This document shows, in pieces, positions 1 to 64,000 of a DNA stretch of 64,000 bases. The stretch is from the NCBI GenBank assembly GCA_030653545.1, contig JAURZE010000005.1, positions 62,001-126,000 on the forward strand. Reading direction: 5' to 3'. The position numbers and the translations under genes are program-made. Numbering within the stretch: position 1 is the first letter of the stretch; each line of letters opens with the position of its first letter. The notes under the pieces are model-generated. The model did not search any database. It worked only from the letters and a program-made list of their open reading frames with translations, and had not been told where the DNA came from. Source of the stretch: Nitrospira sp. Lineage in GTDB: Bacteria > Nitrospirota > Nitrospiria > Nitrospirales > Nitrospiraceae.

Positions 1-1
1 T

Positions 2-100
2 GTCGTTGTCGTCAGCGAGCTCAGCGGGATGGAGTTTTTCGATGCGACGGTGCGGGTCGATCAAGTCGCCGCAGTCATCGTCCGGGTTCGCACGAAGTAG
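2..100 (+). CDS. 3' end of an unidentified gene (partial)
   Basis: The window opens inside an open frame that ends with TAG at 98-100. The 32 visible residues end in ...AAVIVRVRTK and have the codon bias of the neighbouring genes (mostly G/C at third positions), so this is probably the true C-terminus of a protein whose start lies upstream. The alternating hydrophobic pattern suggests a beta strand near the terminus. I do not recognise the family. Confidence 0.5.
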   Translation, partial: VVVVSELSGMEFFDATVRVDQVAAVIVRVRTK

Positions 101-175
101 GCGTGCTGTCCAGGAGCCTGCTGGGCGGTTCGCCGGTTCTCGAATGTCCTGATGATGGAGGCTGAGTCTTGCGGC

Positions 176-1162
176 TTAGCCTAGCCGAGCCCGACCATGG
201 GGGGTGGTGAGATCCTGATCGGGACCGACCGGGACGATGCGAGTAGGGTTGATGTCGTCATGCGTGACGTAGTAGTGCCGCTTGATATGGTCGAAATTGA
301 CGGTCTCGGCGATGCCGTCAGTTTGGTAGAGATCCTTGAGATAGCCGAAGAGATTCGGATAGTCGATGATGCGACGAATGTTGCATTTGAAGTGGCCGTG
401 ATAGACCGCATCGAACCGGACCAGGGTGACGAACAGCCGCCAGTCGGATTCGACGAATTCCGAGCCGAAGAGATAACGTTGATGCGCCAGCCGCGCATCG
501 AGGCTATCCAGCGCATCGAACAGCCGATGCACCGCTTTCTCATAAGCCTGCTGTGATGTCGCGAATCCTGCCCGGTAGACCCCATCATTGACGTTCTCAT
601 ACAGAAAGGAATTGAGATCGTCGATCTCTTTGCGAAGACCTTCCGGATAGATATCGATCGGGCTCTCGGTGAAGCGATTGAACTCGCTATTGAAGATACG
701 CATGAGATCGTCGTCGGAGTTGGTGACGATGCGGGTGGTCGCCCGGTCCCACAAAGCCGGCACGGTAATGCGTCCGATGTAGTGCGGATCGGTGGCCTTG
801 TAGGCCTCGCTCAAAAAGTGAAATCCATTGACGGGGTCGAGTGAATGACCCGGGCCTTCGCGAAAGGCCCAGCCCCTCTCGTCGCGAATCGGGTCGACGG
901 CGGTCAGCCCGATAATCCCCTCCAGGCGTTTGAGCTTCCGTACGATGATGGTGCGGTGTGCCCAGGGGCAGGCCCAGGATACATAGAGATGGTAACGGCC
1001 GGCTTCGGCTGGATAGCCGGAACTTCCGGTGGAGGTCACGTAGTGGCGAAAGGCATCCGCCTGACGGGTGAACTCGCCTTCACCGGTTTGCTCATCGGGA
1101 AACTGTGCCTGGATTGTCACGTCGCATCCGCTCCTGGTCGGTCGGAAAGTTACTAGTTCCAT
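176..1162 (-). CDS. Glutathionyl-hydroquinone reductase-like Xi-class glutathione S-transferase
   Basis: The 328-residue product has the plan of Xi-class glutathione transferases (YqjG/EcfG/PcpF family): an N-terminal thioredoxin fold with the catalytic motif SWACPWAHRT near residues 62-71, then an all-helical C-terminal domain containing VESDWRLFVTLVRFD. Members reduce glutathionyl-hydroquinones in the cytosol using the Cys of CPWA. The usual family length is about 320-330, so it appears complete. The ATG at 1162 has only a weak upstream AGGAAG, and the first dozen residues (MELVTFRPTRSG) do not look family-like, so the start could be slightly downstream. It is transcribed away from the DUF2238 pair, so 1163-1329 should hold divergent promoters. 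Glutathione use in this organism is not shown by the window. Confidence 0.85.
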   Translation of the reverse strand: MELVTFRPTRSGCDVTIQAQFPDEQTGEGEFTRQADAFRHYVTSTGSSGYPAEAGRYHLYVSWACPWAHRTIIVRKLKRLEGIIGLTAVDPIRDERGWAFREGPGHSLDPVNGFHFLSEAYKATDPHYIGRITVPALWDRATTRIVTNSDDDLMRIFNSEFNRFTESPIDIYPEGLRKEIDDLNSFLYENVNDGVYRAGFATSQQAYEKAVHRLFDALDSLDARLAHQRYLFGSEFVESDWRLFVTLVRFDAVYHGHFKCNIRRIIDYPNLFGYLKDLYQTDGIAETVNFDHIKRHYYVTHDDINPTRIVPVGPDQDLTTPHGRARLG

Positions 1163-1329
1163 TATCGCATAGGTCTGTCTTCCTGGGGCAGGTTTCTAAG
1201 CTCTTGCCTGCTGGTCGGAGAGCGGTTGCAGCTAAGGGCGACGTTCAGTAGAGTACAAGAACGTGAGGGCTGAACCAAATCGTTCAGCGAGGCTCCGGTT
1301 TGAGGCCGGGGAGAGCGGAGAGCAGGGAG

Positions 1330-1968
1330 ATGAATGTGAATCGCAGGATGCTTGTGTCGGCGGGGTTGTTAGTTTGGTACGTTGCGGTGTCCGTATGGAT
1401 GGCGCAGGCGCCGGCCGACCCCCAGTTCTGGTTGATCGCGAGTATTCTGCCGGCGCTGTTTGTCGTCGTGCTGATCGCGACCTACCGCCACCTGCCCATG
1501 TCACCCGCTTCCTATGGCCTCATCACCGCGTTTCTCACGCTGCATACCATCGGCGTTCACTATACCTACGCGGAAGTGCCGGTCGGGTTGTGGATGGATC
1601 AAGTCCTGCACCTCGGACGCAATCATTTCGATCGGATCGTGCATTTCAGTTTCGGGTTTCTGCTCGCCTATCCCATGGAAGAGGTGTTTCGGCTGAGTGC
1701 GACTGTGCAGGGGTGGGTAGTGTACTATCTTCCGGTTATGACCGTCCTTGGGCTGAGCGGACTCTGGGAAATTGTTGAATCATGGGTAGCCAGCGCCGTG
1801 CATCCCGAGTTGGGCGTGACCTACTTGGGTTCGCAGGGGGACATCTGGGACGCCCAGAAGGACATGGCCGCGGCGCTCTACGGAGCCCTGCTTTGCGTGT
1901 CGATCCTTATGGTGGTTCGGGCGCTGAGAGGAGCCCGGTCCGAGCTTCAAACCGAGATAGCTGAATAA
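1330..1968 (+). CDS. DUF2238 (YjdF-like) integral membrane protein, copy 1
   Basis: The product is about 212 residues and highly hydrophobic, with five to six predicted membrane spans. It carries the conserved core of the DUF2238/YjdF family: HYTYAEVPVG, then HFDRIVHFSFGFL, an ELGVTYLGSQGD-type loop and a final WDAQKDMAAALYG. I chose the ATG at 1330 because GCAGGGAG precedes it at good spacing; an in-frame ATG at 1300 lacks this. It is followed after 7 bp by a second member of the same family, so the two are probably co-transcribed. Function is unknown; the conserved acidic and His residues in the spans hint at metal or proton handling, but that is inference. Confidence 0.85.
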   Translation: MNVNRRMLVSAGLLVWYVAVSVWMAQAPADPQFWLIASILPALFVVVLIATYRHLPMSPASYGLITAFLTLHTIGVHYTYAEVPVGLWMDQVLHLGRNHFDRIVHFSFGFLLAYPMEEVFRLSATVQGWVVYYLPVMTVLGLSGLWEIVESWVASAVHPELGVTYLGSQGDIWDAQKDMAAALYGALLCVSILMVVRALRGARSELQTEIAE

Positions 1969-1975
1969 TCTCCAT

Positions 1976-2632
1976 ATGAACGCCGGGGTGACAGGGCTGC
2001 ACGGCGCGGAATCAAGAAACTGCCATCTCCTTCTTGGGTTGGTGCTTGCCTACGGTGTGTTCTGGATTTGGTTGGCGATCGATCCACTGAACCGCAGGGA
2101 CTGGCTGCTGGAAAATCTGCTGGTGTTTGCCCTCATTCCGCTGTTGCTCCTCACGTATCGCCGCTTTGAGTTCTCCCTCACGTCCTACTGTCTGATCGGT
2201 TTGTTCTTGGTGCTCCACGCCTTCGGCGCCCACTACACCTATGCCGAGGTGCCGCTGGGGTTTTGGCTCAAAGATCTCTGGGCCTTGAGTCGCAATCCGT
2301 TCGATCGCATCGCGCATTTTGCGTACGGCGCGTTGCTGGTGTTTCCCATTCGTGAATTGCTCGTGCGTCAGACCGGCTTGCGGGGTTGGTGGGCCTATGC
2401 ATTGCCGGTCTGCGTCGTGCTGGCGCAGAGCGGTTTCTTCGAAGTGCTGGAAGCGATCGTGGCGACAATCGTCAGTCCCGAATTGGGGAATATCTATCTC
2501 GGAACCCAGGGAGATGAGTGGGATGCCCAACATGACATGGCGGCGGCCCTGGGCGGCTCGGTCCTGACTATGTGTATCGTGTTCGCGTTGCCCATGGCTT
2601 TCAAGCCCAAGCCGCATCCGTTACCCCAGTGA
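1976..2632 (+). CDS. DUF2238 (YjdF-like) integral membrane protein, copy 2
   Basis: This 218-residue paralogue of the gene immediately upstream shares the same family blocks: HYTYAEVPLGFW, NPFDRIAHFAYGALL, ELGNIYLGTQGDEWDAQHDMAAALGG. The two copies differ at most other positions, so the tandem duplication is old, or the copies were acquired together and then diverged. The start is only 7 bp after the upstream stop; no strong ribosome binding site is seen, which suggests translational coupling. The C-terminus ends in a short basic, proline-rich tail. Function is unknown. The two proteins may form a heteromer, but this is inference from pairing only. Confidence 0.83.
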   Translation: MNAGVTGLHGAESRNCHLLLGLVLAYGVFWIWLAIDPLNRRDWLLENLLVFALIPLLLLTYRRFEFSLTSYCLIGLFLVLHAFGAHYTYAEVPLGFWLKDLWALSRNPFDRIAHFAYGALLVFPIRELLVRQTGLRGWWAYALPVCVVLAQSGFFEVLEAIVATIVSPELGNIYLGTQGDEWDAQHDMAAALGGSVLTMCIVFALPMAFKPKPHPLPQ

Positions 2633-2782
2633 TCCGCTTCAGCTTTTTCGCAGACGCTGGGGCATTTCACCACGGTCCGTAATTCCTCCCCGTAGCATAA
2701 TGCCTCGCGATCTTCTTCGATTCACGCGAAACCGCGGGTATTTTCAGGCACATCTCATGCTGGTTCTAGTCAAAGGAGACCT

Positions 2783-4024
2783 ATGAGAATGTTTCAGTCG
2801 ATGGCGGGTGGCGCAGGAAGAGGCGGGGCGTGTGCGAACTGCGGCAGAGGCTGTCGAGGGTTGTCTACGTTCGGATTAATTGTGGTGTTGAGCGCTGCCG
2901 TTGTGGCTTGCGAGAAGCCGTCCGATCGGACGGTTGAGGTCAAGACAGCGGTGGCAGACGCCCTGCCGGCTGTGCTTCGTCTCACACCAGAAGAACTTGC
3001 GAGGAGCGTCATCGAGGTCTCCCCTGTCGGCCGGGGGCAGTTGCGCGTGCCGCGGGAGTTTACCGCGACCGTTCAATCCAATGAAAACGAACTGGCCGAG
3101 GTCACCACGCTAATTCGTGGGCGGGTCGTAAAAGTGTATGTGGATGTCGGACAGGATGTGAAGAAAGATGCGCTGCTGGCCCTGCTCCACAGTACCGATC
3201 TCGGTGTGACGGAAGGGGCCTATCTGAAAGCGGTGGCGCAGCTGCACGAGGCGGAGCTGGCCTACGAACGTGCCAGGGATTTGCATGAGCACAAGGCGGT
3301 GAGTCTGGCCGAACTGCAGCGGCGCGAAGCGGAGATGAAGACGGCGCAGGCCGACGCCCGGGAGGCGCAGAACCGTCTGGAGCTGCTCGGCGTCCCGGCG
3401 GAGGAGCTAGGCCGTCTGCATCGCGAACGCACGATCAAGGCCGATGTCCCTCTCCGCGCACCGTTCGACGGGCGGGTGATCATGCGCAACATCACGCGCG
3501 GCGAGGTCGTGGAGACGATGCAGAAGCTCTTCACCGTGGCCGATCTCTCGGACGTCTGGGTTGTCGGGAAGGTGCCGGAAAAGGACGTGCGGTTCATCCA
3601 TCGCGAGCAGGTTGTCGAGGTGCGGGCGACATCGTACCCAGGCCAGGTCTTTTCCGGCACGATTACCTACATCAGTGACGTGTTGGATCCCGCGACGCGT
3701 ACCATGCAATTGCGCGTCACGGTCCCGAATCCGAAGAAGCTGCTGAAGCCGGAAATGTATGCAACGGTGCGCGTCTATGCGGAGCCGGAACCGGAGGCCA
3801 TGTTGGTGCCAGTCGCGGCAGTGCAACGGAGCAGTGAACCCTCTTATGTGTTCGTGCAACTGGATGGGGGGAGGTTCGAGAAGCGCCCGGTCGTCCTCGG
3901 CCCGGAAACCGACCAGGTTGTCGCGGTGCTGAGCGGCCTGCGCGAGGGCGAGCTGATCGTTACTGCCGGTACCTTCGTACTCAAGTCCGAATTCGAGAAA
4001 TCTCTGATTGAGCCTGCGCAATGA
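2783..4024 (+). CDS. RND efflux periplasmic adaptor (CzcB/CusB-type membrane fusion protein)
   Basis: The 413-residue protein is a periplasmic adaptor of a tripartite metal efflux pump. After a long N-terminal leader there is a lipobox-like AVVAC (Cys43), so it may be a lipoprotein. Next come the biotinyl-lipoyl half motif (RVVKVYVDVGQDVKKDALL), a long alpha-hairpin of about residues 140-215 rich in Ala/Glu/Arg, and beta-barrel and membrane-proximal domains (LRAPFDGRVI..., VWVVGKVPEKDV). A perfect AAAGGAGA lies 7-8 bp before the ATG at 2783. Its last codons overlap the pump gene by 4 bp, so the two are co-translated. The leader has Cys17, Cys20 and Cys24 before the lipobox, an odd feature. 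No outer-membrane factor gene is present in the window. Confidence 0.88.
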   Translation: MRMFQSMAGGAGRGGACANCGRGCRGLSTFGLIVVLSAAVVACEKPSDRTVEVKTAVADALPAVLRLTPEELARSVIEVSPVGRGQLRVPREFTATVQSNENELAEVTTLIRGRVVKVYVDVGQDVKKDALLALLHSTDLGVTEGAYLKAVAQLHEAELAYERARDLHEHKAVSLAELQRREAEMKTAQADAREAQNRLELLGVPAEELGRLHRERTIKADVPLRAPFDGRVIMRNITRGEVVETMQKLFTVADLSDVWVVGKVPEKDVRFIHREQVVEVRATSYPGQVFSGTITYISDVLDPATRTMQLRVTVPNPKKLLKPEMYATVRVYAEPEPEAMLVPVAAVQRSSEPSYVFVQLDGGRFEKRPVVLGPETDQVVAVLSGLREGELIVTAGTFVLKSEFEKSLIEPAQ

Positions 4025-7000
4025 TCGACGCGCTGATCGCCTTTTCGCTCCGACGATGGCCGCTCATTTTGATCCTGACCGGCCTGCTGGCCACGGCCGG
4101 TGCGGTGGCGTTAGGTGAGTTGCCGATTGACGCATTTCCGGATGTCACCAACATCCAGGTGCAGATCTTAACCGAGGGGCCGGGCCTGTCTCCGATCGAG
4201 GTCGAGCGGTTCATCACCATCCCGCTCGAGTTGCAGATGACCGGCCTGCCCGACCACACCGAAATCCGCTCGTTGTCGAAATTCGCCCTCTCTCAGATCA
4301 CGGTGGTGTTCAAAGATCATGTAGACCTCTTACGCGCCCGCCAGCTCGTTCTTGAGCGACTACTCGAAGCGAAAGCGATCTTGCCTCCCGGAGTGGAACC
4401 GGTCATGGCGCCAGTGACGACTGGCCTCGGTGAAATCTATCAGTATTACTTGGACAGTCCGTTGGTGAACGCGGAGGATCCCGAAGCGCTTGAGGCCGCA
4501 TTGACGGACCAACGGGTTCTGCAGGATTGGGTGCTTCGACCGCTTATTAGGACGGTGCCCGGCGTCATCGATGTGAATGCGCTGGGTGGGTTCGTCAAGC
4601 AGTATCAGGTGATTGTCGAGCCGGCCAAGCTGCGGAAGTACAATTTGACGTTGGCTCAGGTGTTCGAGGCGGTCGCGCAGAACAATGCCAACGCCGGCGG
4701 CAATGTCGTGGATCGACACGGCGAACGGGCGATCGTGCGCGGGTTGGGGCTGGTGCGGAGCATTGCCGATATTGAGGACATTGTGGTGAAAGAGATCGGT
4801 GGCACGCCCGTGTATGTGCGCAACCTAGGGGAGGTGCGTATTGGCCACGCGATCCGCCACGGCGCCGCGGTCCTCAACGGCGAGCGGGAAGTCGTGGCCG
4901 GCATCGTTCTCATGTACCGCGGGGCCAATGCACGACAGGTTGTGGAGGCCGTCAAGGCCAAGGTGGAAGCGATCCATCGCGGAGGCATCCTACCGGGAGG
5001 GCTAAAACTGATCCCCTTCTACGACCGGTCCGAATTGGTGACGGCGGCCCTGGACACGGTCCGCCAGGCCCTGCTGGCGGGGATTCTCCTGGTGGGTCTG
5101 GTTCTGTTCGCCACGATCGGGAACGTTCGCAGCGCGCTCATCGTGACGGCGACCCTGATCCTCACGCCGCTGTTCACGTTTCGGATTATGCAGGACCTCG
5201 GCCTCTCGGCCAATCTCATGTCGCTGGGCGGGTTGGCGATCGCGATCGGTATGGTCGTCGACGCCTCGATTGTGGTCGTGGAGAATGTGTATCGCCATCT
5301 CTCCGAGCCGGGTCCCTCTTCGACGGTGCGCGGGGATCTGGTACTGCAGGCCGCGAAGGAAGTGGCGCGCCCGATCGCCTTCGCGTTGCTCATCATTATC
5401 GTGGTGTTTCTGCCGCTGGTGACCTTGGAAGGCATGGAAGGCAGGCTGTTCGCGCCCTTGGCCTACACAGTCATGATCGCCTTGCTGGTGTCGCTCGCGC
5501 TGTCTCTGACGGTGACGCCGGTCCTTTGCGCCCTGGGACTCACCGGCGGGGAGCAACAGGAGGCGCTCCTGATACGGTGGGTAAAGACGGCGTATGAGCC
5601 GTTGCTCCGATGGGCGCTCACCCATCGGCGGCTGGTGCTGGCCGGCGCCCTCCTTCTGCTGGGTGTGGCGCTGGTGTTCGTGCCGTACCTGGGTCGAGAG
5701 TTTGTGCCCGTACTGGAGGAAGGGGCGCTGACGCCGATGATCATCCGGCTGCCCAGGGTGTCGCTCCCCGAATCCATCGAATTGGAGAAACGCGCCTTGC
5801 AGGCTTTGAGAGAATTTCCAGAGGTCCGCCTCGCGGTTGGAAAAATCGGTCGGTCGGAGATCGGGAATGAACCGCAAGAGGCCAATGAAAGCGATCCGGT
5901 CGTCCTGCTGCACCCGCGTGACACCTGGACGACGGCCCGGACAAAGGCCGATCTGGTCGAGGCGATGCGCCGACGGCTTGCCGAAATCCCCGGCATGTCT
6001 TTTCTGATGAGCCAACCCATCCAGCAGCGTGTGGACGAGTTGATCTCGGGAGTCAGGACGGAGTTCGCCATTAAGTTGTTCGGAGATGATTTGGATGTCT
6101 TGAAGGAACGGGCGGATCAAATCGCCGCCATCATGAGAACGGTCGAAGGGGTGAAAGATCTGCGTGTGGAGCAGATCGCGGGGCAGCCGTACCTCACCGT
6201 CGATATCGATCGCCACAAGATCGCACGCTACGGGATCAACGTGGCGGATATTCGCACGATCATCGAAACCGCGATCGGCGGCAAACCCGCGACGACGGTG
6301 TATGAAAATGAGCGACGATTTGAGCTCATTCTACGGTTTCCCGAGGAGCACCGGAGCACCGTGCGCCAGATCGGCGAGATTCTGGTCAACTCGGCTGTCG
6401 GCGCGCCGATTCCGCTCAGTGAGTTGGCGACGGTGGAGATGCGCGAGGGGCCGGCGCGGATCAGTCGCGAACAGGTGCGCCGGCGGATCTTCATCGGTTT
6501 CAACGTGGTGGGCCGCGATCCCGGCAGCATCGTTGAGGAGGGGCAGCGCAAGCTCGCGGAGCGTCTCCAGTTGCCGTCCGGCTACACCATCACCTGGGGC
6601 GGCGCGTTCGAGCAGATGGAACGCGCGATGGCGCGTCTCCGGATCGTCGTGCCGGTCACGATCGGCATAATCGGGCTATTGCTGGTCCTCGCCTTCAACT
6701 CCCTGCGCTCGGCGGCGCTGATCTTGTCGAACCTCCCCTTTGCGCTGATCGGCGGCGTGTTTGGATTGTGGCTGACGGGGCAATACCTGAGTGTCCCGGC
6801 AGCGGTCGGGTTTATCGCGCTGTTCGGCGTCGCGGTCGAAAACGGGATCGTCCTGGTTTCCACCATCAACGGGATGCGGCAGGCGGGGTTCACCAGCGAA
6901 GACGCGATCCGCCAAGGGTGTCTCCAGCGCCTGCGTCCGGTCATGATGACGACGCTGACCACACTGTTGGGGTTAGCGCCTCTGGCTCTCGCGCAAGGGA

Positions 7001-7122
7001 TTGGTGCGGACGTGCAACGGCCGCTCGCGACGGTCGTGATCGGCGGCCTCGTGAGTTCGACCGTGCTCACCCTGATGGTGCTGCCCGCGCTCTATCAATG
7101 GTTCGAGAAGCGCGACAGGTAG
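4021..7122 (+). CDS. Heavy-metal RND efflux pump, CzcA/CusA family inner-membrane transporter
   Basis: The protein is 1033 residues, normal for HAE/HME-RND transporters, with two repeats of six membrane spans and two large periplasmic loops. Recognisable blocks are the N-terminal PIDAFPDVTNIQVQI, the pore-domain SGVRTEFAIKLFGDDL and the C-terminal FIALFGVAVENGIVL. The fourth-span signature reads AIAIGMVVDASIVVVEN (about residues 405-421). The first proton-relay Asp of the CzcA DFG motif is replaced by Ile, as in the AIG form known from CusA-like Cu(I)/Ag(I) pumps, while the second Asp and the Glu are kept. The substrate is therefore uncertain: monovalent or divalent cations are both possible. 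It overlaps the adaptor gene by 4 bp. The pump would use the proton-motive force to export metal. Confidence 0.9.
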   Translation: MIDALIAFSLRRWPLILILTGLLATAGAVALGELPIDAFPDVTNIQVQILTEGPGLSPIEVERFITIPLELQMTGLPDHTEIRSLSKFALSQITVVFKDHVDLLRARQLVLERLLEAKAILPPGVEPVMAPVTTGLGEIYQYYLDSPLVNAEDPEALEAALTDQRVLQDWVLRPLIRTVPGVIDVNALGGFVKQYQVIVEPAKLRKYNLTLAQVFEAVAQNNANAGGNVVDRHGERAIVRGLGLVRSIADIEDIVVKEIGGTPVYVRNLGEVRIGHAIRHGAAVLNGEREVVAGIVLMYRGANARQVVEAVKAKVEAIHRGGILPGGLKLIPFYDRSELVTAALDTVRQALLAGILLVGLVLFATIGNVRSALIVTATLILTPLFTFRIMQDLGLSANLMSLGGLAIAIGMVVDASIVVVENVYRHLSEPGPSSTVRGDLVLQAAKEVARPIAFALLIIIVVFLPLVTLEGMEGRLFAPLAYTVMIALLVSLALSLTVTPVLCALGLTGGEQQEALLIRWVKTAYEPLLRWALTHRRLVLAGALLLLGVALVFVPYLGREFVPVLEEGALTPMIIRLPRVSLPESIELEKRALQALREFPEVRLAVGKIGRSEIGNEPQEANESDPVVLLHPRDTWTTARTKADLVEAMRRRLAEIPGMSFLMSQPIQQRVDELISGVRTEFAIKLFGDDLDVLKERADQIAAIMRTVEGVKDLRVEQIAGQPYLTVDIDRHKIARYGINVADIRTIIETAIGGKPATTVYENERRFELILRFPEEHRSTVRQIGEILVNSAVGAPIPLSELATVEMREGPARISREQVRRRIFIGFNVVGRDPGSIVEEGQRKLAERLQLPSGYTITWGGAFEQMERAMARLRIVVPVTIGIIGLLLVLAFNSLRSAALILSNLPFALIGGVFGLWLTGQYLSVPAAVGFIALFGVAVENGIVLVSTINGMRQAGFTSEDAIRQGCLQRLRPVMMTTLTTLLGLAPLALAQGIGADVQRPLATVVIGGLVSSTVLTLMVLPALYQWFEKRDR

Positions 7123-7132
7123 TCGGTGGAGG

Positions 7133-9883
7133 ATGATGCGTATGCACACACCCAGTGATCTTCCTGACACCCTTTCAGAAGCCGTCTTCGCTGTCGCGCG
7201 CCGCGCGCCCGAGCGGATTGCCATGCAAATCAAACAGGAACACGCTTATCGGCAGTGTACCTATCAGCAGCTCGTCGAACAGGTTGAAGAACTTGCCGCC
7301 GCCTTGATGTGTCACGATCTCCGCCGAGGAGACCGTGTGGCCATCGTCGCAGAGAACCGGCCCGAGTGGGTGATCGCGTATCTCGGGATTGTGGCTGCGG
7401 GTGGTACGGCGGTTCCTCTCGACATCCAACTGAGCAGCGGAGACCTTGCACGGCTCCTGGCGCGGTCCGACGCCCGGCTGGCCTTTGTCAGCGCGACAAC
7501 CTGGCCGCTGCTGAAGAATACCGGGTTACCGGTGACCGTGATCGCGTTCGATCCTCTTCACGATGCCGGCTGCTCCGTTCTCGACGAATGGGTGCGAGCG
7601 GGTCGAGCCGGAGGCGCGGAGAAGCCGACGCTCTCGCCCGAGGACGTCGCCTCGCTCCTGTATACCTCTGGCACAACCGGCGAACCCAAGGGCGTCCGCC
7701 TGACCCATCGCAACCTCCTATCCAATGCGACGGCCGTGATGGCGTCGGGGTCGGCCGGCGCCGACGATCGTTTTCTGGCCATCCTGCCGCTCCACCATGC
7801 CTACCCCTTCATGGTCTCCTGTCTGGTGCCGCTGCTGCTCGGCGCCGGACTGACGTTTGCGCAGACGTTGAAGGGCCCGGAACTGGCGCAATGTCTTCGG
7901 GAATCCCGCATCACCGTGCTGGTCGGGGTTCCGCAAGTCTTCGCGATGATCCGCCGCGCCATCTTTGAGGCTATCGGCCGCCGGCCCCGTGTGGTGCGCG
8001 CGGCAGTTTTGCTGTTGCTTGCTCTGTCGGGATGGATACGGCGGCGCGTCCAGGTAAATCTCGGCCGCCGGCTCTTTGCCACGGTGCGTCATCAAGTCGG
8101 TCCATCGTTGCGCTTGCTCGTGAGCGGCGGGGCGCGGCTCGATCCGGAGGTGGCCGAGGATTTCTCTCGCCTTGGTTTCACCCTGTTGGAAGGCTATGGT
8201 TTGACCGAGACTGCGCCGGTCGTCACCTCCAACCCCCTCGCGAAACCGAAGATCGGCTCGGTGGGTATTCCCATTCCCGGCGTGGAGGTGCGGATCGTCA
8301 ATCCCGATGCCGCTGGTGTCGGGGAGGTGACCGTCAAGGGCCCGAACGTGATGCAGGGGTACGACGCGAATTTGCAGGCCACGGCCGACGCGATCCGGGA
8401 TGGCTGGTTTCACACAGGGGATCTTGGCTGCCTCGATGAGGAAGGCTATCTCTCTATCACCGGGCGGGCCAAGGAGCTGATTGTCACGGCGGGAGGCAAG
8501 AACATCGTTCCGGGGGAGCTGGAAGGCCACTACCAACGCAGTCCGGCGATCCGTGAACTCTGCGTCGTGGGCGTAGCCAGGGCTGGTGAAGGCGGGGAGG
8601 GTCTGCATGCGGTGGTGGTGCCGAACTTCGACTATATCAAAACGCTTCAGGTTGTGGACATCCGTCAACTTGTGAAGGACGAACTGACGAGAATCGGGCT
8701 GACGCTGCCGCCCTACAAGCGGATCAGCGGGCTGACCATTATCACGACGCCGCTGCCGCGCACGCGGCTGGAAAAAATTCAGCGCTACCGGGTGGCCGCC
8801 ATGGTCAAGGCTGCCGGCGAAGCGGCGGGACTCGTTCAACCGCTTTCTGCGGCAGACCAGGCTCTCATGGAGACGAAGGCGGCCGACCGTATCGTGCACG
8901 CGCTCCAGCGGTTCGTGGAGAAGGAGAGACGCATCGTGCCGGGCGCTCACCTGGATCTCGATCTGGGGTTCGATTCGCTGCGGCGCGTGGAACTGCTGTC
9001 GGCGCTCGAACAGTCGTTCGGCCGGCTGCCGGATTCGCTCGTCCATGAGGTCATGACGGTCCGCGAGTTGATCGAGCGGGTCAGCCCCCTGATGCCCAAC
9101 GAGGCGGGTGCCGGGCGAGGCGCCCAATCCTGGAACGACCTCCTGAAGGTCGAGCCGCCAGGTGAACTTAGAGACAGGCTGCTGACACCGGCGGCCTGGT
9201 CTCACCGGTTGATCGCCTCCTTGGTGCGGACGGTGCTGCGCCTGGTGTTCCAGGTGGGTTTTCGCCTTCGCATGACCGGAGCGGACCATCTGCCGCTGAA
9301 CGGGCCGTTTCTGCTGGCGGCCAATCACACGAGTTACCTTGATCCGTTCGTCATCCTGGCTGCGGCCCCTGCGACGGTGTTCGAGCGACTCTATTCGATC
9401 GGTTTGCAGACATATTTTCGCGGCGCCCTCATGCAATGGGTTGCTCGCGTGGCCCGTGTGATCCCGGTGGGCCTGGAGGCGTCGCTCGTGTCGGCGCTCC
9501 AAGCTGCCGCCCTTGTCCTGCGACAGGGCCAAGGCCTGTTGGTTTTTCCTGAAGGGCAGCGCTCCGTCGATGGAACCCTCAAGCCCTTTCGTCCCGGCAT
9601 CGGCATCCTCGCCTGTGAACTCGGCGTCCCGGTGATTCCGATCTGGATCGACGGAGCCTTTCAGGCTTGGCCGGTCGGGCCCTGGTGGCCTCGTCCCCAT
9701 CCGGTCTCACTCGTGGTCGGCCGGCCCGTCATCGTGACGCCGGCGATGATCGAGGAATGGCGGCGTCAGGGGCGCAATCCCTATGAGGCGGCGACTCAGG
9801 CGATTCGCGACGCCATCGTGGCGCTGACGCCGGAGACGAATGTACACGCAATGAACAGCAAAGGACAGAGGGAGGCTGGATGA
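7133..9883 (+). CDS. Fused acyl-CoA/acyl-ACP synthetase - acyl carrier domain - PlsC acyltransferase
   Basis: The 916-residue protein joins three modules. Residues about 10-560 are an ANL adenylate-forming domain with the P-loop YTSGTTGEPKG (near 178) and the hinge/catalytic GRAKELIVTAGGKNIVPGE. Residues about 580-660 are a carrier-protein domain with the phosphopantetheine site LGFDSLRRVE. Residues about 690-900 are a PlsC/LPLAT domain with NHTSYLD and FPEGQRS. The likely role is to activate a fatty acid, possibly hold it on its own carrier domain and transfer it to a lysophospholipid or related acceptor. The order differs from E. coli Aas (acyltransferase first, no carrier domain). ATG codons at 7133, 7136 and 7142 are possible; GGTGGAGG spacing favours 7142. 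It overlaps the M28 peptidase gene by 4 bp. Confidence 0.87.
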   Translation: MMRMHTPSDLPDTLSEAVFAVARRAPERIAMQIKQEHAYRQCTYQQLVEQVEELAAALMCHDLRRGDRVAIVAENRPEWVIAYLGIVAAGGTAVPLDIQLSSGDLARLLARSDARLAFVSATTWPLLKNTGLPVTVIAFDPLHDAGCSVLDEWVRAGRAGGAEKPTLSPEDVASLLYTSGTTGEPKGVRLTHRNLLSNATAVMASGSAGADDRFLAILPLHHAYPFMVSCLVPLLLGAGLTFAQTLKGPELAQCLRESRITVLVGVPQVFAMIRRAIFEAIGRRPRVVRAAVLLLLALSGWIRRRVQVNLGRRLFATVRHQVGPSLRLLVSGGARLDPEVAEDFSRLGFTLLEGYGLTETAPVVTSNPLAKPKIGSVGIPIPGVEVRIVNPDAAGVGEVTVKGPNVMQGYDANLQATADAIRDGWFHTGDLGCLDEEGYLSITGRAKELIVTAGGKNIVPGELEGHYQRSPAIRELCVVGVARAGEGGEGLHAVVVPNFDYIKTLQVVDIRQLVKDELTRIGLTLPPYKRISGLTIITTPLPRTRLEKIQRYRVAAMVKAAGEAAGLVQPLSAADQALMETKAADRIVHALQRFVEKERRIVPGAHLDLDLGFDSLRRVELLSALEQSFGRLPDSLVHEVMTVRELIERVSPLMPNEAGAGRGAQSWNDLLKVEPPGELRDRLLTPAAWSHRLIASLVRTVLRLVFQVGFRLRMTGADHLPLNGPFLLAANHTSYLDPFVILAAAPATVFERLYSIGLQTYFRGALMQWVARVARVIPVGLEASLVSALQAAALVLRQGQGLLVFPEGQRSVDGTLKPFRPGIGILACELGVPVIPIWIDGAFQAWPVGPWWPRPHPVSLVVGRPVIVTPAMIEEWRRQGRNPYEAATQAIRDAIVALTPETNVHAMNSKGQREAG

Positions 9884-10863
9884 GGCATTGTCCATTACTT
9901 GGAATGCTTGTGGCTCTGGGGACCTGGATGCTCTGTCAGAGCGTGATCGCTGTAGAGCTTAGCCAACCGACTGTTGTCGCCCCCGATGTCCGTGAGCAGC
10001 TTGAAGTCACTGTCCGGACGCTAGCCGAGACCATCGGCCCCCGGAGCTATCGAGATACCGCAAGTCTGGCCTCGGCTGCCGACTTCATCACGCAGTCGTT
10101 TCAAGCGGGCGGCTATACGGTTACGTTTCAGCCCTACGAGGTGAAGGGGCAGATGTATCGCAACATCATCGCGGAACGGCGAGGGACGGAGGAGCCCGAC
10201 CGGGTCCTCATCGTCGGCGCCCATTACGACACAGTGGAAGGGACACCCGGCGCCGATGATAATGCCAGCGGCGTCGCCGTGCTGCTGGAGCTGGCGCGCC
10301 TGCATGCGGAGACGCGCTTTCGGAAAACGGTGCGCTTTGTCGCGTTCACCTTGGAAGAGCCGCCGTTTTTTCGGAGTCGGCAGATGGGCAGCCGCGTCTA
10401 CGCCCGCAGTCTGAAAGAACGAGGGGAGCAGGTTGAGGGGATGCTCTGCCTGGAAATGGTCGGGTATTATTCGCAGGAGAAAGACAGTCAGTCGTTTCCG
10501 TTGTTCTGGTTGCGGTGGCGCTATCCGACCACGGGCAACTTCATCACGGTCGTGAGCAACTCGGCCTCGGAGGCACTCCAGATGCGAGTTCGAGATGCGC
10601 TGAAAGCCAATATGACCTTGCCGGTTGAGACGTTTACCGGGCCTTGGTGGATTCCCGGGGTGGATCTCTCGGATCATGGGTCTTTCTGGAAGGAAGGGTA
10701 TCCGGCGGTCATGCTCACGGATACGGCGTTTTACCGGAACCCGCATTATCACCGGGATACTGATAGGCCGGACACGTTGGACTACAGCGCGATGGCTGAG
10801 TTGGTGAAAGGGATAGCCGAGGCTCTGGGAGCGTTGGACCGCTCATCTGGGGGCGAGGGTTGA
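9880..10863 (+). CDS. Exported M28-family zinc peptidase
   Basis: This 327-residue protein has an N-terminal signal peptide (hydrophobic residues about 8-22, ending SVIAVE) and an M28 aminopeptidase fold. Metal and catalytic residues are visible in AHYDTVEG (near 115), GADDNASG (near 125), LEEPPFF (near 159) and NPHYHRDTDRPD (near 288). It begins inside the stop codon of the upstream acyl-ligase gene (ATGA), so the two are translationally coupled. Two degraded relatives occur in this window (30442-31407 and 50476-50743), making this the only intact copy. It probably hydrolyses peptides in the periplasm; the physiological substrate is unknown. Confidence 0.87.
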   Translation: MRHCPLLGMLVALGTWMLCQSVIAVELSQPTVVAPDVREQLEVTVRTLAETIGPRSYRDTASLASAADFITQSFQAGGYTVTFQPYEVKGQMYRNIIAERRGTEEPDRVLIVGAHYDTVEGTPGADDNASGVAVLLELARLHAETRFRKTVRFVAFTLEEPPFFRSRQMGSRVYARSLKERGEQVEGMLCLEMVGYYSQEKDSQSFPLFWLRWRYPTTGNFITVVSNSASEALQMRVRDALKANMTLPVETFTGPWWIPGVDLSDHGSFWKEGYPAVMLTDTAFYRNPHYHRDTDRPDTLDYSAMAELVKGIAEALGALDRSSGGEG

Positions 10864-11349
10864 GGGGTTTTAGATTTCGGTCTAGAGAGAGTCGAATATC
10901 TACCATGAGACATCTTGAGCTGGGACTGAGGTAGTAACCACCAGATCGGTCGTCTTGTATTTTTCCACCAATCCAATATCTCTAAGAGTCTGCCCGACAT
11001 CAGAGGGCATGAAAACTTCGCCGCATGCGTTTGGAGATTTGGAATGTGCGTTTGTATCTGTCTCTCCGAGTCGCAGCTGTCCCTTGTGCGGTGTTCTGCC
11101 CCCGTACAGTTTCTTCGCTGGGGCTAAATGTCCCTCTTGTCTCATGGTGAGCACACCGAGTTACGTGAAACATCAGGAAAGTCTCCTCCCGGTTGCTGCG
11201 GAGCCTGTAAGGCATTGCTCTTGCTGCCGTTCATTGTGCATGTCTGTCGGCGGCTCGTTCATATAATGGCCTCAGATCAAAGTGAATGTGGTTGCGGTGG
11301 CAGGGTGTTGTGTATGAGGCTCGACCAATAGGAGAGAGGGATAAGACCG
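10864..11349 (+). other. Intergenic stretch without a convincing gene
   Basis: This 486-base stretch is less GC-rich than its surroundings. Short open frames exist on both strands, including a plus-strand frame with CPLCG and CPSC spaced like a zinc ribbon, and a minus-strand frame at 10900-11154. None has a good ribosome binding site or clear codon bias. It may hold a decayed gene and the promoter of the small membrane protein at 11350. Confidence 0.4.
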
Positions 11350-11601
11350 ATGGAATTGTCCAAGGAGCGTGACGGTTGGCTCGCCGCATTCTTCCGCGAG
11401 GTGATCAGCATGCCGCGCCGGCATGGGCTCGTGTTTCTGGTCGCGACGGTGCTGCTCGTCGTCGTGGAAGTCGAGTTGGTCGAGGGGTGGCATCTGGTCC
11501 ATCTCGTGGAACTCATCGGTGTGATAGTTGTTTTGTATCTCCTATGGGCGGCCTGGCGTGTGAGTCGCAGAAGAAATCGAACCTTGAAGGTTGATCGCTG
11601 A
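11350..11601 (+). CDS. Small membrane protein of unknown function
   Basis: The 83-residue product has a charged amphipathic N-terminus (residues 1-25), two adjacent hydrophobic segments (about 28-42 and 50-68) and a basic C-terminal tail RVSRRRNRTLK, consistent with an inner-membrane protein with a cytoplasmic tail. AGGAGAGAGGG lies about 9-20 bp upstream of the ATG. I do not recognise the family. It stands between a gene-poor stretch and glgX and is not obviously part of either transcription unit. Confidence 0.6.
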   Translation: MELSKERDGWLAAFFREVISMPRRHGLVFLVATVLLVVVEVELVEGWHLVHLVELIGVIVVLYLLWAAWRVSRRRNRTLKVDR

Positions 11602-11923
11602 GAGCTGAGGGGGCACAATGCCTCTGGGAGAGTCGGAAGCAGCCAGGCCGGCCAAACGGCAGCAACTCAGGCGGCGAAGCGGGACAACAAGGTCAGGCTC
11701 ATCGAGCGCAGGGAAGGGGGGCGGCTGCATCCATAGCCGGACGATCCGGAGTACATCGTGGCGTGAGTGGGCGCGGTCCCTCACCGGCGGCCACCAGCGT
11801 GGCGGCGTCGGCTCTCGCGTGAAACCGATAGCATGCGGAAGGACTGGTCTTCCTGGTCAGCCCGCAGATTGTGACGTCTCGGGCAGGGACTACACTGACG
11901 TCTGGTGTTTTTGGAGGGAAGAG
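11602..11923 (+). other. Leader region upstream of glgX
   Basis: These 322 bases contain no recognisable gene. An open frame runs through into glgX from 11618, but the residues it encodes are Arg/Ser/Gly-rich and unlike the GlgX family, so I treat it as non-coding. One frame just downstream of the previous stop (ending with TAG near 11730) shows coding-like codon use (..RDNKVRLIERREGGRLHP) and could be a decayed C-terminal extension. A strong GGAGGGAAGAG sits immediately before the glgX start. Confidence 0.4.
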
Positions 11924-13903
11924 ATGCTGCGTTGGGGTTCCGTCGAAGGGTCATCCTTCCCGTTAGGCATGACCTGGATTGCAGAGGAGCAGGCCTATAA
12001 TTTTGCCTTGTACTCTAAGCATGCGGATCGTGTGGCCTTACTGCTGTATAAGGAAGATGACGTGATCCATCCCGTGTTCACCTACGAGTTTGATTATCTA
12101 CAACACAAGTCCGGGCGAGTCTGGCACTGCCGCATTCCCAGGCATCTGACGAACGAGGCTCGGTACTATGCCTACAGGATTGATGGACCCGAACCGCACG
12201 GGCGATATGAATGGCACCACTTCGATCCCCAGAAAGTCCTCCTTGATCCCTACGCTCGGGCGGTCTTCTTCCCGCCGACCTTCGAGCGGCAGGCGGCCAT
12301 CGGACCCGGATCCAACGCCGGCAAGGGGCCGCTCGGACTCCTCTCCTCCTGCGAAGATGTATTCGATTGGGGTAACGACAAACGTCCTCGGCACGAGTCG
12401 GATGCGATCATCTATGAGTTGCACGTGAAGGCGTTCACCAACCACCCCCATTCCGGGGTGAGGCCGGACGGACGGGGCACCTACGCCGGGCTCATGGAGA
12501 AGATCCCATACTTGAAGCAACTGGGGATCACCGTCGTCGAGTTGATGCCGGTCTTTCAATACGACCCCCAGGAAGGAAACGCCTGGGGCTATATGCCGCT
12601 GAACTTCTTCGCTCCCCACCACGCCTATGCGGTGAGCAAGACAACCTGTGATCAGCACCATGAGTTCCGCTCCCTGGTGAAGGCGCTGCACGAGGCGGAT
12701 ATCGAAGTGGTGCTCGACGTGGTCTACAACCACACCGTCGAAGGCAACCAGGCCGGCCCGGTCTACAGCTTCAAGGGGATCGACAACAGCACCTACTACT
12801 TGATCTCCGACAAGCCGGGGGATCCCTATGCGAATTTTTCCGGGACGGGCAATACCCTCAACTGCGTGAACCGCTACGTGCGCACGATTATCCTGGACAG
12901 CATGCGGCACTGGGTCAGAGACATGCATGTCGATGGGTTCCGGTTCGATTTGGCGTCCATCTTTGCCAGGAACGAAGACGGATCGCTGAACTGGGACATT
13001 CCTCCGCTGTTCTCCGACATCGCGTCCGACCCCGACCTGGCGGATATCCGCTTAATTGCCGAACCCTGGGATGCGGCGGGGGCCTACCAGTTGGGACGGA
13101 GCCTGCCTGCACTGCGATGGGCCCAGTGGAACGGCCGATTCCGTGATGAGGTCCGGCGGTTCGTGAAGGGAGATCCCGGCCTTGTGCCCTCCCTCATGTC
13201 CCGCCTGTATGGCAGCGATGATCTGTTCCCGGACGACCTCCTGCATGCCTTTCGCCCATTCCAAAGCCTCAACTACATCACCTCGCACGACGGGTTCACT
13301 CTGTACGACCTCGTGGCCTATAACCATAAGCGGAACTGGGTCAACGGCCATCAGAACACCGATGGGCCGGCCGATAATTACAGTTGGAATTGTGGGGTAG
13401 AAGGCGATGAGCAGGTTCTGCCGGAGGTCATGAGGCTGCGCAAACAGCAGATCAAGAACTTTTGCTGTCTCCTGTTCCTGTCAAACGGCACCCCCATGTT
13501 GCGGGCCGGCGATGAGTTTCTGCAGACCCAGCAAGGCAACAGCAATCCGTACAATCAGGACAACGAGACCACCTGGCTGGATTGGGACCGGTTACAGCAG
13601 AACCGAGATATCTTTCGCTTCTTCCAACGCATGATCGCGTTCCGGAAAGCCCATCCTTCGCTCTGCCGCAGCCGCTTCTGGCGTGAGGACATCCGTTGGC
13701 ATGGGGTCGGACCGGCGGTCGATCTCTCCTACCATTCGCACAGCGTGGCGTTCTGTCTGCGCGGGAGGTCCCAACAGGACGACGATCTCTACGTGATGAT
13801 CAATGCGTATTGGGAAGCTCTGGCCTTTACAATCCAGGATGGACCAGCCCATCACTGGAGGCGGGTCATCGACACGAGCCTCGACAGCCCGCAAGATTTT
13901 TGA
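11924..13903 (+). CDS. glgX: Glycogen debranching enzyme (isoamylase-type, GH13)
   Basis: From the ATG at 11924, preceded by GGAGGGAAGAG, the protein is 659 residues, about the usual GlgX length. An N-terminal CBM48 domain (SSFPLGMTW..., NFALYSKHADRVALLLY) is followed by the GH13 barrel. Catalytic motifs are DGFRFDLAS (nucleophile Asp near 340), IAEPWDAAG (acid/base Glu near 380) and SHDGFTLYD (near 455). It hydrolyses alpha-1,6 branches of glycogen or limit dextrins in the cytosol. No other glycogen gene is in the window, so the pathway context is external. The frame remains open upstream to 11618, but that part does not match the family. Confidence 0.93.
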   Translation: MLRWGSVEGSSFPLGMTWIAEEQAYNFALYSKHADRVALLLYKEDDVIHPVFTYEFDYLQHKSGRVWHCRIPRHLTNEARYYAYRIDGPEPHGRYEWHHFDPQKVLLDPYARAVFFPPTFERQAAIGPGSNAGKGPLGLLSSCEDVFDWGNDKRPRHESDAIIYELHVKAFTNHPHSGVRPDGRGTYAGLMEKIPYLKQLGITVVELMPVFQYDPQEGNAWGYMPLNFFAPHHAYAVSKTTCDQHHEFRSLVKALHEADIEVVLDVVYNHTVEGNQAGPVYSFKGIDNSTYYLISDKPGDPYANFSGTGNTLNCVNRYVRTIILDSMRHWVRDMHVDGFRFDLASIFARNEDGSLNWDIPPLFSDIASDPDLADIRLIAEPWDAAGAYQLGRSLPALRWAQWNGRFRDEVRRFVKGDPGLVPSLMSRLYGSDDLFPDDLLHAFRPFQSLNYITSHDGFTLYDLVAYNHKRNWVNGHQNTDGPADNYSWNCGVEGDEQVLPEVMRLRKQQIKNFCCLLFLSNGTPMLRAGDEFLQTQQGNSNPYNQDNETTWLDWDRLQQNRDIFRFFQRMIAFRKAHPSLCRSRFWREDIRWHGVGPAVDLSYHSHSVAFCLRGRSQQDDDLYVMINAYWEALAFTIQDGPAHHWRRVIDTSLDSPQDF

Positions 13904-14140
13904 GAGCCAGGCACCGACTTGCCGGTGACCGCTCCGCGCTATCTAGTGAACGCGCGGTCTATTGTCATGTTGCTGCGTTCAAAAGAGTAGCCGCAGTCGC
14001 CCGGTCGACAGGAAGGGAACAGCAGAAAGAATGACGCACGGCTCTCGGCGGCATGGTCTTCCTGGCTTCTCCGTGGTTTGCGTGGCTCGTCACGCTGGGT
14101 CGGATGACAGGGACAACATGCCCGCGACAGACGCACGTGA

Positions 14141-14227
14141 GCCGCTGCCGTGATCGTGTCGCCCGACATGATTGTGTTGGATGCGGAGGAGATCGTGATG
14201 AAGGAGATGCATGAAGTCCGGGAGTGA
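14141..14227 (+). pseudogene. 3' remnant of a DUF2934-type gene
   Basis: After an in-frame TGA at 14138-14140 the frame reads 28 residues ending LDAEEIVMKEMHEVRE and a TGA at 14225-14227. This closely matches the end of the intact DUF2934 protein at 44427-44690 (FDAEGIVMDEIHEARE). The upstream two thirds of that family (AYELWEQRGCREGHDL) is missing. The fragment overlaps the hydB start by 17 bp, and its AAGGAG supplies the hydB ribosome binding site. I infer that a truncated DUF2934 gene lies at the junction where the hydrogenase operon begins. Confidence 0.6.
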
Positions 14228-15353
14228 GCAGGCCCTAGCGCTTTTGCCGACATCCTCGTTGCAGCGGCTGATCGATCTGTTGCAGGCCAGGGGCTATCGC
14301 GTCGTCGCTCCGACGGTCCGCGACGGGGCGGTCCTGTGGGACACGATCCGGCAGGCGTCGGATCTGCCGGTCGGCTGGCGCGATGAGCAGGAACCGGGAC
14401 GCTATCGGCTGGAGAACACCGGCTCACACCAAATATTCGGCGTTGTGCATGGGCCGCAATCGCTCAAGCCTTTGACCTTTGCCCCACGCGAGCCGCTCCT
14501 CCAGATCGAACGGACCACGAACGGATTCTCCGCTCGCCCGACGCTTCCTCTGCAAGAGAAGGTTGCCATCATAGGGGCTCGCGCCTGTGACCTTGCCGGG
14601 CTGGCCATCCAGGATCAGATTTTTCTGAAAGACGCCTACCGGGATCCCTATTATGACGCGCGCCGTGAGGGCCTGTTTCTGATTGCGGTGAACTGCACCC
14701 GCGGGCTGGCCACCTGTTTCTGCGCCTCGATGGACACTGGTCCCCGAGCACGAGCGGGCTTCGACCTGGCGCTGACCGAATTGGATGAGGTGTTTTTGGT
14801 GGAGGCAGGCAGTGTGGCGGGCGAGGAGGTGCTGGGTGAGCTGTCGCTCGCGTCGGCTTCGACGATACAAGTTCGTGAGGCCGAACAGCAGATTGGGGCA
14901 TGCGCCCGCAGCCAGACGCGGCAGTTGGACCGATCGCATCTCCCACAAGTCCTGTATGACGCCCATGAGCATCCCCGCTGGGACGACGTGGCGAGCCGCT
15001 GTCTGGCCTGCGGGAATTGCACGATGGTCTGCCCGACCTGCTTCTGTCATACCGTTGAGGAGACGCCCGACCTCACGCACCAACGCGCCGAGCACACCAG
15101 ATTGTGGGATTCCTGTTTCACGCAGGATCACGGTTATATTCACGGCAAGAACATTCGTCCGACAATCAAGGACCGTTATCGCATGTGGCTCACGCACAAG
15201 CTCGCGTCGTGGATCGATCAGTTCGGAACCTCCGGCTGTGTCGGCTGCGGCCGGTGCATCACCTGGTGCCCGGTCGGGATTGACCTGACCGAAGAGCTGC
15301 CGGCGTTGCTGGAGCGGTCGACCCATACTAAGGAGAAGCCGAGCCAAGCATGA
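14211..15353 (+). CDS. hydB: Group 3b [NiFe] hydrogenase (sulfhydrogenase-type) beta subunit, 4Fe-4S dicluster protein
   Basis: The 380-residue protein matches the HydB/AsrA-type electron-transfer subunit of bidirectional NADP-linked hydrogenases. Its C-terminal half holds two ferredoxin-like cluster sites: CLACGNCTMVCP (near 264-275, followed by TCFCH) and CVGCGRCITWCP (near 344-355). It should carry electrons between the hydrogenase module (HydD/HydA) and the FAD/NADP subunit HydG in the cytosol. The ATG has AAGGAG four bases upstream, a short spacing. Its last codons overlap pntA1 by 4 bp (ATGA), an unusual coupling because the next hydrogenase subunit gene comes only after three transhydrogenase genes. 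Confidence 0.88.
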   Translation: MKSGSEQALALLPTSSLQRLIDLLQARGYRVVAPTVRDGAVLWDTIRQASDLPVGWRDEQEPGRYRLENTGSHQIFGVVHGPQSLKPLTFAPREPLLQIERTTNGFSARPTLPLQEKVAIIGARACDLAGLAIQDQIFLKDAYRDPYYDARREGLFLIAVNCTRGLATCFCASMDTGPRARAGFDLALTELDEVFLVEAGSVAGEEVLGELSLASASTIQVREAEQQIGACARSQTRQLDRSHLPQVLYDAHEHPRWDDVASRCLACGNCTMVCPTCFCHTVEETPDLTHQRAEHTRLWDSCFTQDHGYIHGKNIRPTIKDRYRMWLTHKLASWIDQFGTSGCVGCGRCITWCPVGIDLTEELPALLERSTHTKEKPSQA

Positions 15354-16552
15354 CGCATTCGAAGCAGACCGTCGTTGGAGTGCCGAAGGAAACGTATCCG
15401 GGGGAAACGCTGGTGGCGTTGATTCCTTCGCACGTGCCGTTGCTCACCACGATCGGCTTGCATGTGCTGGTTGAATCCGGAGCGGGAGAGGCTGCAGGAT
15501 TCGAAGATGAGGCGTATCGGATAAAAGGCGCGCGAGTGGCGAGAGATCGCTCTGAGCTGTTCGCCTCGGCAGAGATCTTGCTCCAGGTCAGAACGCTGGG
15601 CGCCAATCCCGACATAGGCCGTCACGATCTGTCCCTGTTCCGTCCCGAGCACACGGTCATCGGCTTAGGCGACCCCCTGGTGCAACCTCGGGCTGCCTTG
15701 GAGTTGGCGAAGCGGGGCGTAACCGTATTTGCCATGGAGCTGATGCCTCGGCTCGCCCGCGCCCAAAGCATGGATGTGCTCTCCTCGCTCGCCACCATTG
15801 TGGGCTACAAGGCCGTGCTGCTGGCGGCGGCCAGCCTGCCGAAGCTGTTTCCGATGCTGACAACCGCGGCGGGAACCATTCCCCCGGCGCGGGTCCTCGT
15901 GATCGGCGCCGGCGTGGCGGGGTTGCAGGCGATCGCCACAGCGCGCCGCTTGGGGGCGGCCGTCTCGGCCTACGATGTGCGTCCAGCAGTGAAGGACCAA
16001 ATTCAGAGTCTGGGGGCGAAGGCCGTCGAGGTGCTGGCCGAGGTTGGCGAGGCCGAGGAGACAGGCGGCTATGCCAAGACCTTGGGTGAGGCCATCTATC
16101 GGAGGCAGCGTGAACTGTTGACTCCTATCGTGGCCGCGAGCGATGTCGTCGTGACCACCGCGGCGGTTCCTGGCCAACGAGCGCCGATGCTCATCACGGC
16201 CGACATGGTGGCGCGAATGGCGCGGGGCTCGGTCATTGTGGATGTGGCGGCTGACCGCGGCGGCAACTGTGAGCTGACCCGTCCAAATGAAGCGGTGGTG
16301 CATCAGGGGGTGACCGTGCTGGGACCGACCAACCTGCCGAGCACGGTGCCGATGCACGCGAGCCAGATGTATGGAAGGAACCTTGCCAATGTCCTTCTCT
16401 ATCTGTGCAAAGACGGTTTCTTGCGCGTGGATGTGGCGGATGAGATCACGCGCGAGACGCTGGTGACGCGAGGTGGAGCAGTGGTCCATCCGAGGATCGG
16501 CGCATTGCTCCCTGCCACACATCATGACGTCGCCGAAGAAGGAAATGCGTGA
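15350..16552 (+). CDS. pntA: NAD(P) transhydrogenase, alpha subunit part 1 (NAD(H)-binding domain I)
   Basis: This 400-residue soluble subunit has the AlaDH/PNT fold. Visible features are the N-terminal VPKETYPGETLVALIP, the Rossmann glycine motif VIGAGVAGLQAIATARRLG (near 184-202), the mobile-loop region TTAAVPGQRAPMLIT and the closing VDVAADRGGNCELTRP. It binds NAD(H) and passes hydride to NADP in domain III of PntB. It overlaps hydB and the next gene by 4 bp each, so it lies within a translationally coupled run. The alpha subunit is split into two polypeptides, as in Rhodospirillum-type enzymes, rather than fused as in E. coli. Confidence 0.93.
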   Translation: MTHSKQTVVGVPKETYPGETLVALIPSHVPLLTTIGLHVLVESGAGEAAGFEDEAYRIKGARVARDRSELFASAEILLQVRTLGANPDIGRHDLSLFRPEHTVIGLGDPLVQPRAALELAKRGVTVFAMELMPRLARAQSMDVLSSLATIVGYKAVLLAAASLPKLFPMLTTAAGTIPPARVLVIGAGVAGLQAIATARRLGAAVSAYDVRPAVKDQIQSLGAKAVEVLAEVGEAEETGGYAKTLGEAIYRRQRELLTPIVAASDVVVTTAAVPGQRAPMLITADMVARMARGSVIVDVAADRGGNCELTRPNEAVVHQGVTVLGPTNLPSTVPMHASQMYGRNLANVLLYLCKDGFLRVDVADEITRETLVTRGGAVVHPRIGALLPATHHDVAEEGNA

Positions 16553-16845
16553 TGGAGACCGCCGTGATCGGGTTGACGATTTTCGTGCTGGCCCTCTTTG
16601 CGGGATTCGAAATCATCACGAAAGTGCCGCCTACGCTTCATACGCCGCTCATGTCAGGAGCGAACGCGATTTCGGGGATTACGCTCGTCGGGGCGTTGCT
16701 GGCTGCCGGGTCTGAACGAGACCTGCTCATGAGCGCGCTGGGATTTGTCGCCGTGGTGTTTGCCACGATCAATGTGGTGGGCGGGTTTCTCGTGACGCAT
16801 CGGATGCTGGCGATGTTCAGACCTCGCCCGAAGAGGGTACCATGA
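16549..16845 (+). CDS. pntA2: NAD(P) transhydrogenase, alpha subunit part 2 (membrane segment)
   Basis: The 98-residue product has three hydrophobic spans and the family block PPTLHTPLMSGANAISGI, followed by a basic C-terminus (LAMFRPRPKRVP). It is the membrane part of the alpha subunit and forms the proton channel with PntB. It overlaps both neighbours by 4 bp (ATGA junctions at 16549 and 16842). Confidence 0.92.
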   Translation: MMETAVIGLTIFVLALFAGFEIITKVPPTLHTPLMSGANAISGITLVGALLAAGSERDLLMSALGFVAVVFATINVVGGFLVTHRMLAMFRPRPKRVP

Positions 16846-18230
16846 ACGCCGCATTCATCAATCTCGGCTACCTGGGCGTCTCGGCCCTCTTTGTGGTGGG
16901 GCTGAAGGGGCTCGCGCATCCGCGCACGGCGGCCCGCGGGAATGTGCTGGGCTCGCTGGGAATGTTCCTGGCCGTCGTACTAACGCTGCTCGATCGGCGC
17001 ATTCTGGGCTTCCAGACGATCGTTGTTGCGCTGTTGATTGGATCGGTCATCGGCGCGACGCTGGCGCTGAAGATCCAAATGACCGCCATGCCGCAAATGG
17101 TCGCCGTGCTGAACGGGTTGGGCGGCGGCGCGTCTGTCCTTGTGGCCGGAGCCGGGCTGTTGGAGAACCAGGATGCGGCCATCGCGACGCTCAGCCATTT
17201 CACCGCGGCCGCAGTCGCCTCCGGTGTGATCGGCGCGGTGACGTTCTGGGGCAGTCTCGTGGCCTTTGCCAAGTTGCAAGCCCTCATCACCGAGAGCGCC
17301 GTTCGGTTTCCCGGCCAATACGCGATCAACGCCGGACTGGCCATCGCCGCTGGGGGACTTGGACTCTGGCTGTTGCTGACACCTGAACCTCATGCCGCCT
17401 ACTGGCTCGTCGTGGCCGTCTCGTCGTTGCTCGGCCTGTTGCTCGTGCTGCCGGTCGGTGGGGCCGACATGCCGGTGATCATCGCCTTGCTCAATTCCTG
17501 CTCCGGGCTGGCCGCTGCTGCGACAGGCTTTGTGCTCAACAACAACGTGTTGATTATTGCCGGGTCGCTGGTGGGCGCGTCGGGATTCATTCTCACCCAG
17601 ATCATGTGTCGGGCGATGAACCGATCGCTTCTGGACGTGATGGTTGGATTCGCTCCGCCTGCGCCGAAGGGCCGGGTGGATGCAGACCTCTACGCGGGTC
17701 GAGTGAAGACCGGCTCGCCGGAAGAAGTCGCCTGGCTCTTCGATGCCGCGCGCCGGGTGGTGATCGTGCCTGGTTATGGGATGGCCGTCTCCCAGGCCCA
17801 GCATAGCGTGGCGCACCTCGCCGAACTGTTGCGTGGCCGTGGCATCGAGGTCGAATTCGCCATCCATCCGGTGGCCGGACGCATGCCTGGGCATATGAAC
17901 GTGCTGCTCGCGGAGGCGAATGTCCCCTACGAGTTGCTGAAAGATCTCGACGAAAGCAATCCCACGTTTGAGCAGACGGATGTGGCGCTCGTCATCGGGG
18001 CCAACGACGTGGTCAATCCGCTGGCACGAACCGACCCCACGAGCCCCCTCGCGGGCATGCCGATCCTCGATGTGGACAAGGCGCGGACGGTCGTGGTGAT
18101 CAAGCGCAGCCTGAGTCCGGGTTTTGCGGGCATTCCCAATCCGTTGTTCGCCGCCGACAAGACGATCATGCTGTTCGGCGACGGCCGAGCGATGGTGCAA
18201 GCGGTGCTGAAAGTGTTGAGGGAAGGCTGA
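16842..18230 (+). CDS. pntB: NAD(P) transhydrogenase, beta subunit
   Basis: The 462-residue protein has about eight to nine membrane spans (residues 1-265) followed by the NADP(H)-binding domain III. Domain III shows the canonical motifs GYGMAVSQAQHSVAHL, GRMPGHMNVLLAEANVPYE, IGANDVVNP and KRSLSPGFAGIPNPLF. With the two alpha polypeptides it forms a complete proton-translocating transhydrogenase in the cytoplasmic membrane. A 28-bp gap separates it from hydG. All of the expected catalytic blocks are intact, so the enzyme is probably functional. Confidence 0.94.
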   Translation: MNAAFINLGYLGVSALFVVGLKGLAHPRTAARGNVLGSLGMFLAVVLTLLDRRILGFQTIVVALLIGSVIGATLALKIQMTAMPQMVAVLNGLGGGASVLVAGAGLLENQDAAIATLSHFTAAAVASGVIGAVTFWGSLVAFAKLQALITESAVRFPGQYAINAGLAIAAGGLGLWLLLTPEPHAAYWLVVAVSSLLGLLLVLPVGGADMPVIIALLNSCSGLAAAATGFVLNNNVLIIAGSLVGASGFILTQIMCRAMNRSLLDVMVGFAPPAPKGRVDADLYAGRVKTGSPEEVAWLFDAARRVVIVPGYGMAVSQAQHSVAHLAELLRGRGIEVEFAIHPVAGRMPGHMNVLLAEANVPYELLKDLDESNPTFEQTDVALVIGANDVVNPLARTDPTSPLAGMPILDVDKARTVVVIKRSLSPGFAGIPNPLFAADKTIMLFGDGRAMVQAVLKVLREG

Positions 18231-18258
18231 TGAGTTCTGGTCCAGTAAATAGGGAGCC

Positions 18259-19128
18259 ATGATGACGCCATTCTCACAGGCCACCGGGAACCCCGCGGCC
18301 AATCCTTATCTGATCCAGGCGGCCACCATTGTGGATAAGATCCGGGAAGCGGAGGGGATCGACACGTATCGATTGCGCTTCGTCGATGAGCAGGTGCGGC
18401 GGAGCTTTCGGTTCGCGGCCGGTCAGTTCAATATGGTCTATCTGTTCGGGGTCGGCGAGGTGGCGATCTCGATCGTCTCGGACCCGGATGAACCGCAGTG
18501 CCTGGATCATACGATCCGCGTCGTGGGACGAGTGACGAACGCGATGGCGCGATTGCAGCCGGGCGACGAGCTGGGCCTCCGCGGGCCGTTCGGGCAGGGG
18601 TGGCCGCTCGACGGCGCGCAGGGCAACGACGTGGTGATCGTGACCGGCGGGCTGGGCTGCGCGCCGGTAGTCGGCGCCATTGAATATATCTTCCGTCGGC
18701 GCACCCAGTATGGAAGCGTGAAGATTCTGCATGGGGTCAAGACGCCGCACGACCTGCTCTATCGGGAGCGGTTCGATGCGTGGCGGCGGCATCCTGATAC
18801 CGAGGTATTGTTGACGAGCGACCAGCCCGACAAGACGTGGCGTTATCATATCGGTGTCGTGACCGAATTGTTCGAACAAGTCCGAGTGGATCCCGCTCGA
18901 ACGATCGTCTTGATGTGCGGACCGGAGATCATGATGCGCCTAGGCGTGCCGATCTTGATGCAACGCGGGATTCCGGCGACCGCGATCTATGTCTCGCTGG
19001 AGCGGCATATGGAATGCGGAATTGGCCTGTGCGGCCATTGTCAGATGGGTCCATACTTTTTGTGCAAGGACGGTCCGGTGATGCGCTACGATCGGGTCGC
19101 GCCGTGGTTGGGACGGACTGGTGTGTGA
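18259..19128 (+). CDS. hydG: Group 3b hydrogenase gamma subunit, FAD/NAD(P)-binding oxidoreductase
   Basis: The 289-residue protein resembles the gamma subunit of sulfhydrogenase and ferredoxin:NADP reductase-like proteins. An N-terminal FAD barrel (FAAGQFNMVYLFGVGEVAISI, near 52-72) is followed by a nucleotide-binding domain (VIVTGGLGCAPVVGAIEYI). A C-terminal [2Fe-2S] site, MECGIGLCGHCQMG...C, lies near 252-270. It transfers electrons between NADP(H) and the iron-sulfur chain of HydB/HydD. Two ATG codons (18259, 18262) follow AGGGAGCC. It is separated from the other electron-transfer subunit gene hydB by the pnt genes, whereas classical operons have hydB-hydG adjacent. Confidence 0.9.
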   Translation: MMTPFSQATGNPAANPYLIQAATIVDKIREAEGIDTYRLRFVDEQVRRSFRFAAGQFNMVYLFGVGEVAISIVSDPDEPQCLDHTIRVVGRVTNAMARLQPGDELGLRGPFGQGWPLDGAQGNDVVIVTGGLGCAPVVGAIEYIFRRRTQYGSVKILHGVKTPHDLLYRERFDAWRRHPDTEVLLTSDQPDKTWRYHIGVVTELFEQVRVDPARTIVLMCGPEIMMRLGVPILMQRGIPATAIYVSLERHMECGIGLCGHCQMGPYFLCKDGPVMRYDRVAPWLGRTGV

Positions 19129-19131
19129 ACA

Positions 19132-19221
19132 GTGATGGGTGACGAGTGATCGGTAGAGAGGAAGCACGGAGTGCCGAGTCCACAACGCATCACCCATCAC
19201 CGATCACCGATCACCGATCAC
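19132..19221 (+). repeat. Inverted heptamer arrays between hydG and hydD
   Basis: Three tandem heptamers of the form GTGAYNN (gtgatgg, gtgacga, gtgatcg) at 19132-19152 are followed by five of the reverse form NNATCAC (gcatcac, ccatcac, and three cgatcac) at 19187-19221. The two arrays are inverted and can pair to form a stem-loop with a 34-base loop, just upstream of the hydD start at 19242. No T-tract follows. It may be a REP-like element or may affect mRNA processing within the operon. Confidence 0.6.
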
Positions 19222-19241
19222 GAGGATGGGATTACGTCGCT

Positions 19242-20084
19242 ATGAGTGACAAGAACAAAGTCAAACCGCTCGTGACGCCCATGCGGCCCAAGCTCGGCAT
19301 CTTCAAGTTCGCCTCGTGCGACGGCTGTCAGCTTAGCATCTTGAATTTAGAGGATGATCTGCTCGCGTTAGGGCAGGCCTTGGACATTGCCTACTTTCCC
19401 GAAGCCTCCAGCGACATGAGAGAGGGGCCCTACGACATCGCGTTGGTTGAAGGCTCCATCACCACGCCGGAGGATGCGCATCGGATTCTGTCCGTGCGAG
19501 AGCAAGCCACGGTGTTGATCACGATCGGCGCCTGCGCCACGGCGGGCGGGATTCAAGCGTTGCGCAACTGGGCGGATGTCGACGCTTTCAAGCGGGCGGT
19601 TTATCCCAGCCCGCAGTACATCCAGAGCCTGAGCACCTCGACGGCGATCTCGGAACATGTGCGCGTCGACTTCGAACTGTGGGGCTGCCCCATCGACAAA
19701 GCACAATTGCTCCGGGTGCTCACCGATCTATTAGCGGGTGTGCAGCCACGGCTGCCGACACATAGTGTGTGCATTGAATGTAAACGCCGTGAGATCGTCT
19801 GCGTCATGGTCGCCAAGGGTATCCCCTGCCTCGGGCCGGTGACTCGAACCGGGTGCGGCGCGATTTGTCCGAGTATGGGCCGAGACTGTTACGGCTGTTT
19901 CGGCCCGGCCGAAGGGATGCATGAAGGTCCCGGACTCCCTCCGAATACGGCCTCGCTGGCCAAAGAGTTTCACCAGAGACTCAACCTCATTCCGGTCGAG
20001 GTATTGCGCCGGTTCCGCGGCATCAATGGTGCGGTGAAACCGTTCAGGGAGGAAAGCCAGGCGTGGGAACGCAACGAAGCGTGA
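19242..20084 (+). CDS. hydD: Group 3b [NiFe] hydrogenase delta (small) subunit
   Basis: From the ATG at 19242 the protein is 280 residues and begins [11 protein letters not shown]. The frame is open further upstream, but those residues come from the heptamer repeats. The hydrogenase small-subunit signature is [17 protein letters not shown] (Cys near 25 and 28), followed by [17 protein letters not shown]-terminal Cys-rich region ([33 protein letters not shown]) provides ligands for the proximal and further iron-sulfur clusters. No Tat leader is present, as expected for a cytoplasmic group 3 enzyme. It pairs with HydA just downstream. Confidence 0.92.
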
Positions 20085-20127
20085 AGCGTCCGTTGTCGAA
20101 CCTCATTTGCCATGTGAGTGTGTAGGC

Positions 20128-21435
20128 ATGAGTGAGTCAAAAGAAACCAAAACCAGAACCATCGCGGTCGACTTGATTGCACGCGTCGAAGGCGAAGGCG
20201 CGCTCCGTGTCACCGTGAAAGACGGTGTCGTGCAGGATGTCGAGCTGAGGATCTTCGAGCCGCCGCGGTTCTTCGAAGCCTTTTTGGTAGGCCGGCATTA
20301 CGACGAGGTGCCGGACATCGTGGCGCGGATTTGCGGCATCTGTCCTGTGGCTTACCAGATGAGCGCCGTTCATGCGCTGGAGCAGATCTTCGCGGTGAGC
20401 GTGGAGGGGGCGCTACGGGATTTGCGGCGGATGATCTACTGCGGCGAGTGGATCGAGAGCCATACGCTCCATGTCTACATGCTTCACGCGCCGGATTTTC
20501 TTGGTTATGCCAGCGCCATCGCGATGGCCAAAGACCATCCGGAGATTGTGACCCGTGGCCTACGGCTCAAGAAAGCCGGCAATGCCCTGATGACCCTGCT
20601 GGGTGGGCGCTCCGTGCACCCGGTCTCGGTGAAGGTCGGTGGGTTTTCGCGCGTGCCGCTACGCCGTGAACTGGAGGGTCTGAAAGAAGAACTCTTGTGG
20701 GCACGTGACGCGGCGGTGGAGACCGTCCGCTGGGTTGCGGGATTCGACTATCCTGATTTTGCACAGGACTATACCTTTGTCGCGCTTCGTCCTCCCGATG
20801 AGTATCCCTTCAACGAGGGACCGATCCTGTCCAGTGGCGGAGTAAAGATTTCCGCAGTGGAGTTCGAGCACCATTTCAGGGAAGAGCAGGCGCCCTATTC
20901 TACAGCCCTCCAATGCAGACTCAACGGAGCCAGCTATTTGGTGGGGCCGTTGGCGCGCCTGAACCTCAATCACGACCATCTGTCGCCCCTGGGGAAGCTA
21001 GCCTTGGCGGACACGAGACTGTCTCTGCCTCTGTGCAATCCCTTTCACGCGATCGTGGCCCGCTCCGTCGAAATCCTGTATGCGATCGAGGAGACGCTGC
21101 GGATCATCGACAGGTACGAGCCGCCACCCAGCCCTTCGGTCCCGGTGACCGTGCGCGCCGGCACCGGCATGGCGTGCACCGAAGCGCCGAGAGGAATCCT
21201 CTATCATCGGTATCGGGTGGATGGTGACGGCCTGATCCGCGAAGCCAAGATCGTTCCGCCCACCTCGCAGAACCAGCGCCGGATCGAAGAGGATCTGCGC
21301 GCCTATCTGCCGAGTGTGTTGGATCTCTCGAATGAGCAAGCGGCTATGGGATGCGAAAAAGTCATCCGCTGCTATGACCCTTGCATCTCCTGCGCGACGC
21401 ATTTTTTGAAGTTGGATATACAGCGTGACAGGTGA
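20128..21435 (+). CDS. hydA: Group 3b [NiFe] hydrogenase alpha (large, catalytic) subunit
   Basis: The 435-residue protein carries both nickel-binding motifs of [NiFe] hydrogenases: RICGICPVA near 67-75, and DPCISCATH near 417-425. A C-terminal tail of ten residues follows the conserved His; this is the part removed by the maturation protease encoded next. I prefer the ATG at 20128 (MSESKETKT) to the one at 20107, which would add seven atypical residues. The enzyme would oxidise or evolve H2 at the Ni-Fe site, coupled to NADP(H). All four Cys ligands are present, so a catalytic centre can form. Confidence 0.94.
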
Positions 21436-21438
21436 CGC

Positions 21439-21930
21439 ATGACAAGTGTTGGAGCACGACACCCCGTGCGCATCATCGGAGTCGGCAATCTGTTCAGGGG
21501 GGATGATGCGGCGGGGCTGCTAGCCGCGCGGCGATTGAAAGCCCTGGTGGGGGACCGCGCCGACGTGATTGAAGCGGAGCTGGCCGGTCTCGATGTGCTG
21601 GACTTGATGGCAGAGGCTTCAGCCGTCATCCTGATCGATGCGGCAAGGAGCGGCCAGCCTGCGGGAACGATCCATCGTCTCAATGCGTCCGCCGGGCCGA
21701 TCTCGGCAGACCTGTTCCCTCATTCGACGCACGTCCTTAATGCGGTGGACGCGATTGAGATAGGCCGTACATTGGGGCTCCTTCCGCCCCGCGTGATCGT
21801 CTACGGGGTGGAGGTCGGTGACACTACGGCCGGCAACGATCTGTCTCCGGCGGTTGCTGAAGTATTGGATCAGGTTGTCGAGCGAGTCGTGCATGAGTTG
21901 GAGGGGCTCTCGTGCACGAGTGGCAGCTGA
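21439..21930 (+). CDS. [NiFe] hydrogenase maturation protease (HyaD/HycI family)
   Basis: The 163-residue protein has the peptidase M52 plan: IGVGNLFRGDDAAGLLAARRL at residues 14-34, with the Asp used for nickel sensing, a central DVIEAELAGLDVLDLM and a later HxxxxNAVDAIEIG block. It cleaves the C-terminal tail of the large subunit after nickel insertion. It starts three bases after hydA stops and overlaps hypA by 19 bp, so it is in the same transcription unit and HydA is its likely substrate. Confidence 0.9.
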   Translation: MTSVGARHPVRIIGVGNLFRGDDAAGLLAARRLKALVGDRADVIEAELAGLDVLDLMAEASAVILIDAARSGQPAGTIHRLNASAGPISADLFPHSTHVLNAVDAIEIGRTLGLLPPRVIVYGVEVGDTTAGNDLSPAVAEVLDQVVERVVHELEGLSCTSGS

Positions 21931-22292
21931 TGGCCCAAGTAGTCAAGATGGTGGAGGAGGCGCTCCGCCAGGCTCCCTCTGCGAGACCGTCGGTCGTGAG
22001 GCTCAAGGTCAGTACGCAGTCTCATTTCTTCGAGCACGATGCGGCGGCGTTGCAGTCGGTCTTTGCTGCGGCCGCAGAGGGGACGATTGCTGAGCGGGCC
22101 GTGCTGGAGATTCTGCCGGTTCCCGTCACCGGCCACTGCCGGCTGTGCGGGACTGCCTGCGAGATGAAAGCGCTGCTGCAATGTTGCCCAGGTTGCGGGG
22201 CGGCAAACTTGGATGCGGAGCCAGTCCCCGACGTGGTGCTTCACGAGGTGGTGGTGGAGGGTGACGACCCAGGTGTTCAGACTGAAGGCTGA
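21912..22292 (+). CDS. hypA: Hydrogenase nickel metallochaperone HypA
   Basis: This 126-residue protein starts with GTG and reads MHEW, keeping the His2-Glu3 nickel-binding N-terminus that is diagnostic of HypA. The zinc-binding loop has CRLCGTACEMK and CCPGCG near residues 78-97. It delivers nickel to the hydrogenase large subunit, normally with the GTPase HypB, for which no gene is seen in this window. The start lies inside the protease gene. A short dyad (22286-22342) overlaps its stop codon. Confidence 0.88.
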   Translation: MHEWQLMAQVVKMVEEALRQAPSARPSVVRLKVSTQSHFFEHDAAALQSVFAAAAEGTIAERAVLEILPVPVTGHCRLCGTACEMKALLQCCPGCGAANLDAEPVPDVVLHEVVVEGDDPGVQTEG

Positions 22293-22342
22293 AGTGGTTT
22301 GGAATTTCGAACTCCGGCCTTCAGCCTGAACCCCTTCAGCCT
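22286..22342 (+). repeat. Dyad between hypA and hypF
   Basis: The arm AGGCTGAAG at 22286-22294 overlaps the hypA stop. Its reverse complement CTTCAGCCT occurs twice, at 22319-22327 and 22334-22342, giving two alternative hairpins. There is no poly-T, so it is not a classical intrinsic terminator. It may attenuate or stabilise the hyp mRNA, or be a dispersed palindromic repeat. Confidence 0.5.
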
Positions 22343-22370
22343 ACCTACCTGAGTAGTTTACGGTGGAGGA

Positions 22371-24701
22371 ATGAAACAAGACATCATTGTTCGCCTGCGT
22401 GTCACCGTGGAGGGAACGGTCCAGGGGGTTGGATTCAGGCCGTTCACTTTCCGTGTCGCGCAACAACTTGGCGTGGCCGGGTGGATCACAAACAGCTCTT
22501 GTGGTGCGCTGCTGGAACTGGAGGGGCCGGTTGGTGCCGTGGAGACATTTCTCGTGCGCCTGCAGACGGAAGCGCCAGCGACAGCGAAGGTCGATCGGCT
22601 GACCGTAGAGCCGGCGAGCCCGATGGGAGAGACTGTCTTCGGGATTCGAGACAGTGAAGGCGCGGGTGCGCGGCGCCTGGTGGTGCCGCCCGATCTCGCG
22701 ATCTGTGCCGATTGCCTGCGTGAGCTGAGCGATCCAATGGATCGGCGCTATCGCTATCCTTTTCTCACCTGTACCCAATGTGGCCCACGCGTCAGCCTCA
22801 TCACGGACATTCCCTATGATCGCGCCAACACCACGATGAGCCGGTTCGAGCTCTGCATGAGCTGTCGAGTCGAGTACGAAGATCCGACGAACCGTCGCTT
22901 CCATGCCGAACCGATCGCCTGTCCGGCTTGTGGCCCTCGGTTGGCCTTGTGGGATGTTCAGGGACACGAGGTGGCTCGTGAACAGGAAGCTTTGCAGCAG
23001 GCCTGCGAGATCATTCGACAGGGTGGGATTGTTGCGGTCAAAGGAATCGGCGGATTTCAGCTGTGGGTGGATGCCTGCTCGGATACAGCCGTGCAACGGT
23101 TGCGCCTCCGCAAGACAAGACCGGACAAACCCTTCGCGGTCTTATTTTCATCTGTTTCCGCGGTACGAGAATCATGCTCTGTTGCTCCGGAAGAAGAAGT
23201 CGTGCTGCTCTCTCCGGGAGCGCCGATTGTGCTGCTGCGGCAGCGCAATCATTCTGGGTTGGCCCCATCGGTGTCCTCCAACACCCCCTTCGTCGGTGCC
23301 ATGGTGCCGTCCAGCCCGCTCCACCATCTGCTGATGACGGAGTGGCAAGGTCCGGCAGTCGCCACCAGCGGCAACCGCTCCGACGAACCCATCGTGATCG
23401 ATGAACAGGAGGCGCTCGTTCGGCTCGCCGGGATCGCGGATGCGTTCCTGGTTCACGATCGAGCGATCGCGCGGCCGGTTGATGATTCAGTCGTGCGTGT
23501 GGTCGAGGGCGAGCAGTTGATCCTCCGGCGAGCGAGGGGCTATGTGCCTCGCTCGATCAGAGTGCAGGCGCCCCTTACGAACGGGAGCGCGATGGTCCCG
23601 ATTCTCGCGGTCGGGGGCCATCTCAAGAACACGATCGCGTTGGCGTATGGCGATCGGGTCATGCTGAGCCAGCACCTTGGCGATCTGTCTACGCTGGAGG
23701 CTTTCGAGGCGTTTCGCCGCGCCGTCGATGATCTGCAACGGCTGCTTGCTGTCCAGCCCCAACTGGTAGCCTGCGATCTTCACCCCGACTATCGATCAAC
23801 CATCTTCGCGCAGGAATTCGCCGAGCGCCACGCGGTCCCGCTCGTTCGGGTGCAACACCATCACGCCCATGTCGCCGCCTGTATGGCCGAGCACAACTTA
23901 GACGGCGAGGTGCTGGGCGTGGCCTGGGACGGGGGGGGCTATGGTTCCGACGGCACGATCTGGGGAGGCGAATTTCTCATCGCGGGGTATCCAGGCTTCA
24001 GGCGTCTCGCCCATCTTCGACCGTTTCGCCTGCCGGGCGGAGAGGCGGCTATGCGCAAACCCTGGCGCTGCGCCTTCTCAGTCCTCTGGGAGACCTATGG
24101 AGAGAAGGGAGCCGTTGAAGCGTGTGCTGCCCGGCAATCAGTGAAAGGGGAAGGCGACGCTCTTGCGGCCCTGCTGCACAGAGGGATTGCCTCACCCTGG
24201 ACCACCAGCATGGGACGACTCTTCGATGCGGTGTCGTCGATTGCTGGCTTGTGTGATGAAGCCAGTTTTGAAGGGCAGGCGGCCATGGCTCTGGAGTTCG
24301 CGGCGGAACGGTATGAAAAGAATGCTCCCGGAGATGAGACGGGCTCCCTGTTCGCTATCACAAGAGGTGAGGACAACCCGGCCATGTGGGTCGCTGACTG
24401 GCGACCGCTGATCGAGTCGCTTATCAAGGAGCGGCGCGAAGGAAGTAGTTCCGAGCGGATCGCGTATCGGTTCCATCTTGCGTTGGCGGATCTGATCGGT
24501 CAGATTGCGGAGCACGCTGCGTTGCCGCGTGTGGTGCTGACCGGCGGATGCTTTCAGAATGTCCTGTTGCTTCGGCTCGCGCGTCGCCGATTAGAGCAAG
24601 CAGGGTTTACCGTCTACAGCCATCGCCAGGTGCCGCCCAACGATGGGGGGCTCTCGCTGGGCCAGGCGGTCGTGGCGGCACACGGGTCCGGTGAGGAGTG
24701 A
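22371..24701 (+). CDS. hypF: Carbamoyltransferase HypF (CN-ligand synthesis)
   Basis: The 776-residue protein has all HypF domains in order: N-terminal acylphosphatase (VEGTVQGVGFRPFTFRVAQ, residues about 10-95), zinc-finger region with CADC, CTQCGP, CMSC and CPACGP (about 112-187), YrdC-like domain (KGIGGFQLWVDA..., about 200-385) and Kae1-like domain with QHHHAHVAACMAE and WDGGGYGSDG (about 495-530). It carbamoylates the HypE C-terminal Cys, using carbamoyl phosphate and ATP. The length is normal. A fossil of the same 3' end is found at 26546-26632, beyond the next gene. Confidence 0.95.
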   Translation: MKQDIIVRLRVTVEGTVQGVGFRPFTFRVAQQLGVAGWITNSSCGALLELEGPVGAVETFLVRLQTEAPATAKVDRLTVEPASPMGETVFGIRDSEGAGARRLVVPPDLAICADCLRELSDPMDRRYRYPFLTCTQCGPRVSLITDIPYDRANTTMSRFELCMSCRVEYEDPTNRRFHAEPIACPACGPRLALWDVQGHEVAREQEALQQACEIIRQGGIVAVKGIGGFQLWVDACSDTAVQRLRLRKTRPDKPFAVLFSSVSAVRESCSVAPEEEVVLLSPGAPIVLLRQRNHSGLAPSVSSNTPFVGAMVPSSPLHHLLMTEWQGPAVATSGNRSDEPIVIDEQEALVRLAGIADAFLVHDRAIARPVDDSVVRVVEGEQLILRRARGYVPRSIRVQAPLTNGSAMVPILAVGGHLKNTIALAYGDRVMLSQHLGDLSTLEAFEAFRRAVDDLQRLLAVQPQLVACDLHPDYRSTIFAQEFAERHAVPLVRVQHHHAHVAACMAEHNLDGEVLGVAWDGGGYGSDGTIWGGEFLIAGYPGFRRLAHLRPFRLPGGEAAMRKPWRCAFSVLWETYGEKGAVEACAARQSVKGEGDALAALLHRGIASPWTTSMGRLFDAVSSIAGLCDEASFEGQAAMALEFAAERYEKNAPGDETGSLFAITRGEDNPAMWVADWRPLIESLIKERREGSSSERIAYRFHLALADLIGQIAEHAALPRVVLTGGCFQNVLLLRLARRRLEQAGFTVYSHRQVPPNDGGLSLGQAVVAAHGSGEE

Positions 24702-24762
24702 AGCATGGGGAGTGAGGAGCGGAAAAGCTTCATGGAAAGTTGGCAGATGTGAGGGATAACAC

Positions 24763-26493
24763 ATGTACCGTCGTGTGATGGCGTTTGACTTTGACGGGAC
24801 GCTTGCCGTGGATGGGGTGGTGCCCCGTGACCTCGAATGCGCACTTGAGCGATGCCGTGCTGCAGGCTATGCGCTGTTTCTTGTCACGGGCCGGCGCTTT
24901 GAGACCGTCCCACTTGGCCGCCTGGGCGACGTGTTCACCGGTGTGGTGTGGGAGAATGGCGCAGTCTTAGTGCATACCGCCACCGGTGAGGTCTATCTGC
25001 CATTCGGGCAGCTCGAGGAACGCCTCGTGAAAGCGCTTGAGGACGCTGAGATTCCCCTCGAACGGGGATTGGCCATTGCGGCGACCTGGGTGCCGCACGA
25101 CCAAGAAGTGTGGCGCGTGCTCAGCGCCCACGGTGGCGGCGCAGCGGTCGAGTATAACAAAGGGGCGGTGATGGTGCTGCCCTCTGGAGCGGCGAAGGGG
25201 ACGGGCTTAGAGCGACTCCTCACCATCTGCGGGTTCTCAGCGCACAATTTGGCGGCGTTCGGTGATGCCGAGAACGATGTCTCGATGCTCCGGCTGGCCG
25301 AAATCGGGGTAGTCGTGGGGGACGCCGTGCCGGCGGTTCAGGAGATGGCCGATGTCGTCGCGTCTCGTCCGGGGCCGGCAGGCGTGCTGGAAATTCTGGA
25401 CCGCTACCCCTTGGCCGGTCAATATCTCGACGTGCCCTTGCGCCGGGAGCGGCGCATTGTGATCGGGCGGGATAAGGCGAACATCGAGGTGTCACTGCCG
25501 GGGTCTCGTCTCGCTGGGCGAAACCTTGGGGTGTTCGGGGACTCAGGCACAGGCAAGTCCTGGGTGGTTGGCCTCCTGGCCGAAGGGCTGCACCACGAGG
25601 AGTATCAGGTCCTGCTGGTGGACCCTGAAGGAGACTTCCGCGGTCTTCGGGCGCTCCCGCGATTTGTGGCTCTAGAGGGAGATCGTGTATCCATGCCGGT
25701 CCCGTCGGCCGTGGTGGCCTTGCTGGAAACTGGGAGCGTGTCGGTGGTGTTGGATCTCAGCCGATATCCCGTCACCTTGCGCATTCCGTACGTGGCCGAG
25801 TTGGTGCGCGCGCTCCGTCCGTTGCGGGAGCGCAAGTACCGGCCCCATTGGATTGTCTTGGACGAAGCCCAACAGCTGTTCCCGCCGAACGGGGGAGAGG
25901 CGGCGGACGCGGTGGCCCCTCTGTTGGAACAAGGTGGATGGGCCGTCGTTTCGTATCGACCTGATCGTCTTGATCCGAGGGTGCTCCGTTCAGTGCACCA
26001 TTGCCTGGCGACTCGACTGGTTGAGCCTGAAGCGGTCCGGGCGGTGCAAGAGCATTGTGGGGAGTGCGGGCTTGGAGAGGTGAACTTCGCGGAGATTCCT
26101 CCCGGCGAGATACTCTTGTGTGACGGCCAAGTGGCCCGCTTGCGACCGGCTCTCCGCCGGGTCCCGCATATCAGGCACTTCTACAAGTATCTCGAGGGGC
26201 CGCTGCCTCCTGGCAAGCGCTTCTGGTTTCGGGACGCGCAGGCGGGTGTGGGGCAGGAAGCGGCCAGCCTGTATGAGTTCGTACAGCTCATCCCGACGGT
26301 GCCGTGTGCAAGTTTGGAGTATCACGACCGTCGAGAGGATTTCTCACGGTGGGCTGAAGGGGCCCTTGGCGATGCAGATCTTGCCGCACGCCTGCGGAAG
26401 CTGGCGCATCGGCAGCTCACAGGGAAGACGCTCCGGGAGGCCCTCCGGCAGACGGTGGCGGTGCGGTACGAGGAGCTGAATGCGCTACGCTAA
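24763..26493 (+). CDS. HAD-family phosphatase fused to a HerA/DUF87-type P-loop ATPase
   Basis: This 576-residue protein joins two enzymes. Residues 1-210 form a Cof/sucrose-phosphatase-like HAD domain: motif I DFDGTL (8-13), LVTGRR, a cap region and the motif IV GDAENDVSML (166-175). Residues about 225-480 form a P-loop ATPase with Walker A GDSGTGKS (259-266), LLVDPEGDF and Walker B WIVLDEAQQL (near 363), resembling the HerA/VirB4-like DUF87 core. The C-terminal about 100 residues (RVPHIRHFYKYLEG...) are helical and unrecognised. It lies between hypF and hypC in the same orientation, 61 bp after hypF. The substrate is unknown; the location suggests co-expression with hydrogenase maturation, but this may be accidental. 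Confidence 0.8.
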   Translation: MYRRVMAFDFDGTLAVDGVVPRDLECALERCRAAGYALFLVTGRRFETVPLGRLGDVFTGVVWENGAVLVHTATGEVYLPFGQLEERLVKALEDAEIPLERGLAIAATWVPHDQEVWRVLSAHGGGAAVEYNKGAVMVLPSGAAKGTGLERLLTICGFSAHNLAAFGDAENDVSMLRLAEIGVVVGDAVPAVQEMADVVASRPGPAGVLEILDRYPLAGQYLDVPLRRERRIVIGRDKANIEVSLPGSRLAGRNLGVFGDSGTGKSWVVGLLAEGLHHEEYQVLLVDPEGDFRGLRALPRFVALEGDRVSMPVPSAVVALLETGSVSVVLDLSRYPVTLRIPYVAELVRALRPLRERKYRPHWIVLDEAQQLFPPNGGEAADAVAPLLEQGGWAVVSYRPDRLDPRVLRSVHHCLATRLVEPEAVRAVQEHCGECGLGEVNFAEIPPGEILLCDGQVARLRPALRRVPHIRHFYKYLEGPLPPGKRFWFRDAQAGVGQEAASLYEFVQLIPTVPCASLEYHDRREDFSRWAEGALGDADLAARLRKLAHRQLTGKTLREALRQTVAVRYEELNALR

Positions 26494-26545
26494 GTGGTCA
26501 CGACAAGAAGACCACACGAGTCATGCCTGCTCGCCTCTCCCGAGT

Positions 26546-26632
26546 TCACGTCGCCAGGTGCCGCCCAATGACGTGGGACTCTCTCTTGGACGGGCGGTCG
26601 TGACGGCGGCTCATTTTTCAAACAGAAGGTAA
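26546..26632 (+). pseudogene. hypF: Fossil 3' end of a second hypF copy
   Basis: This frame reads RRQVPPNDVGLSLGRAVVT then AAHFSNRR and stops with TAA at 26630. It matches the last residues of intact HypF (HRQVPPNDGGLSLGQAVVA) at 24621-24701, with about 80% identical bases over 60. It sits directly before hypC. The simplest reading is that hypF once adjoined hypC, and that the present hypF plus the HAD-ATPase gene came in by recombination or tandem duplication, leaving this end behind. Confidence 0.75.
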
Positions 26633-26637
26633 TAGGA

Positions 26638-26886
26638 ATGTGCTTAGCGGTTCCGGGGCAAGTCCTCAGTATCGCGGATGACCAACTCCGGACCGCGACG
26701 GTATCCTTCGGCGGCACCATGAAAGAGGTCTCGCTTGCGCTCGTGCCAGAAGCGGATGTCGGAGACTATGTGATCGTGCATGTGGGATTTGCCATCAGCA
26801 AACTGGATGAGGCGGCGGCGCGACGAACTTTAGAATTGATGGCGCAGCTCGATGGGCGAGAGGCGAGAGGCCATGAAATACGTTGA
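26638..26886 (+). CDS. hypC: Hydrogenase assembly chaperone HypC/HupF
   Basis: The 82-residue protein starts with [12 protein letters not shown], the diagnostic N-terminus in which Cys2 binds the Fe(CN)2CO unit and the large-subunit precursor. The rest ([40 protein letters not shown]) is a typical OB-like HypC. The GAAGG before its ATG lies within the hypF fossil. It overlaps the wider frame of hypD, so hypCD are coupled. Confidence 0.94.
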
Positions 26887-28006
26887 CGAGTACCGAGATC
26901 GCACACTTGCGGCGACGTTAGCGGATCGCATCACGCAGATGGTGCGCCGTCCCTGGACGATCATGGAAGTCTGCGGCGGGCAAACCCATGCGATTGTGCG
27001 GTTCGGTCTCGATGCCTTGTTGCCGCCGAACCTCACCCTGGTGCATGGGCCGGGCTGTCCCGTCTGTGTTACGCCGATCGGCTTAATCGACCAGGCGCTC
27101 CAACTCGCGTCGTTGCCGCGCGTGATCTTCTGCTCTTTCGGGGACATGCTGCGCGTGCCTGGCTCGCAGGGGGATCTGTTCGGCGTCAAGGCGGCGGGGG
27201 GAGATGTCCGCATCGTCTATTCGCCGCTGGATGCGTTGGAGCTAGCCCGCGCGAACCCTGATCGCGAGGTCGTGTGTTTTGCGGTGGGTTTCGAGACGAC
27301 TGCGCCGGCCTATGCGATGGCGGCGATCCAGGCGCGGCGCCTAGGTCTCACCAACTTCAGTCTGCTCGCGGCCCATGTGCTCGTGCCGCCGGCGATGGAA
27401 GCCATTCTGTCCGCTCCCGGCTGTCTCGTGCAGGGTTTTCTGGCGGCCGGTCATGTCTGTACGGTCATGGGCTATGAAGAGTACGAAGACCTGGCGCGAC
27501 GCTATCGCGTGCCCATCGTGGTCACGGGGTTTGAGCCGATCGACATCCTGGAAGGGATTGCGATGCTGGTTCGCCAATTGGAAGAAGGACGGGCAGTCGT
27601 CGAGAACCAGTACGCCAGGTCGGTGCGTCGCGAGGGCAACGTGGCGGCGCAAGCGGCCGTGCGAGAAGTCTTCGAACCAACGCTGCGGGCCTGGCGTGGC
27701 ATCGGCGACATTCCTCAGAGCGGCCTGAGGCTCACGCCGGCCTATGCCGGCTTCGATGCGGCGGTGCGATTTCGTGACGCGCTCGCTCAAGCCGGTTCGG
27801 TGGGCGCAGAAGATCCCGACTGTCGGAGCGGTCTGGTGTTGCAAGGCTTGCTCAAGCCGCCGGACTGCCCGGCCTTCGCCACGCGCTGCACGCCGGAGCG
27901 GCCATTAGGCGCGCCGATGGTGTCCAGCGAAGGGGCCTGCGCGGCCTATTATCGCTATAGACGGGGTGCGGGGCATGGGGCGAGAGGCGAGAGGCAATCG
28001 GCATAG
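26873..28006 (+). CDS. hypD: Hydrogenase formation protein HypD
   Basis: The 377-residue protein has the conserved Cys motifs of Hyp[26 protein letters not shown] and the C-terminal 4Fe-4S region ([19 protein letters not shown] then C...C). It holds the iron and assembles the CN and CO ligands with HypC and HypE. I chose the ATG at 26873 ([10 protein letters not shown]) because GAGAGG precedes it; an ATG at 26852 would add seven residues. It overlaps hypC by 14 bp. Confidence 0.94.
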
Positions 28007-28032
28007 CGAAAGGGAATGGGAGAAAGGATTCC

Positions 28033-29085
28033 ATGGCAGACGATCAAGCGCTGCACCTGCATTGTTCCGTGCCGGTGAGAAGCGCGACCGTGCAGCTGGC
28101 TCATGGCGGGGGCGGGCGCCTCATGCAGGAGTTGATTCGGGACGTATTCGTCCGGGCTTTTGACAACCCGATGCTGGCGCAGTTGCATGACGGCGCGGTG
28201 TTTCCGGTCGAGCAGGGCGCCCTCGCGTTCACCACGGATTCCTACGTCGTGTCTCCATTGTTCTTCCCAGGCGGGGACATCGGGAGCTTGGCGGTCCATG
28301 GCACGATCAACGATCTCGCAATGTGCGGCGCCATGCCGCTGTATCTAAGTGCTGGGTTTATCCTGGAAGAAGGCCTCAGCATGGAAACGCTGCGGAATGT
28401 GGTGGACTCCATGGCCAAGGCGGCGAAAGAGGCGGGGGTGCGGGTCGTGACCGGGGATACAAAGGTGGTGGATCGCGGCAAAGGCGACGGGATTTTTATC
28501 AACACCGCCGGGGTTGGCGTTATGCCGCCTGGTATTCGCATCGGCCCACAAGAGGTGAAAGCAGGTGATGCGATCTTGCTAAGCGGCGATCTTGGCTCGC
28601 ACGGCTTGGCCGTGATGAGCGTGCGTGAAGGGTTGCGCTTCACCGGCGAAATCGAAAGCGACTCGGCGCCGTTGCATCGGGTCGTGCGTGATCTGCTGGA
28701 ATGCGGAGTGCCTGTCCATTGCCTGCGCGATCTGACTCGCGGCGGCCTGGCCAGTGCGCTCAATGAACTCGCGGTCGGAGCGAACGCGGGTATGACCATT
28801 GAAGAACCGCTCATTCCTGTGCGCGAGTCCGTGCGCGGCGCGTGCGAACTGCTGGGGCTCGATCCCTTGTATGTCGCGAACGAAGGACGGTTTATTGCCT
28901 TCGTCCAGGAATCGCATGAGGATGAGGCGTTGGCCGCCATGCGTCGGCACAAGGTCGCGCACCAGGCGGTTCGGATCGGCACGGTCACGGAGGACTGCCC
29001 TTCGATCGTGGTGTTGCGCACGGTGCTGGGCACACACCGCATTCTCGATCTGCTGTCGGGGGAGCAATTGCCTCGCATTTGCTGA
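28033..29085 (+). CDS. hypE: Hydrogenase expression/formation protein HypE
   Basis: The 350-residue protein belongs to the AIR-synthase/HypE family. Features are [14 protein letters not shown] near the N-terminus, [19 protein letters not shown] for ATP binding, and the essential C-terminal PRIC, whose Cys carries the thiocarboxamide that HypE dehydrates to thiocyanate. GGGAGAAAGG precedes the ATG. It closes the hyp cluster, 26 bp after hypD. Confidence 0.95.
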
Positions 29086-29128
29086 CAGGCGGCAGACAAG
29101 AAAGGCCAATGGCGAGAAAGGGAGTTGT

Positions 29129-29221
29129 ATGGAGGGATTAGGGTTTCTGGGATTGTTAGCGGTCCTTGTGGGGCTGGTGGGGCTCTTTGTCCTCTATAAG
29201 GGGCGGCAGAAGCGGCTCTAG
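29129..29221 (+). CDS. Single-span membrane peptide (30 residues)
   Basis: The ATG at 29129 is preceded by AAAGGGAG at ideal spacing and encodes 30 residues: a short polar start, a Leu/Val/Gly-rich span (GLLAVLVGLVGLFVLY) and a basic end KGRQKRL. The composition is that of a small membrane peptide with a cytoplasmic C-terminus. It follows hypE by 43 bp. Function is unknown; it could be an accessory peptide of the hydrogenase or unrelated. Confidence 0.5.
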   Translation: MEGLGFLGLLAVLVGLVGLFVLYKGRQKRL

Positions 29222-29340
29222 CTCTTTCACCGTGGGGGGGGAGAATACGGACGTAGCGAAAGGCAAAGGCCGGGGACATCCGTATACGGCCAGACGATGA
29301 GACGAAAGATAGTCACATACAGACGAGAGGAAGGTGGTGC

Positions 29341-29793
29341 ATGATGACACGAACACGTCAGATCTCCAGTGTTTTCAGCCGAGGGCTCGTCGCGCTCGCG
29401 TGCCTGGTTGTATTCCAAGCCGGTCCGGTGACGGCCATTGATTCCATCGATGTGGCGCAAGAGCAACAGCTCGAGATCGTCATGCGAGATTCGGCCTTCC
29501 TCCTGACCAAACCCGCCCCGATCCGACCTGGATTGCCCACGGTCATCGTCCTCCGCAACGAAGACATTATCCGGCATGGCTTCACGTCGCCCATGCTGAT
29601 AGGACTTCTGGTGCATGCGGAAGGCGAAGGGATCGCCTCCTATGGCAAGGGCGTCGAGGGCTTCTATGTCGATCCCGGGAAAACCCTGGTGATCCGGTTT
29701 ACGACCGAACGCCCAGGCAGTCACCCCTTTCGCTGCGATCTCCATCCGCAGATGAAAGGGGAGTTCCTCATGCTGGATGTCCAGGCGGCGTAG
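29341..29793 (+). CDS. Exported cupredoxin-like protein
   Basis: The 150-residue protein has a signal peptide (hydrophobic residues about 15-29, cleavage after VTA) and a beta-sandwich with a type-1 copper site: His in RHGFTSP (near 79), then Cys, His and Met in CDLHPQM (near 131-137), preceded by SHPFR. It probably binds copper and carries electrons in the periplasm. It stands between the hydrogenase cluster and a recombination scar. Two adjacent ATG codons (29341, 29344) follow AGAGGAAGGTGG. Confidence 0.75.
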   Translation: MMTRTRQISSVFSRGLVALACLVVFQAGPVTAIDSIDVAQEQQLEIVMRDSAFLLTKPAPIRPGLPTVIVLRNEDIIRHGFTSPMLIGLLVHAEGEGIASYGKGVEGFYVDPGKTLVIRFTTERPGSHPFRCDLHPQMKGEFLMLDVQAA

Positions 29794-29810
29794 CCGCACG
29801 AGCAATCGTG

Positions 29811-30206
29811 ACGATGGCTTTTGAAGAGATCTTCTGGGGGTTTCTGATCGCGTTGGGCGCTGGAGCGCTCATCGGTCTGCAACGCCAGCAGTCCAGGGAC
29901 GAGGAGAAAGGCCCCGGCGTCGGCGGCGTTCGGACCTTTCCGCTCATTGCGTTGGCCGGCGCCCTCTCCGCATTTGTCGCACATACGATGGGGATGTGGC
30001 CCATGCTGGGCGCCATGGGGGTGATCGGCGTCTTCCTGGCCATCTCGCAGTATCACGAGTCGAGCCGAAGCGCGGATCCAGGGGTTACCACACAAGTGGC
30101 GGCCCTCATCACCTTTCTCCTGGGGGCCCTGGCTCTCGCGCCGGGGATTCCCTTGCCTGTCGGCGACCGCTATATTCTGATTGTCGCCAGTGCCGGTGTG
30201 GTGATG
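29811..30206 (+). repeat. Direct repeat, copy A (DUF4010 5' end)
   Basis: This segment is nearly identical to 50804-51201, 21 kb downstream in the same orientation. It begins at the start codon region and ends at GGTGATGGCC. Differences are scattered, about 20 in 395 bases by eye. Such a long direct repeat could recombine and delete or duplicate the intervening 21 kb. Confidence 0.85.
29814..30206 (+). pseudogene. Truncated 5' copy of a DUF4010/MgtC-like membrane protein gene
   Basis: This is a near-identical copy (roughly 95% by eye) of the first about 395 bases of the intact gene at 50807-52087, beginning FEEIFWGFLIALGAGALIGL. The match stops abruptly after GGTGTGGTGATGGCC near 30205. After that, the sequence matches the C-terminal end of a cation-transporting P-type ATPase in another frame. 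About two thirds of the protein, including most of its membrane spans, is missing. The high identity implies a recent duplication followed by deletion. Confidence 0.85.
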
Positions 30207-30208
30207 GC

Positions 30209-30445
30209 CTTCTTCTCGCTGTTGTCCTTTTTCCCTGGACCAATCGCCCCCTGTTGGGCGCCGTGCTCCTGACTTTCGCCTTGCAAATGGGCACCATCTA
30301 TATTCCCGCGCTCAACCCGATCTTCAAGACCGAGCCGCTGGATCCGGATGAGTTGCTGCTTAGTATAGTCCTGTCGTCCGTGGTGTTCATCGGCGTCGAA
30401 CTCCAGAATTGGATAACCCAGCGAGGGTGGCTGACGTGGGCATGA
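30209..30445 (+). pseudogene. C-terminal fragment of a cation P-type ATPase
   Basis: The frame ending with TGA at 30443-30445 encodes TNRPLLGAVLLTFALQMGTI, then NPIFKTEPLDPDELLLSIVL and a final membrane span. This is the typical C-terminal transmembrane domain (Cation_ATPase_C) of Ca2+-type P-type ATPases. The phosphorylation and nucleotide-binding domains are absent. It is fused out of frame to the truncated DUF4010 gene. It is not the same copy as the degraded ATPase at 52491-53697: their C-termini differ clearly (NPIFKTEPLDPDEL versus SPIFKVAVLPLEDW). Confidence 0.8.
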
Positions 30446-31407
30446 AGCAGGGGACGATGCCGGATGCCGCAGCGCTGACCTGCCTCGGCGTGCTATGGGA
30501 TGGGAGCCTGGCCGGTGCAACTTCGGATGAGTCTTCGGTGCAAGCCGCGCTCGCCGCCCATGTGCGCACTCCGCCGGCGATCTCGGCCCACGGAGCTAAA
30601 GGATTCGGCCGGCCTGAACGCCGCCGCCGAGTTCCTCTCCCAACACCTCGCCTCGTTTGGCTATGAGGTGACGGCGCAGACCTATCCGGTGGGGCAATTG
30701 GCGGTCCGCAACATCGTCGCCGAGCGGCGGGGGGCGGAACAGCCCGATCGCGTGATCGGAGCCCGTTATGATTCGGTCGCGGACTCGCCAGGTACGGACG
30801 ACAATGCGAGCGGGGTAGCGGTGTTGTTGGAGCTCGCGCGCCTTCATGCGCAGACACGCTTCCGGAAGACCGTGCGGTTCGTGGCCTTTACATTAGAGGA
30901 GCCGCCGTTTTTCCGCAGCCGGCACATGGGCAGCCGCATCTACGCGCGCTTCCCCAAGGAGTGAGGAGAATAGGTCGAAGCCATGCTCTGCCTCGAATCA
31001 GTCGGGTACTATGCAGAAGAGCCGGGAAGGCAGTCGTTTCCCTGTCTTGTGTTTTGGCTGCGCTGGCGCTATCCGACGACCGGCAACTTCGTCACGATCG
31101 TCAACAATACCGACTCGCAACCATTGCAGATACAGGTCCGGGATGGGCTCACAGCTCATATAGACTTACTGGTTGAGACCTACACCGGGCCCTGGTGGGT
31201 GCCGGGTCTAGACTGGTCCGATCATGGAGCGTTCTGGAGTGAGGGCTACCCGGCCGTAATTGGTGACGGACACGGCTCTGTTCCGCAATCCCCACTACTA
31301 TCGCCCCACCGATCTACCTGATACGCTGGATTACTGGGCCATGGCCCAGTTGATACTTGGTACGCGGCCTCGCCGGCACCCTCCCGGGGCTGGATGAGCG
31401 CCGGTGA
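30442..31407 (+). pseudogene. Degraded M28 peptidase gene
   Basis: The sequence parallels the intact peptidase at 9880-10863 over its whole length but is broken. The first part (SSVQAALAAHVRT) shifts frame near 30570. Two nonsense codons at 30962 and 30974 correspond to CGA to TGA and CAG to TAG changes within KERGEQVEAM. Another shift occurs near 31258, before TDTALFRNPHYYRPTDLPDT, and one more precedes the end at GLAGTLPGLDERR. The metal site TDDNASG is still readable, but GARYDSV has lost the His. The ATG at 30442 overlaps the ATPase stop. Confidence 0.88.
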
Positions 31408-31545
31408 TCGGATGAACGCGATCATCGTCCTGTGGATCGCCGGAGCCATCGCGCTGCTGCCCGTACTCAATCTCGGGCTCATCAATCCAGCAGGTGGCGG
31501 ATTGAGCTGGGAACAACCCTGTCGAGACCACGGAGGGAACAGTCG

Positions 31546-32853
31546 ATGCAGAGCAGAGGTTCTCGATCCGTGCTTGCCCCCCTGCTGATTGCGCAGTTCT
31601 TGGGGGCGTTCATCGATAATGCCTGGAAATTGATCGTGGCGTTCTTGGGAATCAGGAGCGTGGCAGAGAAGTTTGGAAGTGCTGGGCCTGAGTTCGAAGC
31701 CGCGGCGCAGACGCAGGTGACCGTGGCTTTTCTGGTCTTAGCGTTGCCGCTGATGCTGGTGTCGCTTCCGGCCGGGATTCTCTCCGATCGAATGAGTAAA
31801 CGCACGCTAATCATTGTTTTGAAGGGGGTCGAGGTGGCGCTCATGGCAGGCGGGACGCTTGCCCTGCTGGCCGATCCGGCCGGCGGCCTGGTATTCCTCT
31901 TCATTGTGCTCGGTCTCACAGGGGCGCAAAGCGCGCTCTTAAGTCCCGCTAAATATGGAATTCTTCCTGAACTGCTTCCGCAGGAGCAACTCCCTGAAGG
32001 AAACGGTCTCCTGGAAATGTGGACTTTCTTTGCCATCATCTTGGGGACCTACTCGGGAGGCCTGTTGCTCGGGCTCGCAGGCAACGCGCCTTGGCTGGCG
32101 GGATTGGCGTTAACCGTGCTGGCACTGGCGGGGTTTCTGGTCTCCTGGGCGATCCCGATCGTGCCGCCCGCCAGATCGGAGGGTGGCGTGAGCGCCGCGG
32201 TGCGGGGCGCCTGGGCCGCGATACGCGCCGACCGGGTTCTTCGGGGCGCGGTCGCCGGGACGATCTTCTTCTGGGCGTTGGCGAGCCTGGTCAGTCAGGA
32301 TATCCTGGTCTACGCCAAGGCGGTCTTGGGCCTCTCCGAAGCCATGGTCGGCCTGCCGCTCACCGTGCTCGCGTTCGGGATCGGAGTGGGAAGTTTGCTG
32401 GCAGGCAGGCTGTCGCGGGGCACTGTCGAGTACGGCTTGATCCCTTCTGGCGCCTTGGGCATCGCGTTGGTAACCTTGCTGATCGGTTTGCATGCGCCGG
32501 GTGTGGGGGGTACCTTTCTGTTGATGGCCTTGCTCGGTCTCGCCAGTGGATTGGTGGTCGTTCCGCTGAACGTGCTGATTCAATGGAAGTCGCCGGGTGA
32601 TCGGCGCGGGGCCGTGATCGCCTTTTCCAATGTTTTCGTATTTGGCGGTGTCATAATCGGGTCTTTGAGCGTCGAGATGCTTTCCCGTCTCGGTCTTTCG
32701 CCGAGGGAAATCTTCCTGGCCGCATCGGGCATCGCGGGAGCTGGTGCGCTCTGGGCGCTGTGGCTGCTTGGCCGGGCGTTCCTATCATTCGTGGCTGGAG
32801 TCGTTTTCCGGGTGGGTGGCGGTCTTTCGGATTCTCCGCAGGACCGCGAGTGA
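31546..32853 (+). CDS. MFS transporter, LplT-like (lysophospholipid transporter family)
   Basis: The 435-residue protein has twelve predicted spans and the block FLGAFIDNAWKLI at the start, ILSDRMSKRTLI between spans 2 and 3, and SPAKYGILPELLP, which are typical of LplT and of the MFS module of LplT-Aas fusion proteins. The start ATG follows CGGAGGGAAC. LplT flips lysophospholipids inward for re-acylation by Aas. This window also encodes an Aas-like ligase/acyltransferase (7133-9883), although 22 kb away. Upstream lies only the broken M28 gene. Confidence 0.82.
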   Translation: MQSRGSRSVLAPLLIAQFLGAFIDNAWKLIVAFLGIRSVAEKFGSAGPEFEAAAQTQVTVAFLVLALPLMLVSLPAGILSDRMSKRTLIIVLKGVEVALMAGGTLALLADPAGGLVFLFIVLGLTGAQSALLSPAKYGILPELLPQEQLPEGNGLLEMWTFFAIILGTYSGGLLLGLAGNAPWLAGLALTVLALAGFLVSWAIPIVPPARSEGGVSAAVRGAWAAIRADRVLRGAVAGTIFFWALASLVSQDILVYAKAVLGLSEAMVGLPLTVLAFGIGVGSLLAGRLSRGTVEYGLIPSGALGIALVTLLIGLHAPGVGGTFLLMALLGLASGLVVVPLNVLIQWKSPGDRRGAVIAFSNVFVFGGVIIGSLSVEMLSRLGLSPREIFLAASGIAGAGALWALWLLGRAFLSFVAGVVFRVGGGLSDSPQDRE

Positions 32854-32933
32854 GACTGTGCGGTGTCCTGAACGCGTTCTTCCGGTCTTTGACGGCGTCC
32901 CGTAGGCCATGATGCATGGAAAGGCGTCACAAC

Positions 32934-33653
32934 ATGCAACGGTCGCGTGATTCGATCGCAGCGGTACTCTGCTTCTCGGTCAGCCTTCTGCTCTCGGCCT
33001 GTGCCTCGCCGGTCGAGGGCTGGTGGCCGCCGTCTCCGGACTCCGCCGCGCAAACCATCTACGTGTCGCTCGATACGTGGCATGCCGTCATCGCCTTACC
33101 GGTTCAACCAGCAGGCTACGATCAGCCGTCGCCATTCAGTTTCGAGAAAGGAACTTCGCCACAGCACTCATCGCGCAGCACGCAGCACTTCTATGAAGAA
33201 TGGGGCTATGCCGAGCGCGCCTGGTATCTGGAGGACCGGCGAGGCCTAACCGGGATGTTGCGGGCGCTCTTCTGGCCGACCGAGGGGGTTGTCGAAGTCG
33301 GGCAGTATGAGCAGGTGTGGGCGGATCGCACGCCGCAGCCGCCTTCCGATCTCTTCGTCTTTCGGGTGAGCGACGAGGGGTTTCGGCGATTGCGCCGTCA
33401 TCTGCGTGCGACCGTTTCCGGTGATGAACCCATCGCCTCGCTGAGTCGATCTACCTTCTATCCCGCTGTCCGTTCCTACCATGTGTTGCATACCTGTCAC
33501 CAGTATGCGGCGTCTGCGCTGCGCGAAGCCGGCTTGCCGATCTCAGCACTCTGGGCCTTCAACCGGACCAGTCTCGCCTGGCAACTGCGGCGGACGGCCC
33601 GCGTGGATTCTGGATATGCGGTAGAGGCCTCACCGGATGAGCCGATGAAGTGA
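32934..33653 (+). CDS. DUF2459-family lipoprotein
   Basis: The 239-residue protein begins with a lipoprotein signal (AVLCFSVSLLLSAC, lipobox LSAC). The mature part has the DUF2459 blocks TIYVSLDTWHAVIALP, FYEEWGYAERAWYLEDR and TCHQYAASALREAGLP. The conserved Cys and His in THxCHQ and the WH pair resemble an NlpC/P60-like catalytic arrangement reported for this group, but no activity is established. The ATG at 32934 is chosen over 32916 because it leaves a normal short signal n-region. Confidence 0.78.
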   Translation: MQRSRDSIAAVLCFSVSLLLSACASPVEGWWPPSPDSAAQTIYVSLDTWHAVIALPVQPAGYDQPSPFSFEKGTSPQHSSRSTQHFYEEWGYAERAWYLEDRRGLTGMLRALFWPTEGVVEVGQYEQVWADRTPQPPSDLFVFRVSDEGFRRLRRHLRATVSGDEPIASLSRSTFYPAVRSYHVLHTCHQYAASALREAGLPISALWAFNRTSLAWQLRRTARVDSGYAVEASPDEPMK

Positions 33654-33993
33654 GTTTCACGAAGACCGCATTGTCGTCATCGGTTCGTTGATGCGTCTCC
33701 CAAGAGTGACCAGAGCAACCAATGTCCCCTGACAGTGACGACACTGGCAGGTCGGGAGGGCGATCTCGCGTGAGGCGTTCGGCGACAGACTCGTTGCCGG
33801 CGTTGTCCCGTTACTCCCCAGGCAACTCCATCAGCGCCTCTTCACGCCGGTCGCGCTCTTGTGCGAGTGGTTGCGTCGTCCCCTATATGGTGAGGGGCCG
33901 CCTCTCTCTCTACAATCATCTCGCAGTGGCATCCAATTTGCTCAGTTCCTCTGAGACCAGAGGTCCTTGGAGGCATTGCAGGGAGGAGGTGTC
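33654..33993 (+). other. Intergenic region with no gene seen
   Basis: These 340 bases separate the DUF2459 gene from the zinc-ribbon gene. Short frames here have no credible start site or protein-like composition. It probably holds the promoter of the gene at 33994, and GGAGGAGG lies immediately upstream of that start. Confidence 0.4.
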
Positions 33994-34476
33994 ATGGCAC
34001 GCAAAGCGACAGCAGAAGAGTTGATCATGGAAGCGTTGGCGGTTGCGCAAGGCACAGGCTGCTCCTTCGAGCAGCTCATCACTGTGTGCCAGGGGCTTTC
34101 TTGGAATCAGATCTTTTCCGAGGTGGACCGGTTGAGCCGGGAGAGACGGGTTCAGCTCAGCCAAGAAAAACCGGGTGTCTACCATATCAGATTGGAGAAG
34201 CTAACGAGTTCCACACCGGTCGGCTCAGGTGGCCGCGCAGGCATAGGGCCTGAGTTCGCCGAAGAGAAGCGGAAGGATCACGGTGGGTGCCGCCGCTGCG
34301 GAGGGTTGCTCGTCCCGGAACAATTGCCTGAAGTCTTGCTCGACAGTGGTCCGGTCGAGGTCTGGGGCTGGCGTTGCGTGCAGTGCGGGCATGTTGTGGA
34401 CCCCGTGGCTCAGGGCCGGTATGCGGAACAGGGGCGCGTGGCTCGCCGACCCACGTCACCGCGGTTGCCGCAATAG
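33994..34476 (+). CDS. Winged-helix-like plus zinc-ribbon protein of unknown function
   Basis: The 160-residue protein has two parts. Residues 5-65 (TAEELIMEALAVAQGTGC..., SWNQIFSEVDRLSRERRVQL) look like a small helix-turn-helix or winged-helix domain. Residues 95-145 form a zinc ribbon with CRRCGGLL and WRCVQCGHVVDP. GGAGGAGGTGTC precedes the ATG at 33994. A frameshifted relative of the first domain lies at 37751-37973, and a relative of the zinc ribbon at 57346-57594, so the parts are mobile within the genome. It could be a transcription factor; no target is evident. Confidence 0.65.
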   Translation: MARKATAEELIMEALAVAQGTGCSFEQLITVCQGLSWNQIFSEVDRLSRERRVQLSQEKPGVYHIRLEKLTSSTPVGSGGRAGIGPEFAEEKRKDHGGCRRCGGLLVPEQLPEVLLDSGPVEVWGWRCVQCGHVVDPVAQGRYAEQGRVARRPTSPRLPQ

Positions 34477-34591
34477 GGCTATGCCGGTCAGCTTCGCTCC
34501 CTCAATCTCATGGAAGACCGAACAGGGGAACTAGGGCGTGACCGACGATACGCTGGCTGTGGGTAGGATCGGCAGGGTAACGGCTCGCCGC

Positions 34592-35245
34592 ATGAAGACG
34601 GTGAGCCGCATGAACGTGTGCGTCTGGTCTTGTGCGATTCTGATCGGAGTGATGCTGGGATAAGGGCAGGCAAGGGGGGAAAGCCCTTCTGCCTTGCCGC
34701 GGGTCTTTGAGCAGGCCCGACTCGGTATGGAGTTGGGCGAAATCTTGCGACTCAAGCCAGGTCTGGAGAAGACCAGACGGCGAGAAGCGGGGACGATCCT
34801 CCTGACAGGCAGTCCTGCCGACCGCCATCTCAAGCGGGTGGAGCACCGGTTCTTTTCTGCCCGACTGTATGAAATCCGAATCTCCTACCGGATAGATCGG
34901 CTCCCGCAGGGAGCCGTTGGATTGCTGGCACAGCTAAAAGACGCCTATGGCCCACCGAGGTTGGATCGCGAAGAGGATTTCGACCGGGAGCATGGAGACC
35001 TCAGCCGCTGGGGAACGGTCTGGGAAGACGCGCAGACCCGTCTCGTCCTCTTGGAGCGGCACTATGTCCACGACGCGCATGTGCTGATCGCGCTTACGTT
35101 GACGATGACCGATCAGGAACTTGCGCGCCGGTATGACGCCGCTCAAGAGGAGCAGGCACGCCGGAAATGGTGCAAGGTTCCGATCCCAACGCCGGAGCGC
35201 AGGCCCGTCGCGAAGACGGAAGCTCCTTCGGACGCAAGCAGGTAA
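34592..35245 (+). pseudogene. Exported protein gene with a stop codon inside its signal peptide
   Basis: In one frame, the ATG at 34592 starts a good signal peptide (MNVCVWSCAILIGVMLG), which is cut by TAA at 34661. The same frame then continues GQARGESPSALP and remains open for about 190 residues to the TGA at 35243. The body contains RLGMELGEILRLKPGLEKTR and HRFFSARLYEIRISYRID, which look like a folded domain. Either the gene is a recent pseudogene, or a cytoplasmic form starts at 34694 or a GTG. The family is not recognised. A single base change or sequencing error could explain the stop. Confidence 0.6.
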
Positions 35246-35276
35246 GAGCGAGGAAACAGAATGGGGAGGTCCAGAT

Positions 35277-36794
35277 ATGAAGGGCTCATCGAGAGGATGG
35301 AGAAAGGCGGCGCCGTCGCGAAGGGGAGGCGTTGCGCTGGGTGTGATCGCACTCTTGTTGTTCGGGTTCGTGAATTGTTCCCAGGGAGAGAGCTCCGGCG
35401 TGTCGTCCCCTCCGCCGGTGATCTCTGCGGCTCCTACCAAGACGGTTGGGATCGCGCTGGCGAACGAAACCTTTATTGCCGTGGCGAAACAGGCGAACGC
35501 ATCGGTCGTCACCATCGCTTCGACACGCAAGCGTGCCGCCCGCCAGCAGCCATTTCCCGGACCCTCCCCCTTCTTCGACGATCCGTTCTTCCGGCGATTT
35601 TTCGGTGAGCCGTTCGAGCGACGGTTTCCGGCTCCTCAAGAACGGCAGGAGCAAGGGCTCGGATCCGGCGTCATCGTGAACGCGGACGGCTATATCGTGA
35701 CCAACCATCACGTGATCGAACAGGCCGAGGAGATCATCGTCCTGCTGCCGGACAAACGCCGCCTGAAAGCGACACTCATCGGCGCCGACCCGAAGACCGA
35801 CCTTGCCGTGGTCAAGATCGAGGCGGCCAATCTCCCGACGCTCCCCTGGGGCGATTCGAGCCGGCTGCAAGTGGGTGAGGTCGCCCTGGCGGTCGGGAAT
35901 CCGTTCGGGCTCAATCAGACCGTCACGATGGGCATCATCAGCGCGGTGGGCCGGGCCAACATGGGCATTGTGGACTATGAAGATTTCATCCAGACCGACG
36001 CAGCCATCAATCCCGGCAATTCCGGCGGCGCGCTCGTCAATTTGAACGGGGAACTCATCGGCATCAGTACGGCGATCTTTACGAGGACGGGCGGCTACAT
36101 GGGGATCGGCTTCGCCATTCCGAGCAACATGGTCCGCAGCGTGATGACCAGCCTGATCAAGCACGGGAAGGTCGTCCGCGGGTGGCTGGGAGTCTCCATC
36201 CAGGAGCTCACAGATGAGCTGGCCAAACAATTCGACGTGGTAGAAGCGAAGGGTGCGCTGGTCTCCGATGTGATGGAGGACAGCCCGGCCGCGAAAGCGA
36301 AACTGGAGCGCGGCGACATCATCACGGCGTACAACAATGTGGCTGTGAAGGACCCGGTGCAGTTGCGCTCCTTGGTCGCAGACACGGAACCAGGCACGAC
36401 GGTCACCGTGACTATTTTCAGAGACAAGAAGATGAGGGACGTCAAGGTTGCCATCGGTGAACTGCCAAAGACCGTCTCCAAGGCGCGCGGTCCAGGCGAG
36501 AGGGGACGGGGCGAGCATGCGCTGGCCGGCGTGGGAGTCGAACCTCTCGCGCCGGAAGATCTGAAACGTCTCAAAATCGACGGGGGCGTGGCCGTGACCG
36601 AAGTCGAACGTGGCAGTCCGGCGGATCGGGCCGGGCTTAGGCAAGGCGACATCATCCGAGAAATCAACCGGAAGAGAGTGCGCACAGTCGAGGACTTCGA
36701 GCGCCTCGTGGACAAGCTGGAGCCGGAAGCTTCGGCCCTGCTGCTCGTGCATCGCGGCACGGCGTCGATCTTTCTGTCGATCAAACCGGAATGA
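35277..36794 (+). CDS. Do/HtrA-family periplasmic serine protease
   Basis: From the ATG at 35277, preceded by GGGGAGGT, the protein is 505 residues. A hydrophobic leader ends at FVNC, possibly a lipobox. The trypsin-like domain has the triad in TNHHVIE (His near 143), DPKTDLAVVKI (Asp near 178) and GNSGGALV (Ser near 249). Two PDZ domains follow (about 310-400 and 420-500). It degrades or refolds misfolded envelope proteins. A Pro/Phe-rich insert (FPGPSPFFDDPFFRRFF) between leader and protease domain is typical of DegP-like proteins. It converges with, and overlaps by 14 bp, the gene on the opposite strand. Confidence 0.93.
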   Translation: MKGSSRGWRKAAPSRRGGVALGVIALLLFGFVNCSQGESSGVSSPPPVISAAPTKTVGIALANETFIAVAKQANASVVTIASTRKRAARQQPFPGPSPFFDDPFFRRFFGEPFERRFPAPQERQEQGLGSGVIVNADGYIVTNHHVIEQAEEIIVLLPDKRRLKATLIGADPKTDLAVVKIEAANLPTLPWGDSSRLQVGEVALAVGNPFGLNQTVTMGIISAVGRANMGIVDYEDFIQTDAAINPGNSGGALVNLNGELIGISTAIFTRTGGYMGIGFAIPSNMVRSVMTSLIKHGKVVRGWLGVSIQELTDELAKQFDVVEAKGALVSDVMEDSPAAKAKLERGDIITAYNNVAVKDPVQLRSLVADTEPGTTVTVTIFRDKKMRDVKVAIGELPKTVSKARGPGERGRGEHALAGVGVEPLAPEDLKRLKIDGGVAVTEVERGSPADRAGLRQGDIIREINRKRVRTVEDFERLVDKLEPEASALLLVHRGTASIFLSIKPE

Positions 36795-37062
36795 AATGCC
36801 CGAGGCGGCGTTCTTGTGGCGGGCCTTCCAATCGGGAGACACGGATTGCCGCTCCGGCAAGCTCGATCCCATCCATGATCTGAATGAGCCGATGCGCATC
36901 GTTCGGATTCGAGACTTCGATGACGGCAGATCCGACCGACCGGCCCTGGGCGTTGACGACCAGCGCACTGCGGAGAAAGCCGGGACACCATGCGAAGAGG
37001 GTGGCCACTTCGTGATGGGTCAGACGTGAGGGGAGAAGATCGACTGCCAAGAGGGTAGACAT
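36781..37062 (-). CDS. Small RRM-like (RNA-recognition fold) protein
   Basis: Read on the minus strand, an ATG at 37062 preceded by AAAGGAGG encodes 93 residues. The pattern STLLAVDLLPSRLTHHEVATLF, then GRSVGSAVIEVSNPNDAHRL and DGIELAGAAIRVSRLE follows the beta-alpha-beta-beta-alpha-beta plan of bacterial RRM proteins, with an RNP2-like and an RNP1-like strand, although the aromatic residues of RNP1 are not kept. Its 3' end overlaps the end of the htrA-type gene by 14 bp in convergent orientation. Assignment rests on pattern only. Confidence 0.6.
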   Translation of the reverse strand: MSTLLAVDLLPSRLTHHEVATLFAWCPGFLRSALVVNAQGRSVGSAVIEVSNPNDAHRLIQIMDGIELAGAAIRVSRLEGPPQERRLGHFIPV

Positions 37063-37750
37063 CGGACGCCTCCTTTGGTGGGTCATACGTGCTGGCGAGG
37101 GCTACGCGTCATAATGCAATGTCGATACCGATCACGGCTAGCACCGCGGAGGTCACGTCTCGCTGAGTGAATAGATCTGCGACGGGAACCGGCTGGGGAG
37201 CCCGGAACCCGCAGCCGGTCATGTTCTAGCCCGGCGAGTGCGATCAAGATCTCGTGCGTGTCGTGATCCGGAGCAGTATGAAATGCCGTCCCTCCTGTTA
37301 TGGGGTTTACGGGGCAGTCTGCGCCAGCAAGAAGTTTGTGTGGATGGGCGACTAGTCCGCAAGGCAAGAGAAGAGATCCTCCCTCACGTCTAATTTCCTG
37401 GACAGGGAAGCCGCAGGAAGGAACAACAGGAGAACGCAGTGCGCGGACACACGGGCCGGGTGCATGAGCGCACAGAATTTGAAGGTATCCAGCTCAACAT
37501 GATTCGTACGACTGTTTCCAGAAGCCTGGGGCGTTTGGCGTCAGGCCGCACAGCATGGCTGACGCTTCCCTCCCCACAGAGTTGAACGCACCTCTTCAGC
37601 CTGGTGACGATCGTTCGCTTGCCACCTTGTTCTATCTGTTGTGCCCCAACCATTTCGCGCTCGCGCTGTGACCGGCATGCTAACTGCACTGCCTGATTGC
37701 GACATCGCGGCGACGATCCTGAGTGGGAAAAAGAAGGACGTATAGACGGG
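37063..37750 (+). other. Long intergenic region without a recognisable gene
   Basis: About 690 bases with mixed composition and frequent stops on both strands. Short minus-strand frames (for example 37083-37367) have no ribosome binding site and unusual His/Pro/Arg-rich translations. I see no tRNA cloverleaf, terminator with T-tract or repeat array. It probably contains the promoter of the RRM-like gene near 37063-37110 and decayed DNA upstream of the broken gene at 37751. Confidence 0.35.
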
Positions 37751-37973
37751 ATGCATGACTACAGAGCAACAGATCGTATCCTGGACCGGGCTGCGCGCAA
37801 TCCCGAGTGCGCCATCGAAGATGGCATGCGCTTCTGTCTGGCATCCTGCCTGGAACCAGGCGTTCAGTGAAATCGATTGGATGAGTCGAACTGGGCAGGT
37901 GGGGTTGATGGTGAAAGGGCCAGGACTGTATGCGGTGACCACGGCCACGCTGCCGACAAGGATGACAGCATGA
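37751..37973 (+). pseudogene. Frameshifted relative of the wHTH-like domain gene
   Basis: The ATG at 37751 opens a frame reading MHDYRATDRILDRAARNPEC, then IEDGMRFCLASCL. Around 37845 the match passes to another frame reading AWNQAFSEIDWMSRTGQVGL then KGPGLYAV and ends with TGA at 37971-37973. Together these match the first domain of the protein at 33994 (SWNQIFSEVDRLSRERRVQL, KPGVYHI). The two halves lie in different frames, so the gene is probably broken. Its end overlaps the next start (ATGA at 37970), suggesting a former operon with the PepSY gene. Confidence 0.6.
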
Positions 37974-38347
37974 CGATGCATAAACTTGTGATCACGCTCG
38001 CTGTCGTTGGCGGTCTGGTGTTGGCGTTTGGAAACGAGGCCTGGAGCGACGAGAAGGCTGGAAAGAACAAAGCGGAGACAAAGGACAAGATCGAGATGGC
38101 GGCGGCGGCAAAGGTCACCATCGAGCAGGCTGCCAAGACTGTCTCCGATAAAGTGCATGGCAAGGTTATCGAGGCGGAGCTTGAGAAGAAGCATGGGAAG
38201 CTGGTGTGGGAAGTCGAGGTGGTGACATTGGAGAACAGACTCCTGACCGTGCATGTGGACGCGGATTCTGGCCGCGTCATCGATGTGGAAGAGAAAGAGG
38301 CAGAACGGGAGAAACCGCGCGAACGCAAGCGGGAGCATCAGCCATGA
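37970..38347 (+). CDS. Exported PepSY-domain protein
   Basis: The 125-residue protein has a signal peptide (LVITLAVVGGLVLAFGNEAWS) followed by a Lys/Glu/Ala-rich linker and one PepSY unit: VTIEQAAKTVSDKVHGKVIE, then WEVEVVT and VHVDADSGRVIDVEEKE. The C-terminus is highly charged (KEAEREKPRERKREHQP). PepSY proteins often inhibit proteases or regulate envelope processes. It overlaps the SodC-like gene by 4 bp, so the two are co-translated. Confidence 0.82.
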   Translation: MTMHKLVITLAVVGGLVLAFGNEAWSDEKAGKNKAETKDKIEMAAAAKVTIEQAAKTVSDKVHGKVIEAELEKKHGKLVWEVEVVTLENRLLTVHVDADSGRVIDVEEKEAEREKPRERKREHQP

Positions 38348-38970
38348 ACGATGAGACGCCGAGAGGAAATCTCATGGATCGATCGAAGCTGTGGCTGATC
38401 ATAGGGATGATCGGCGCGCTTTCGCTGGTCGGATGCACGCGGCACTATACGGGCGAGCACCTTACTCCATTCACGGCCAAGGTTGTGCTCAGCGGGTTGG
38501 GGATTGTCGGAGAAGCCACGCTCCTCGAAGCACGCGAAGGCCGGGTGCGCCTTCTGCTCACGCTGACTGGGACGCCGGCCAGCAAGCTGACTCCGGGACG
38601 TCATGCCATCCACATTCATGAGACGGGACAATGCGAGCCTTTTTCCGCCGCGCAGGGGCACTTCGATGGGAATGTGGACTCGGCCGCCAATCCTCAGGCC
38701 AATGTCAGTCCCGGCTTAGAGAACCATCCGTACCATCTCGGCGACCTTCCAAACCTTTTGGTGACCGAGTTGCCGAACGGGGAGCGCAGGGGCTCGCTGA
38801 TCACAGTGACCAGCCGCATCACCTTGTCGCCGGGACTCAATACGCTGTTCGACCAGGACGGCAGCGCCCTCGTCATCCATGAGCTGGAGGACCAGTATCT
38901 TCCTGATCCGCCGAACAAAGACGCGCCCGGTGGACCCAGGATTGCTTGCGGCGTGATTATAAAAGGGTAA
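38344..38970 (+). CDS. Cu/Zn superoxide dismutase-family lipoprotein
   Basis: The 208-residue protein starts at the ATG overlapping the PepSY stop and has a lipobox LVGC. The SodC signatures are HAIHIHETGQC, HFDG, HPYHLGDLPNL and DGSALVIHELEDQY, with PRIACGVI at the end for the disulfide. The copper and zinc His/Asp ligands appear to be present. It would detoxify superoxide at the periplasmic face of a membrane. The frame is open upstream to 38206, but those residues overlap the PepSY gene. Confidence 0.88.
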   Translation: MNDETPRGNLMDRSKLWLIIGMIGALSLVGCTRHYTGEHLTPFTAKVVLSGLGIVGEATLLEAREGRVRLLLTLTGTPASKLTPGRHAIHIHETGQCEPFSAAQGHFDGNVDSAANPQANVSPGLENHPYHLGDLPNLLVTELPNGERRGSLITVTSRITLSPGLNTLFDQDGSALVIHELEDQYLPDPPNKDAPGGPRIACGVIIKG

Positions 38971-39346
38971 CTCGGCACAATCGGATCGGGATCGGCTGAG
39001 ATGGGGCGGAGGAAATCGTCTGACAAGCCGGGAGTCACCGATGGCGAGCGGAGCGGCTCTTCTCGGTTTCGCGATCATGGCGATAGGCCTCCGGGCGATC
39101 GCATCGTCCGGAGAGGATTCCTGGTTCCTGTGGTGTTTGGCGATGAGGCGCGCGCGCGTCCTGGTCTGAAACGCCCCAACCGTTTGCGGCATTCTTTTCG
39201 CTGCGTGGTAATCGCCCGATATAACGTGTGGACTTTCAGGGGTCTTATTCCAATGCCTGGTGGTGTGTCGCTGGCATTGAGCGTGCAGTCCATTGCTCAA
39301 TGAGCGATGGTGCAGGATTTCTCCGGGGGAGCGAGAGGAGCAGGTT
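38971..39346 (+). other. Intergenic region with no gene seen
   Basis: These 376 bases contain a frame at 39001-39303, but it is Arg-rich, lacks a ribosome binding site and resembles no family known to me. The region probably carries the promoter for the envelope gene group starting at 39347. GAGAGGAG lies just before that start. Confidence 0.4.
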
Positions 39347-39694
39347 ATGAATATGAAGAACAGGCTGAACGTATTCGCGTATGGACTGATGTTGTGCCTG
39401 ACAGCCGGGTTGATCGAGTCATCCGCACTCGCTGAATCGCGCGTCACGATGCGGATTGTCCAAGGCGAGGTGGTCGCCACGAATCTCAAGGATGACCCCC
39501 CGGCCATCGTCGTGAAAGTGACGATGCCGAACCGGGAGGAACTCATCGTCGGGGCGACGGTGCCACCAGGTACTCACGTGTCGAGAGGCAAACGGGCGGT
39601 CGCGCTGGCCGAAATTCACGTGGGGGAGAAAGTCGTGCTGGGGTATCTGAAGCAGCCGGACGGTCTGACGGCTCGATCGATTCATGTCCAATAA
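39347..39694 (+). CDS. Small exported protein of unknown function
   Basis: The 115-residue protein has a clear signal peptide (NVFAYGLMLCLTAGLIESSALA, cleavage after ALA). The mature 85 residues are beta-rich (VTMRIVQGEVVATNLKD, AIVVKVTMPNREELIVGATV, GEKVVLGYLKQPDGL) and may form a small barrel. GAGAGGAG precedes the ATG at 39347. It lies 17 bp before a Pal-like lipoprotein gene, probably in the same transcript. Confidence 0.7.
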   Translation: MNMKNRLNVFAYGLMLCLTAGLIESSALAESRVTMRIVQGEVVATNLKDDPPAIVVKVTMPNREELIVGATVPPGTHVSRGKRAVALAEIHVGEKVVLGYLKQPDGLTARSIHVQ

Positions 39695-39711
39695 TGAGGA
39701 GGGGATGTCGC

Positions 39712-40392
39712 ATGGGGCCTCTATCCGTGATACGCGCGACGGGTCTAATCGGGTGCGTGATCTTGCTGGAGATGCTGGCCGGATGCGCCGGCCGGAGAAT
39801 CAACACCTCGGTGTCGGATCAGACATTTGTGCCCGGGCTATCGCCGCGGGTTGACGCGCCGGTCGTCGAGCAAGCGAAGGTCGAAGAAGCGACGGTGGCG
39901 CCTGTTGTGCCAGTGCCGCCCGCGTCCGTGGAGCTACCGAAGGGGGAACCTTCCGTTTCGCCCAAACCCCCTGCTGCTACGGTGGCGCCGCCCGCGCCGG
40001 CGCGGGTGGAAGAAGCGCGAGTCGCAGAAGAACCAATGGCACCGGCTCCCGCAGTCCAGCCGCTGTCGCTGGCCGATGTCTATTTCGACTTTGATCAGTA
40101 TACCGTTCGGACTGAGGCGCAAGCGGTTCTGGAAGCCAATGCGCGGGCGCTGAAACAGGATCGTGCCGTCAAGATTATGATCGAAGGCCACTGCGATGAA
40201 CGCGGGACGCTGGCCTATAACATGGTTTTAGGCGAGCGGCGAGCCAACGCGGCGAAGCGCTACTTGCAGGAGTTGGGTGTGCCTGCGTCGCAGCTCGAGA
40301 CGGTGAGTTATGGCAAGGAACGGCCATTTTGCGCGGAACATAGTGAGGCCTGCTGGCAGTCGAATCGCCGCGCGCATTTCAGAAAGCCGTAA
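39712..40392 (+). CDS. OmpA/Pal-family peptidoglycan-associated lipoprotein
   Basis: The 226-residue protein has a lipobox LAGC (Cys about 24), a Pro/Ala/Val-rich linker of about 80 residues, and an OmpA-like domain: VYFDFDQYTVRTEAQAVLE, EGHCDERGTLAYNMVLGERR and VSYGKERPFCAEHSEACWQ. These match Pal. GGAGGGGATGTC precedes the ATG at 39712; an ATG at 39694 would add six residues. It tethers the outer membrane to peptidoglycan. No tol genes are adjacent. Confidence 0.88.
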   Translation: MGPLSVIRATGLIGCVILLEMLAGCAGRRINTSVSDQTFVPGLSPRVDAPVVEQAKVEEATVAPVVPVPPASVELPKGEPSVSPKPPAATVAPPAPARVEEARVAEEPMAPAPAVQPLSLADVYFDFDQYTVRTEAQAVLEANARALKQDRAVKIMIEGHCDERGTLAYNMVLGERRANAAKRYLQELGVPASQLETVSYGKERPFCAEHSEACWQSNRRAHFRKP

Positions 40393-40478
40393 GAACGCCG
40401 GTCCTGCCTGGTTTCCACCGCCGGTCGATCGCAGGGGCGCAGGAAGCGGGGCCGGATCGCACAAGAGGGAGGTCATGT

Positions 40479-41099
40479 ATGCGGAGTCTGATCGCATCGT
40501 TCGTTTCTGGTGTCGCCCTGATGGGTGCAGTCGGTTGCGCCGGGAAAGGCAACATCATTCCCATTCAGCTTCAGCCGGCCCCGCTCAGTGCGGGCCACGC
40601 GGCCAAACCGCCGGACGCCGTGCGGGTGTCGGTCGCGCCCTTTGAAGACCAGCGTCAGGAGAAGAATCGCCTCGGGGTCCGCACCCACCTGTGGGGAGGC
40701 GAAAGCGTGTTCAATGTGCCGGGCGGCTTGCCCGGCGAGGCGGCGGCGCAGGCGTTGGCGGACTATCTGGCGGCGAGAGGCTGGCAGGTCGTTAAGCCAG
40801 GCACCGCGGACAATCATGCCGATGTGATCCTCTCCGGGAGGATCCTGGATCTTGCGGTGGACGCCAAGAGCGGCGTCGGGTCGACGAAATTGACCGGCAG
40901 CTCCAGGCTGGCTGTTCAGGCGAGGAATACCGGCGACGAGAGCCAGGTGCGGATGACTTTGAGCAGCGCGGGCTCGGACCGCGTGTTCTGGTTCGTACCG
41001 GACGATGCCCAGGCGTTACTCAATGACATCCTTAACGAGAGCTTCGACAAGCTCATGCGCGACGTAAAGGTTGAACAGCGCAGGCTTAGGCTGCAATGA
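40479..41099 (+). CDS. Lipoprotein of unknown function
   Basis: The 206-residue protein has a signal sequence with lipobox GAVGC. The mature part starts with a Pro-rich linker, then a strand-rich region (VRVSVAPFEDQRQEKNRLGV), an alpha segment GEAAAQALADYLAARGWQVV, then ADVILSGRILDLAVDAKSG. This pattern resembles YajG-type and TolB-N-like lipoproteins of unknown role. GAGGGAGGTCAT precedes the ATG. A more distant lipoprotein with similar organisation is encoded at 42723. Confidence 0.7.
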   Translation: MRSLIASFVSGVALMGAVGCAGKGNIIPIQLQPAPLSAGHAAKPPDAVRVSVAPFEDQRQEKNRLGVRTHLWGGESVFNVPGGLPGEAAAQALADYLAARGWQVVKPGTADNHADVILSGRILDLAVDAKSGVGSTKLTGSSRLAVQARNTGDESQVRMTLSSAGSDRVFWFVPDDAQALLNDILNESFDKLMRDVKVEQRRLRLQ

Positions 41100-41238
41100 C
41101 TATCGCGACGAGCAGCGTCGCCCGCGCGGCATCGTGGGCGCACGCGGGCCTGGCGAAGACTTCCGTGAGTTCCGGATTCCCTTCGAGGCCATCGCGACAC
41201 TGTTACGGGAACGGATGTTGAGGGACTTGTGGAAGTGA
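41098..41238 (+). other. Coding-like fragment, unidentified
   Basis: Immediately after the lipoprotein gene, a different frame with strong GC-rich third positions reads DYRDEQRRPRGIVGARGPGE, then FREFRIPFEAIATLLRERML and stops with TGA at 41236. There is no start codon with a ribosome binding site, and the frame opens into the preceding gene. It may be the decayed end of a gene, or it may be expressed through a frameshift. I do not recognise it. Confidence 0.3.
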
Positions 41239-41248
41239 GCGCGACGCC

Positions 41249-42142
41249 GTGCAGGGAAGGCTGGAAGCCGTGGCCTGGTCAAGTGGCGGAATGTTGCCGG
41301 TGTTCACGGAGGTCATCGAGCGCACGATGGACTACCAGGTTCGATCAGGTGATACGGTGCTGGGGATCGCCGGACGGTTCGGAGCGGACTGGCAGGCCGT
41401 GGCGCAGGCCAACGGTTTGAGAAATCCGGACCGCATCTATCCGGGCCAGCGGCTCATGGTCGAGATGAGGCGCATTGTCCCGGGTCTGTTGGAGCACGGG
41501 GTCATCATCAATGTGCCGGAAGCGATGCTCTACTATTTTGAGAACGGTAGGGTGGTCTTCTATGCCGGTGTCGGGCTCGGCAAGCCGGGCCGCTGGCGTA
41601 CGCCGACGGGGCCATTCGTCGTCCGCACGAAGGAACGCCACCCGACTTGGGAAGTGCCCTTGTCGATTCAGCAGGAAATGGAAGCCGAGGGGCGGGTCGT
41701 GCTCACTCGCGTGCCACCCGGTCCGGAGAACCCCTTGGGCGAATTCTGGCTGGGGCTCTCGATCCCCGGCTACGGCATCCATGGCACGATTGCGCCGGCG
41801 AGCATCGGGCACTACCAGAGCCACGGATGTATCCGCATGCATCCGGACGACATCCGCCGATTGTTTGCCCTGGTCGCGGTCGGGACGCCGGGAGCACTCG
41901 TGTATCATCCGGTGAAGGTGGCTCGCGAGGAGAGCCGGGTCTCTGTCGAGGCACACCCGGATGTCTATGGGTTCAACCGTCCTCGCCTCCGCGAGGTTGA
42001 AGCGGCTTTGCGGGCGTTGGACGTTCCTCTCGACTGGAACCGCGTCAGCCAAATTCTGACGAAGCCCAACCGCATGGCCGAGAGGGTCTCTCTGGAGGCA
42101 GCGCTGGGTCGGCAGGTCAGAAAGAAGGACCACCTCGCATGA
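41249..42142 (+). CDS. L,D-transpeptidase with LysM domain
   Basis: The product is up to 297 residues: an N-terminal LysM repeat (YQVRSGDTVLGIAGRFGADW, IYPGQRLMV) and a YkuD catalytic domain ending with IHGTIAPASIG and SHGCIRMHPDD, with the active Cys near residue 194. It would form 3-3 cross-links in peptidoglycan or attach proteins to it. The start is uncertain: GTG 41249 or ATG 41291. Neither gives a signal peptide, which is odd for a periplasmic enzyme, so the true N-terminus may have been lost or lie in another frame (see the fragment at 41098-41238). It overlaps the next gene by 4 bp. Confidence 0.85.
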   Translation: MQGRLEAVAWSSGGMLPVFTEVIERTMDYQVRSGDTVLGIAGRFGADWQAVAQANGLRNPDRIYPGQRLMVEMRRIVPGLLEHGVIINVPEAMLYYFENGRVVFYAGVGLGKPGRWRTPTGPFVVRTKERHPTWEVPLSIQQEMEAEGRVVLTRVPPGPENPLGEFWLGLSIPGYGIHGTIAPASIGHYQSHGCIRMHPDDIRRLFALVAVGTPGALVYHPVKVAREESRVSVEAHPDVYGFNRPRLREVEAALRALDVPLDWNRVSQILTKPNRMAERVSLEAALGRQVRKKDHLA

Positions 42143-42708
42143 GTGCCAGCCGCGGACAACGAGCTACCACGTCTTACAAGGAACGGGAGAAAGCCCAGCA
42201 AGACCCTTATGCCATGCTTACAGCGCCGCGGGGTCCTCTCGTCTGCCCGCAGTGCCATGCCGTCTTTGCTAAGAAACGGTGGGTGCTCGATGAGGCCGAG
42301 TTCGCCAAGCTCGGTTCTGCTTCGACAACCAAACAGGCGCCCTGCCCGGCCTGCCGGCCAATCCGCGACCACTATCCCGAAGGGATTGTCGCGCTGCGAT
42401 GGCCGGACCTGGACGAGCACGAAGCCGAGATTCGCGGGTTGATCGTGAACGAAGAAACCCGCGCGTTGGCGGTCAATCCATTGGCGCGGTTGATGAAGGT
42501 GGTCACGTTCAGCAAGCGCGAGATGGAGATCCAGGCCACGAGCGACCAATTGGCCCAACGGATCGGCCGCGAGCTGGTCCGGGCGTTCGGCGGGAAGGCG
42601 GCCTATCGGTGGGCGCATAAAGACAGGCTACTCAGAGTCGAATGGGCTGGCCCAAGTCCACCCGCCGCCCCCCGTTCGAAGGGTGCCAAGGGTTCTGTAC
42701 CGCGATGA
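42139..42708 (+). CDS. BCAM0308/NMD3-like zinc-binding protein
   Basis: The 189-residue protein has two Cys pairs, VCPQCHAVFAKKRW and CPACRPIRDHYPEGIV, forming a zinc ribbon. This is followed by a beta-alpha region (LIVNEETRALAVNPLARLMKV, SKREMEIQATSDQLAQRIG) resembling the BCAM0308 family and the N-terminal part of the export factor NMD3. The role is unknown; the fold suggests RNA or ribosome binding. The C-terminal 25 residues are basic and disordered. It is coupled to the L,D-transpeptidase gene by an ATGA overlap. Confidence 0.7.
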   Translation: MSASRGQRATTSYKEREKAQQDPYAMLTAPRGPLVCPQCHAVFAKKRWVLDEAEFAKLGSASTTKQAPCPACRPIRDHYPEGIVALRWPDLDEHEAEIRGLIVNEETRALAVNPLARLMKVVTFSKREMEIQATSDQLAQRIGRELVRAFGGKAAYRWAHKDRLLRVEWAGPSPPAAPRSKGAKGSVPR

Positions 42709-42722
42709 TCAGGAGAGGACAC

Positions 42723-43358
42723 ATGCTGCGGAATACTCAAGCCACGCGCGGGCGCGATCGAGCTCAGCAGGAGGTCGGAGTTCACCTGATCGTTCTGTTC
42801 GTCCTTGGGTGCGGGCTGGCTGCGTGCAATCACATCTCGCTCGACCCGGCCCCGGTCGTGCCCACGGCACAGCCGCTGCCTTATTCGGCGCGAGTCGAGC
42901 TCACCGAGGTGGGCGCCTATCTGGTGCAGCCTGGAGCGACCATGATCGCGGATCCCCGCCTGCAGAATCATGTGACCGGGAAGCTGCCCTCTGTCGACCG
43001 GGCCAAACCTCAATGGGAACAGGCCGTCCTCGAGTACCTGGCCGCGCGCAAGACCTTTCGACAGGTCGTGACGGAGGGGCCGGCCGATCTGTCGATGACG
43101 CTCCGGGTGCTCATCTACGTCGATCCGGGCGTCTCCTTCAAGTTCAATCACGTCTATGTCGCCACGATAGAGGGAGCGCTGCGGGATCCGCGCAATGGCA
43201 GAGCGCTCATCGAGTATGCCGGCAAGGGCAAGGCTATCGGCGAGGTGAGCCGGGGTGGAACGGACGACGATCGAGACCCGATCAATCGAGCGGTCCGCGC
43301 GGCGCTCAACGATCTGTTTGAAAAACTGGAACGGGACAAGCGGTTGGAACATTTGTAA
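42723..43358 (+). CDS. Lipoprotein of unknown function
   Basis: The 211-residue protein starts at the ATG preceded by AGGAGAGGAC. It has a long n-region, a hydrophobic segment LIVLFVLGCGLAAC with lipobox, and a mature domain with VELTEVGAYLVQPGATMIA, FRQVVTEGPADLSMTLRVLI and NRAVRAALNDLFEKLERDK. The pattern (beta strands, then a last helix before a charged tail) is similar to DUF4136/YajG-like lipoproteins. The function is unknown. Confidence 0.68.
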   Translation: MLRNTQATRGRDRAQQEVGVHLIVLFVLGCGLAACNHISLDPAPVVPTAQPLPYSARVELTEVGAYLVQPGATMIADPRLQNHVTGKLPSVDRAKPQWEQAVLEYLAARKTFRQVVTEGPADLSMTLRVLIYVDPGVSFKFNHVYVATIEGALRDPRNGRALIEYAGKGKAIGEVSRGGTDDDRDPINRAVRAALNDLFEKLERDKRLEHL

Positions 43359-43424
43359 GATGCGATGCGCCAGGATGATTTCTGTGCGCGGGTGTTTCTT
43401 TTGCGACGAAAGGCGCCAAGTCCG

Positions 43425-44357
43425 ATGAAAACGAGTCCTTCGCTCCATGTGCTGTGCGCCACGGATGGGTCCCCTGCCTCACATATGGCACTCCAACTCG
43501 TGCAACGCTTCCGCATGTCCGCAGCCTCGACCCTTACGATGCTCTATGTGTCCGAATTCGGAGTGTCCTATCCCACAGGGCTCGCCGCGCTGGAATTGCC
43601 GGAGGATCGCGGGGAAGCGGTGCTGGAGAGCGTGAAGCGGGGGGGGGAGGTGTCATCGGATTGGCAGGCTGTCCACTACAAATTGCTCCGTGGCCGCCCG
43701 GCCGAGACGATTCTCCTGGCGGCCAATCGACACCATGTCGATCTGGTTGCGGTGGGCGCGCACGGACGGTCAGACATCCAACAGTGCCAGTTGGGGAGCG
43801 TATTGCGCCGGATCGTCTTGTATGCGTCCTGTCCGGTGCTCGTGGTCAAGCAGCCGGTCGCGGCGTTGCGGCATGTCGTGATCGGCGTGGATGGCTCCCA
43901 GGAGGCGGAGGCCGCCGCTGAGTTTCTGCTGCGGCTCTCGTTGCCTGACGGCACGCGGGTCACGGTTGCGTCGGTGATACCCCCGCTGCCGTACGGGCAG
44001 GCGCCGTTGACGGAGGACCATGCGGCACGACTCCAACAGATTCATGGGCAGGTGGAGGAAGAAACACGGAAGAGCGTGACCCGCGTGGTGGAGAAGATCC
44101 GCGCACATGGCTGTCTGGCCAGCGGCGTGGTGGTCGCCGGTCATCCGAGCCATGAACTGCTGAAGCTTGTTGAGAGGGTACAGGCTGATGTGATTGTGGT
44201 GGGGTCTCGCGGGTTGACCGGCGACACACGCTATCTCATGGGGAGTGTGTCAGACAGCATTGTGCTGTATGCCCCTTGCGCAGTCTTGGTGTTTCGACAG
44301 AAGAAGGACGAAGGACATGCGAGTACGAGCGGGAACGTTCCATCGCGCGAGGCGTGA
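43425..44357 (+). CDS. Tandem-domain universal stress protein (UspA family), copy 1
   Basis: The 310-residue protein consists of two UspA domains (about 7-148 and 150-300). Each has the ATP-binding signature G-x2-G-x9-G-S: GAHGRSDIQQCQLGSVLRR and GSRGLTGDTRYLMGSVSDS. It is cytosolic and linked to stress survival. The ATG at 43425 begins MKTSPSLHVLCATDGSP; an upstream ATG at 43365 adds 20 atypical residues. Two more tandem UspA genes follow within 6 kb. Confidence 0.88.
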   Translation: MKTSPSLHVLCATDGSPASHMALQLVQRFRMSAASTLTMLYVSEFGVSYPTGLAALELPEDRGEAVLESVKRGGEVSSDWQAVHYKLLRGRPAETILLAANRHHVDLVAVGAHGRSDIQQCQLGSVLRRIVLYASCPVLVVKQPVAALRHVVIGVDGSQEAEAAAEFLLRLSLPDGTRVTVASVIPPLPYGQAPLTEDHAARLQQIHGQVEEETRKSVTRVVEKIRAHGCLASGVVVAGHPSHELLKLVERVQADVIVVGSRGLTGDTRYLMGSVSDSIVLYAPCAVLVFRQKKDEGHASTSGNVPSREA

Positions 44358-44426
44358 CGCTCCCGCTTTGAACGCGATGGGGATTCTGGCCGTGTCACGT
44401 GATCACAAATCTCAGGAGGTGACGAC

Positions 44427-44690
44427 ATGATGGTGAAGATGAAAGCACCCAAGGACCCGATGGATTCGAAGGCGGCGGCGAAGAAGCGCGACGCCTCGCA
44501 GACCCGCGCGACGCTCGCCGGAGAGGTCATGCAGCAAGCGATCGAGCTGCCCAACGGCATGTGGGAGCGGATCTCAGCGAAGGCGTACGAACTGTGGGAG
44601 CAACGCGGCTGCCGCGAGGGCCATGATCTCCAAGACTGGTTCGATGCGGAAGGGATTGTGATGGACGAGATCCACGAAGCCCGCGAGTGA
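44427..44690 (+). CDS. DUF2934 small protein, copy 1
   Basis: The 87-residue protein has a basic, disordered N-terminus and the DUF2934 core RISAKAYELWEQRGCREGHD followed by WFDAEGIVMDEIHEARE. CAGGAGGTGACGAC precedes the ATG. The family is frequent in Nitrospira and other soil bacteria and has no known function. Two relatives are in the window: 58704-58913 and the fragment at 14141-14227. Confidence 0.85.
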   Translation: MMVKMKAPKDPMDSKAAAKKRDASQTRATLAGEVMQQAIELPNGMWERISAKAYELWEQRGCREGHDLQDWFDAEGIVMDEIHEARE

Positions 44691-44738
44691 TGAGCCGGTC
44701 TTTTCGCTGAACATGCTTGCGGCTATCATTCGGGCGAG

Positions 44739-44960
44739 GTGAACACCGTGCTTCGTAATGTGGGAATCGTGGAACGATGGGTCAGAGTCGTCGGGGGGAT
44801 TATCCTGATGGTCCTCGGGATCACGCTGCCGATTCCGTTCTGGGTTGAAGAAATCGCGGAGACCATTGGATTGCTCGCCGTGGTCTCCGGGGCCGTGGGG
44901 TATTGTCCGGTGAAGCACCTGTATACGCGGAGGGGGCAAAAGCCTGGTGCCTCACGCTAG
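44739..44960 (+). CDS. DUF2892 (YgaP-like) membrane protein
   Basis: Starting at GTG 44739, the 73-residue protein shows the DUF2892 pattern: RNVGIVERWVRVVGGIILMV for the first span, then IGLLAVVSGAVGYCPVKHLY with the conserved Cys-Pro. Two membrane spans are predicted. The family occurs alone or fused to rhodanese domains; the role is unknown. The GTG start is supported by GGGCGAGGT upstream. Confidence 0.8.
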   Translation: MNTVLRNVGIVERWVRVVGGIILMVLGITLPIPFWVEEIAETIGLLAVVSGAVGYCPVKHLYTRRGQKPGASR

Positions 44961-45034
44961 GGTGCCTCTGGCATGCAGCGATGACTCTATCTTCCCCCAG
45001 GTCTGAGTGACCGATCCGGCAGAGGTGAATATCC

Positions 45035-46009
45035 ATGAAACAATTACCGATCAAACGAATCTTACTGGCCACGGATTTTTCGGGATGCGCGGAGCAGGCG
45101 TCTGACTATGCCGGGTTCCTAGGGCAGGCCTGTCCTGCAGCGGTGGACATTCTGCACGTCGTCGAGGTTCCGCCTGACCTGCATCCTGACGATGCGCTGG
45201 CTGAACGCTATTTCGATATGCGCCGCACACAGGCAGAGACGCCGCTCGATAAGTTGGTCCAGCAACTGGTTTCCATGGGAGTGGCGGCGCGGTGGCGGCA
45301 GCAACTCGGCATTCCGAGTCGGCTGATCAACCGGGCCGCAGAAGAGCTGGGCGCGGACCTCGTCACCCTGGGCGCGTACGGCAGCTCCGGCCTGAGCGAA
45401 GTGCTGCTGGGCAGCACCGCCCAGCGCGTGGTGCAGGGTGCGCCGTGTCCGGTGTTGACCGTTCATCCGGCGCCACTCCGTCCGTACGCTCCTTCGAGAG
45501 TGCGCCATATTCTGGCGCCGGTGGACTTTTCATTCTGTTCTCTCGATGCACTGGACTATGCCGCGCAGCTCGCGACGCACTTTGGAGCGATGCTGACGGT
45601 CTTGCATGTCATGGAGCCGGTGTTGTTCGAATGTGAGGGAGCGGCGGACTCCTTGGTTGTGGCGTCGCATCAGCGGGAACAGGCGGCAGCGCGGCTGGCG
45701 GATCTCTGCCACGTGCTTCAGGGCCAGGGCCTTGCCGTTGAGACTGCGATTGACGGAGGGAATACCGCTGAAGCGATTCTAACGGAAACGAACCGGCGGG
45801 GCTGCGACCTGGTCGTCATGGGTACACGCGGGCGACGTGGCCTGACCAGCCTGATCGGCGGCAGTGTCGCCGAAGGGGTCTTGCGCCACGCGACGATTCC
45901 AGTCTTGACGGTGAAGCACCTTCACGTACCGATAGAAGCCAGGTGTCTCTCGTCGGACCTTCGAATACGGGTCGGAGACCCGGTGCGGACAGGCGAACGA
46001 ACCCACTAG
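45035..46009 (+). CDS. Tandem-domain universal stress protein, copy 2
   Basis: The 324-residue protein has two UspA domains (about 5-148 and 155-298) with ATP-binding loops GAYGSSGLSEVLLGSTAQR and GTRGRRGLTSLIGGSVAEG. The start MKQLPIKRILLATDFS is typical. It lies 33 bp upstream of a small cytochrome c gene, with which it may be co-transcribed. A C-terminal extension of about 25 polar residues is unusual. Confidence 0.9.
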   Translation: MKQLPIKRILLATDFSGCAEQASDYAGFLGQACPAAVDILHVVEVPPDLHPDDALAERYFDMRRTQAETPLDKLVQQLVSMGVAARWRQQLGIPSRLINRAAEELGADLVTLGAYGSSGLSEVLLGSTAQRVVQGAPCPVLTVHPAPLRPYAPSRVRHILAPVDFSFCSLDALDYAAQLATHFGAMLTVLHVMEPVLFECEGAADSLVVASHQREQAAARLADLCHVLQGQGLAVETAIDGGNTAEAILTETNRRGCDLVVMGTRGRRGLTSLIGGSVAEGVLRHATIPVLTVKHLHVPIEARCLSSDLRIRVGDPVRTGERTH

Positions 46010-46041
46010 CAGGGATCTGATCTGCAAGCAAGGAGGGTGTT

Positions 46042-46407
46042 ATGCTCAAGCATCTCGGTATCACCATGGCAGTGCTTTCCATCGTCTTAGCGAGTTCCTG
46101 GACTGTGGCCCAGATCAGGCCGGGACATCCCGATCGAGGCGAGACGGTCTACAAAGAACAGTGCGTCCGGTGCCACGGGAAGCTGGGCGACGGCAATGGG
46201 CCTGACGCGCAGAACCTCATCGTGCGGCCGACCGATTTTCATACGGAGCGGTCGCGCGCGAAGACCGATTTTGAACTCCTGATCGCGATCTCGAACGGCG
46301 TGCTGTTCAGCCCGATGCATGCCTGGCGCGGCCGGCTGAAAGACGAGGAGATGATGGACGTGATTCAGTACGTGCGGGCCTTGGCGCCCGCCGGGCCGCA
46401 TCTATGA
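46042..46407 (+). CDS. Small periplasmic cytochrome c
   Basis: The 121-residue protein has a signal peptide (hydrophobic residues about 7-22, ending TVAQ), one haem-binding CVRCH (residues 41-45) and a distal Met in FSPMHAWRGRL. The C-terminal helix MDVIQYVRAL completes a class I cytochrome c fold. AAGGAGGGTGTT precedes the ATG. It would be a soluble periplasmic electron carrier. Confidence 0.9.
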   Translation: MLKHLGITMAVLSIVLASSWTVAQIRPGHPDRGETVYKEQCVRCHGKLGDGNGPDAQNLIVRPTDFHTERSRAKTDFELLIAISNGVLFSPMHAWRGRLKDEEMMDVIQYVRALAPAGPHL

Positions 46408-46541
46408 GAGCGAAGGCGGTCATCCGGACGATACGTGTCGTGTGTATGACCGTGCGGATGGGCCGTTTCAGGCTTGGATAGGAGACGGAGATGCAGTTGC
46501 GGCGCATCCGTGATGAGGGGAGGGGAGAAAGGAAACCTGCA

Positions 46542-47939
46542 ATGCACGCACGTTTGCTCCGTCCTGGGCTTCGAGCGACACATCTCGCTATCATTGGGCT
46601 CTTGAGCCTGTTGACGCTGGGTGTTGCGCCGAGCGCCTCACGCGCTGGATCCGTGGTCTATGTGATTCCGGTCGAGGGCGTCATCGACCTAGGCCTAGCG
46701 CCGTTTGTGGAGCGCGTGCTGGATGAAGCGACCGCAGCCGGCGCCTCAGCGGTGATTCTCGAGATTGACACGTTTGGCGGGCGTGTGGATGGCGCCGTCC
46801 TTATCCGCGATGCCCTGCTCCGATCAAAGGTCCGGACCGTCGCGTTCGTGAATAAGCGGGCCATCTCGGCGGGTGCGCTGATCAGTCTGGCTGCGGAAAC
46901 CATCGTCATGGCTGACGGCGGCACGATCGGCGCCGCCACGCCGGTTCAGATCGGCTTGCCCGGCGCGCCGGCGCAGCCGGTCGAGGAGAAAACCGTCTCG
47001 TATATGCGGAAGGAGTTTCGCGCCACGGCGGAGAGCCGGAAACGGCCGCCGGAAATAGCTGAAGCGATGGTGGATGCGGATGTGGAGATTCCAGGGGTCA
47101 TCGCGAAGGGCAAACTGCTGACGCTGACGACTGAGGAAGCGCTGCAACAGAAGCTGGCGGACTTTCGCGCCGACACGCTGGAAGCCCTGTTGAAAGCGCT
47201 GAATCTCTCCGACGCGGAGATTCGCCGTGCCTCGGAAACCTGGGCAGAGTCGCTGGTGCGGGTGCTCACGCATCCGGTCGTCAGCTCGATTCTCATCGCG
47301 GTCGGGATGCTCGGCATCATCGTGGAAATTCAGAGCCCCGGGTTCGGGGTGCCGGGCGCGTTCGGGCTGACGAGCCTTGCGCTGTTCTTGTGGGGGCATT
47401 GGTTGGTCCGTTTAGCGGGCTGGGAGGAAGTCCTGCTGATCGGGATCGGGCTCATCCTGTTGGTCGTCGAAATATTTCTGCTGCCGGGCTTTGGACTCTT
47501 CGGGGCGCTTGGCATTGCCGCGCTGCTCGGGGGACTTGGCCTGAGCCTCGTCGGGACGGGCGCGACCTGGGCCGTCGTCCTCTATGCGCTGGGACAGGTG
47601 ATCGCCGCCGTACTGTTGGCCGGCGTGCTGGCTCTCGCGTTGCTGCGGGTTGTGCCGCGCCTGCCCTTTGGCCGGAAGCTCATTTTAGACACCGCGTTGT
47701 CGGCCGCGGGGGGGTATGCCTCCCCGCCGGAATCGGACAGCCGGTGGCTCGGCACGCGCGGGACTGCCGCCTCGACATTGCGACCGGCGGGGGTTGCCCA
47801 TTTCGACCACGAGCGCGTGGACGTCGTCACCGAAGGCGAATACATCGAAGCCGGCGCCGCCATTGAAGTCATTCGAGTGGAGGGCAATCGCATTGTGGTC
47901 CGGCGCCTGGCACCGGATGGTGAAAGGAGTGAGTCATGA
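46542..47939 (+). CDS. NfeD-family membrane-bound ClpP-class protease
   Basis: The protein is about 465 residues. After a signal peptide (residues about 15-37) comes a ClpP-like protease domain ([55 protein letters not shown] with the likely catalytic Ser). Four to five membrane spans follow (about 250-370), then the NfeD OB domain ([33 protein letters not shown]). An alternative ATG at 46491 adds 17 residues. The long form is typically encoded beside flotillin genes, as here (4-bp overlap with floA). Confidence 0.9.
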
Positions 47940-48928
47940 GCGAACTGGAAACCGGTCTATTGGGAATTCTGACAACGTTGATGCTGGTGGTGGCCGGCAG
48001 CGCCTTGCTGTTGTACCTGATCCCGCTCCGCCTGTGGATTGCCGCCTGGGCCTCCGGCGCCTACGTCGGGCTGTTGACCCTGATCGGGATGCGTCTTCGG
48101 CGCGTGCCGCCCGGGACGGTGGTGACCGCGCGCATCAGCGCGGTGAAGGCCGGACTGACCATTCCGCTCAACGATCTCGAAGCCCACTATCTGGCGGGGG
48201 GCAACGTGGTGAACGTCGTCCTTGCGATGATCTCCGCCGACAAAGCGAATATCGCGATGCCGTTCAAGCGGGCGGCGGCCATCGACCTGGCCGGACGCGA
48301 TGTGCTGGGAGCGGTCAAGATGTCGGTCCTCCCCAAGGTGATCGAAACACCGCGCATTGCCGCGGTCGCCAAAGACGGCATTCAGCTCCACGCGATTTGC
48401 CGCGTGACGGTCCGGACGAATCTCGATCGGCTGGTGGGCGGCGCGGGCGAGGAGACGGTGCTGGCACGGGTGGGCGAAGGGATCGTGAGCACGATCGGCT
48501 CGGCGGAGACCCACAAAAATGTGCTGGAGAATCCCGATCACATCTCCAAGCATGTCTTGGCGAAAGGGCTGGATGCGGGGACAGCCTTCGAGATCCTGTC
48601 GATCGATATCGCGGATATCGACGTCGGCGAGAACATCGGCGCAAAGTTGCAGATCGATCAGGCCGACGCCGACAAGCAGATCGCCCAGGCGAGAGCCGAG
48701 CAACGGCGCGCCATGGCCGTCGCGCTGGAGCAGGAAATGCGCGCGAAGGTGGTGGAAGCTGAATCCGAAGTGCCGAAGGCCATGGCCGAGGCCTTTCGTC
48801 AGGGAAATCTGGGTATCATGGACTATTACCGGATGAAAAATGTGCAGGCGGACACTTCCATGCGGGATGCCATTGCAGGGACGGGCGAAGAGCCGCCCGG
48901 AGGAACCGAGAAGGGGGACCGCCCATGA
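47936..48928 (+). CDS. floA: Flotillin-like protein FloA
   Basis: The 330-residue protein has an N-terminal hydrophobic hairpin ([24 protein letters not shown]), an SPFH/band-7 domain ([33 protein letters not shown]-type block) and a Glu/Ala-rich coiled-coil C-terminus ([20 protein letters not shown]) with a final [17 protein letters not shown]. These match FloA/UPF0365. It organises membrane microdomains with NfeD. It is coupled at both ends through ATGA overlaps. Confidence 0.93.
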
Positions 48929-49275
48929 GCCTCGATCAGCTGTTCATCACGTTCTTGATCGCCCTGGTGGTCTTCATCAATGTCGTTCTGCCGATGTTCA
49001 GGCGGGCGGCGCAAGAAGCGCAACAAGACGAGGGAGCCGAGGATGCGGAGCCGATCGTGCCTGCCGCTTCGGTGCGGAAACGAGTCATACCGGTCGGGAA
49101 GGGCCGGACTCGACCGTCTCAAGACCGGCACCATCGTCCCTTGCCGGTATCGGTAATCGCGCAAAGGCAGGATGTTCGACCAGTAATGCTTCGCGAAGCG
49201 CGCCGCGGCATGGTGCTGATGGCGGTACTCGGTCCCTGCCGGGGGGTGGAACGGTTAGCCTTACCGGGTGAGTAG
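48925..49275 (+). CDS. Third gene of the nfeD-floA operon, single-span membrane protein
   Basis: The 116-residue protein starts with one membrane span ([20 protein letters not shown]), an acidic segment, a basic linker, and a conserved-looking C-terminus [21 protein letters not shown] similar terminus often follows flotillin genes in related genomes as far as I recall, but I do not know a name. It overlaps floA by 4 bp, so its function is probably tied to NfeD/FloA. Confidence 0.7.
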
Positions 49276-49526
49276 GGTGAGCGTCTGAGTCCGGCCTTGA
49301 CCTTCATTCGGTGCGGGGCCTGTCACGAGGATTGAGAAGGGAGGTGGACGGGTGTCTGTTGCACTAGGCCACAACGTGGACCGCCTTTTTGAGAAGTCTT
49401 TGTTGCCAGATCAGTCGCAGGTGAGGGGCGAGGGAGGAGAATTAGAATGAAGCTGGATAGGCTTTCTGGGACGGCCGGCCGTGACGGAGAGATGAGCGGA
49501 GTCTGCTTAACACGGGAGAATAGGCG

Positions 49527-50447
49527 ATGAAAGTTGTGATTGCGCTGGACCGGTCTCGGCATGCTCGTGCGGCGTTTCAGTTGGTCCAGCAGATGCGTTG
49601 GCCGGCCGGATCGGTTGTGACTCTGCTTCATGTATTAGAAATCGTCACCATCTCCGGTGGCTGGCAGCTCCACTACCATCCTGAGTTATGGAAGCAGTTT
49701 GTGGGTGAACGGAAAAAAGTGTTCGGAAACGCTCAACGCTTTCTGGAGAGAATGGAAGCGCTGGTGCGTCCTGGAAGCGTCCGATTAGATGCGATGGTTA
49801 AATGGGGTCTGCCGCTGACAGGGATCATCGATGTCCTGAAAAAACAGCAGGCAGACCTTGTCGTCGTGGGCTCTCGCGGGCTCTCCGGTGTGCGGCGATT
49901 CCTGCTTGGAAGCGTGAGCGAGGGCGTGCTCCATTCGGCGCCGTGCTCGGTCCTGATCAGCCGAGGACCACGAAAGCGGGGCGCACAGCCGCCAGCCAAA
50001 GGCCTCAGGATCCTGTTGGCGGTCGATGAATCCGATCACGCGTTGGCGGCCGCACGATGGCTTCGAGCGCTGCGTCTATCGGCGGCGGAGGTGACCATTC
50101 TGCACGTCGTTGCGCCACCAGGCGATGGGACATCCCAGCTGCTGACTCTGACGGCACCGAAATTTCGTGAGGCCGCACAGGCCATGATTCGTGTGACAAA
50201 GGAGCGGGGGAGGCAGGTGTTGGAGCGGATGCGGAAGCTCGTGGCGCATCGCGGGCTGACCGTTCATCCAGCATTGGTCGAAGGTCATCCAGCAGAGGAA
50301 ATCATCCAAGCCGCACAGCGAACGCATGCCGACCTGGTGATCCTCGGATCGCGGGGTATGACGGGGTTGAAGGGCGCGTTCCTCGGCAGTGTGTCACGGA
50401 AGGTGGCGCGGCATGCACCCTGTTCGGTGCTGGTGGTGAAAAGCTGA
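49527..50447 (+). CDS. Tandem-domain universal stress protein, copy 3
   Basis: The 306-residue protein has two UspA domains with ATP loops GSRGLSGVRRFLLGSVSEG and GSRGMTGLKGAFLGSVSRK. It begins MKVVIALDRSRHARAAFQLV; an ACGGGAGAATAGGCG lies upstream. It is the third such gene in 7 kb. Directly downstream begins the M28 tail remnant and the second recombination scar. Confidence 0.9.
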   Translation: MKVVIALDRSRHARAAFQLVQQMRWPAGSVVTLLHVLEIVTISGGWQLHYHPELWKQFVGERKKVFGNAQRFLERMEALVRPGSVRLDAMVKWGLPLTGIIDVLKKQQADLVVVGSRGLSGVRRFLLGSVSEGVLHSAPCSVLISRGPRKRGAQPPAKGLRILLAVDESDHALAAARWLRALRLSAAEVTILHVVAPPGDGTSQLLTLTAPKFREAAQAMIRVTKERGRQVLERMRKLVAHRGLTVHPALVEGHPAEEIIQAAQRTHADLVILGSRGMTGLKGAFLGSVSRKVARHAPCSVLVVKS

Positions 50448-50475
50448 GTCTGAGAGACTCTCGAAGGCGCGCGAC

Positions 50476-50743
50476 CAGGATTCCTGGCGTGGGCCTCTCG
50501 GATCATGGGGCTTTCTGGAAGAAAGCCTCTCCTGCTGTGATGTTGACGGATACGGCGCTCTGCCGGAACCCGCATTATCACCGGGATACGGGTAGGCCGA
50601 ATACATTGGCCTATCCCGCGATGGCTGAACTGACCGGAGGGCTCTATGATGCCCTGTTGGAGTTGGATCGGGCGTCGCGCGCAAGGTCTTCCTCGCTCCC
50701 CGCTGGCGGAGGTCTGATCGGCGCCCGACACGATCAAGGATAG
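50476..50743 (+). pseudogene. 3' fragment of an M28 peptidase gene
   Basis: The frame reads LSDHGAFWKKASPAVMLTDT then CRNPHYHRDTGRPNTLAYPA and ends after about 85 codons. This matches the last about 75 residues of the intact M28 peptidase at 9880-10863 (LSDHGSFWKEGYPAVMLTDT, NPHYHRDTDRPDTLDY), with most bases shared. The catalytic N-terminal part is missing, so the fragment is non-functional. It sits between the uspA gene and the intact DUF4010 gene. Confidence 0.85.
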
Positions 50744-50803
50744 CTGTGACGAGAGGGCCTCTGTGTGAGCCGGAAACCGGGGTCACCACGAGGAGTCGAT
50801 GAA

Positions 50804-51201
50804 CTTATGACTTTTGAAGAAATCTTCTGGGGGTTTCTGATCGCGTTGGGCGCTGGAGCGCTCATCGGCCTGCAACGCCAGCAGTCCAGGGACGAGGAGA
50901 AAGGCCCCGGCGTCGGCGGCGTTCGGACCTTTCCGCTCATTGCGCTCGCGGGAGCCCTCTCCGCATTTATCGCACATACGATGGGGATGTGGCCCGTGCT
51001 GGGCGCCATGGGGGTGATCGGCGTCTTCCTGGCCATCTCGCAGTATCACGAGTCGAGCCGAAGTGCGGATCCAGGAGTTACCACGCAAGTGGCGGCCCTC
51101 ATCACCTTTCTCCTGGGGGTCCTGGCTCTCTCGCCGGGGATTCCCTTGCCTGTCGGCGACCGCTATCTCCTGATTGTCGCCAGTGCCGGTGTGGTGATGG
51201 C
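50804..51201 (+). repeat. Direct repeat, copy B (DUF4010 5' end)
   Basis: This is the partner of 29811-30206, within the intact DUF4010 gene. The match ends at GGTGTGGTGATGGCC, after which this copy continues into the rest of the gene. Confidence 0.85.
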
Positions 51202-52087
51202 CCTGCTGTCGTTCAAGGAGCCGCTGCACCAGGCGGTGGCCCGCATCTCCGATGACGATCTGTACGCGACGGCGAAGTTTGTGGTGCTCGCGGTGGTCGT
51301 TCTGCCGTTGCTGCCCAACCGCACCTATGGTCCCTTCAATGTCGTGAATCCTTTCCATGTGGCGCTCATGGTCGTGTTGATCGCAGGGATGAGTTTCCTC
51401 GGGTACATCGCGATGCGGATTGCCGGTCCGCGTCACGGTCTGCTGGCGACCGGCATGCTGGGGGGACTGATGTCCTCCACGGCCGTCACGATCAGCCTCG
51501 CGACGAAAGCGCGGGAATCATCGCCGGTGGTCGCGCTCGCCGCCGTGGCGACGCTGCTGGCCTCGAGCACGATGTTTCTCCGCATGCTCGTGGTGATCGG
51601 TGTGATCAATCCCGGTCTTCTCCCGGGTCTGGCATGGCCGTTGGGGATCATGGCGCTCGGCGGCTATGGGACGGCGCTGCTGTTCTATCTCAAGTCGCGT
51701 CAGGTTCTTCACGAGGTGCCTCCGGTGCTCTATTATAATCCGCTCGAACTGGGCACCGCGTTGAAGTTTGGCCTCTTCTATGCAGTCGTGATTGTCGTGG
51801 CCAAAGGCGCGCAGATCGGGCTCGGCGACCAGGGCCTCTACGCCTCCAGTGTGCTGGCCGGGACGACCGATGTCGACGCGATCACGCTCTCGGTGGCTCG
51901 GTTTCACCAGGAAGGATTGGATACGCGGACTGCGGCGACCGCGATCACGGCAGCGGCGATGACGAACACGATCGCCAAAGCGGCTCTTGCCGCCTGGTTC
52001 GGCGGCAAGGCGTTGGCCTGGCGTGTCGCCCTGGGCTTGGGGGTAGCCTTAGTCGGAGGCGCTGTGACGCTGGTCTTCACCACATAG
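50807..52087 (+). CDS. DUF4010/MgtC-like multi-span membrane protein
   Basis: The product is 426 residues from the ATG at 50807 (a GTG at 50765 would add 14), with about eleven to twelve hydrophobic spans. The N-terminal part (FEEIFWGFLIALGAGALIGL, GGVRTFPLIALAGALSAF) is the MgtC/SapB-like domain and the C-terminal part (YASSVLAGTTDVDAITLSVA, AAAMTNTIAKAALAAWFGGK) is DUF4010. The function is unknown. Its first 395 bases are repeated almost exactly at 29811-30206. Confidence 0.87.
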   Translation: MTFEEIFWGFLIALGAGALIGLQRQQSRDEEKGPGVGGVRTFPLIALAGALSAFIAHTMGMWPVLGAMGVIGVFLAISQYHESSRSADPGVTTQVAALITFLLGVLALSPGIPLPVGDRYLLIVASAGVVMALLSFKEPLHQAVARISDDDLYATAKFVVLAVVVLPLLPNRTYGPFNVVNPFHVALMVVLIAGMSFLGYIAMRIAGPRHGLLATGMLGGLMSSTAVTISLATKARESSPVVALAAVATLLASSTMFLRMLVVIGVINPGLLPGLAWPLGIMALGGYGTALLFYLKSRQVLHEVPPVLYYNPLELGTALKFGLFYAVVIVVAKGAQIGLGDQGLYASSVLAGTTDVDAITLSVARFHQEGLDTRTAATAITAAAMTNTIAKAALAAWFGGKALAWRVALGLGVALVGGAVTLVFTT

Positions 52088-52157
52088 CCCATAACGCAAA
52101 GTGGCTGGGAGCAATCATGGGGGGCATTATGTTCCGCTTGTACGCACAGAAGTCCCT

Positions 52158-52490
52158 ATGTGGGTGCTTGTCCTGAACTGCGGCAGTTCAAGCCTGAAGG
52201 TCCGGGTGGTCGACAAAATCGGCGAAGCGGCAACCCTTACGCTGGCAGTCGATAGGGTGCGCGAAGCGCCGCGTGATCGACAGATTCTCGACCATTGCCA
52301 AGCCGTCCCGTGGGTCTTTGAACGTCTGGGCGGCTTGCGCGTCGAGTCCGTGGGGGTGCCATCTTTCAGCAACCCGTCCGCATCGACGCGACCATGTTGG
52401 CTGATATCGAGCGGCTCAGCGGGCTGGCGCTGTTGCACAACCCGGCGTGTGTGGCTGGGATCACCGCCGCCCAGCGCGTGCTGGGCCTTG
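52158..52490 (+). pseudogene. ackA: 5' part of an acetate kinase gene
   Basis: The start MWVLVLNCGSSSLKVRVVDK is the acetate kinase signature. The frame then reads DHCQAVPWVFERLGGLRVES, and breaks near 52352 where the conserved HRVVH motif should be: only VG followed by GGAIFQQPVRID in another frame remains, so a short deletion removed it. ALLHNPACVAGITAAQRVLG (AckA block) follows. At about 52490 the sequence switches without a stop to a P-type ATPase. The C-terminal two thirds of ackA is gone. Confidence 0.85.
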
Positions 52491-53697
52491 CACAGCGGCA
52501 ACTGGAGCGGGTATCGGAGGCCTATCGAGCCGATGCGTTGGAGCAGGATCTGGTTTTTCTGGGGTTGGTGGCCATGAAAGACCCTCTCCAGCCGAAGGCG
52601 AAAGCGGCTGTCCCACTCTTTCTGGACGCGGGGATTCGGACGGTGATGATCACGGGGGATCACAAGGACACGGCGGCGGCCATCACCGCGGGGCTGGGAT
52701 TGATGAAGGCCGGGGAATAGCCTTAGCCGGGACGGACCTAGACCGTCTGTCCGACGATGAGATGGTGAACGTTGTTGCCCATGTCTCGGTCTATGCCCGC
52801 GTTTCGGCCGAGCCTAAGCTGCGCATCATTCAGGCCTGGAAGCGGCGAGTGGCGATCGTGGCCATGACCGGGGACGGCGTCATCGATGCTCCTGCGGTCA
52901 AAGCGGCCGACATAGGCGTGGCGATGGGGGGGCAACAGAACGGATGTGACCAAGGAAGCGGCCGACATGGTCGTGACGGACGACAGCTTCGCCTCCATTG
53001 CCGCAGCGGTGGAGGAGGGGCGAGGCGTCTTCGACAATATTCGCAAGACCGTTCACTTCCTGTTGCCCTGCAATGTGAGCGAAGTGCTGGTCATGCTGTT
53101 TGTCGCCTTGCCGGGATTGCCATTGCCGCTGCTGCCGATCCAGATTCTGTGGATGAATCTCGTGACTGATGGCATTCCAGCCCTGGCTTTGGCCGTTGAT
53201 CCCAAGGCTCCTGATTTGATGCAGCGTCTGCCCCGCCTGCCTGACGCTCGGTTGCTGGATGGTGGGCGGCTGCTTGCGATTGGAGCCGAGGGATTGATGT
53301 TGAGCGTCATCGCCCTCGGAGGTTTCAGCTATAACTTGTACGGATCGCATCAAAATGTTGAGCAGGCAAGGACCGTGGCGTTTACCGTGATAGTCGTCGC
53401 GCAATTGGTTCAGGCCTTCAACTGCCGGTGCGACCGGTTTTCGCTATTTCAGCTAGGCATTGGGACAAACCGGACGCTTTTGTGGGCTTTCCTTTTTTCC
53501 TGTGCCATGCAGCAGATCGCCGTGCTGACGGGTCCCGTTGCCTCGCCCATCTTCAAGGTCGCGGTATTGCCGCTCGAAGACTGGGTGCTGATGGGAACGA
53601 TGGGTGCCTTGGCCGTTTGTGGTCATGGAAGCGGTCAAGTGGCAAAGACGGCGAAGAGTCCTGATCGGACAGGATCGATTCACCTAGTTATGGTTAC
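52491..53697 (+). pseudogene. Degraded cation-transporting P-type ATPase
   Basis: The sequence starts inside the nucleotide-binding domain (DLVFLGLVAMKDPLQPKAKA), keeps the TGDHKDTAAA motif and a mutated hinge TGDGVIDAPAVKAADIGVAM (the usual N of GVND is I), then the C-terminal membrane spans (IQILWMNLVTDGIPALALAV). The DKTGT phosphorylation site is absent. Frameshifts occur near 52715, 52930 and 53600; the last restores VVMEAVKWQRRRR and ends at TAG 53695. It is joined in frame to the ackA fragment at its 5' side. Confidence 0.88.
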
Positions 53698-53828
53698 AAG
53701 TCACTCGGCGTTTGCGTCAGGTATGCGATGAGTTCCACCCTATGAAGGAAGAGTGAAGGGCGATCTGTACAAGGGTATGACCCGGTTCCGTGAGCGAGGC
53801 GGCTTGTTGATGGACAGGCTGGCTCAGG

Positions 53829-54257
53829 CTAAGACCCCGATTCGTCCGTCAGCAGTTCCGGGTAGGCCGGGAGGAGCGTCGAGCTGAGGAACCGCTGCCC
53901 CCGCATCACCCGGTCGATGGCGCTAGGAAGTTCGTCAGCCGATCGTTTTAGCACATAGCCCCTCGCCCCAAGCCGGAAGGCCTCGGCGATATAAGATGGC
54001 CGATCATGCACGGTGAGGAAGATGATCCGCATCTGCGGCATGGCGACGAGCAGCCGGCGGGCTGCTTCGAATCCGTTCATGTGCGGCATTGCAACGTCGA
54101 GAAGGATCACGTCGGGCTTGAGCGCCAGGGCAGCTTGGAGCAAAGCCGTTCCATCGTGTACAACACCGACGACGGAGGCCGCCTTGCCGGCTGCTTGTCC
54201 CACCACATCTTCCATTTCAGGATGATCGTCGGCTAACAGGATACGCGTTCCATTCAT
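53829..54257 (-). CDS. Stand-alone response regulator receiver
   Basis: The 142-residue protein is a CheY-like receiver: ILLADDHPEM with the acidic pair, VILLDVAMPHMNGFEAA with the phospho-acceptor Asp, FLTVHDRP and YVLKRSADELPSAI with the conserved Lys. It has no output domain, unlike the NarL-type regulator at 54480-55169, to which it is similar. Residues after 125 show a short start of a linker, so it may be a truncated NarL-type regulator. It may act by protein interaction or be a phosphate sink for the nearby kinase. Confidence 0.8.
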   Translation of the reverse strand: MNGTRILLADDHPEMEDVVGQAAGKAASVVGVVHDGTALLQAALALKPDVILLDVAMPHMNGFEAARRLLVAMPQMRIIFLTVHDRPSYIAEAFRLGARGYVLKRSADELPSAIDRVMRGQRFLSSTLLPAYPELLTDESGS

Positions 54258-54479
54258 AGGCTCCCTCTGCGAATCGGCTTTCTCCAGGAGATAGATCTGA
54301 GCGAGGACTGCGCCCCTCGTGCGCTTTCATGATGCCCTCTGATGCTGCACGGGCTCCGAATAGCTGCAACACTCGTTTCTATACATCGGGGGTAGCTCGA
54401 CCGGTACTGGAGAAAGACCTAGTTTGTCTAACCCGCACTTACTAGGTGGCATCAGCCTGGATGGAATGGTAAGAATCGG

Positions 54480-55169
54480 CTAGGGCTGGGTACTGGCGAG
54501 ACCCAGTGTGATTGCATACCGCATCAATTCCGCAGTGGTATGGATGTCGAGCTCTTCCATCAGGCGCGTCTTGTGGAACTCTACGGTTTTCACGCTTACG
54601 TTGAGTAACGTCGCGATCTCCTTGGTCCCTTTCCCTTCCCCGATCAATTGGAGCACTTCTCGCTGCCGAGGAGTGAGTTCGGATGCGGCGCCTTTGATGG
54701 CGGGCGGGTTTTCCTGCTTCAACGCCCGTTCCAGCACCGGTTTGGCGATCGAAGGGGTGAGATAGAGCTGCCCTTGTAGGGCGGCATCGATCGCCAGCGG
54801 CAATTCCAGCGGCGCAGACCGTTTGAGCAAGTAACAGCTGGCCCCGGCGTGAAACGCCTCCGTGGCATACGTCGGGCTCGTCTGCATGGTCAGAAAGATG
54901 AGTTTGATGTGGGGGCGGAGCTTCTTGATTTGCCTGGCGGCATCGATCCCGTTGAGCAACGGCATGGCGATGTCCAAGATGATGAGGTCCGGCTCCAGCC
55001 GTTGTGCCGCGTCCACCAGCGCACGGCCATCCTCGACCGTGCCGACGACGTCGCAGGTTTCCTCCGCGAGCTTGCGCAGTCCTGCCAGCATCAGGCTGTG
55101 ATCGTCGGCTAAGAGCACGCGCGGTCTTTGTGCGTCGGGATCCTTCATTCTAGTACACGCTACGCTCAC
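54480..55169 (-). CDS. NarL/FixJ-family response regulator
   Basis: The 229-residue protein has a receiver (LADDHSLMLAGLRKLAEE, LIILDIAMPLLNGIDAARQI, YLLKRSAPLELPLAI) and a LuxR-type helix-turn-helix (LTPRQREVLQLIGEGKGTKEIATLL, then VKTVEFHKTRLMEELDIH). It overlaps the sensor kinase gene by 4 bp, so the two form a two-component pair. It would bind DNA as a phosphorylated dimer; the target is unknown. Confidence 0.92.
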   Translation of the reverse strand: MSVACTRMKDPDAQRPRVLLADDHSLMLAGLRKLAEETCDVVGTVEDGRALVDAAQRLEPDLIILDIAMPLLNGIDAARQIKKLRPHIKLIFLTMQTSPTYATEAFHAGASCYLLKRSAPLELPLAIDAALQGQLYLTPSIAKPVLERALKQENPPAIKGAASELTPRQREVLQLIGEGKGTKEIATLLNVSVKTVEFHKTRLMEELDIHTTAELMRYAITLGLASTQP

Positions 55170-56722
55170 TGATTGGGGGATGCAAGGCGTTCGATCGGTC
55201 CCGTTTGATCGGGTGCGTCAGGTGGCATCCCGGACCACGGCACCCATGCGTGCACCTCCGCTCCGTCTCCGAGATGCGACTGGACACGAAACCTACCCTT
55301 CAACAGCCGCACCCGCTCTTCCATACTGATGAGCCCGAGTCCGCCTGAGCGGGGTTCCGTTGCGTCCGGATCAAATCCCATTCCGTCGTCACGAATACAT
55401 ACGCCGACGCCGGCGGCGGTGCCGAGCAACCGGATCAGCACCTTCGAGGCCTCGGCATGTTTGAGCACGTTTTGCAGACTCTCTTGGGTTACGCGATACA
55501 GGCATGTGGCCACGTCCATCGGAAGGGACTTGGGAACGCCCCGCTGCACGTACTGGACATCCAATCCGCTACGGCGCCGGAACTCATCGACGTGGTCTCT
55601 GACCGCCGCCTCCAAGCCCAGGTGTTCGAGGAGCGAAGGATGCAACCGGTAGGCGAAGTTGTGCACGTCATCGGCCAGTTGGGCGGCGGTTTTTCGAAGG
55701 CTCGCCAGATGGACCTCGAGTCGCGCGTCAGACGGACGAGATCGCTCAAGCGAGCCAATCTCCACGGCAAGGACCGCGAGTCGCTGCGTGATGTCGTCGT
55801 GCAGTTCGCGCGCGATCCGTTGCCGCTCGTGATCCTGCGCCTTCAGCAGATTTTCGGTGAGTGCTTCGAGTTGCGCCTGATGCTGGCGCAGTTGGGCCTC
55901 GGCCTGTTTCCGTTCGGTAATGTCCTTTTCCGATCCGACCATGCGAACGGCCCGGCCCGCTTCGTCCCAAAGCGCGATCCCGCGGTCTAGGATCCACATC
56001 CAGCTTCTGTCTCCGCGACAAATGCGGTACTCCTCGCGAAACTCTTGCCGCTTTTTCGCGAGGTAGTCATCCAGATGGCTAAGGACACGGATGCGGTCGT
56101 CGGGGTGAATGCGTGCCGACCACTGTTCAATGGTCTCATGGCCGCCCTCTCCGTCGAGCCCGTGCATCTCTTTCCAGTGGGAGGAGTAGACGACGAGCCG
56201 GGTCGTCAAGTCCCAATCATAGACGCCGTCATGCGTCGCTTGAGTCACAAGCTCCCAGCGATCCAGGGCGGTTTTGAGCTCGGCCGTGCGCTGGGTGACG
56301 CGGGCATCGAGCTCTTCATTGGCGAGGCGCAACGCCTGTTCTGCGTGTGTCCGCTGTTCGGCTTCTTGCCGAAGGCTTGCGTGGGCGCGCTCCAGTTCGA
56401 CCGAGCGCTTGGCAAACATCTTTCCGCCCCAGAGGGCCGACCAGATGGCGAAGAAGGCCACGCTCCGGTTCACGAAGGACCAGATGAAGGATCCTCCCGG
56501 CGGAGAGACCAGCAGACCGATGACCAGCAATAGCGAGCAGAGGATGCCGAGGACGAGCGCAACCCGCCAGCCTCCGAGCCAGAGAGAGGCGAGACAAATC
56601 GGCACGTAGAGCATGAAGACGGCAAAGCCGAGCGGCGTGATCCAGTCGAGTGCAAATACTGCAGCCGTGGTAGCCGTGAGAAATCCAAGCAGAGGCACGC
56701 AGGTTGGTGGCCGTATCGTCAT
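55166..56722 (-). CDS. PAS-domain sensor histidine kinase (HisKA_3 type)
   Basis: The 518-residue kinase has three to four N-terminal membrane spans (residues about 10-95), a short coiled coil, a PAS/PAC domain (VTQATHDGVYDWDLTTRLVV, FREEYRICRGDRSWMWILDR), a HisKA_3 dimer domain with the phospho-acceptor in ARELHDDITQRLAVLA (near 308), and a HATPase_c domain (IRDDGMGFDPDATEPRSGG, GLISMEERVRLLKG). It probably senses a membrane or intracellular signal. It phosphorylates the NarL-type regulator encoded next. Confidence 0.93.
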   Translation of the reverse strand: MTIRPPTCVPLLGFLTATTAAVFALDWITPLGFAVFMLYVPICLASLWLGGWRVALVLGILCSLLLVIGLLVSPPGGSFIWSFVNRSVAFFAIWSALWGGKMFAKRSVELERAHASLRQEAEQRTHAEQALRLANEELDARVTQRTAELKTALDRWELVTQATHDGVYDWDLTTRLVVYSSHWKEMHGLDGEGGHETIEQWSARIHPDDRIRVLSHLDDYLAKKRQEFREEYRICRGDRSWMWILDRGIALWDEAGRAVRMVGSEKDITERKQAEAQLRQHQAQLEALTENLLKAQDHERQRIARELHDDITQRLAVLAVEIGSLERSRPSDARLEVHLASLRKTAAQLADDVHNFAYRLHPSLLEHLGLEAAVRDHVDEFRRRSGLDVQYVQRGVPKSLPMDVATCLYRVTQESLQNVLKHAEASKVLIRLLGTAAGVGVCIRDDGMGFDPDATEPRSGGLGLISMEERVRLLKGRFRVQSHLGDGAEVHAWVPWSGMPPDAPDQTGPIERLASPNQ

Positions 56723-57345
56723 CAGGAGAGTTCCTTCGGTAATACGCGGAGGATCTTAGGCGCCTCCAGTGGTCCTCGCAAGGGCTCTGGCCCCTCAAGA
56801 GGTCGCCCGGTGCTACTCCTGGTAGCAAACGAGAGCGAGAGCTAGGTGGATCCCTAGGTTGCGGCCGTGCCACAGCGGGGGGTCGAGAAAGCGGGAATGG
56901 TGGATCTGTTCCTGCTATTCCAGGGCCGGACTTCGTTCTAGAGGCATACCGGCATGAACCATAGAGAACAGCCGAGCCGGCGCGCCGCGAATCGACTGGG
57001 TGCGCATCCGCTGGGAGATTCTTCGTAACTATCTGGGTCGTTCCCCAGTTGGGTGGAGACGAGTGAATTCGTTACGGTGCTGCACATGATGCTAATCACA
57101 TTAGGCAGAGCTCGACGGATCACCGACGTGATGTTGTCGCGTATCGCCCCGTCCTGCAAGCGGTTTTGTCGCAAGACGCCTCAGTCACCCGTTTCCGAAT
57201 GGACAGAGAGGACGAAAGGCCCGCGCACAAGTCGCGGAAAATGTTTGCATTCATCCGCTTTCCGTCCGCCGTGCAGTAGCCCGGCACCGTTCATGCGGTG
57301 GTATCGGGCCACTCCACTCGCTGTGAGAAAGTAAGGACTGTGCTG
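56723..57345 (+). other. Long intergenic region without a recognisable gene
   Basis: About 620 bases between the divergent sensor kinase gene and the zinc-ribbon gene. It has frequent stops in all frames and no long frame with protein-like composition. It should contain the promoter of the two-component operon on the minus strand and that of the plus-strand genes. I see no tRNA, inverted repeat with T-tract or mobile element. Confidence 0.4.
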
Positions 57346-57594
57346 ATGGACGCTCGGTGGTGTGGAGGATCGGTATTTGTGAGGGCCAATGCTGAAGGAA
57401 TGGCGACCTGCCCTCGGTGTCGGGGGTTCATGGTGCCGATGACCGCCGAAGACGGGGACGGTGTGCCATTCTGTGCGAGCGAGCAGCCTGGCTGGCGGTG
57501 CGTCAACTGCGGTGAGCGGATCGATCTGTTGATTGTCGCCAACCGATTGGCGATGCGCAGTGGCACGCTGATGGAGTCACGGCCTCGGACTTGA
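57346..57594 (+). CDS. Zinc-ribbon protein of unknown function
   Basis: The 82-residue protein has CPRCRGFMVPM and WRCVNCGERIDLLIVANR, forming a rubredoxin-like zinc ribbon. The same ribbon forms the C-terminal half of the protein at 33994-34476 (CRRCGGLL, WRCVQCGHVVDP). I chose the ATG at 57346 with AAGGA 8 bp upstream; starts at 57298 (GTG) and 57400 are possible. It is 78 bp upstream of the nucleotidyltransferase gene. Confidence 0.65.
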   Translation: MDARWCGGSVFVRANAEGMATCPRCRGFMVPMTAEDGDGVPFCASEQPGWRCVNCGERIDLLIVANRLAMRSGTLMESRPRT

Positions 57595-57672
57595 CGAACA
57601 CAACCCGCAGGGATAGCCGAAAAAGAAAGCCACGTACGAGCGGGACATGCCGGCGACGGAGCCGGAGAAAGG

Positions 57673-58680
57673 ATGGCGATCATGGTCGATCAAAAGCACG
57701 GAGAGACGCCGGTGTGGTCCATCGTATTGGCCGGCGGCGAAGGTGAACGGGTTAAGCCCTTGGTGCAGCGATGGCTTGGACGGCACCGTCCGAAGCAATA
57801 TTGCGCATTCGTGGGCACGCGCTCAATGTTGCAACATACCGTGGACCGCGCCGCCCAGATCAGCACCCTCCGTCGAACGGTTGTGGTCGCGGCGAGCCAT
57901 CATGAAGCGGAGCTTCGCGATCAATTGGCCGGGCGGCAGGTCGAGCATCTGCTCCTGCAACCGGCCAACTGCGACACGGCAGCCGGCGTCTTTCTCCCTC
58001 TCACCTATGTGCGGGCGCGTGATCCGAAGGCGACGGTTGTGATTTTCCCCTCCGATCATTTTGTGTATCCGGAAGCCCGGTTTCTCCGTTTGGTACGGCA
58101 AGCCATTCAGGCGGCGGAACGAGGGGCCGATCGCCTGGTACTCCTCGGCGTCCGGCCTGACCGATTGGAGTTGGAGTACGGGTGGATCGAGCCGGCACCG
58201 GAACAAGCCGGTGAGAACGCTGTGGAGCCGGTTCGACGCGTGCAGAGATTTCTGGAGAAACCGGAGCCGGCCCGAGCCGACGAAGCGATGCGGAACGGAG
58301 CTTTGTGGAATACTCTGGTATTGGCGGCGAAGGCGGAGGTGCTGTGGGAGTTGGGATGGCGATGTTTCCCCGAGATACTTGCGCGGTTTCAGCGGCTCGG
58401 CGATGCGATCGGCGGCCCGCGGGAGGCGGCGGTTTTGGCGGAGATTTATGAGGGGATGCCCCTCGCAAACTTCTCCGCCGACTTACTGCAGCGTATGCCG
58501 GAGGCCGTTGCGGTGCTGGAGCTTGACGGCGTTTTGTGGAGCGATTGGGGGAAGCCCGAGCGGATTGCTGAGACTCTGCGCCGGATCGACAAGCAGCCGG
58601 CCTTTCCGCCGTATTGCCTGGAACGTCCGTTTGCGCCGCATCCGCTGCCGCTCCAGGCGGAGGTCCGTTGGGCTTTGTAA
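57673..58680 (+). CDS. Mannose-1-phosphate guanylyltransferase-like sugar nucleotidyltransferase
   Basis: The 335-residue protein has the nucleotidyltransferase signature LAGGEGERVKPLVQRWLG near residue 19, PKQYCAFVG, the metal-binding FPSDHFVY and RFLEKPEPA. This matches ManC-type GDP-mannose pyrophosphorylases, although the C-terminal mannose-6-phosphate isomerase part is lacking and the consensus FPSDH is intact. It probably makes GDP-mannose or a related NDP-sugar. The neighbours do not form a polysaccharide cluster. Confidence 0.82.
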   Translation: MAIMVDQKHGETPVWSIVLAGGEGERVKPLVQRWLGRHRPKQYCAFVGTRSMLQHTVDRAAQISTLRRTVVVAASHHEAELRDQLAGRQVEHLLLQPANCDTAAGVFLPLTYVRARDPKATVVIFPSDHFVYPEARFLRLVRQAIQAAERGADRLVLLGVRPDRLELEYGWIEPAPEQAGENAVEPVRRVQRFLEKPEPARADEAMRNGALWNTLVLAAKAEVLWELGWRCFPEILARFQRLGDAIGGPREAAVLAEIYEGMPLANFSADLLQRMPEAVAVLELDGVLWSDWGKPERIAETLRRIDKQPAFPPYCLERPFAPHPLPLQAEVRWAL

Positions 58681-58703
58681 CGGTCGATGTGAAAGGAGCG
58701 AGG

Positions 58704-58913
58704 ATGAAAATCGGGATGAGTCGAAAGAAACGAACAGGATCGTCGAGTCCGGTCAACGGAGCGGCCCCCGTACCTGCGACCGGAGAAGACGGCGTGCAGG
58801 CGCGGATCGCCGTGAGAGCGTACGAGATTTATATGGAGCGGGGCTTTCGGGAGGGGCACGAACTGGATGACTGGCTCGAGGCGGAACGTGATGTGCTTGG
58901 CGGTCAGATGTAA
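58704..58913 (+). CDS. DUF2934 small protein, copy 2
   Basis: The 69-residue protein has a basic N-terminal tail and the DUF2934 core RIAVRAYEIYMERGFREGHE then LDDWLEAERDVLG. GAAAGGAGCGAGG precedes the ATG at 58704. It lies just after the nucleotidyltransferase gene. It is a relative of the protein at 44427-44690. The function is unknown. Confidence 0.8.
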   Translation: MKIGMSRKKRTGSSSPVNGAAPVPATGEDGVQARIAVRAYEIYMERGFREGHELDDWLEAERDVLGGQM

Positions 58914-58994
58914 GCCGCCGAGGGGACGGTCTGCGTCGGCACTCCCATAAAGAAGTGATTCCTGGCTCAGGAGTGAACAACAAGTAGGGTGGAT

Positions 58995-59165
58995 ATGTAT
59001 GTGCTCGCGCTGAACAGTGGAAGTTCGTCGCTCAAATTATTGTTGTGCGAGGGCGAGGGATCGACGGGTTCGGTGAAGGACTTGCCGCAAAGCCTGCGGG
59101 TCGTGCTACGCGGAGCCATCGAGCGGATAGGCGGAGAGACGACAGGAACAGGCACAACCAAATAG
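58995..59165 (+). pseudogene. ackA: 5' fragment of a second acetate kinase gene
   Basis: The 56-residue frame begins MYVLALNSGSSSLKLLLCEG and continues LRGAIERIGGETTGTG before TAG at 59163. This is the acetate kinase N-terminus (LNxGSSSLK followed by the GxxERIG block); the remaining about 340 residues, including the HRVVHGG motif and the catalytic core, are absent. It sits directly upstream of the phosphoketolase gene, the usual place for ackA. It differs clearly from the fragment at 52158, so the two are separate losses. Confidence 0.82.
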
Positions 59166-59262
59166 GGGAAGAGGTCGATGGTTATATGGTGACCGTCGAC
59201 GAAGAGGGACGGATCGCGCGTGAGACCCTGCGCTGTTTGATCCATGCGAAAGGAACTGCTGT

Positions 59263-61749
59263 ATGAAGGAACACCGGTTCGACGACGAACGGCTCGCTGA
59301 GCGGGCGGCGGATTGCCGACGGGGCGACTCTGACTTTTCGCGATGGGCCGAAGGGTACGGCGTAATCCGGCACAGCGACGAGACTCAGGTCCGCGTCCAT
59401 AATCTCCTGCACGCACGCAACTCTTCCGGCACAACCGGCGACGCGGTTAAGGTCTATGATCTGCTCATGGCGTTGGATCGGCTCACCAGCGCCGGCCTCT
59501 GGCTGGTCGTGCATCAGACGTATGCGAGGAACGTGTATCTGGACGGTCGTCCGTTGGACGTCGAAGACTTCAAGGTCCAACCCGATGGCCACACCGGCGG
59601 CTCGCTCAACATGGTACCGGCCTATGCCGGGTATCTCGCCGCCAACGTCCTGACCGGCCACACGCGCGCCTGGCTGATGGGGCAGGGGCACTGCGTGGCG
59701 GCCGTGGACTCGCTCAATCTTCTTGTCGGGAACATGACAAGTGCGCACGCCGAACGGTATGCGACGACGGACGAAGGACTCACGCGCTACGTGCGAGATT
59801 TCTATGCCTATCGCCTCCGGGAGGATGGCCGTCAAGATTCGCCGCTGGGCAGTCACGTGAACGCCCACACGGCGGGAGGGCTGGCGGAAGGCGGCTATCT
59901 GGGATTCGCCGAATTGCAGTACGTCCACATGCCCTTGCAGGGCGAACGATTGGTGGCGTTCCTCTCCGATGGCGCGTTTGAAGAACAACGGGGCAGCGAT
60001 TGGGCGCCGCGCTGGTGGCGTGCTGAGGATTCTGGGCTCGTGATGCCGATCATGATCAAGAACGGCCGGCGTATCGATCAGCGGACGACGATGTCCCAGC
60101 AGGGCGGCGCGGCCTGGTTCAGCGAGCACCTGAAATTGAATGGGTTCGATCCGATCGTGTTCGACGGCCGCGATCCCGCCGCCTTTCTCTGGGCAATTCT
60201 TGAAATGGAGCGCCGCCTGGAAGAGGCCGCAGATTCTGTTCGATCCGGACAGAGCCGTTACCCGATTCTTTTGCCCTACGGTATCGCCGTCGCTCCGAAA
60301 GGGGCCGGATTTCCCGGGGAGGGCACCAACCTCGCCCATAACCTGCCCTTGATAGCCAACCCGCGCATCGACCGCCGTGCCGCTGATCTGTTTAACAAGG
60401 GAGCGAACCGGCTCTGGATTCCGCAGGCCGATCTCGCGGCTGCCGTGACCCTCTTTCAGCGGCACAAGACATCCGGCCGGGCAAGGGAACGCGATCATGT
60501 GCTGGCGCACCGGAACCTTCCTGCGGCGGAGATCCCCGATCCCCCATTTCGACCGGTGTCTGAGGAAGCGCGCCGCGCATTGCACGGTTGGCCTATGGCT
60601 TCGCCGATGACGGCCATCGACGGCATGTTCGTCGCAATTCTCAAGGCCAATCCCCATCTGCGGCCACGAGTCGGCAATCCGGATGAAATGCGATCGAATC
60701 GTTTGATTGAGACGCTTGAGCGTCTGAAGTTCAGGGTAACTGATCCGGAACCCGGCATTCCGGAATCTGAACAGGGCGCCGTCATCACCGCACTCAACGA
60801 GGAGGCGGTGGCATCTGCGGCCCTGGCCAACAAGGGCGGCATTAATCTGATCCATACCTACGAGGCTTTCGGCAGCAAGATGCACGGAGCGATCCGGCAG
60901 GAGATCATCTTCGCCAATCATTGTCAGGAAGCCGGGCGACCGCAACGCTGGCTCTCGATCCCGCTGATCCTGACTTCGCATACCTGGGAGAATGGGAAGA
61001 ATGAGCAATCCCACCAAGATCCCAGCATGGCCGAAGCGATGCTGGGCGAGTTGTCGCATGTCTCTCGTGTGGTCTTTCCTGCGGACTTTAACACTGCGGC
61101 GATCGTCATGGAGCAGGTCTACCAGACCCATGGACAGTTCTGGACTGTGGTCGTGCCGAAAGCCGACACGCTGCCCGATCTATTCACGCCCGATGAAGCC
61201 CGGCGACTGGTAACCGACGGGGGCATGTTGGTAGATTGGGCCGGCCATGAGCCGGACCGCCCGCTGATTATTCTGACGGCGGTCGGGGCCTATCAACTCG
61301 GGGAAGTTCTGGCCGCCTCCAGGCGGCTGGCCGAGCGCGCGGTGGAGCACCGCGTCGTCTATCTGCTCGAGCCGGGCCGTTTCCGCGCGCCACGCAGTGA
61401 CGGCGAGCAGGTCCATCAGGCTCCAACGGCGCTGCGCGAACAGCTCTTCCCGACCCAGGTCCAACCCCGGCTGTTCGTGACCCATACACGTCCGGAAGTC
61501 CTTCTCGGCGTGCTGGGGCCGCTGCACACGGGATCGCGCACGAGCGGACTGGGCTACATCAATCAGGGCGGAACGTTGAATACGCCGGGACTGTTCTTCC
61601 TCAACCGCTGTAGCTGGGCACACGTGCTGGCTGAAGCGGCCGAATTGCTGGAGGTGCCGCGAGCGCGGCTCCTGAGCGCGGAAGAAATCCAGGCGCTCGA
61701 TGGGCAACGCAGCCCGCACGGCGTGATCATTCCGGAGGTGGAGGGGTGA
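59263..61749 (+). CDS. Divergent phosphoketolase-family TPP enzyme
   Basis: The 828-residue protein matches the phosphoketolase (XFP) family in its C-terminal part: FGSKMHGAIRQEIIFANHCQ, then LILTSHTWENGKNEQSHQDP and TVVVPKADTLPDLFTPDEA. The N-terminal TPP region is unusual: the canonical GPGHG appears as GQGHC, and GDGEAETG as SDGAFEEQRGSDW; the N of the metal-binding motif is present in IKNGRRID. It may therefore have a different or additional activity; some annotations call such proteins xylulose-5-phosphate 3-epimerase. It is near acs and an ackA remnant, so a C2 product route is likely. Confidence 0.8.
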   Translation: MKEHRFDDERLAERAADCRRGDSDFSRWAEGYGVIRHSDETQVRVHNLLHARNSSGTTGDAVKVYDLLMALDRLTSAGLWLVVHQTYARNVYLDGRPLDVEDFKVQPDGHTGGSLNMVPAYAGYLAANVLTGHTRAWLMGQGHCVAAVDSLNLLVGNMTSAHAERYATTDEGLTRYVRDFYAYRLREDGRQDSPLGSHVNAHTAGGLAEGGYLGFAELQYVHMPLQGERLVAFLSDGAFEEQRGSDWAPRWWRAEDSGLVMPIMIKNGRRIDQRTTMSQQGGAAWFSEHLKLNGFDPIVFDGRDPAAFLWAILEMERRLEEAADSVRSGQSRYPILLPYGIAVAPKGAGFPGEGTNLAHNLPLIANPRIDRRAADLFNKGANRLWIPQADLAAAVTLFQRHKTSGRARERDHVLAHRNLPAAEIPDPPFRPVSEEARRALHGWPMASPMTAIDGMFVAILKANPHLRPRVGNPDEMRSNRLIETLERLKFRVTDPEPGIPESEQGAVITALNEEAVASAALANKGGINLIHTYEAFGSKMHGAIRQEIIFANHCQEAGRPQRWLSIPLILTSHTWENGKNEQSHQDPSMAEAMLGELSHVSRVVFPADFNTAAIVMEQVYQTHGQFWTVVVPKADTLPDLFTPDEARRLVTDGGMLVDWAGHEPDRPLIILTAVGAYQLGEVLAASRRLAERAVEHRVVYLLEPGRFRAPRSDGEQVHQAPTALREQLFPTQVQPRLFVTHTRPEVLLGVLGPLHTGSRTSGLGYINQGGTLNTPGLFFLNRCSWAHVLAEAAELLEVPRARLLSAEEIQALDGQRSPHGVIIPEVEG

Positions 61750-61903
61750 GCGTGCATCACACGTTCGGCACAGGGCGGGGGGAGAAGACACCCGGGGCAG
61801 GACCGCATCCAGACAGGACCGGTCGATCGTCGCGATGCAGAACGTGGATCGACCATGCGCCTGCCGGGCACAGCCCATCAGGGCCCACTCGGTGAAAGGT
61901 GCC

Positions 61904-62776
61904 ATGGAGGAGTCGCCCCAGTTCTCTGCTCAGATGACTCGCACGATGTCCGTCCTCCGAGCGTTTCAAGGAGCGGCATGGGACTTTTGGCATCACGGCT
62001 GCACGACGTTGGCGGCGTCGCTGGCCTTCTTCTCCCTGCTGTCGTTTTTCCCACTGGTGTTTTTGCTGCTCTCGCTGGCCAGCGGACTCAGCCACCAGAT
62101 GATGGGACATGAGTATTTGCTTGGGCTGCTGCAAGGCTTCATGCCGGAGCTGGGCGATCAATTGGCCATGGAGGTAGGGAGGCTGGCTGGGGAAGACACC
62201 GTGCGCTGGGTCGCGGCGATCTCCTTTGTGTGGTTCGGCTTGCTGGTGTTCTACGAGGTGGACTATGCCGTGAACATCGTATTCGGCGCCGGCCATTTGC
62301 GGCATGCGTTCGGCGCCACGGCCATGGCCGTCGGCCTGCTCGGAATCGTCGGCTTATTCTTCACGCTGTCGTTTCTCGTGACGCAGATCTTGCGGATGCT
62401 GCTCCATCAGGCTTCCCGGATCGGCAACCTGGATTTCGAGGCGTTGCTGATCAATCATTTCATGCTGTCGTATCTGGCGCCGTTCGTTCTGGTCTTCGCC
62501 GTCGCCACGGGCCTCTATCGCTATGTGCCGAGAAGCCGCCCGGCGTGGCGGGAGGCCGCCATCGGAGGGATCGCGCTCACGCTGCTGTGGGAAGCGGCCA
62601 AACACCTGTTCAGTCTGTACCTGCAGACGCTGTCGGTCTACAGCCTCATGTACGGGTCCTTCCTCGTGATGGTGTTTTTCCTGCTGTGGGTGTATTACTC
62701 GGCGGCGTTGTTGTTGTTCGGCGCGGCGGTCGTGCATCGGTTGCAAATGGCCCGCGTGGCGCCATGTTCGCCATGA
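61904..62776 (+). CDS. YihY/UPF0761-family membrane protein
   Basis: The 290-residue protein has about six membrane spans and the family blocks LAASLAFFSLLSFFPLVFLL, WFGLLVFYEVDYAVNIVFGA, YRYVPRSRPAWREAAIGGI and SLYLQTLSVYSLMYGSF. GAAAGGTGCC precedes the ATG at 61904. The family was once called RNase BN, which is now considered incorrect; its function is probably in envelope transport or lipid transfer. The 150 bases upstream contain no gene. Confidence 0.88.
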   Translation: MEESPQFSAQMTRTMSVLRAFQGAAWDFWHHGCTTLAASLAFFSLLSFFPLVFLLLSLASGLSHQMMGHEYLLGLLQGFMPELGDQLAMEVGRLAGEDTVRWVAAISFVWFGLLVFYEVDYAVNIVFGAGHLRHAFGATAMAVGLLGIVGLFFTLSFLVTQILRMLLHQASRIGNLDFEALLINHFMLSYLAPFVLVFAVATGLYRYVPRSRPAWREAAIGGIALTLLWEAAKHLFSLYLQTLSVYSLMYGSFLVMVFFLLWVYYSAALLLFGAAVVHRLQMARVAPCSP

Positions 62777-63074
62777 GCGATCACGCCGCACATGATTGGA
62801 CCGAAGGAGAGGATACGACACGCATGATTCACACAGATTCACAGGCCGCGGCCGTAGCGTGAGGCTGACGCTCGGAAGAGATTGCGTACTGTCGCATGGT
62901 GGTGTGCGCTCGTGGTGTTTCACGGGTTACCCTGCTTGACGGCGTCTAGTTCGGCCAGGCGGCGCGGCGAAAGGCACTGGTGATCCTCCTGAAACCGACG
63001 ACGAAATATGGCCTAGGTGCAACCATGGGAAACGACATGAATTTGACACACGACACCCCTTCTGGAGGATGCCG
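62777..63074 (+). other. Intergenic region upstream of acs
   Basis: About 300 bases without a recognisable gene on either strand. It probably holds the acs promoter. CTGGAGGATGCCG is directly before the acs start at 63075. Confidence 0.4.
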
Positions 63075-64000
63075 ATGAGCCAAGACCTCTATCCCGTTCC
63101 CGAAGAGTTCCGAACGCAGGCCCATATCACCGAGCCTCGCTATCAGGACCTGTACCAACGCTCGGTCGAAGATCCCGAAGGCTTCTGGAGTGAACAGGCC
63201 AAAAGGTCTGTGAGCTGGTCCGGGCCTTGGAGCAGAGTGCTGGATTGGGACTTCAAGACCGGTCATATCCGCTGGTTCGAAGGCGGCAAGCTGAACGCCT
63301 GTTATAACTGCGTCGACCGGCATCTGGTCGAGCGCGGCGAACAGCCTGCGATCATCTGGGAGGGGAATGAGCCGGATCAGAGTCGCAGGATTACCTACCG
63401 CGAACTGCATGAACAGGTCTGCCGCGTGGCCAACGTGCTCAAGAAGCGGGGCATCGGCACAGGCGACCGAGTGTGCATTTACATGCCGATGATTCCCGAA
63501 GCCGTGTTTGCCATGCTGGCCTGCGCCCGTATCGGCGCCATCCATTCGGTGGTGTTCGCCGGGTTCTCGTCCGAGGCTTTCAAGCATCGCGTCCAGGACT
63601 GCGATGCCCGGCTGGTGGTCACCGCCGACGGCTATTGCCACGGCGCCAAGACGATTGACCACAAGAAGAAAACGGACCAGGCGCTGGAGGAATGTCCCGG
63701 CGTCAAGACCCTGCTGGTGGTCAAACATCGCGGCGCGGCGATCGCCTGGAACAGCGAACGCGACGTCTGGTATCACGAGGCCGTCGCCGACAGTTCGCCC
63801 GAATGCCCGGTCGTGGAAATGGACGCCGAAGCCCCGTTGTTCATTCTCTATACCTCCGGCTCGACCGGCAAGCCGAAAGGCCTGGTGCACACGACGGGAG
63901 GCTATCTGGTGTTCGCCGCCATCACGCATCAGTACACCTTCGACTACCATGAGGGCGAGGTGTACTGGTGTACCGCGGACGTCGGCTGGATCACCGGCCA
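63075..64000 (+). CDS. acs: Acetyl-CoA synthetase, N-terminal part (runs off the window)
   Basis: The frame from the ATG at 63075 (preceded by GGAGGATGCCG) is open to the last base. It shows the acetyl-CoA synthetase N-terminus (PEGFWSEQAKRSVSWSGPW), GGKLNACYNCVDRHLVERG, MPMIPEAVFAMLACARIGA and SVVFAGFSSEAFKHRVQDC, then YTSGSTGKPKGLVHTTGGYL and the last visible WCTADVGWITGH. About 308 of the usual about 650 residues are present. It activates acetate to acetyl-CoA with ATP. With the upstream phosphoketolase it can feed C2 units into biosynthesis. Confidence 0.95.
   Translation, partial: MSQDLYPVPEEFRTQAHITEPRYQDLYQRSVEDPEGFWSEQAKRSVSWSGPWSRVLDWDFKTGHIRWFEGGKLNACYNCVDRHLVERGEQPAIIWEGNEPDQSRRITYRELHEQVCRVANVLKKRGIGTGDRVCIYMPMIPEAVFAMLACARIGAIHSVVFAGFSSEAFKHRVQDCDARLVVTADGYCHGAKTIDHKKKTDQALEECPGVKTLLVVKHRGAAIAWNSERDVWYHEAVADSSPECPVVEMDAEAPLFILYTSGSTGKPKGLVHTTGGYLVFAAITHQYTFDYHEGEVYWCTADVGWITG

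Follow-up and report, generated by a model that had tools for sequence, protein, structure and literature searches.

The gene that lies between hypF and hypC in the window (the whole stretch of 64,000 nucleotides of DNA analysed here) codes for a protein of 576 residues with three domains, i.e., a HAD phosphatase, a HerA-like ATPase and a single OrfY/DUF5752 repeat. Proteins with these three domains are widespread but uncharacterised, and the one in the window belongs to a branch of them found in Nitrospirota. We propose, at roughly even chances, that it is an ATP-controlled small-molecule phosphatase with an OrfY-type docking module, which travels as a passenger in the hyp operon.

Domain Structure and Conservation of the Protein

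The gene is an uninterrupted frame from ATG to stop, in which the following features were located:

24763-26493, + strand: gene of the 576-aa HAD-HerA-OrfY protein; single ORF, dN/dS 0.11-0.13
24763-25407, + strand: HAD-IIB (Cof/SPP-like) phosphatase domain, residues 1-215; Hydrolase_3 and TIGR01484 matches, conserved residues, all catalytic motifs present
25444-26193, + strand: HerA-like ATPase core, residues 228-477; Pfam DUF87 match (1.7e-10) and HerA fold match
25537-25560, + strand: Walker A motif GDSGTGKS (G259-S266); G259, G264, K265 and S266 invariant
25849-25866, + strand: Walker B motif WIVLDE; E368 invariant, D367 either D or E
26218-26490, + strand: single OrfY/DUF5752 repeat; profile matches, separate model and match to 4cso

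The three domains were recognised by their sequences, and the ATPase and C-terminal parts also by their predicted folds. An earlier note on this DNA had described a single 576-residue protein with two domains, and the single ORF with its complete motifs bears this out: the HAD domain and the HerA-type ATPase had been named rightly, whereas a third domain, formed by the last ~92 residues (DUF5752/OrfY), had been overlooked. A fusion of two separate proteins by a sequencing error, also considered in that note, was ruled out, since many genomes of Nitrospirota, as well as plasmid records unrelated to them, contain the same single full-length frame. As judged from the dN/dS of about 0.11-0.13 obtained against three relatives, the gene is under purifying selection. 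One window-branch copy (L012, genome G012) is in pieces and carries an in-frame TGA, which indicates that some genomes have lost the gene.

Residues 1-215 matched Pfam Hydrolase_3 at 1.9e-23 and TIGR01484 with 61.8 bits (cut-off 41.8); equivalog cut-offs were not reached by this part in the HAD profile search. The HAD-IIB set of DxDxT, the T of motif II, the K of motif III and GDxxND of motif IV is complete, and D9, D11, T13, T42, K145, D168 and D172 are invariant in 26 orthologues, so that the intact catalytic start and motif IV reported earlier were confirmed. These catalytic residues, as well as the Walker residues, are retained in both branches of the family. Since the catalytic residues are conserved, the HAD domain is likely to be catalytically competent. 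The model of the whole protein (mean pLDDT 67.9) is adequate for fold comparison in the ATPase part and poor in the HAD part, and therefore the HAD fold rests on sequence. Our best guess for the substrate class is a sugar phosphate. Trehalose-6-phosphate (T6P) phosphatase as the sole role is unlikely, because the genome has otsB and the protein shows no Trehalose_PPase match in Pfam. A stand-alone HAD gene on a Nostoc plasmid (L147, 6001-6666) is 58% identical to the HAD region of a protein from the second branch, and no HerA-like gene is present in the nearby annotation; the occurrence of such a close relative on its own suggests that the domain can work as a separate enzyme.

The ATPase core matched DUF87 with 41.8 bits (cut-off 23.2), and the corresponding part of the model aligned with HerA over 241 residues with a Z score of 24.4 and an rmsd of 2.6. 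G259, G264, K265, S266 and E368 are the same in all 26 orthologues, and D367 is replaced by E in five of them. Profile, fold and conserved residues thus agree with the earlier description of a HerA-like ATPase with intact Walker A and B motifs. The SQRP motif of the one DUF87 protein used for comparison reads SYRP, SFRP or, mostly, TVHP in the family, the Gln after Walker B being Y, F, V or I in 20 of 20 members. From what is generally known of the superfamily, a change in this motif may alter the coupling of ATP hydrolysis. At 26056-26121, a CxxC motif plus a third Cys (C432, C435 and C453) are invariant in 26 window-branch proteins, and C435 and C453 are missing from the second branch; the three Cys could possibly form a metal or redox site.

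The C-terminus matched Pfam DUF5752 at 2.5e-5 (24.2 bits, cut-off 23) and, in a profile search, the PDB entry 4cso ('OrfY protein, transcription factor') with an E-value of 2.1e-11. Profile-profile comparison with stand-alone DUF5752 gave a probability of 96% and an E-value of 3.8e-9. The structure of this part, whose prediction the earlier note had proposed, was modelled separately with a pLDDT of 93.8, and its best match is again 4cso (Z 11.8, rmsd 2.1, 94 residues; 5.7 for the runner-up). A Foldseek search of this model by itself did not bring up 4cso at E-values up to 10; it was found by the VIA realignment. A viral fold search with the C-terminus gave no match below an E-value of 0.001, and no paper on DUF5752, HAD-HerA fusions or OrfY was found in the literature searched.

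Position in the hyp Cluster

The neighbours of the gene in the window are those of a NiFe hydrogenase together with hypA, F, C, D and E (Pfam), and the reported location between hypF and hypC proved right. A gene for an NAD(P) transhydrogenase beta subunit (16842-18230) is found directly 5' of the hydrogenase genes. The features flanking the gene are:

22371-24701, + strand: hypF (Pfam); last ~130 nt probably of the type brought with the inserted gene
26552-26637, + strand: remainder of a second hypF 3' end that leads into hypC (insertion scar); 79/86 identical to G310
26638-26886, + strand: hypC (Pfam HupF_HypC, 9.6e-29)

Neighbours were tabulated, as the earlier note had suggested, for the loci read, and the orthologues were found mostly away from hyp genes. 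Of the 30 loci with hypF that were read in the family, hypC follows hypF directly in 25, and the gene for the 576-aa protein lies between them in the remaining five (the window, G362, G141, G352 and G172); in the loci fetched with the protein from genome contigs, hyp genes stand alongside only in L021 and L022. The constant company of hyp genes expected of a hydrogenase maturation factor was thus not observed.

Within the spacer between the gene and hypC, a stretch of 86 nt corresponds to the end of hypF and the hypC junction of genome G310, with 79 of 86 positions identical. In G310, this junction is uninterrupted and the orthologue sits on a different contig. The hypF remnant is also present in G362 (84/89 by alignment) and, in a decayed form, in G141 (score 23 versus at most 15 for shuffles), and none above shuffles was found in G172 and G352. 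The hypF genes of the window and G310 are 87-95% identical at nt 1201-2200 and 73% identical in the last 130 nt. Because the remnant matches an uninterrupted junction, it is well supported that, in one group of genomes, the gene was inserted between hypF and hypC by recombination and that part of the hypF tail was left there. Read most simply, these comparisons mean that the hypF tail now in place arrived together with the gene, and that the former one stayed behind. In the tree, the 17 members outside hyp clusters form one group with a support of 100/100, which is compatible with, but does not prove, a single arrival of the gene in the hyp cluster. With a scar still legible beside the gene, the earlier suggestion that it had been captured in the operon holds.

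Branches of the Family and Their Neighbourhoods

The HAD-HerA-OrfY family consists of two branches that are clearly separate in the tree. Members of the window branch are 64-87% identical to the window protein and were found only in Nitrospirota, mostly in the same family. Those of the second branch have the identical domain order and 29-36% identity to the window protein, and they occur in other Nitrospirota and on large replicons of Sinorhizobium, Aminobacter, Agrobacterium, Caballeronia, Paraburkholderia, Synechococcus and Nonomuraea, so that related full-length proteins are known from Proteobacteria, Cyanobacteria and Actinobacteria. One Nitrospirota member of this branch is 39-51% identical to the non-Nitrospirota ones over nearly the whole length. 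The earlier note had asked whether homologues occur in unrelated contexts with a known role: the contexts are indeed unrelated, but no known role was found.

In ten second-branch loci of Nitrospirota, several of which come from closely related genomes and do not count as independent, we found a long catalase in five, Ku, a TreZ-like amylase and a debranching enzyme together in three, a Rieske-FAD oxidoreductase in three and a DUF5752-TreT pair in one. Elsewhere, the second-branch gene adjoins GT4, amylo-glucosidase and T6P synthase genes in Aminobacter, two GT4 genes in Caballeronia and a universal stress protein gene in Agrobacterium; no trehalose gene was present in the stretches read of the Sinorhizobium and Synechococcus loci. 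Stress or trehalose neighbours were seen in none of the 26 non-hyp loci of the window branch. The presence of otsA and otsB in the window genome, and the absence of TreT from it, likewise weigh against the function proposed below. From these neighbourhoods, a stress or sugar role is supported for some members of the second branch. To the window protein it is carried over by inference, since its own branch is without such neighbours and only 29-36% identical to the other.

The full-length DUF5752 proteins point to trehalose as well. In a set of 148 genomes of Nitrospirota, full-length DUF5752 genes are followed downstream by the trehalose synthase gene TreT on the same strand in 46 of 47 cases (within 400 bp in 34 of the 46; examples are L046-L055, L088 and L100), and TreT is present in all 43 Nitrospirota genomes with a full-length DUF5752. 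TreS often stands between the two genes.

Possible Functions

We infer the substrate and role of the protein as follows. The HAD domain would hydrolyse a metabolite of small size that carries a phosphate, the likeliest candidate being a sugar phosphate from stress or compatible-solute metabolism; ATP bound by the HerA core would switch or assemble the protein, and the OrfY-like module would dock it to partner enzymes. The gene would ride on the hyp transcript, probably without a role in hydrogenase maturation. A wider proposal, which we put forward tentatively and hold to be rather doubtful, is that a HerA-type ATPase was turned from nucleic acids to the ATP-dependent control of a phosphatase acting on metabolites, with the OrfY repeat as its link to the trehalose/compatible-solute machinery; the result would be a stress protein of three domains that at least four phyla have in common.

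Three other functions were weighed against the ATP-controlled phosphatase. The protein might be mainly a regulator, in which the OrfY-like module targets transcription or a partner and the HAD and ATPase parts serve as ligand sensors instead of forming an active enzyme. The C-terminal kinship to OrfY, a putative transcription factor by its name in the PDB record, and the changed SQRP motif speak for it; against it, none of the seven catalytic residues of the HAD domain varies among the 26 orthologues, as for a working phosphatase. We consider this reading unlikely. We consider it very unlikely that the protein is a HerA-type nucleic-acid translocase, perhaps in a defence system, whose HAD domain would serve as a phosphatase in end processing or on nucleotides. 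The best fold matches are the SIR2-HerA and HerA-DUF4297 defence complexes and PADLOC gave a mad8 match (8e-11), yet this match is confined to the ATPase part, the SQRP Gln is replaced in all 20 members, and the HAD part resembles small-molecule phosphatases. The fusion is, moreover, absent from phage records and viral contigs, and among the neighbours in the loci read we recognised no partner gene of a defence system. The mobile or defence gene envisaged in the earlier note is not supported.

Least probable of all, and in our view highly improbable, is a factor for hydrogenase maturation or regulation in the hypF-hypC group, for example one that senses ATP or a phosphorylated intermediate. 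The gene shares its strand with hypF and hypC with short gaps, it is retained in five genomes under purifying selection, and no promoter-like site was found on the + strand within 24400-26900, so that cotranscription is possible. Nevertheless, the gene is absent from 25 of the 30 hypF loci, the protein is conserved also far from hyp genes, where most orthologues lie, and the recombination scar points to a late entry; the maturation accessory suggested earlier is not borne out by these data. A false lead, that of a new hydrogenase factor, is thereby removed, and a testable one takes its place, namely a HAD-HerA-OrfY protein that is conserved and unstudied, with some members of its family adjoining stress and trehalose genes. 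Furthermore, the locus is a legible example of a bystander gene entering an operon, and DUF5752 is tied to TreT in Nitrospirota.

Comparison with Known Systems

With Cof-type HAD-IIB phosphatases such as YidA, YhaX and the archaeal phosphoglycolate phosphatase, the window protein has the catalytic motif set and the domain match in common; these are single-domain proteins, whereas here an ATPase and an OrfY repeat follow in the same chain. HerA and the FtsK-HerA ATPases share with it the fold (Z 24.4) and the Walker motifs. The window protein differs from them in the replaced SQRP Gln and in its N-terminal HAD domain; the likeness described here is one of sequence and fold. The repeat of OrfY from Thermoproteus tenax (PDB 4cso) and DUF5752 is common to both sides by profile and fold, but OrfY and DUF5752 are stand-alone proteins of two repeats, while the window protein has one repeat that ends a HAD-ATPase fusion. 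Closest in architecture are the unstudied proteins annotated as 'HAD-IIB family hydrolase' in Sinorhizobium, Aminobacter, Synechococcus and others, in which the three domains follow one another in the same way along almost the entire protein; they differ from the window protein by an identity of 29-36% and by lacking the Cys432/435/453 set, and several of them have stress or sugar genes as neighbours.
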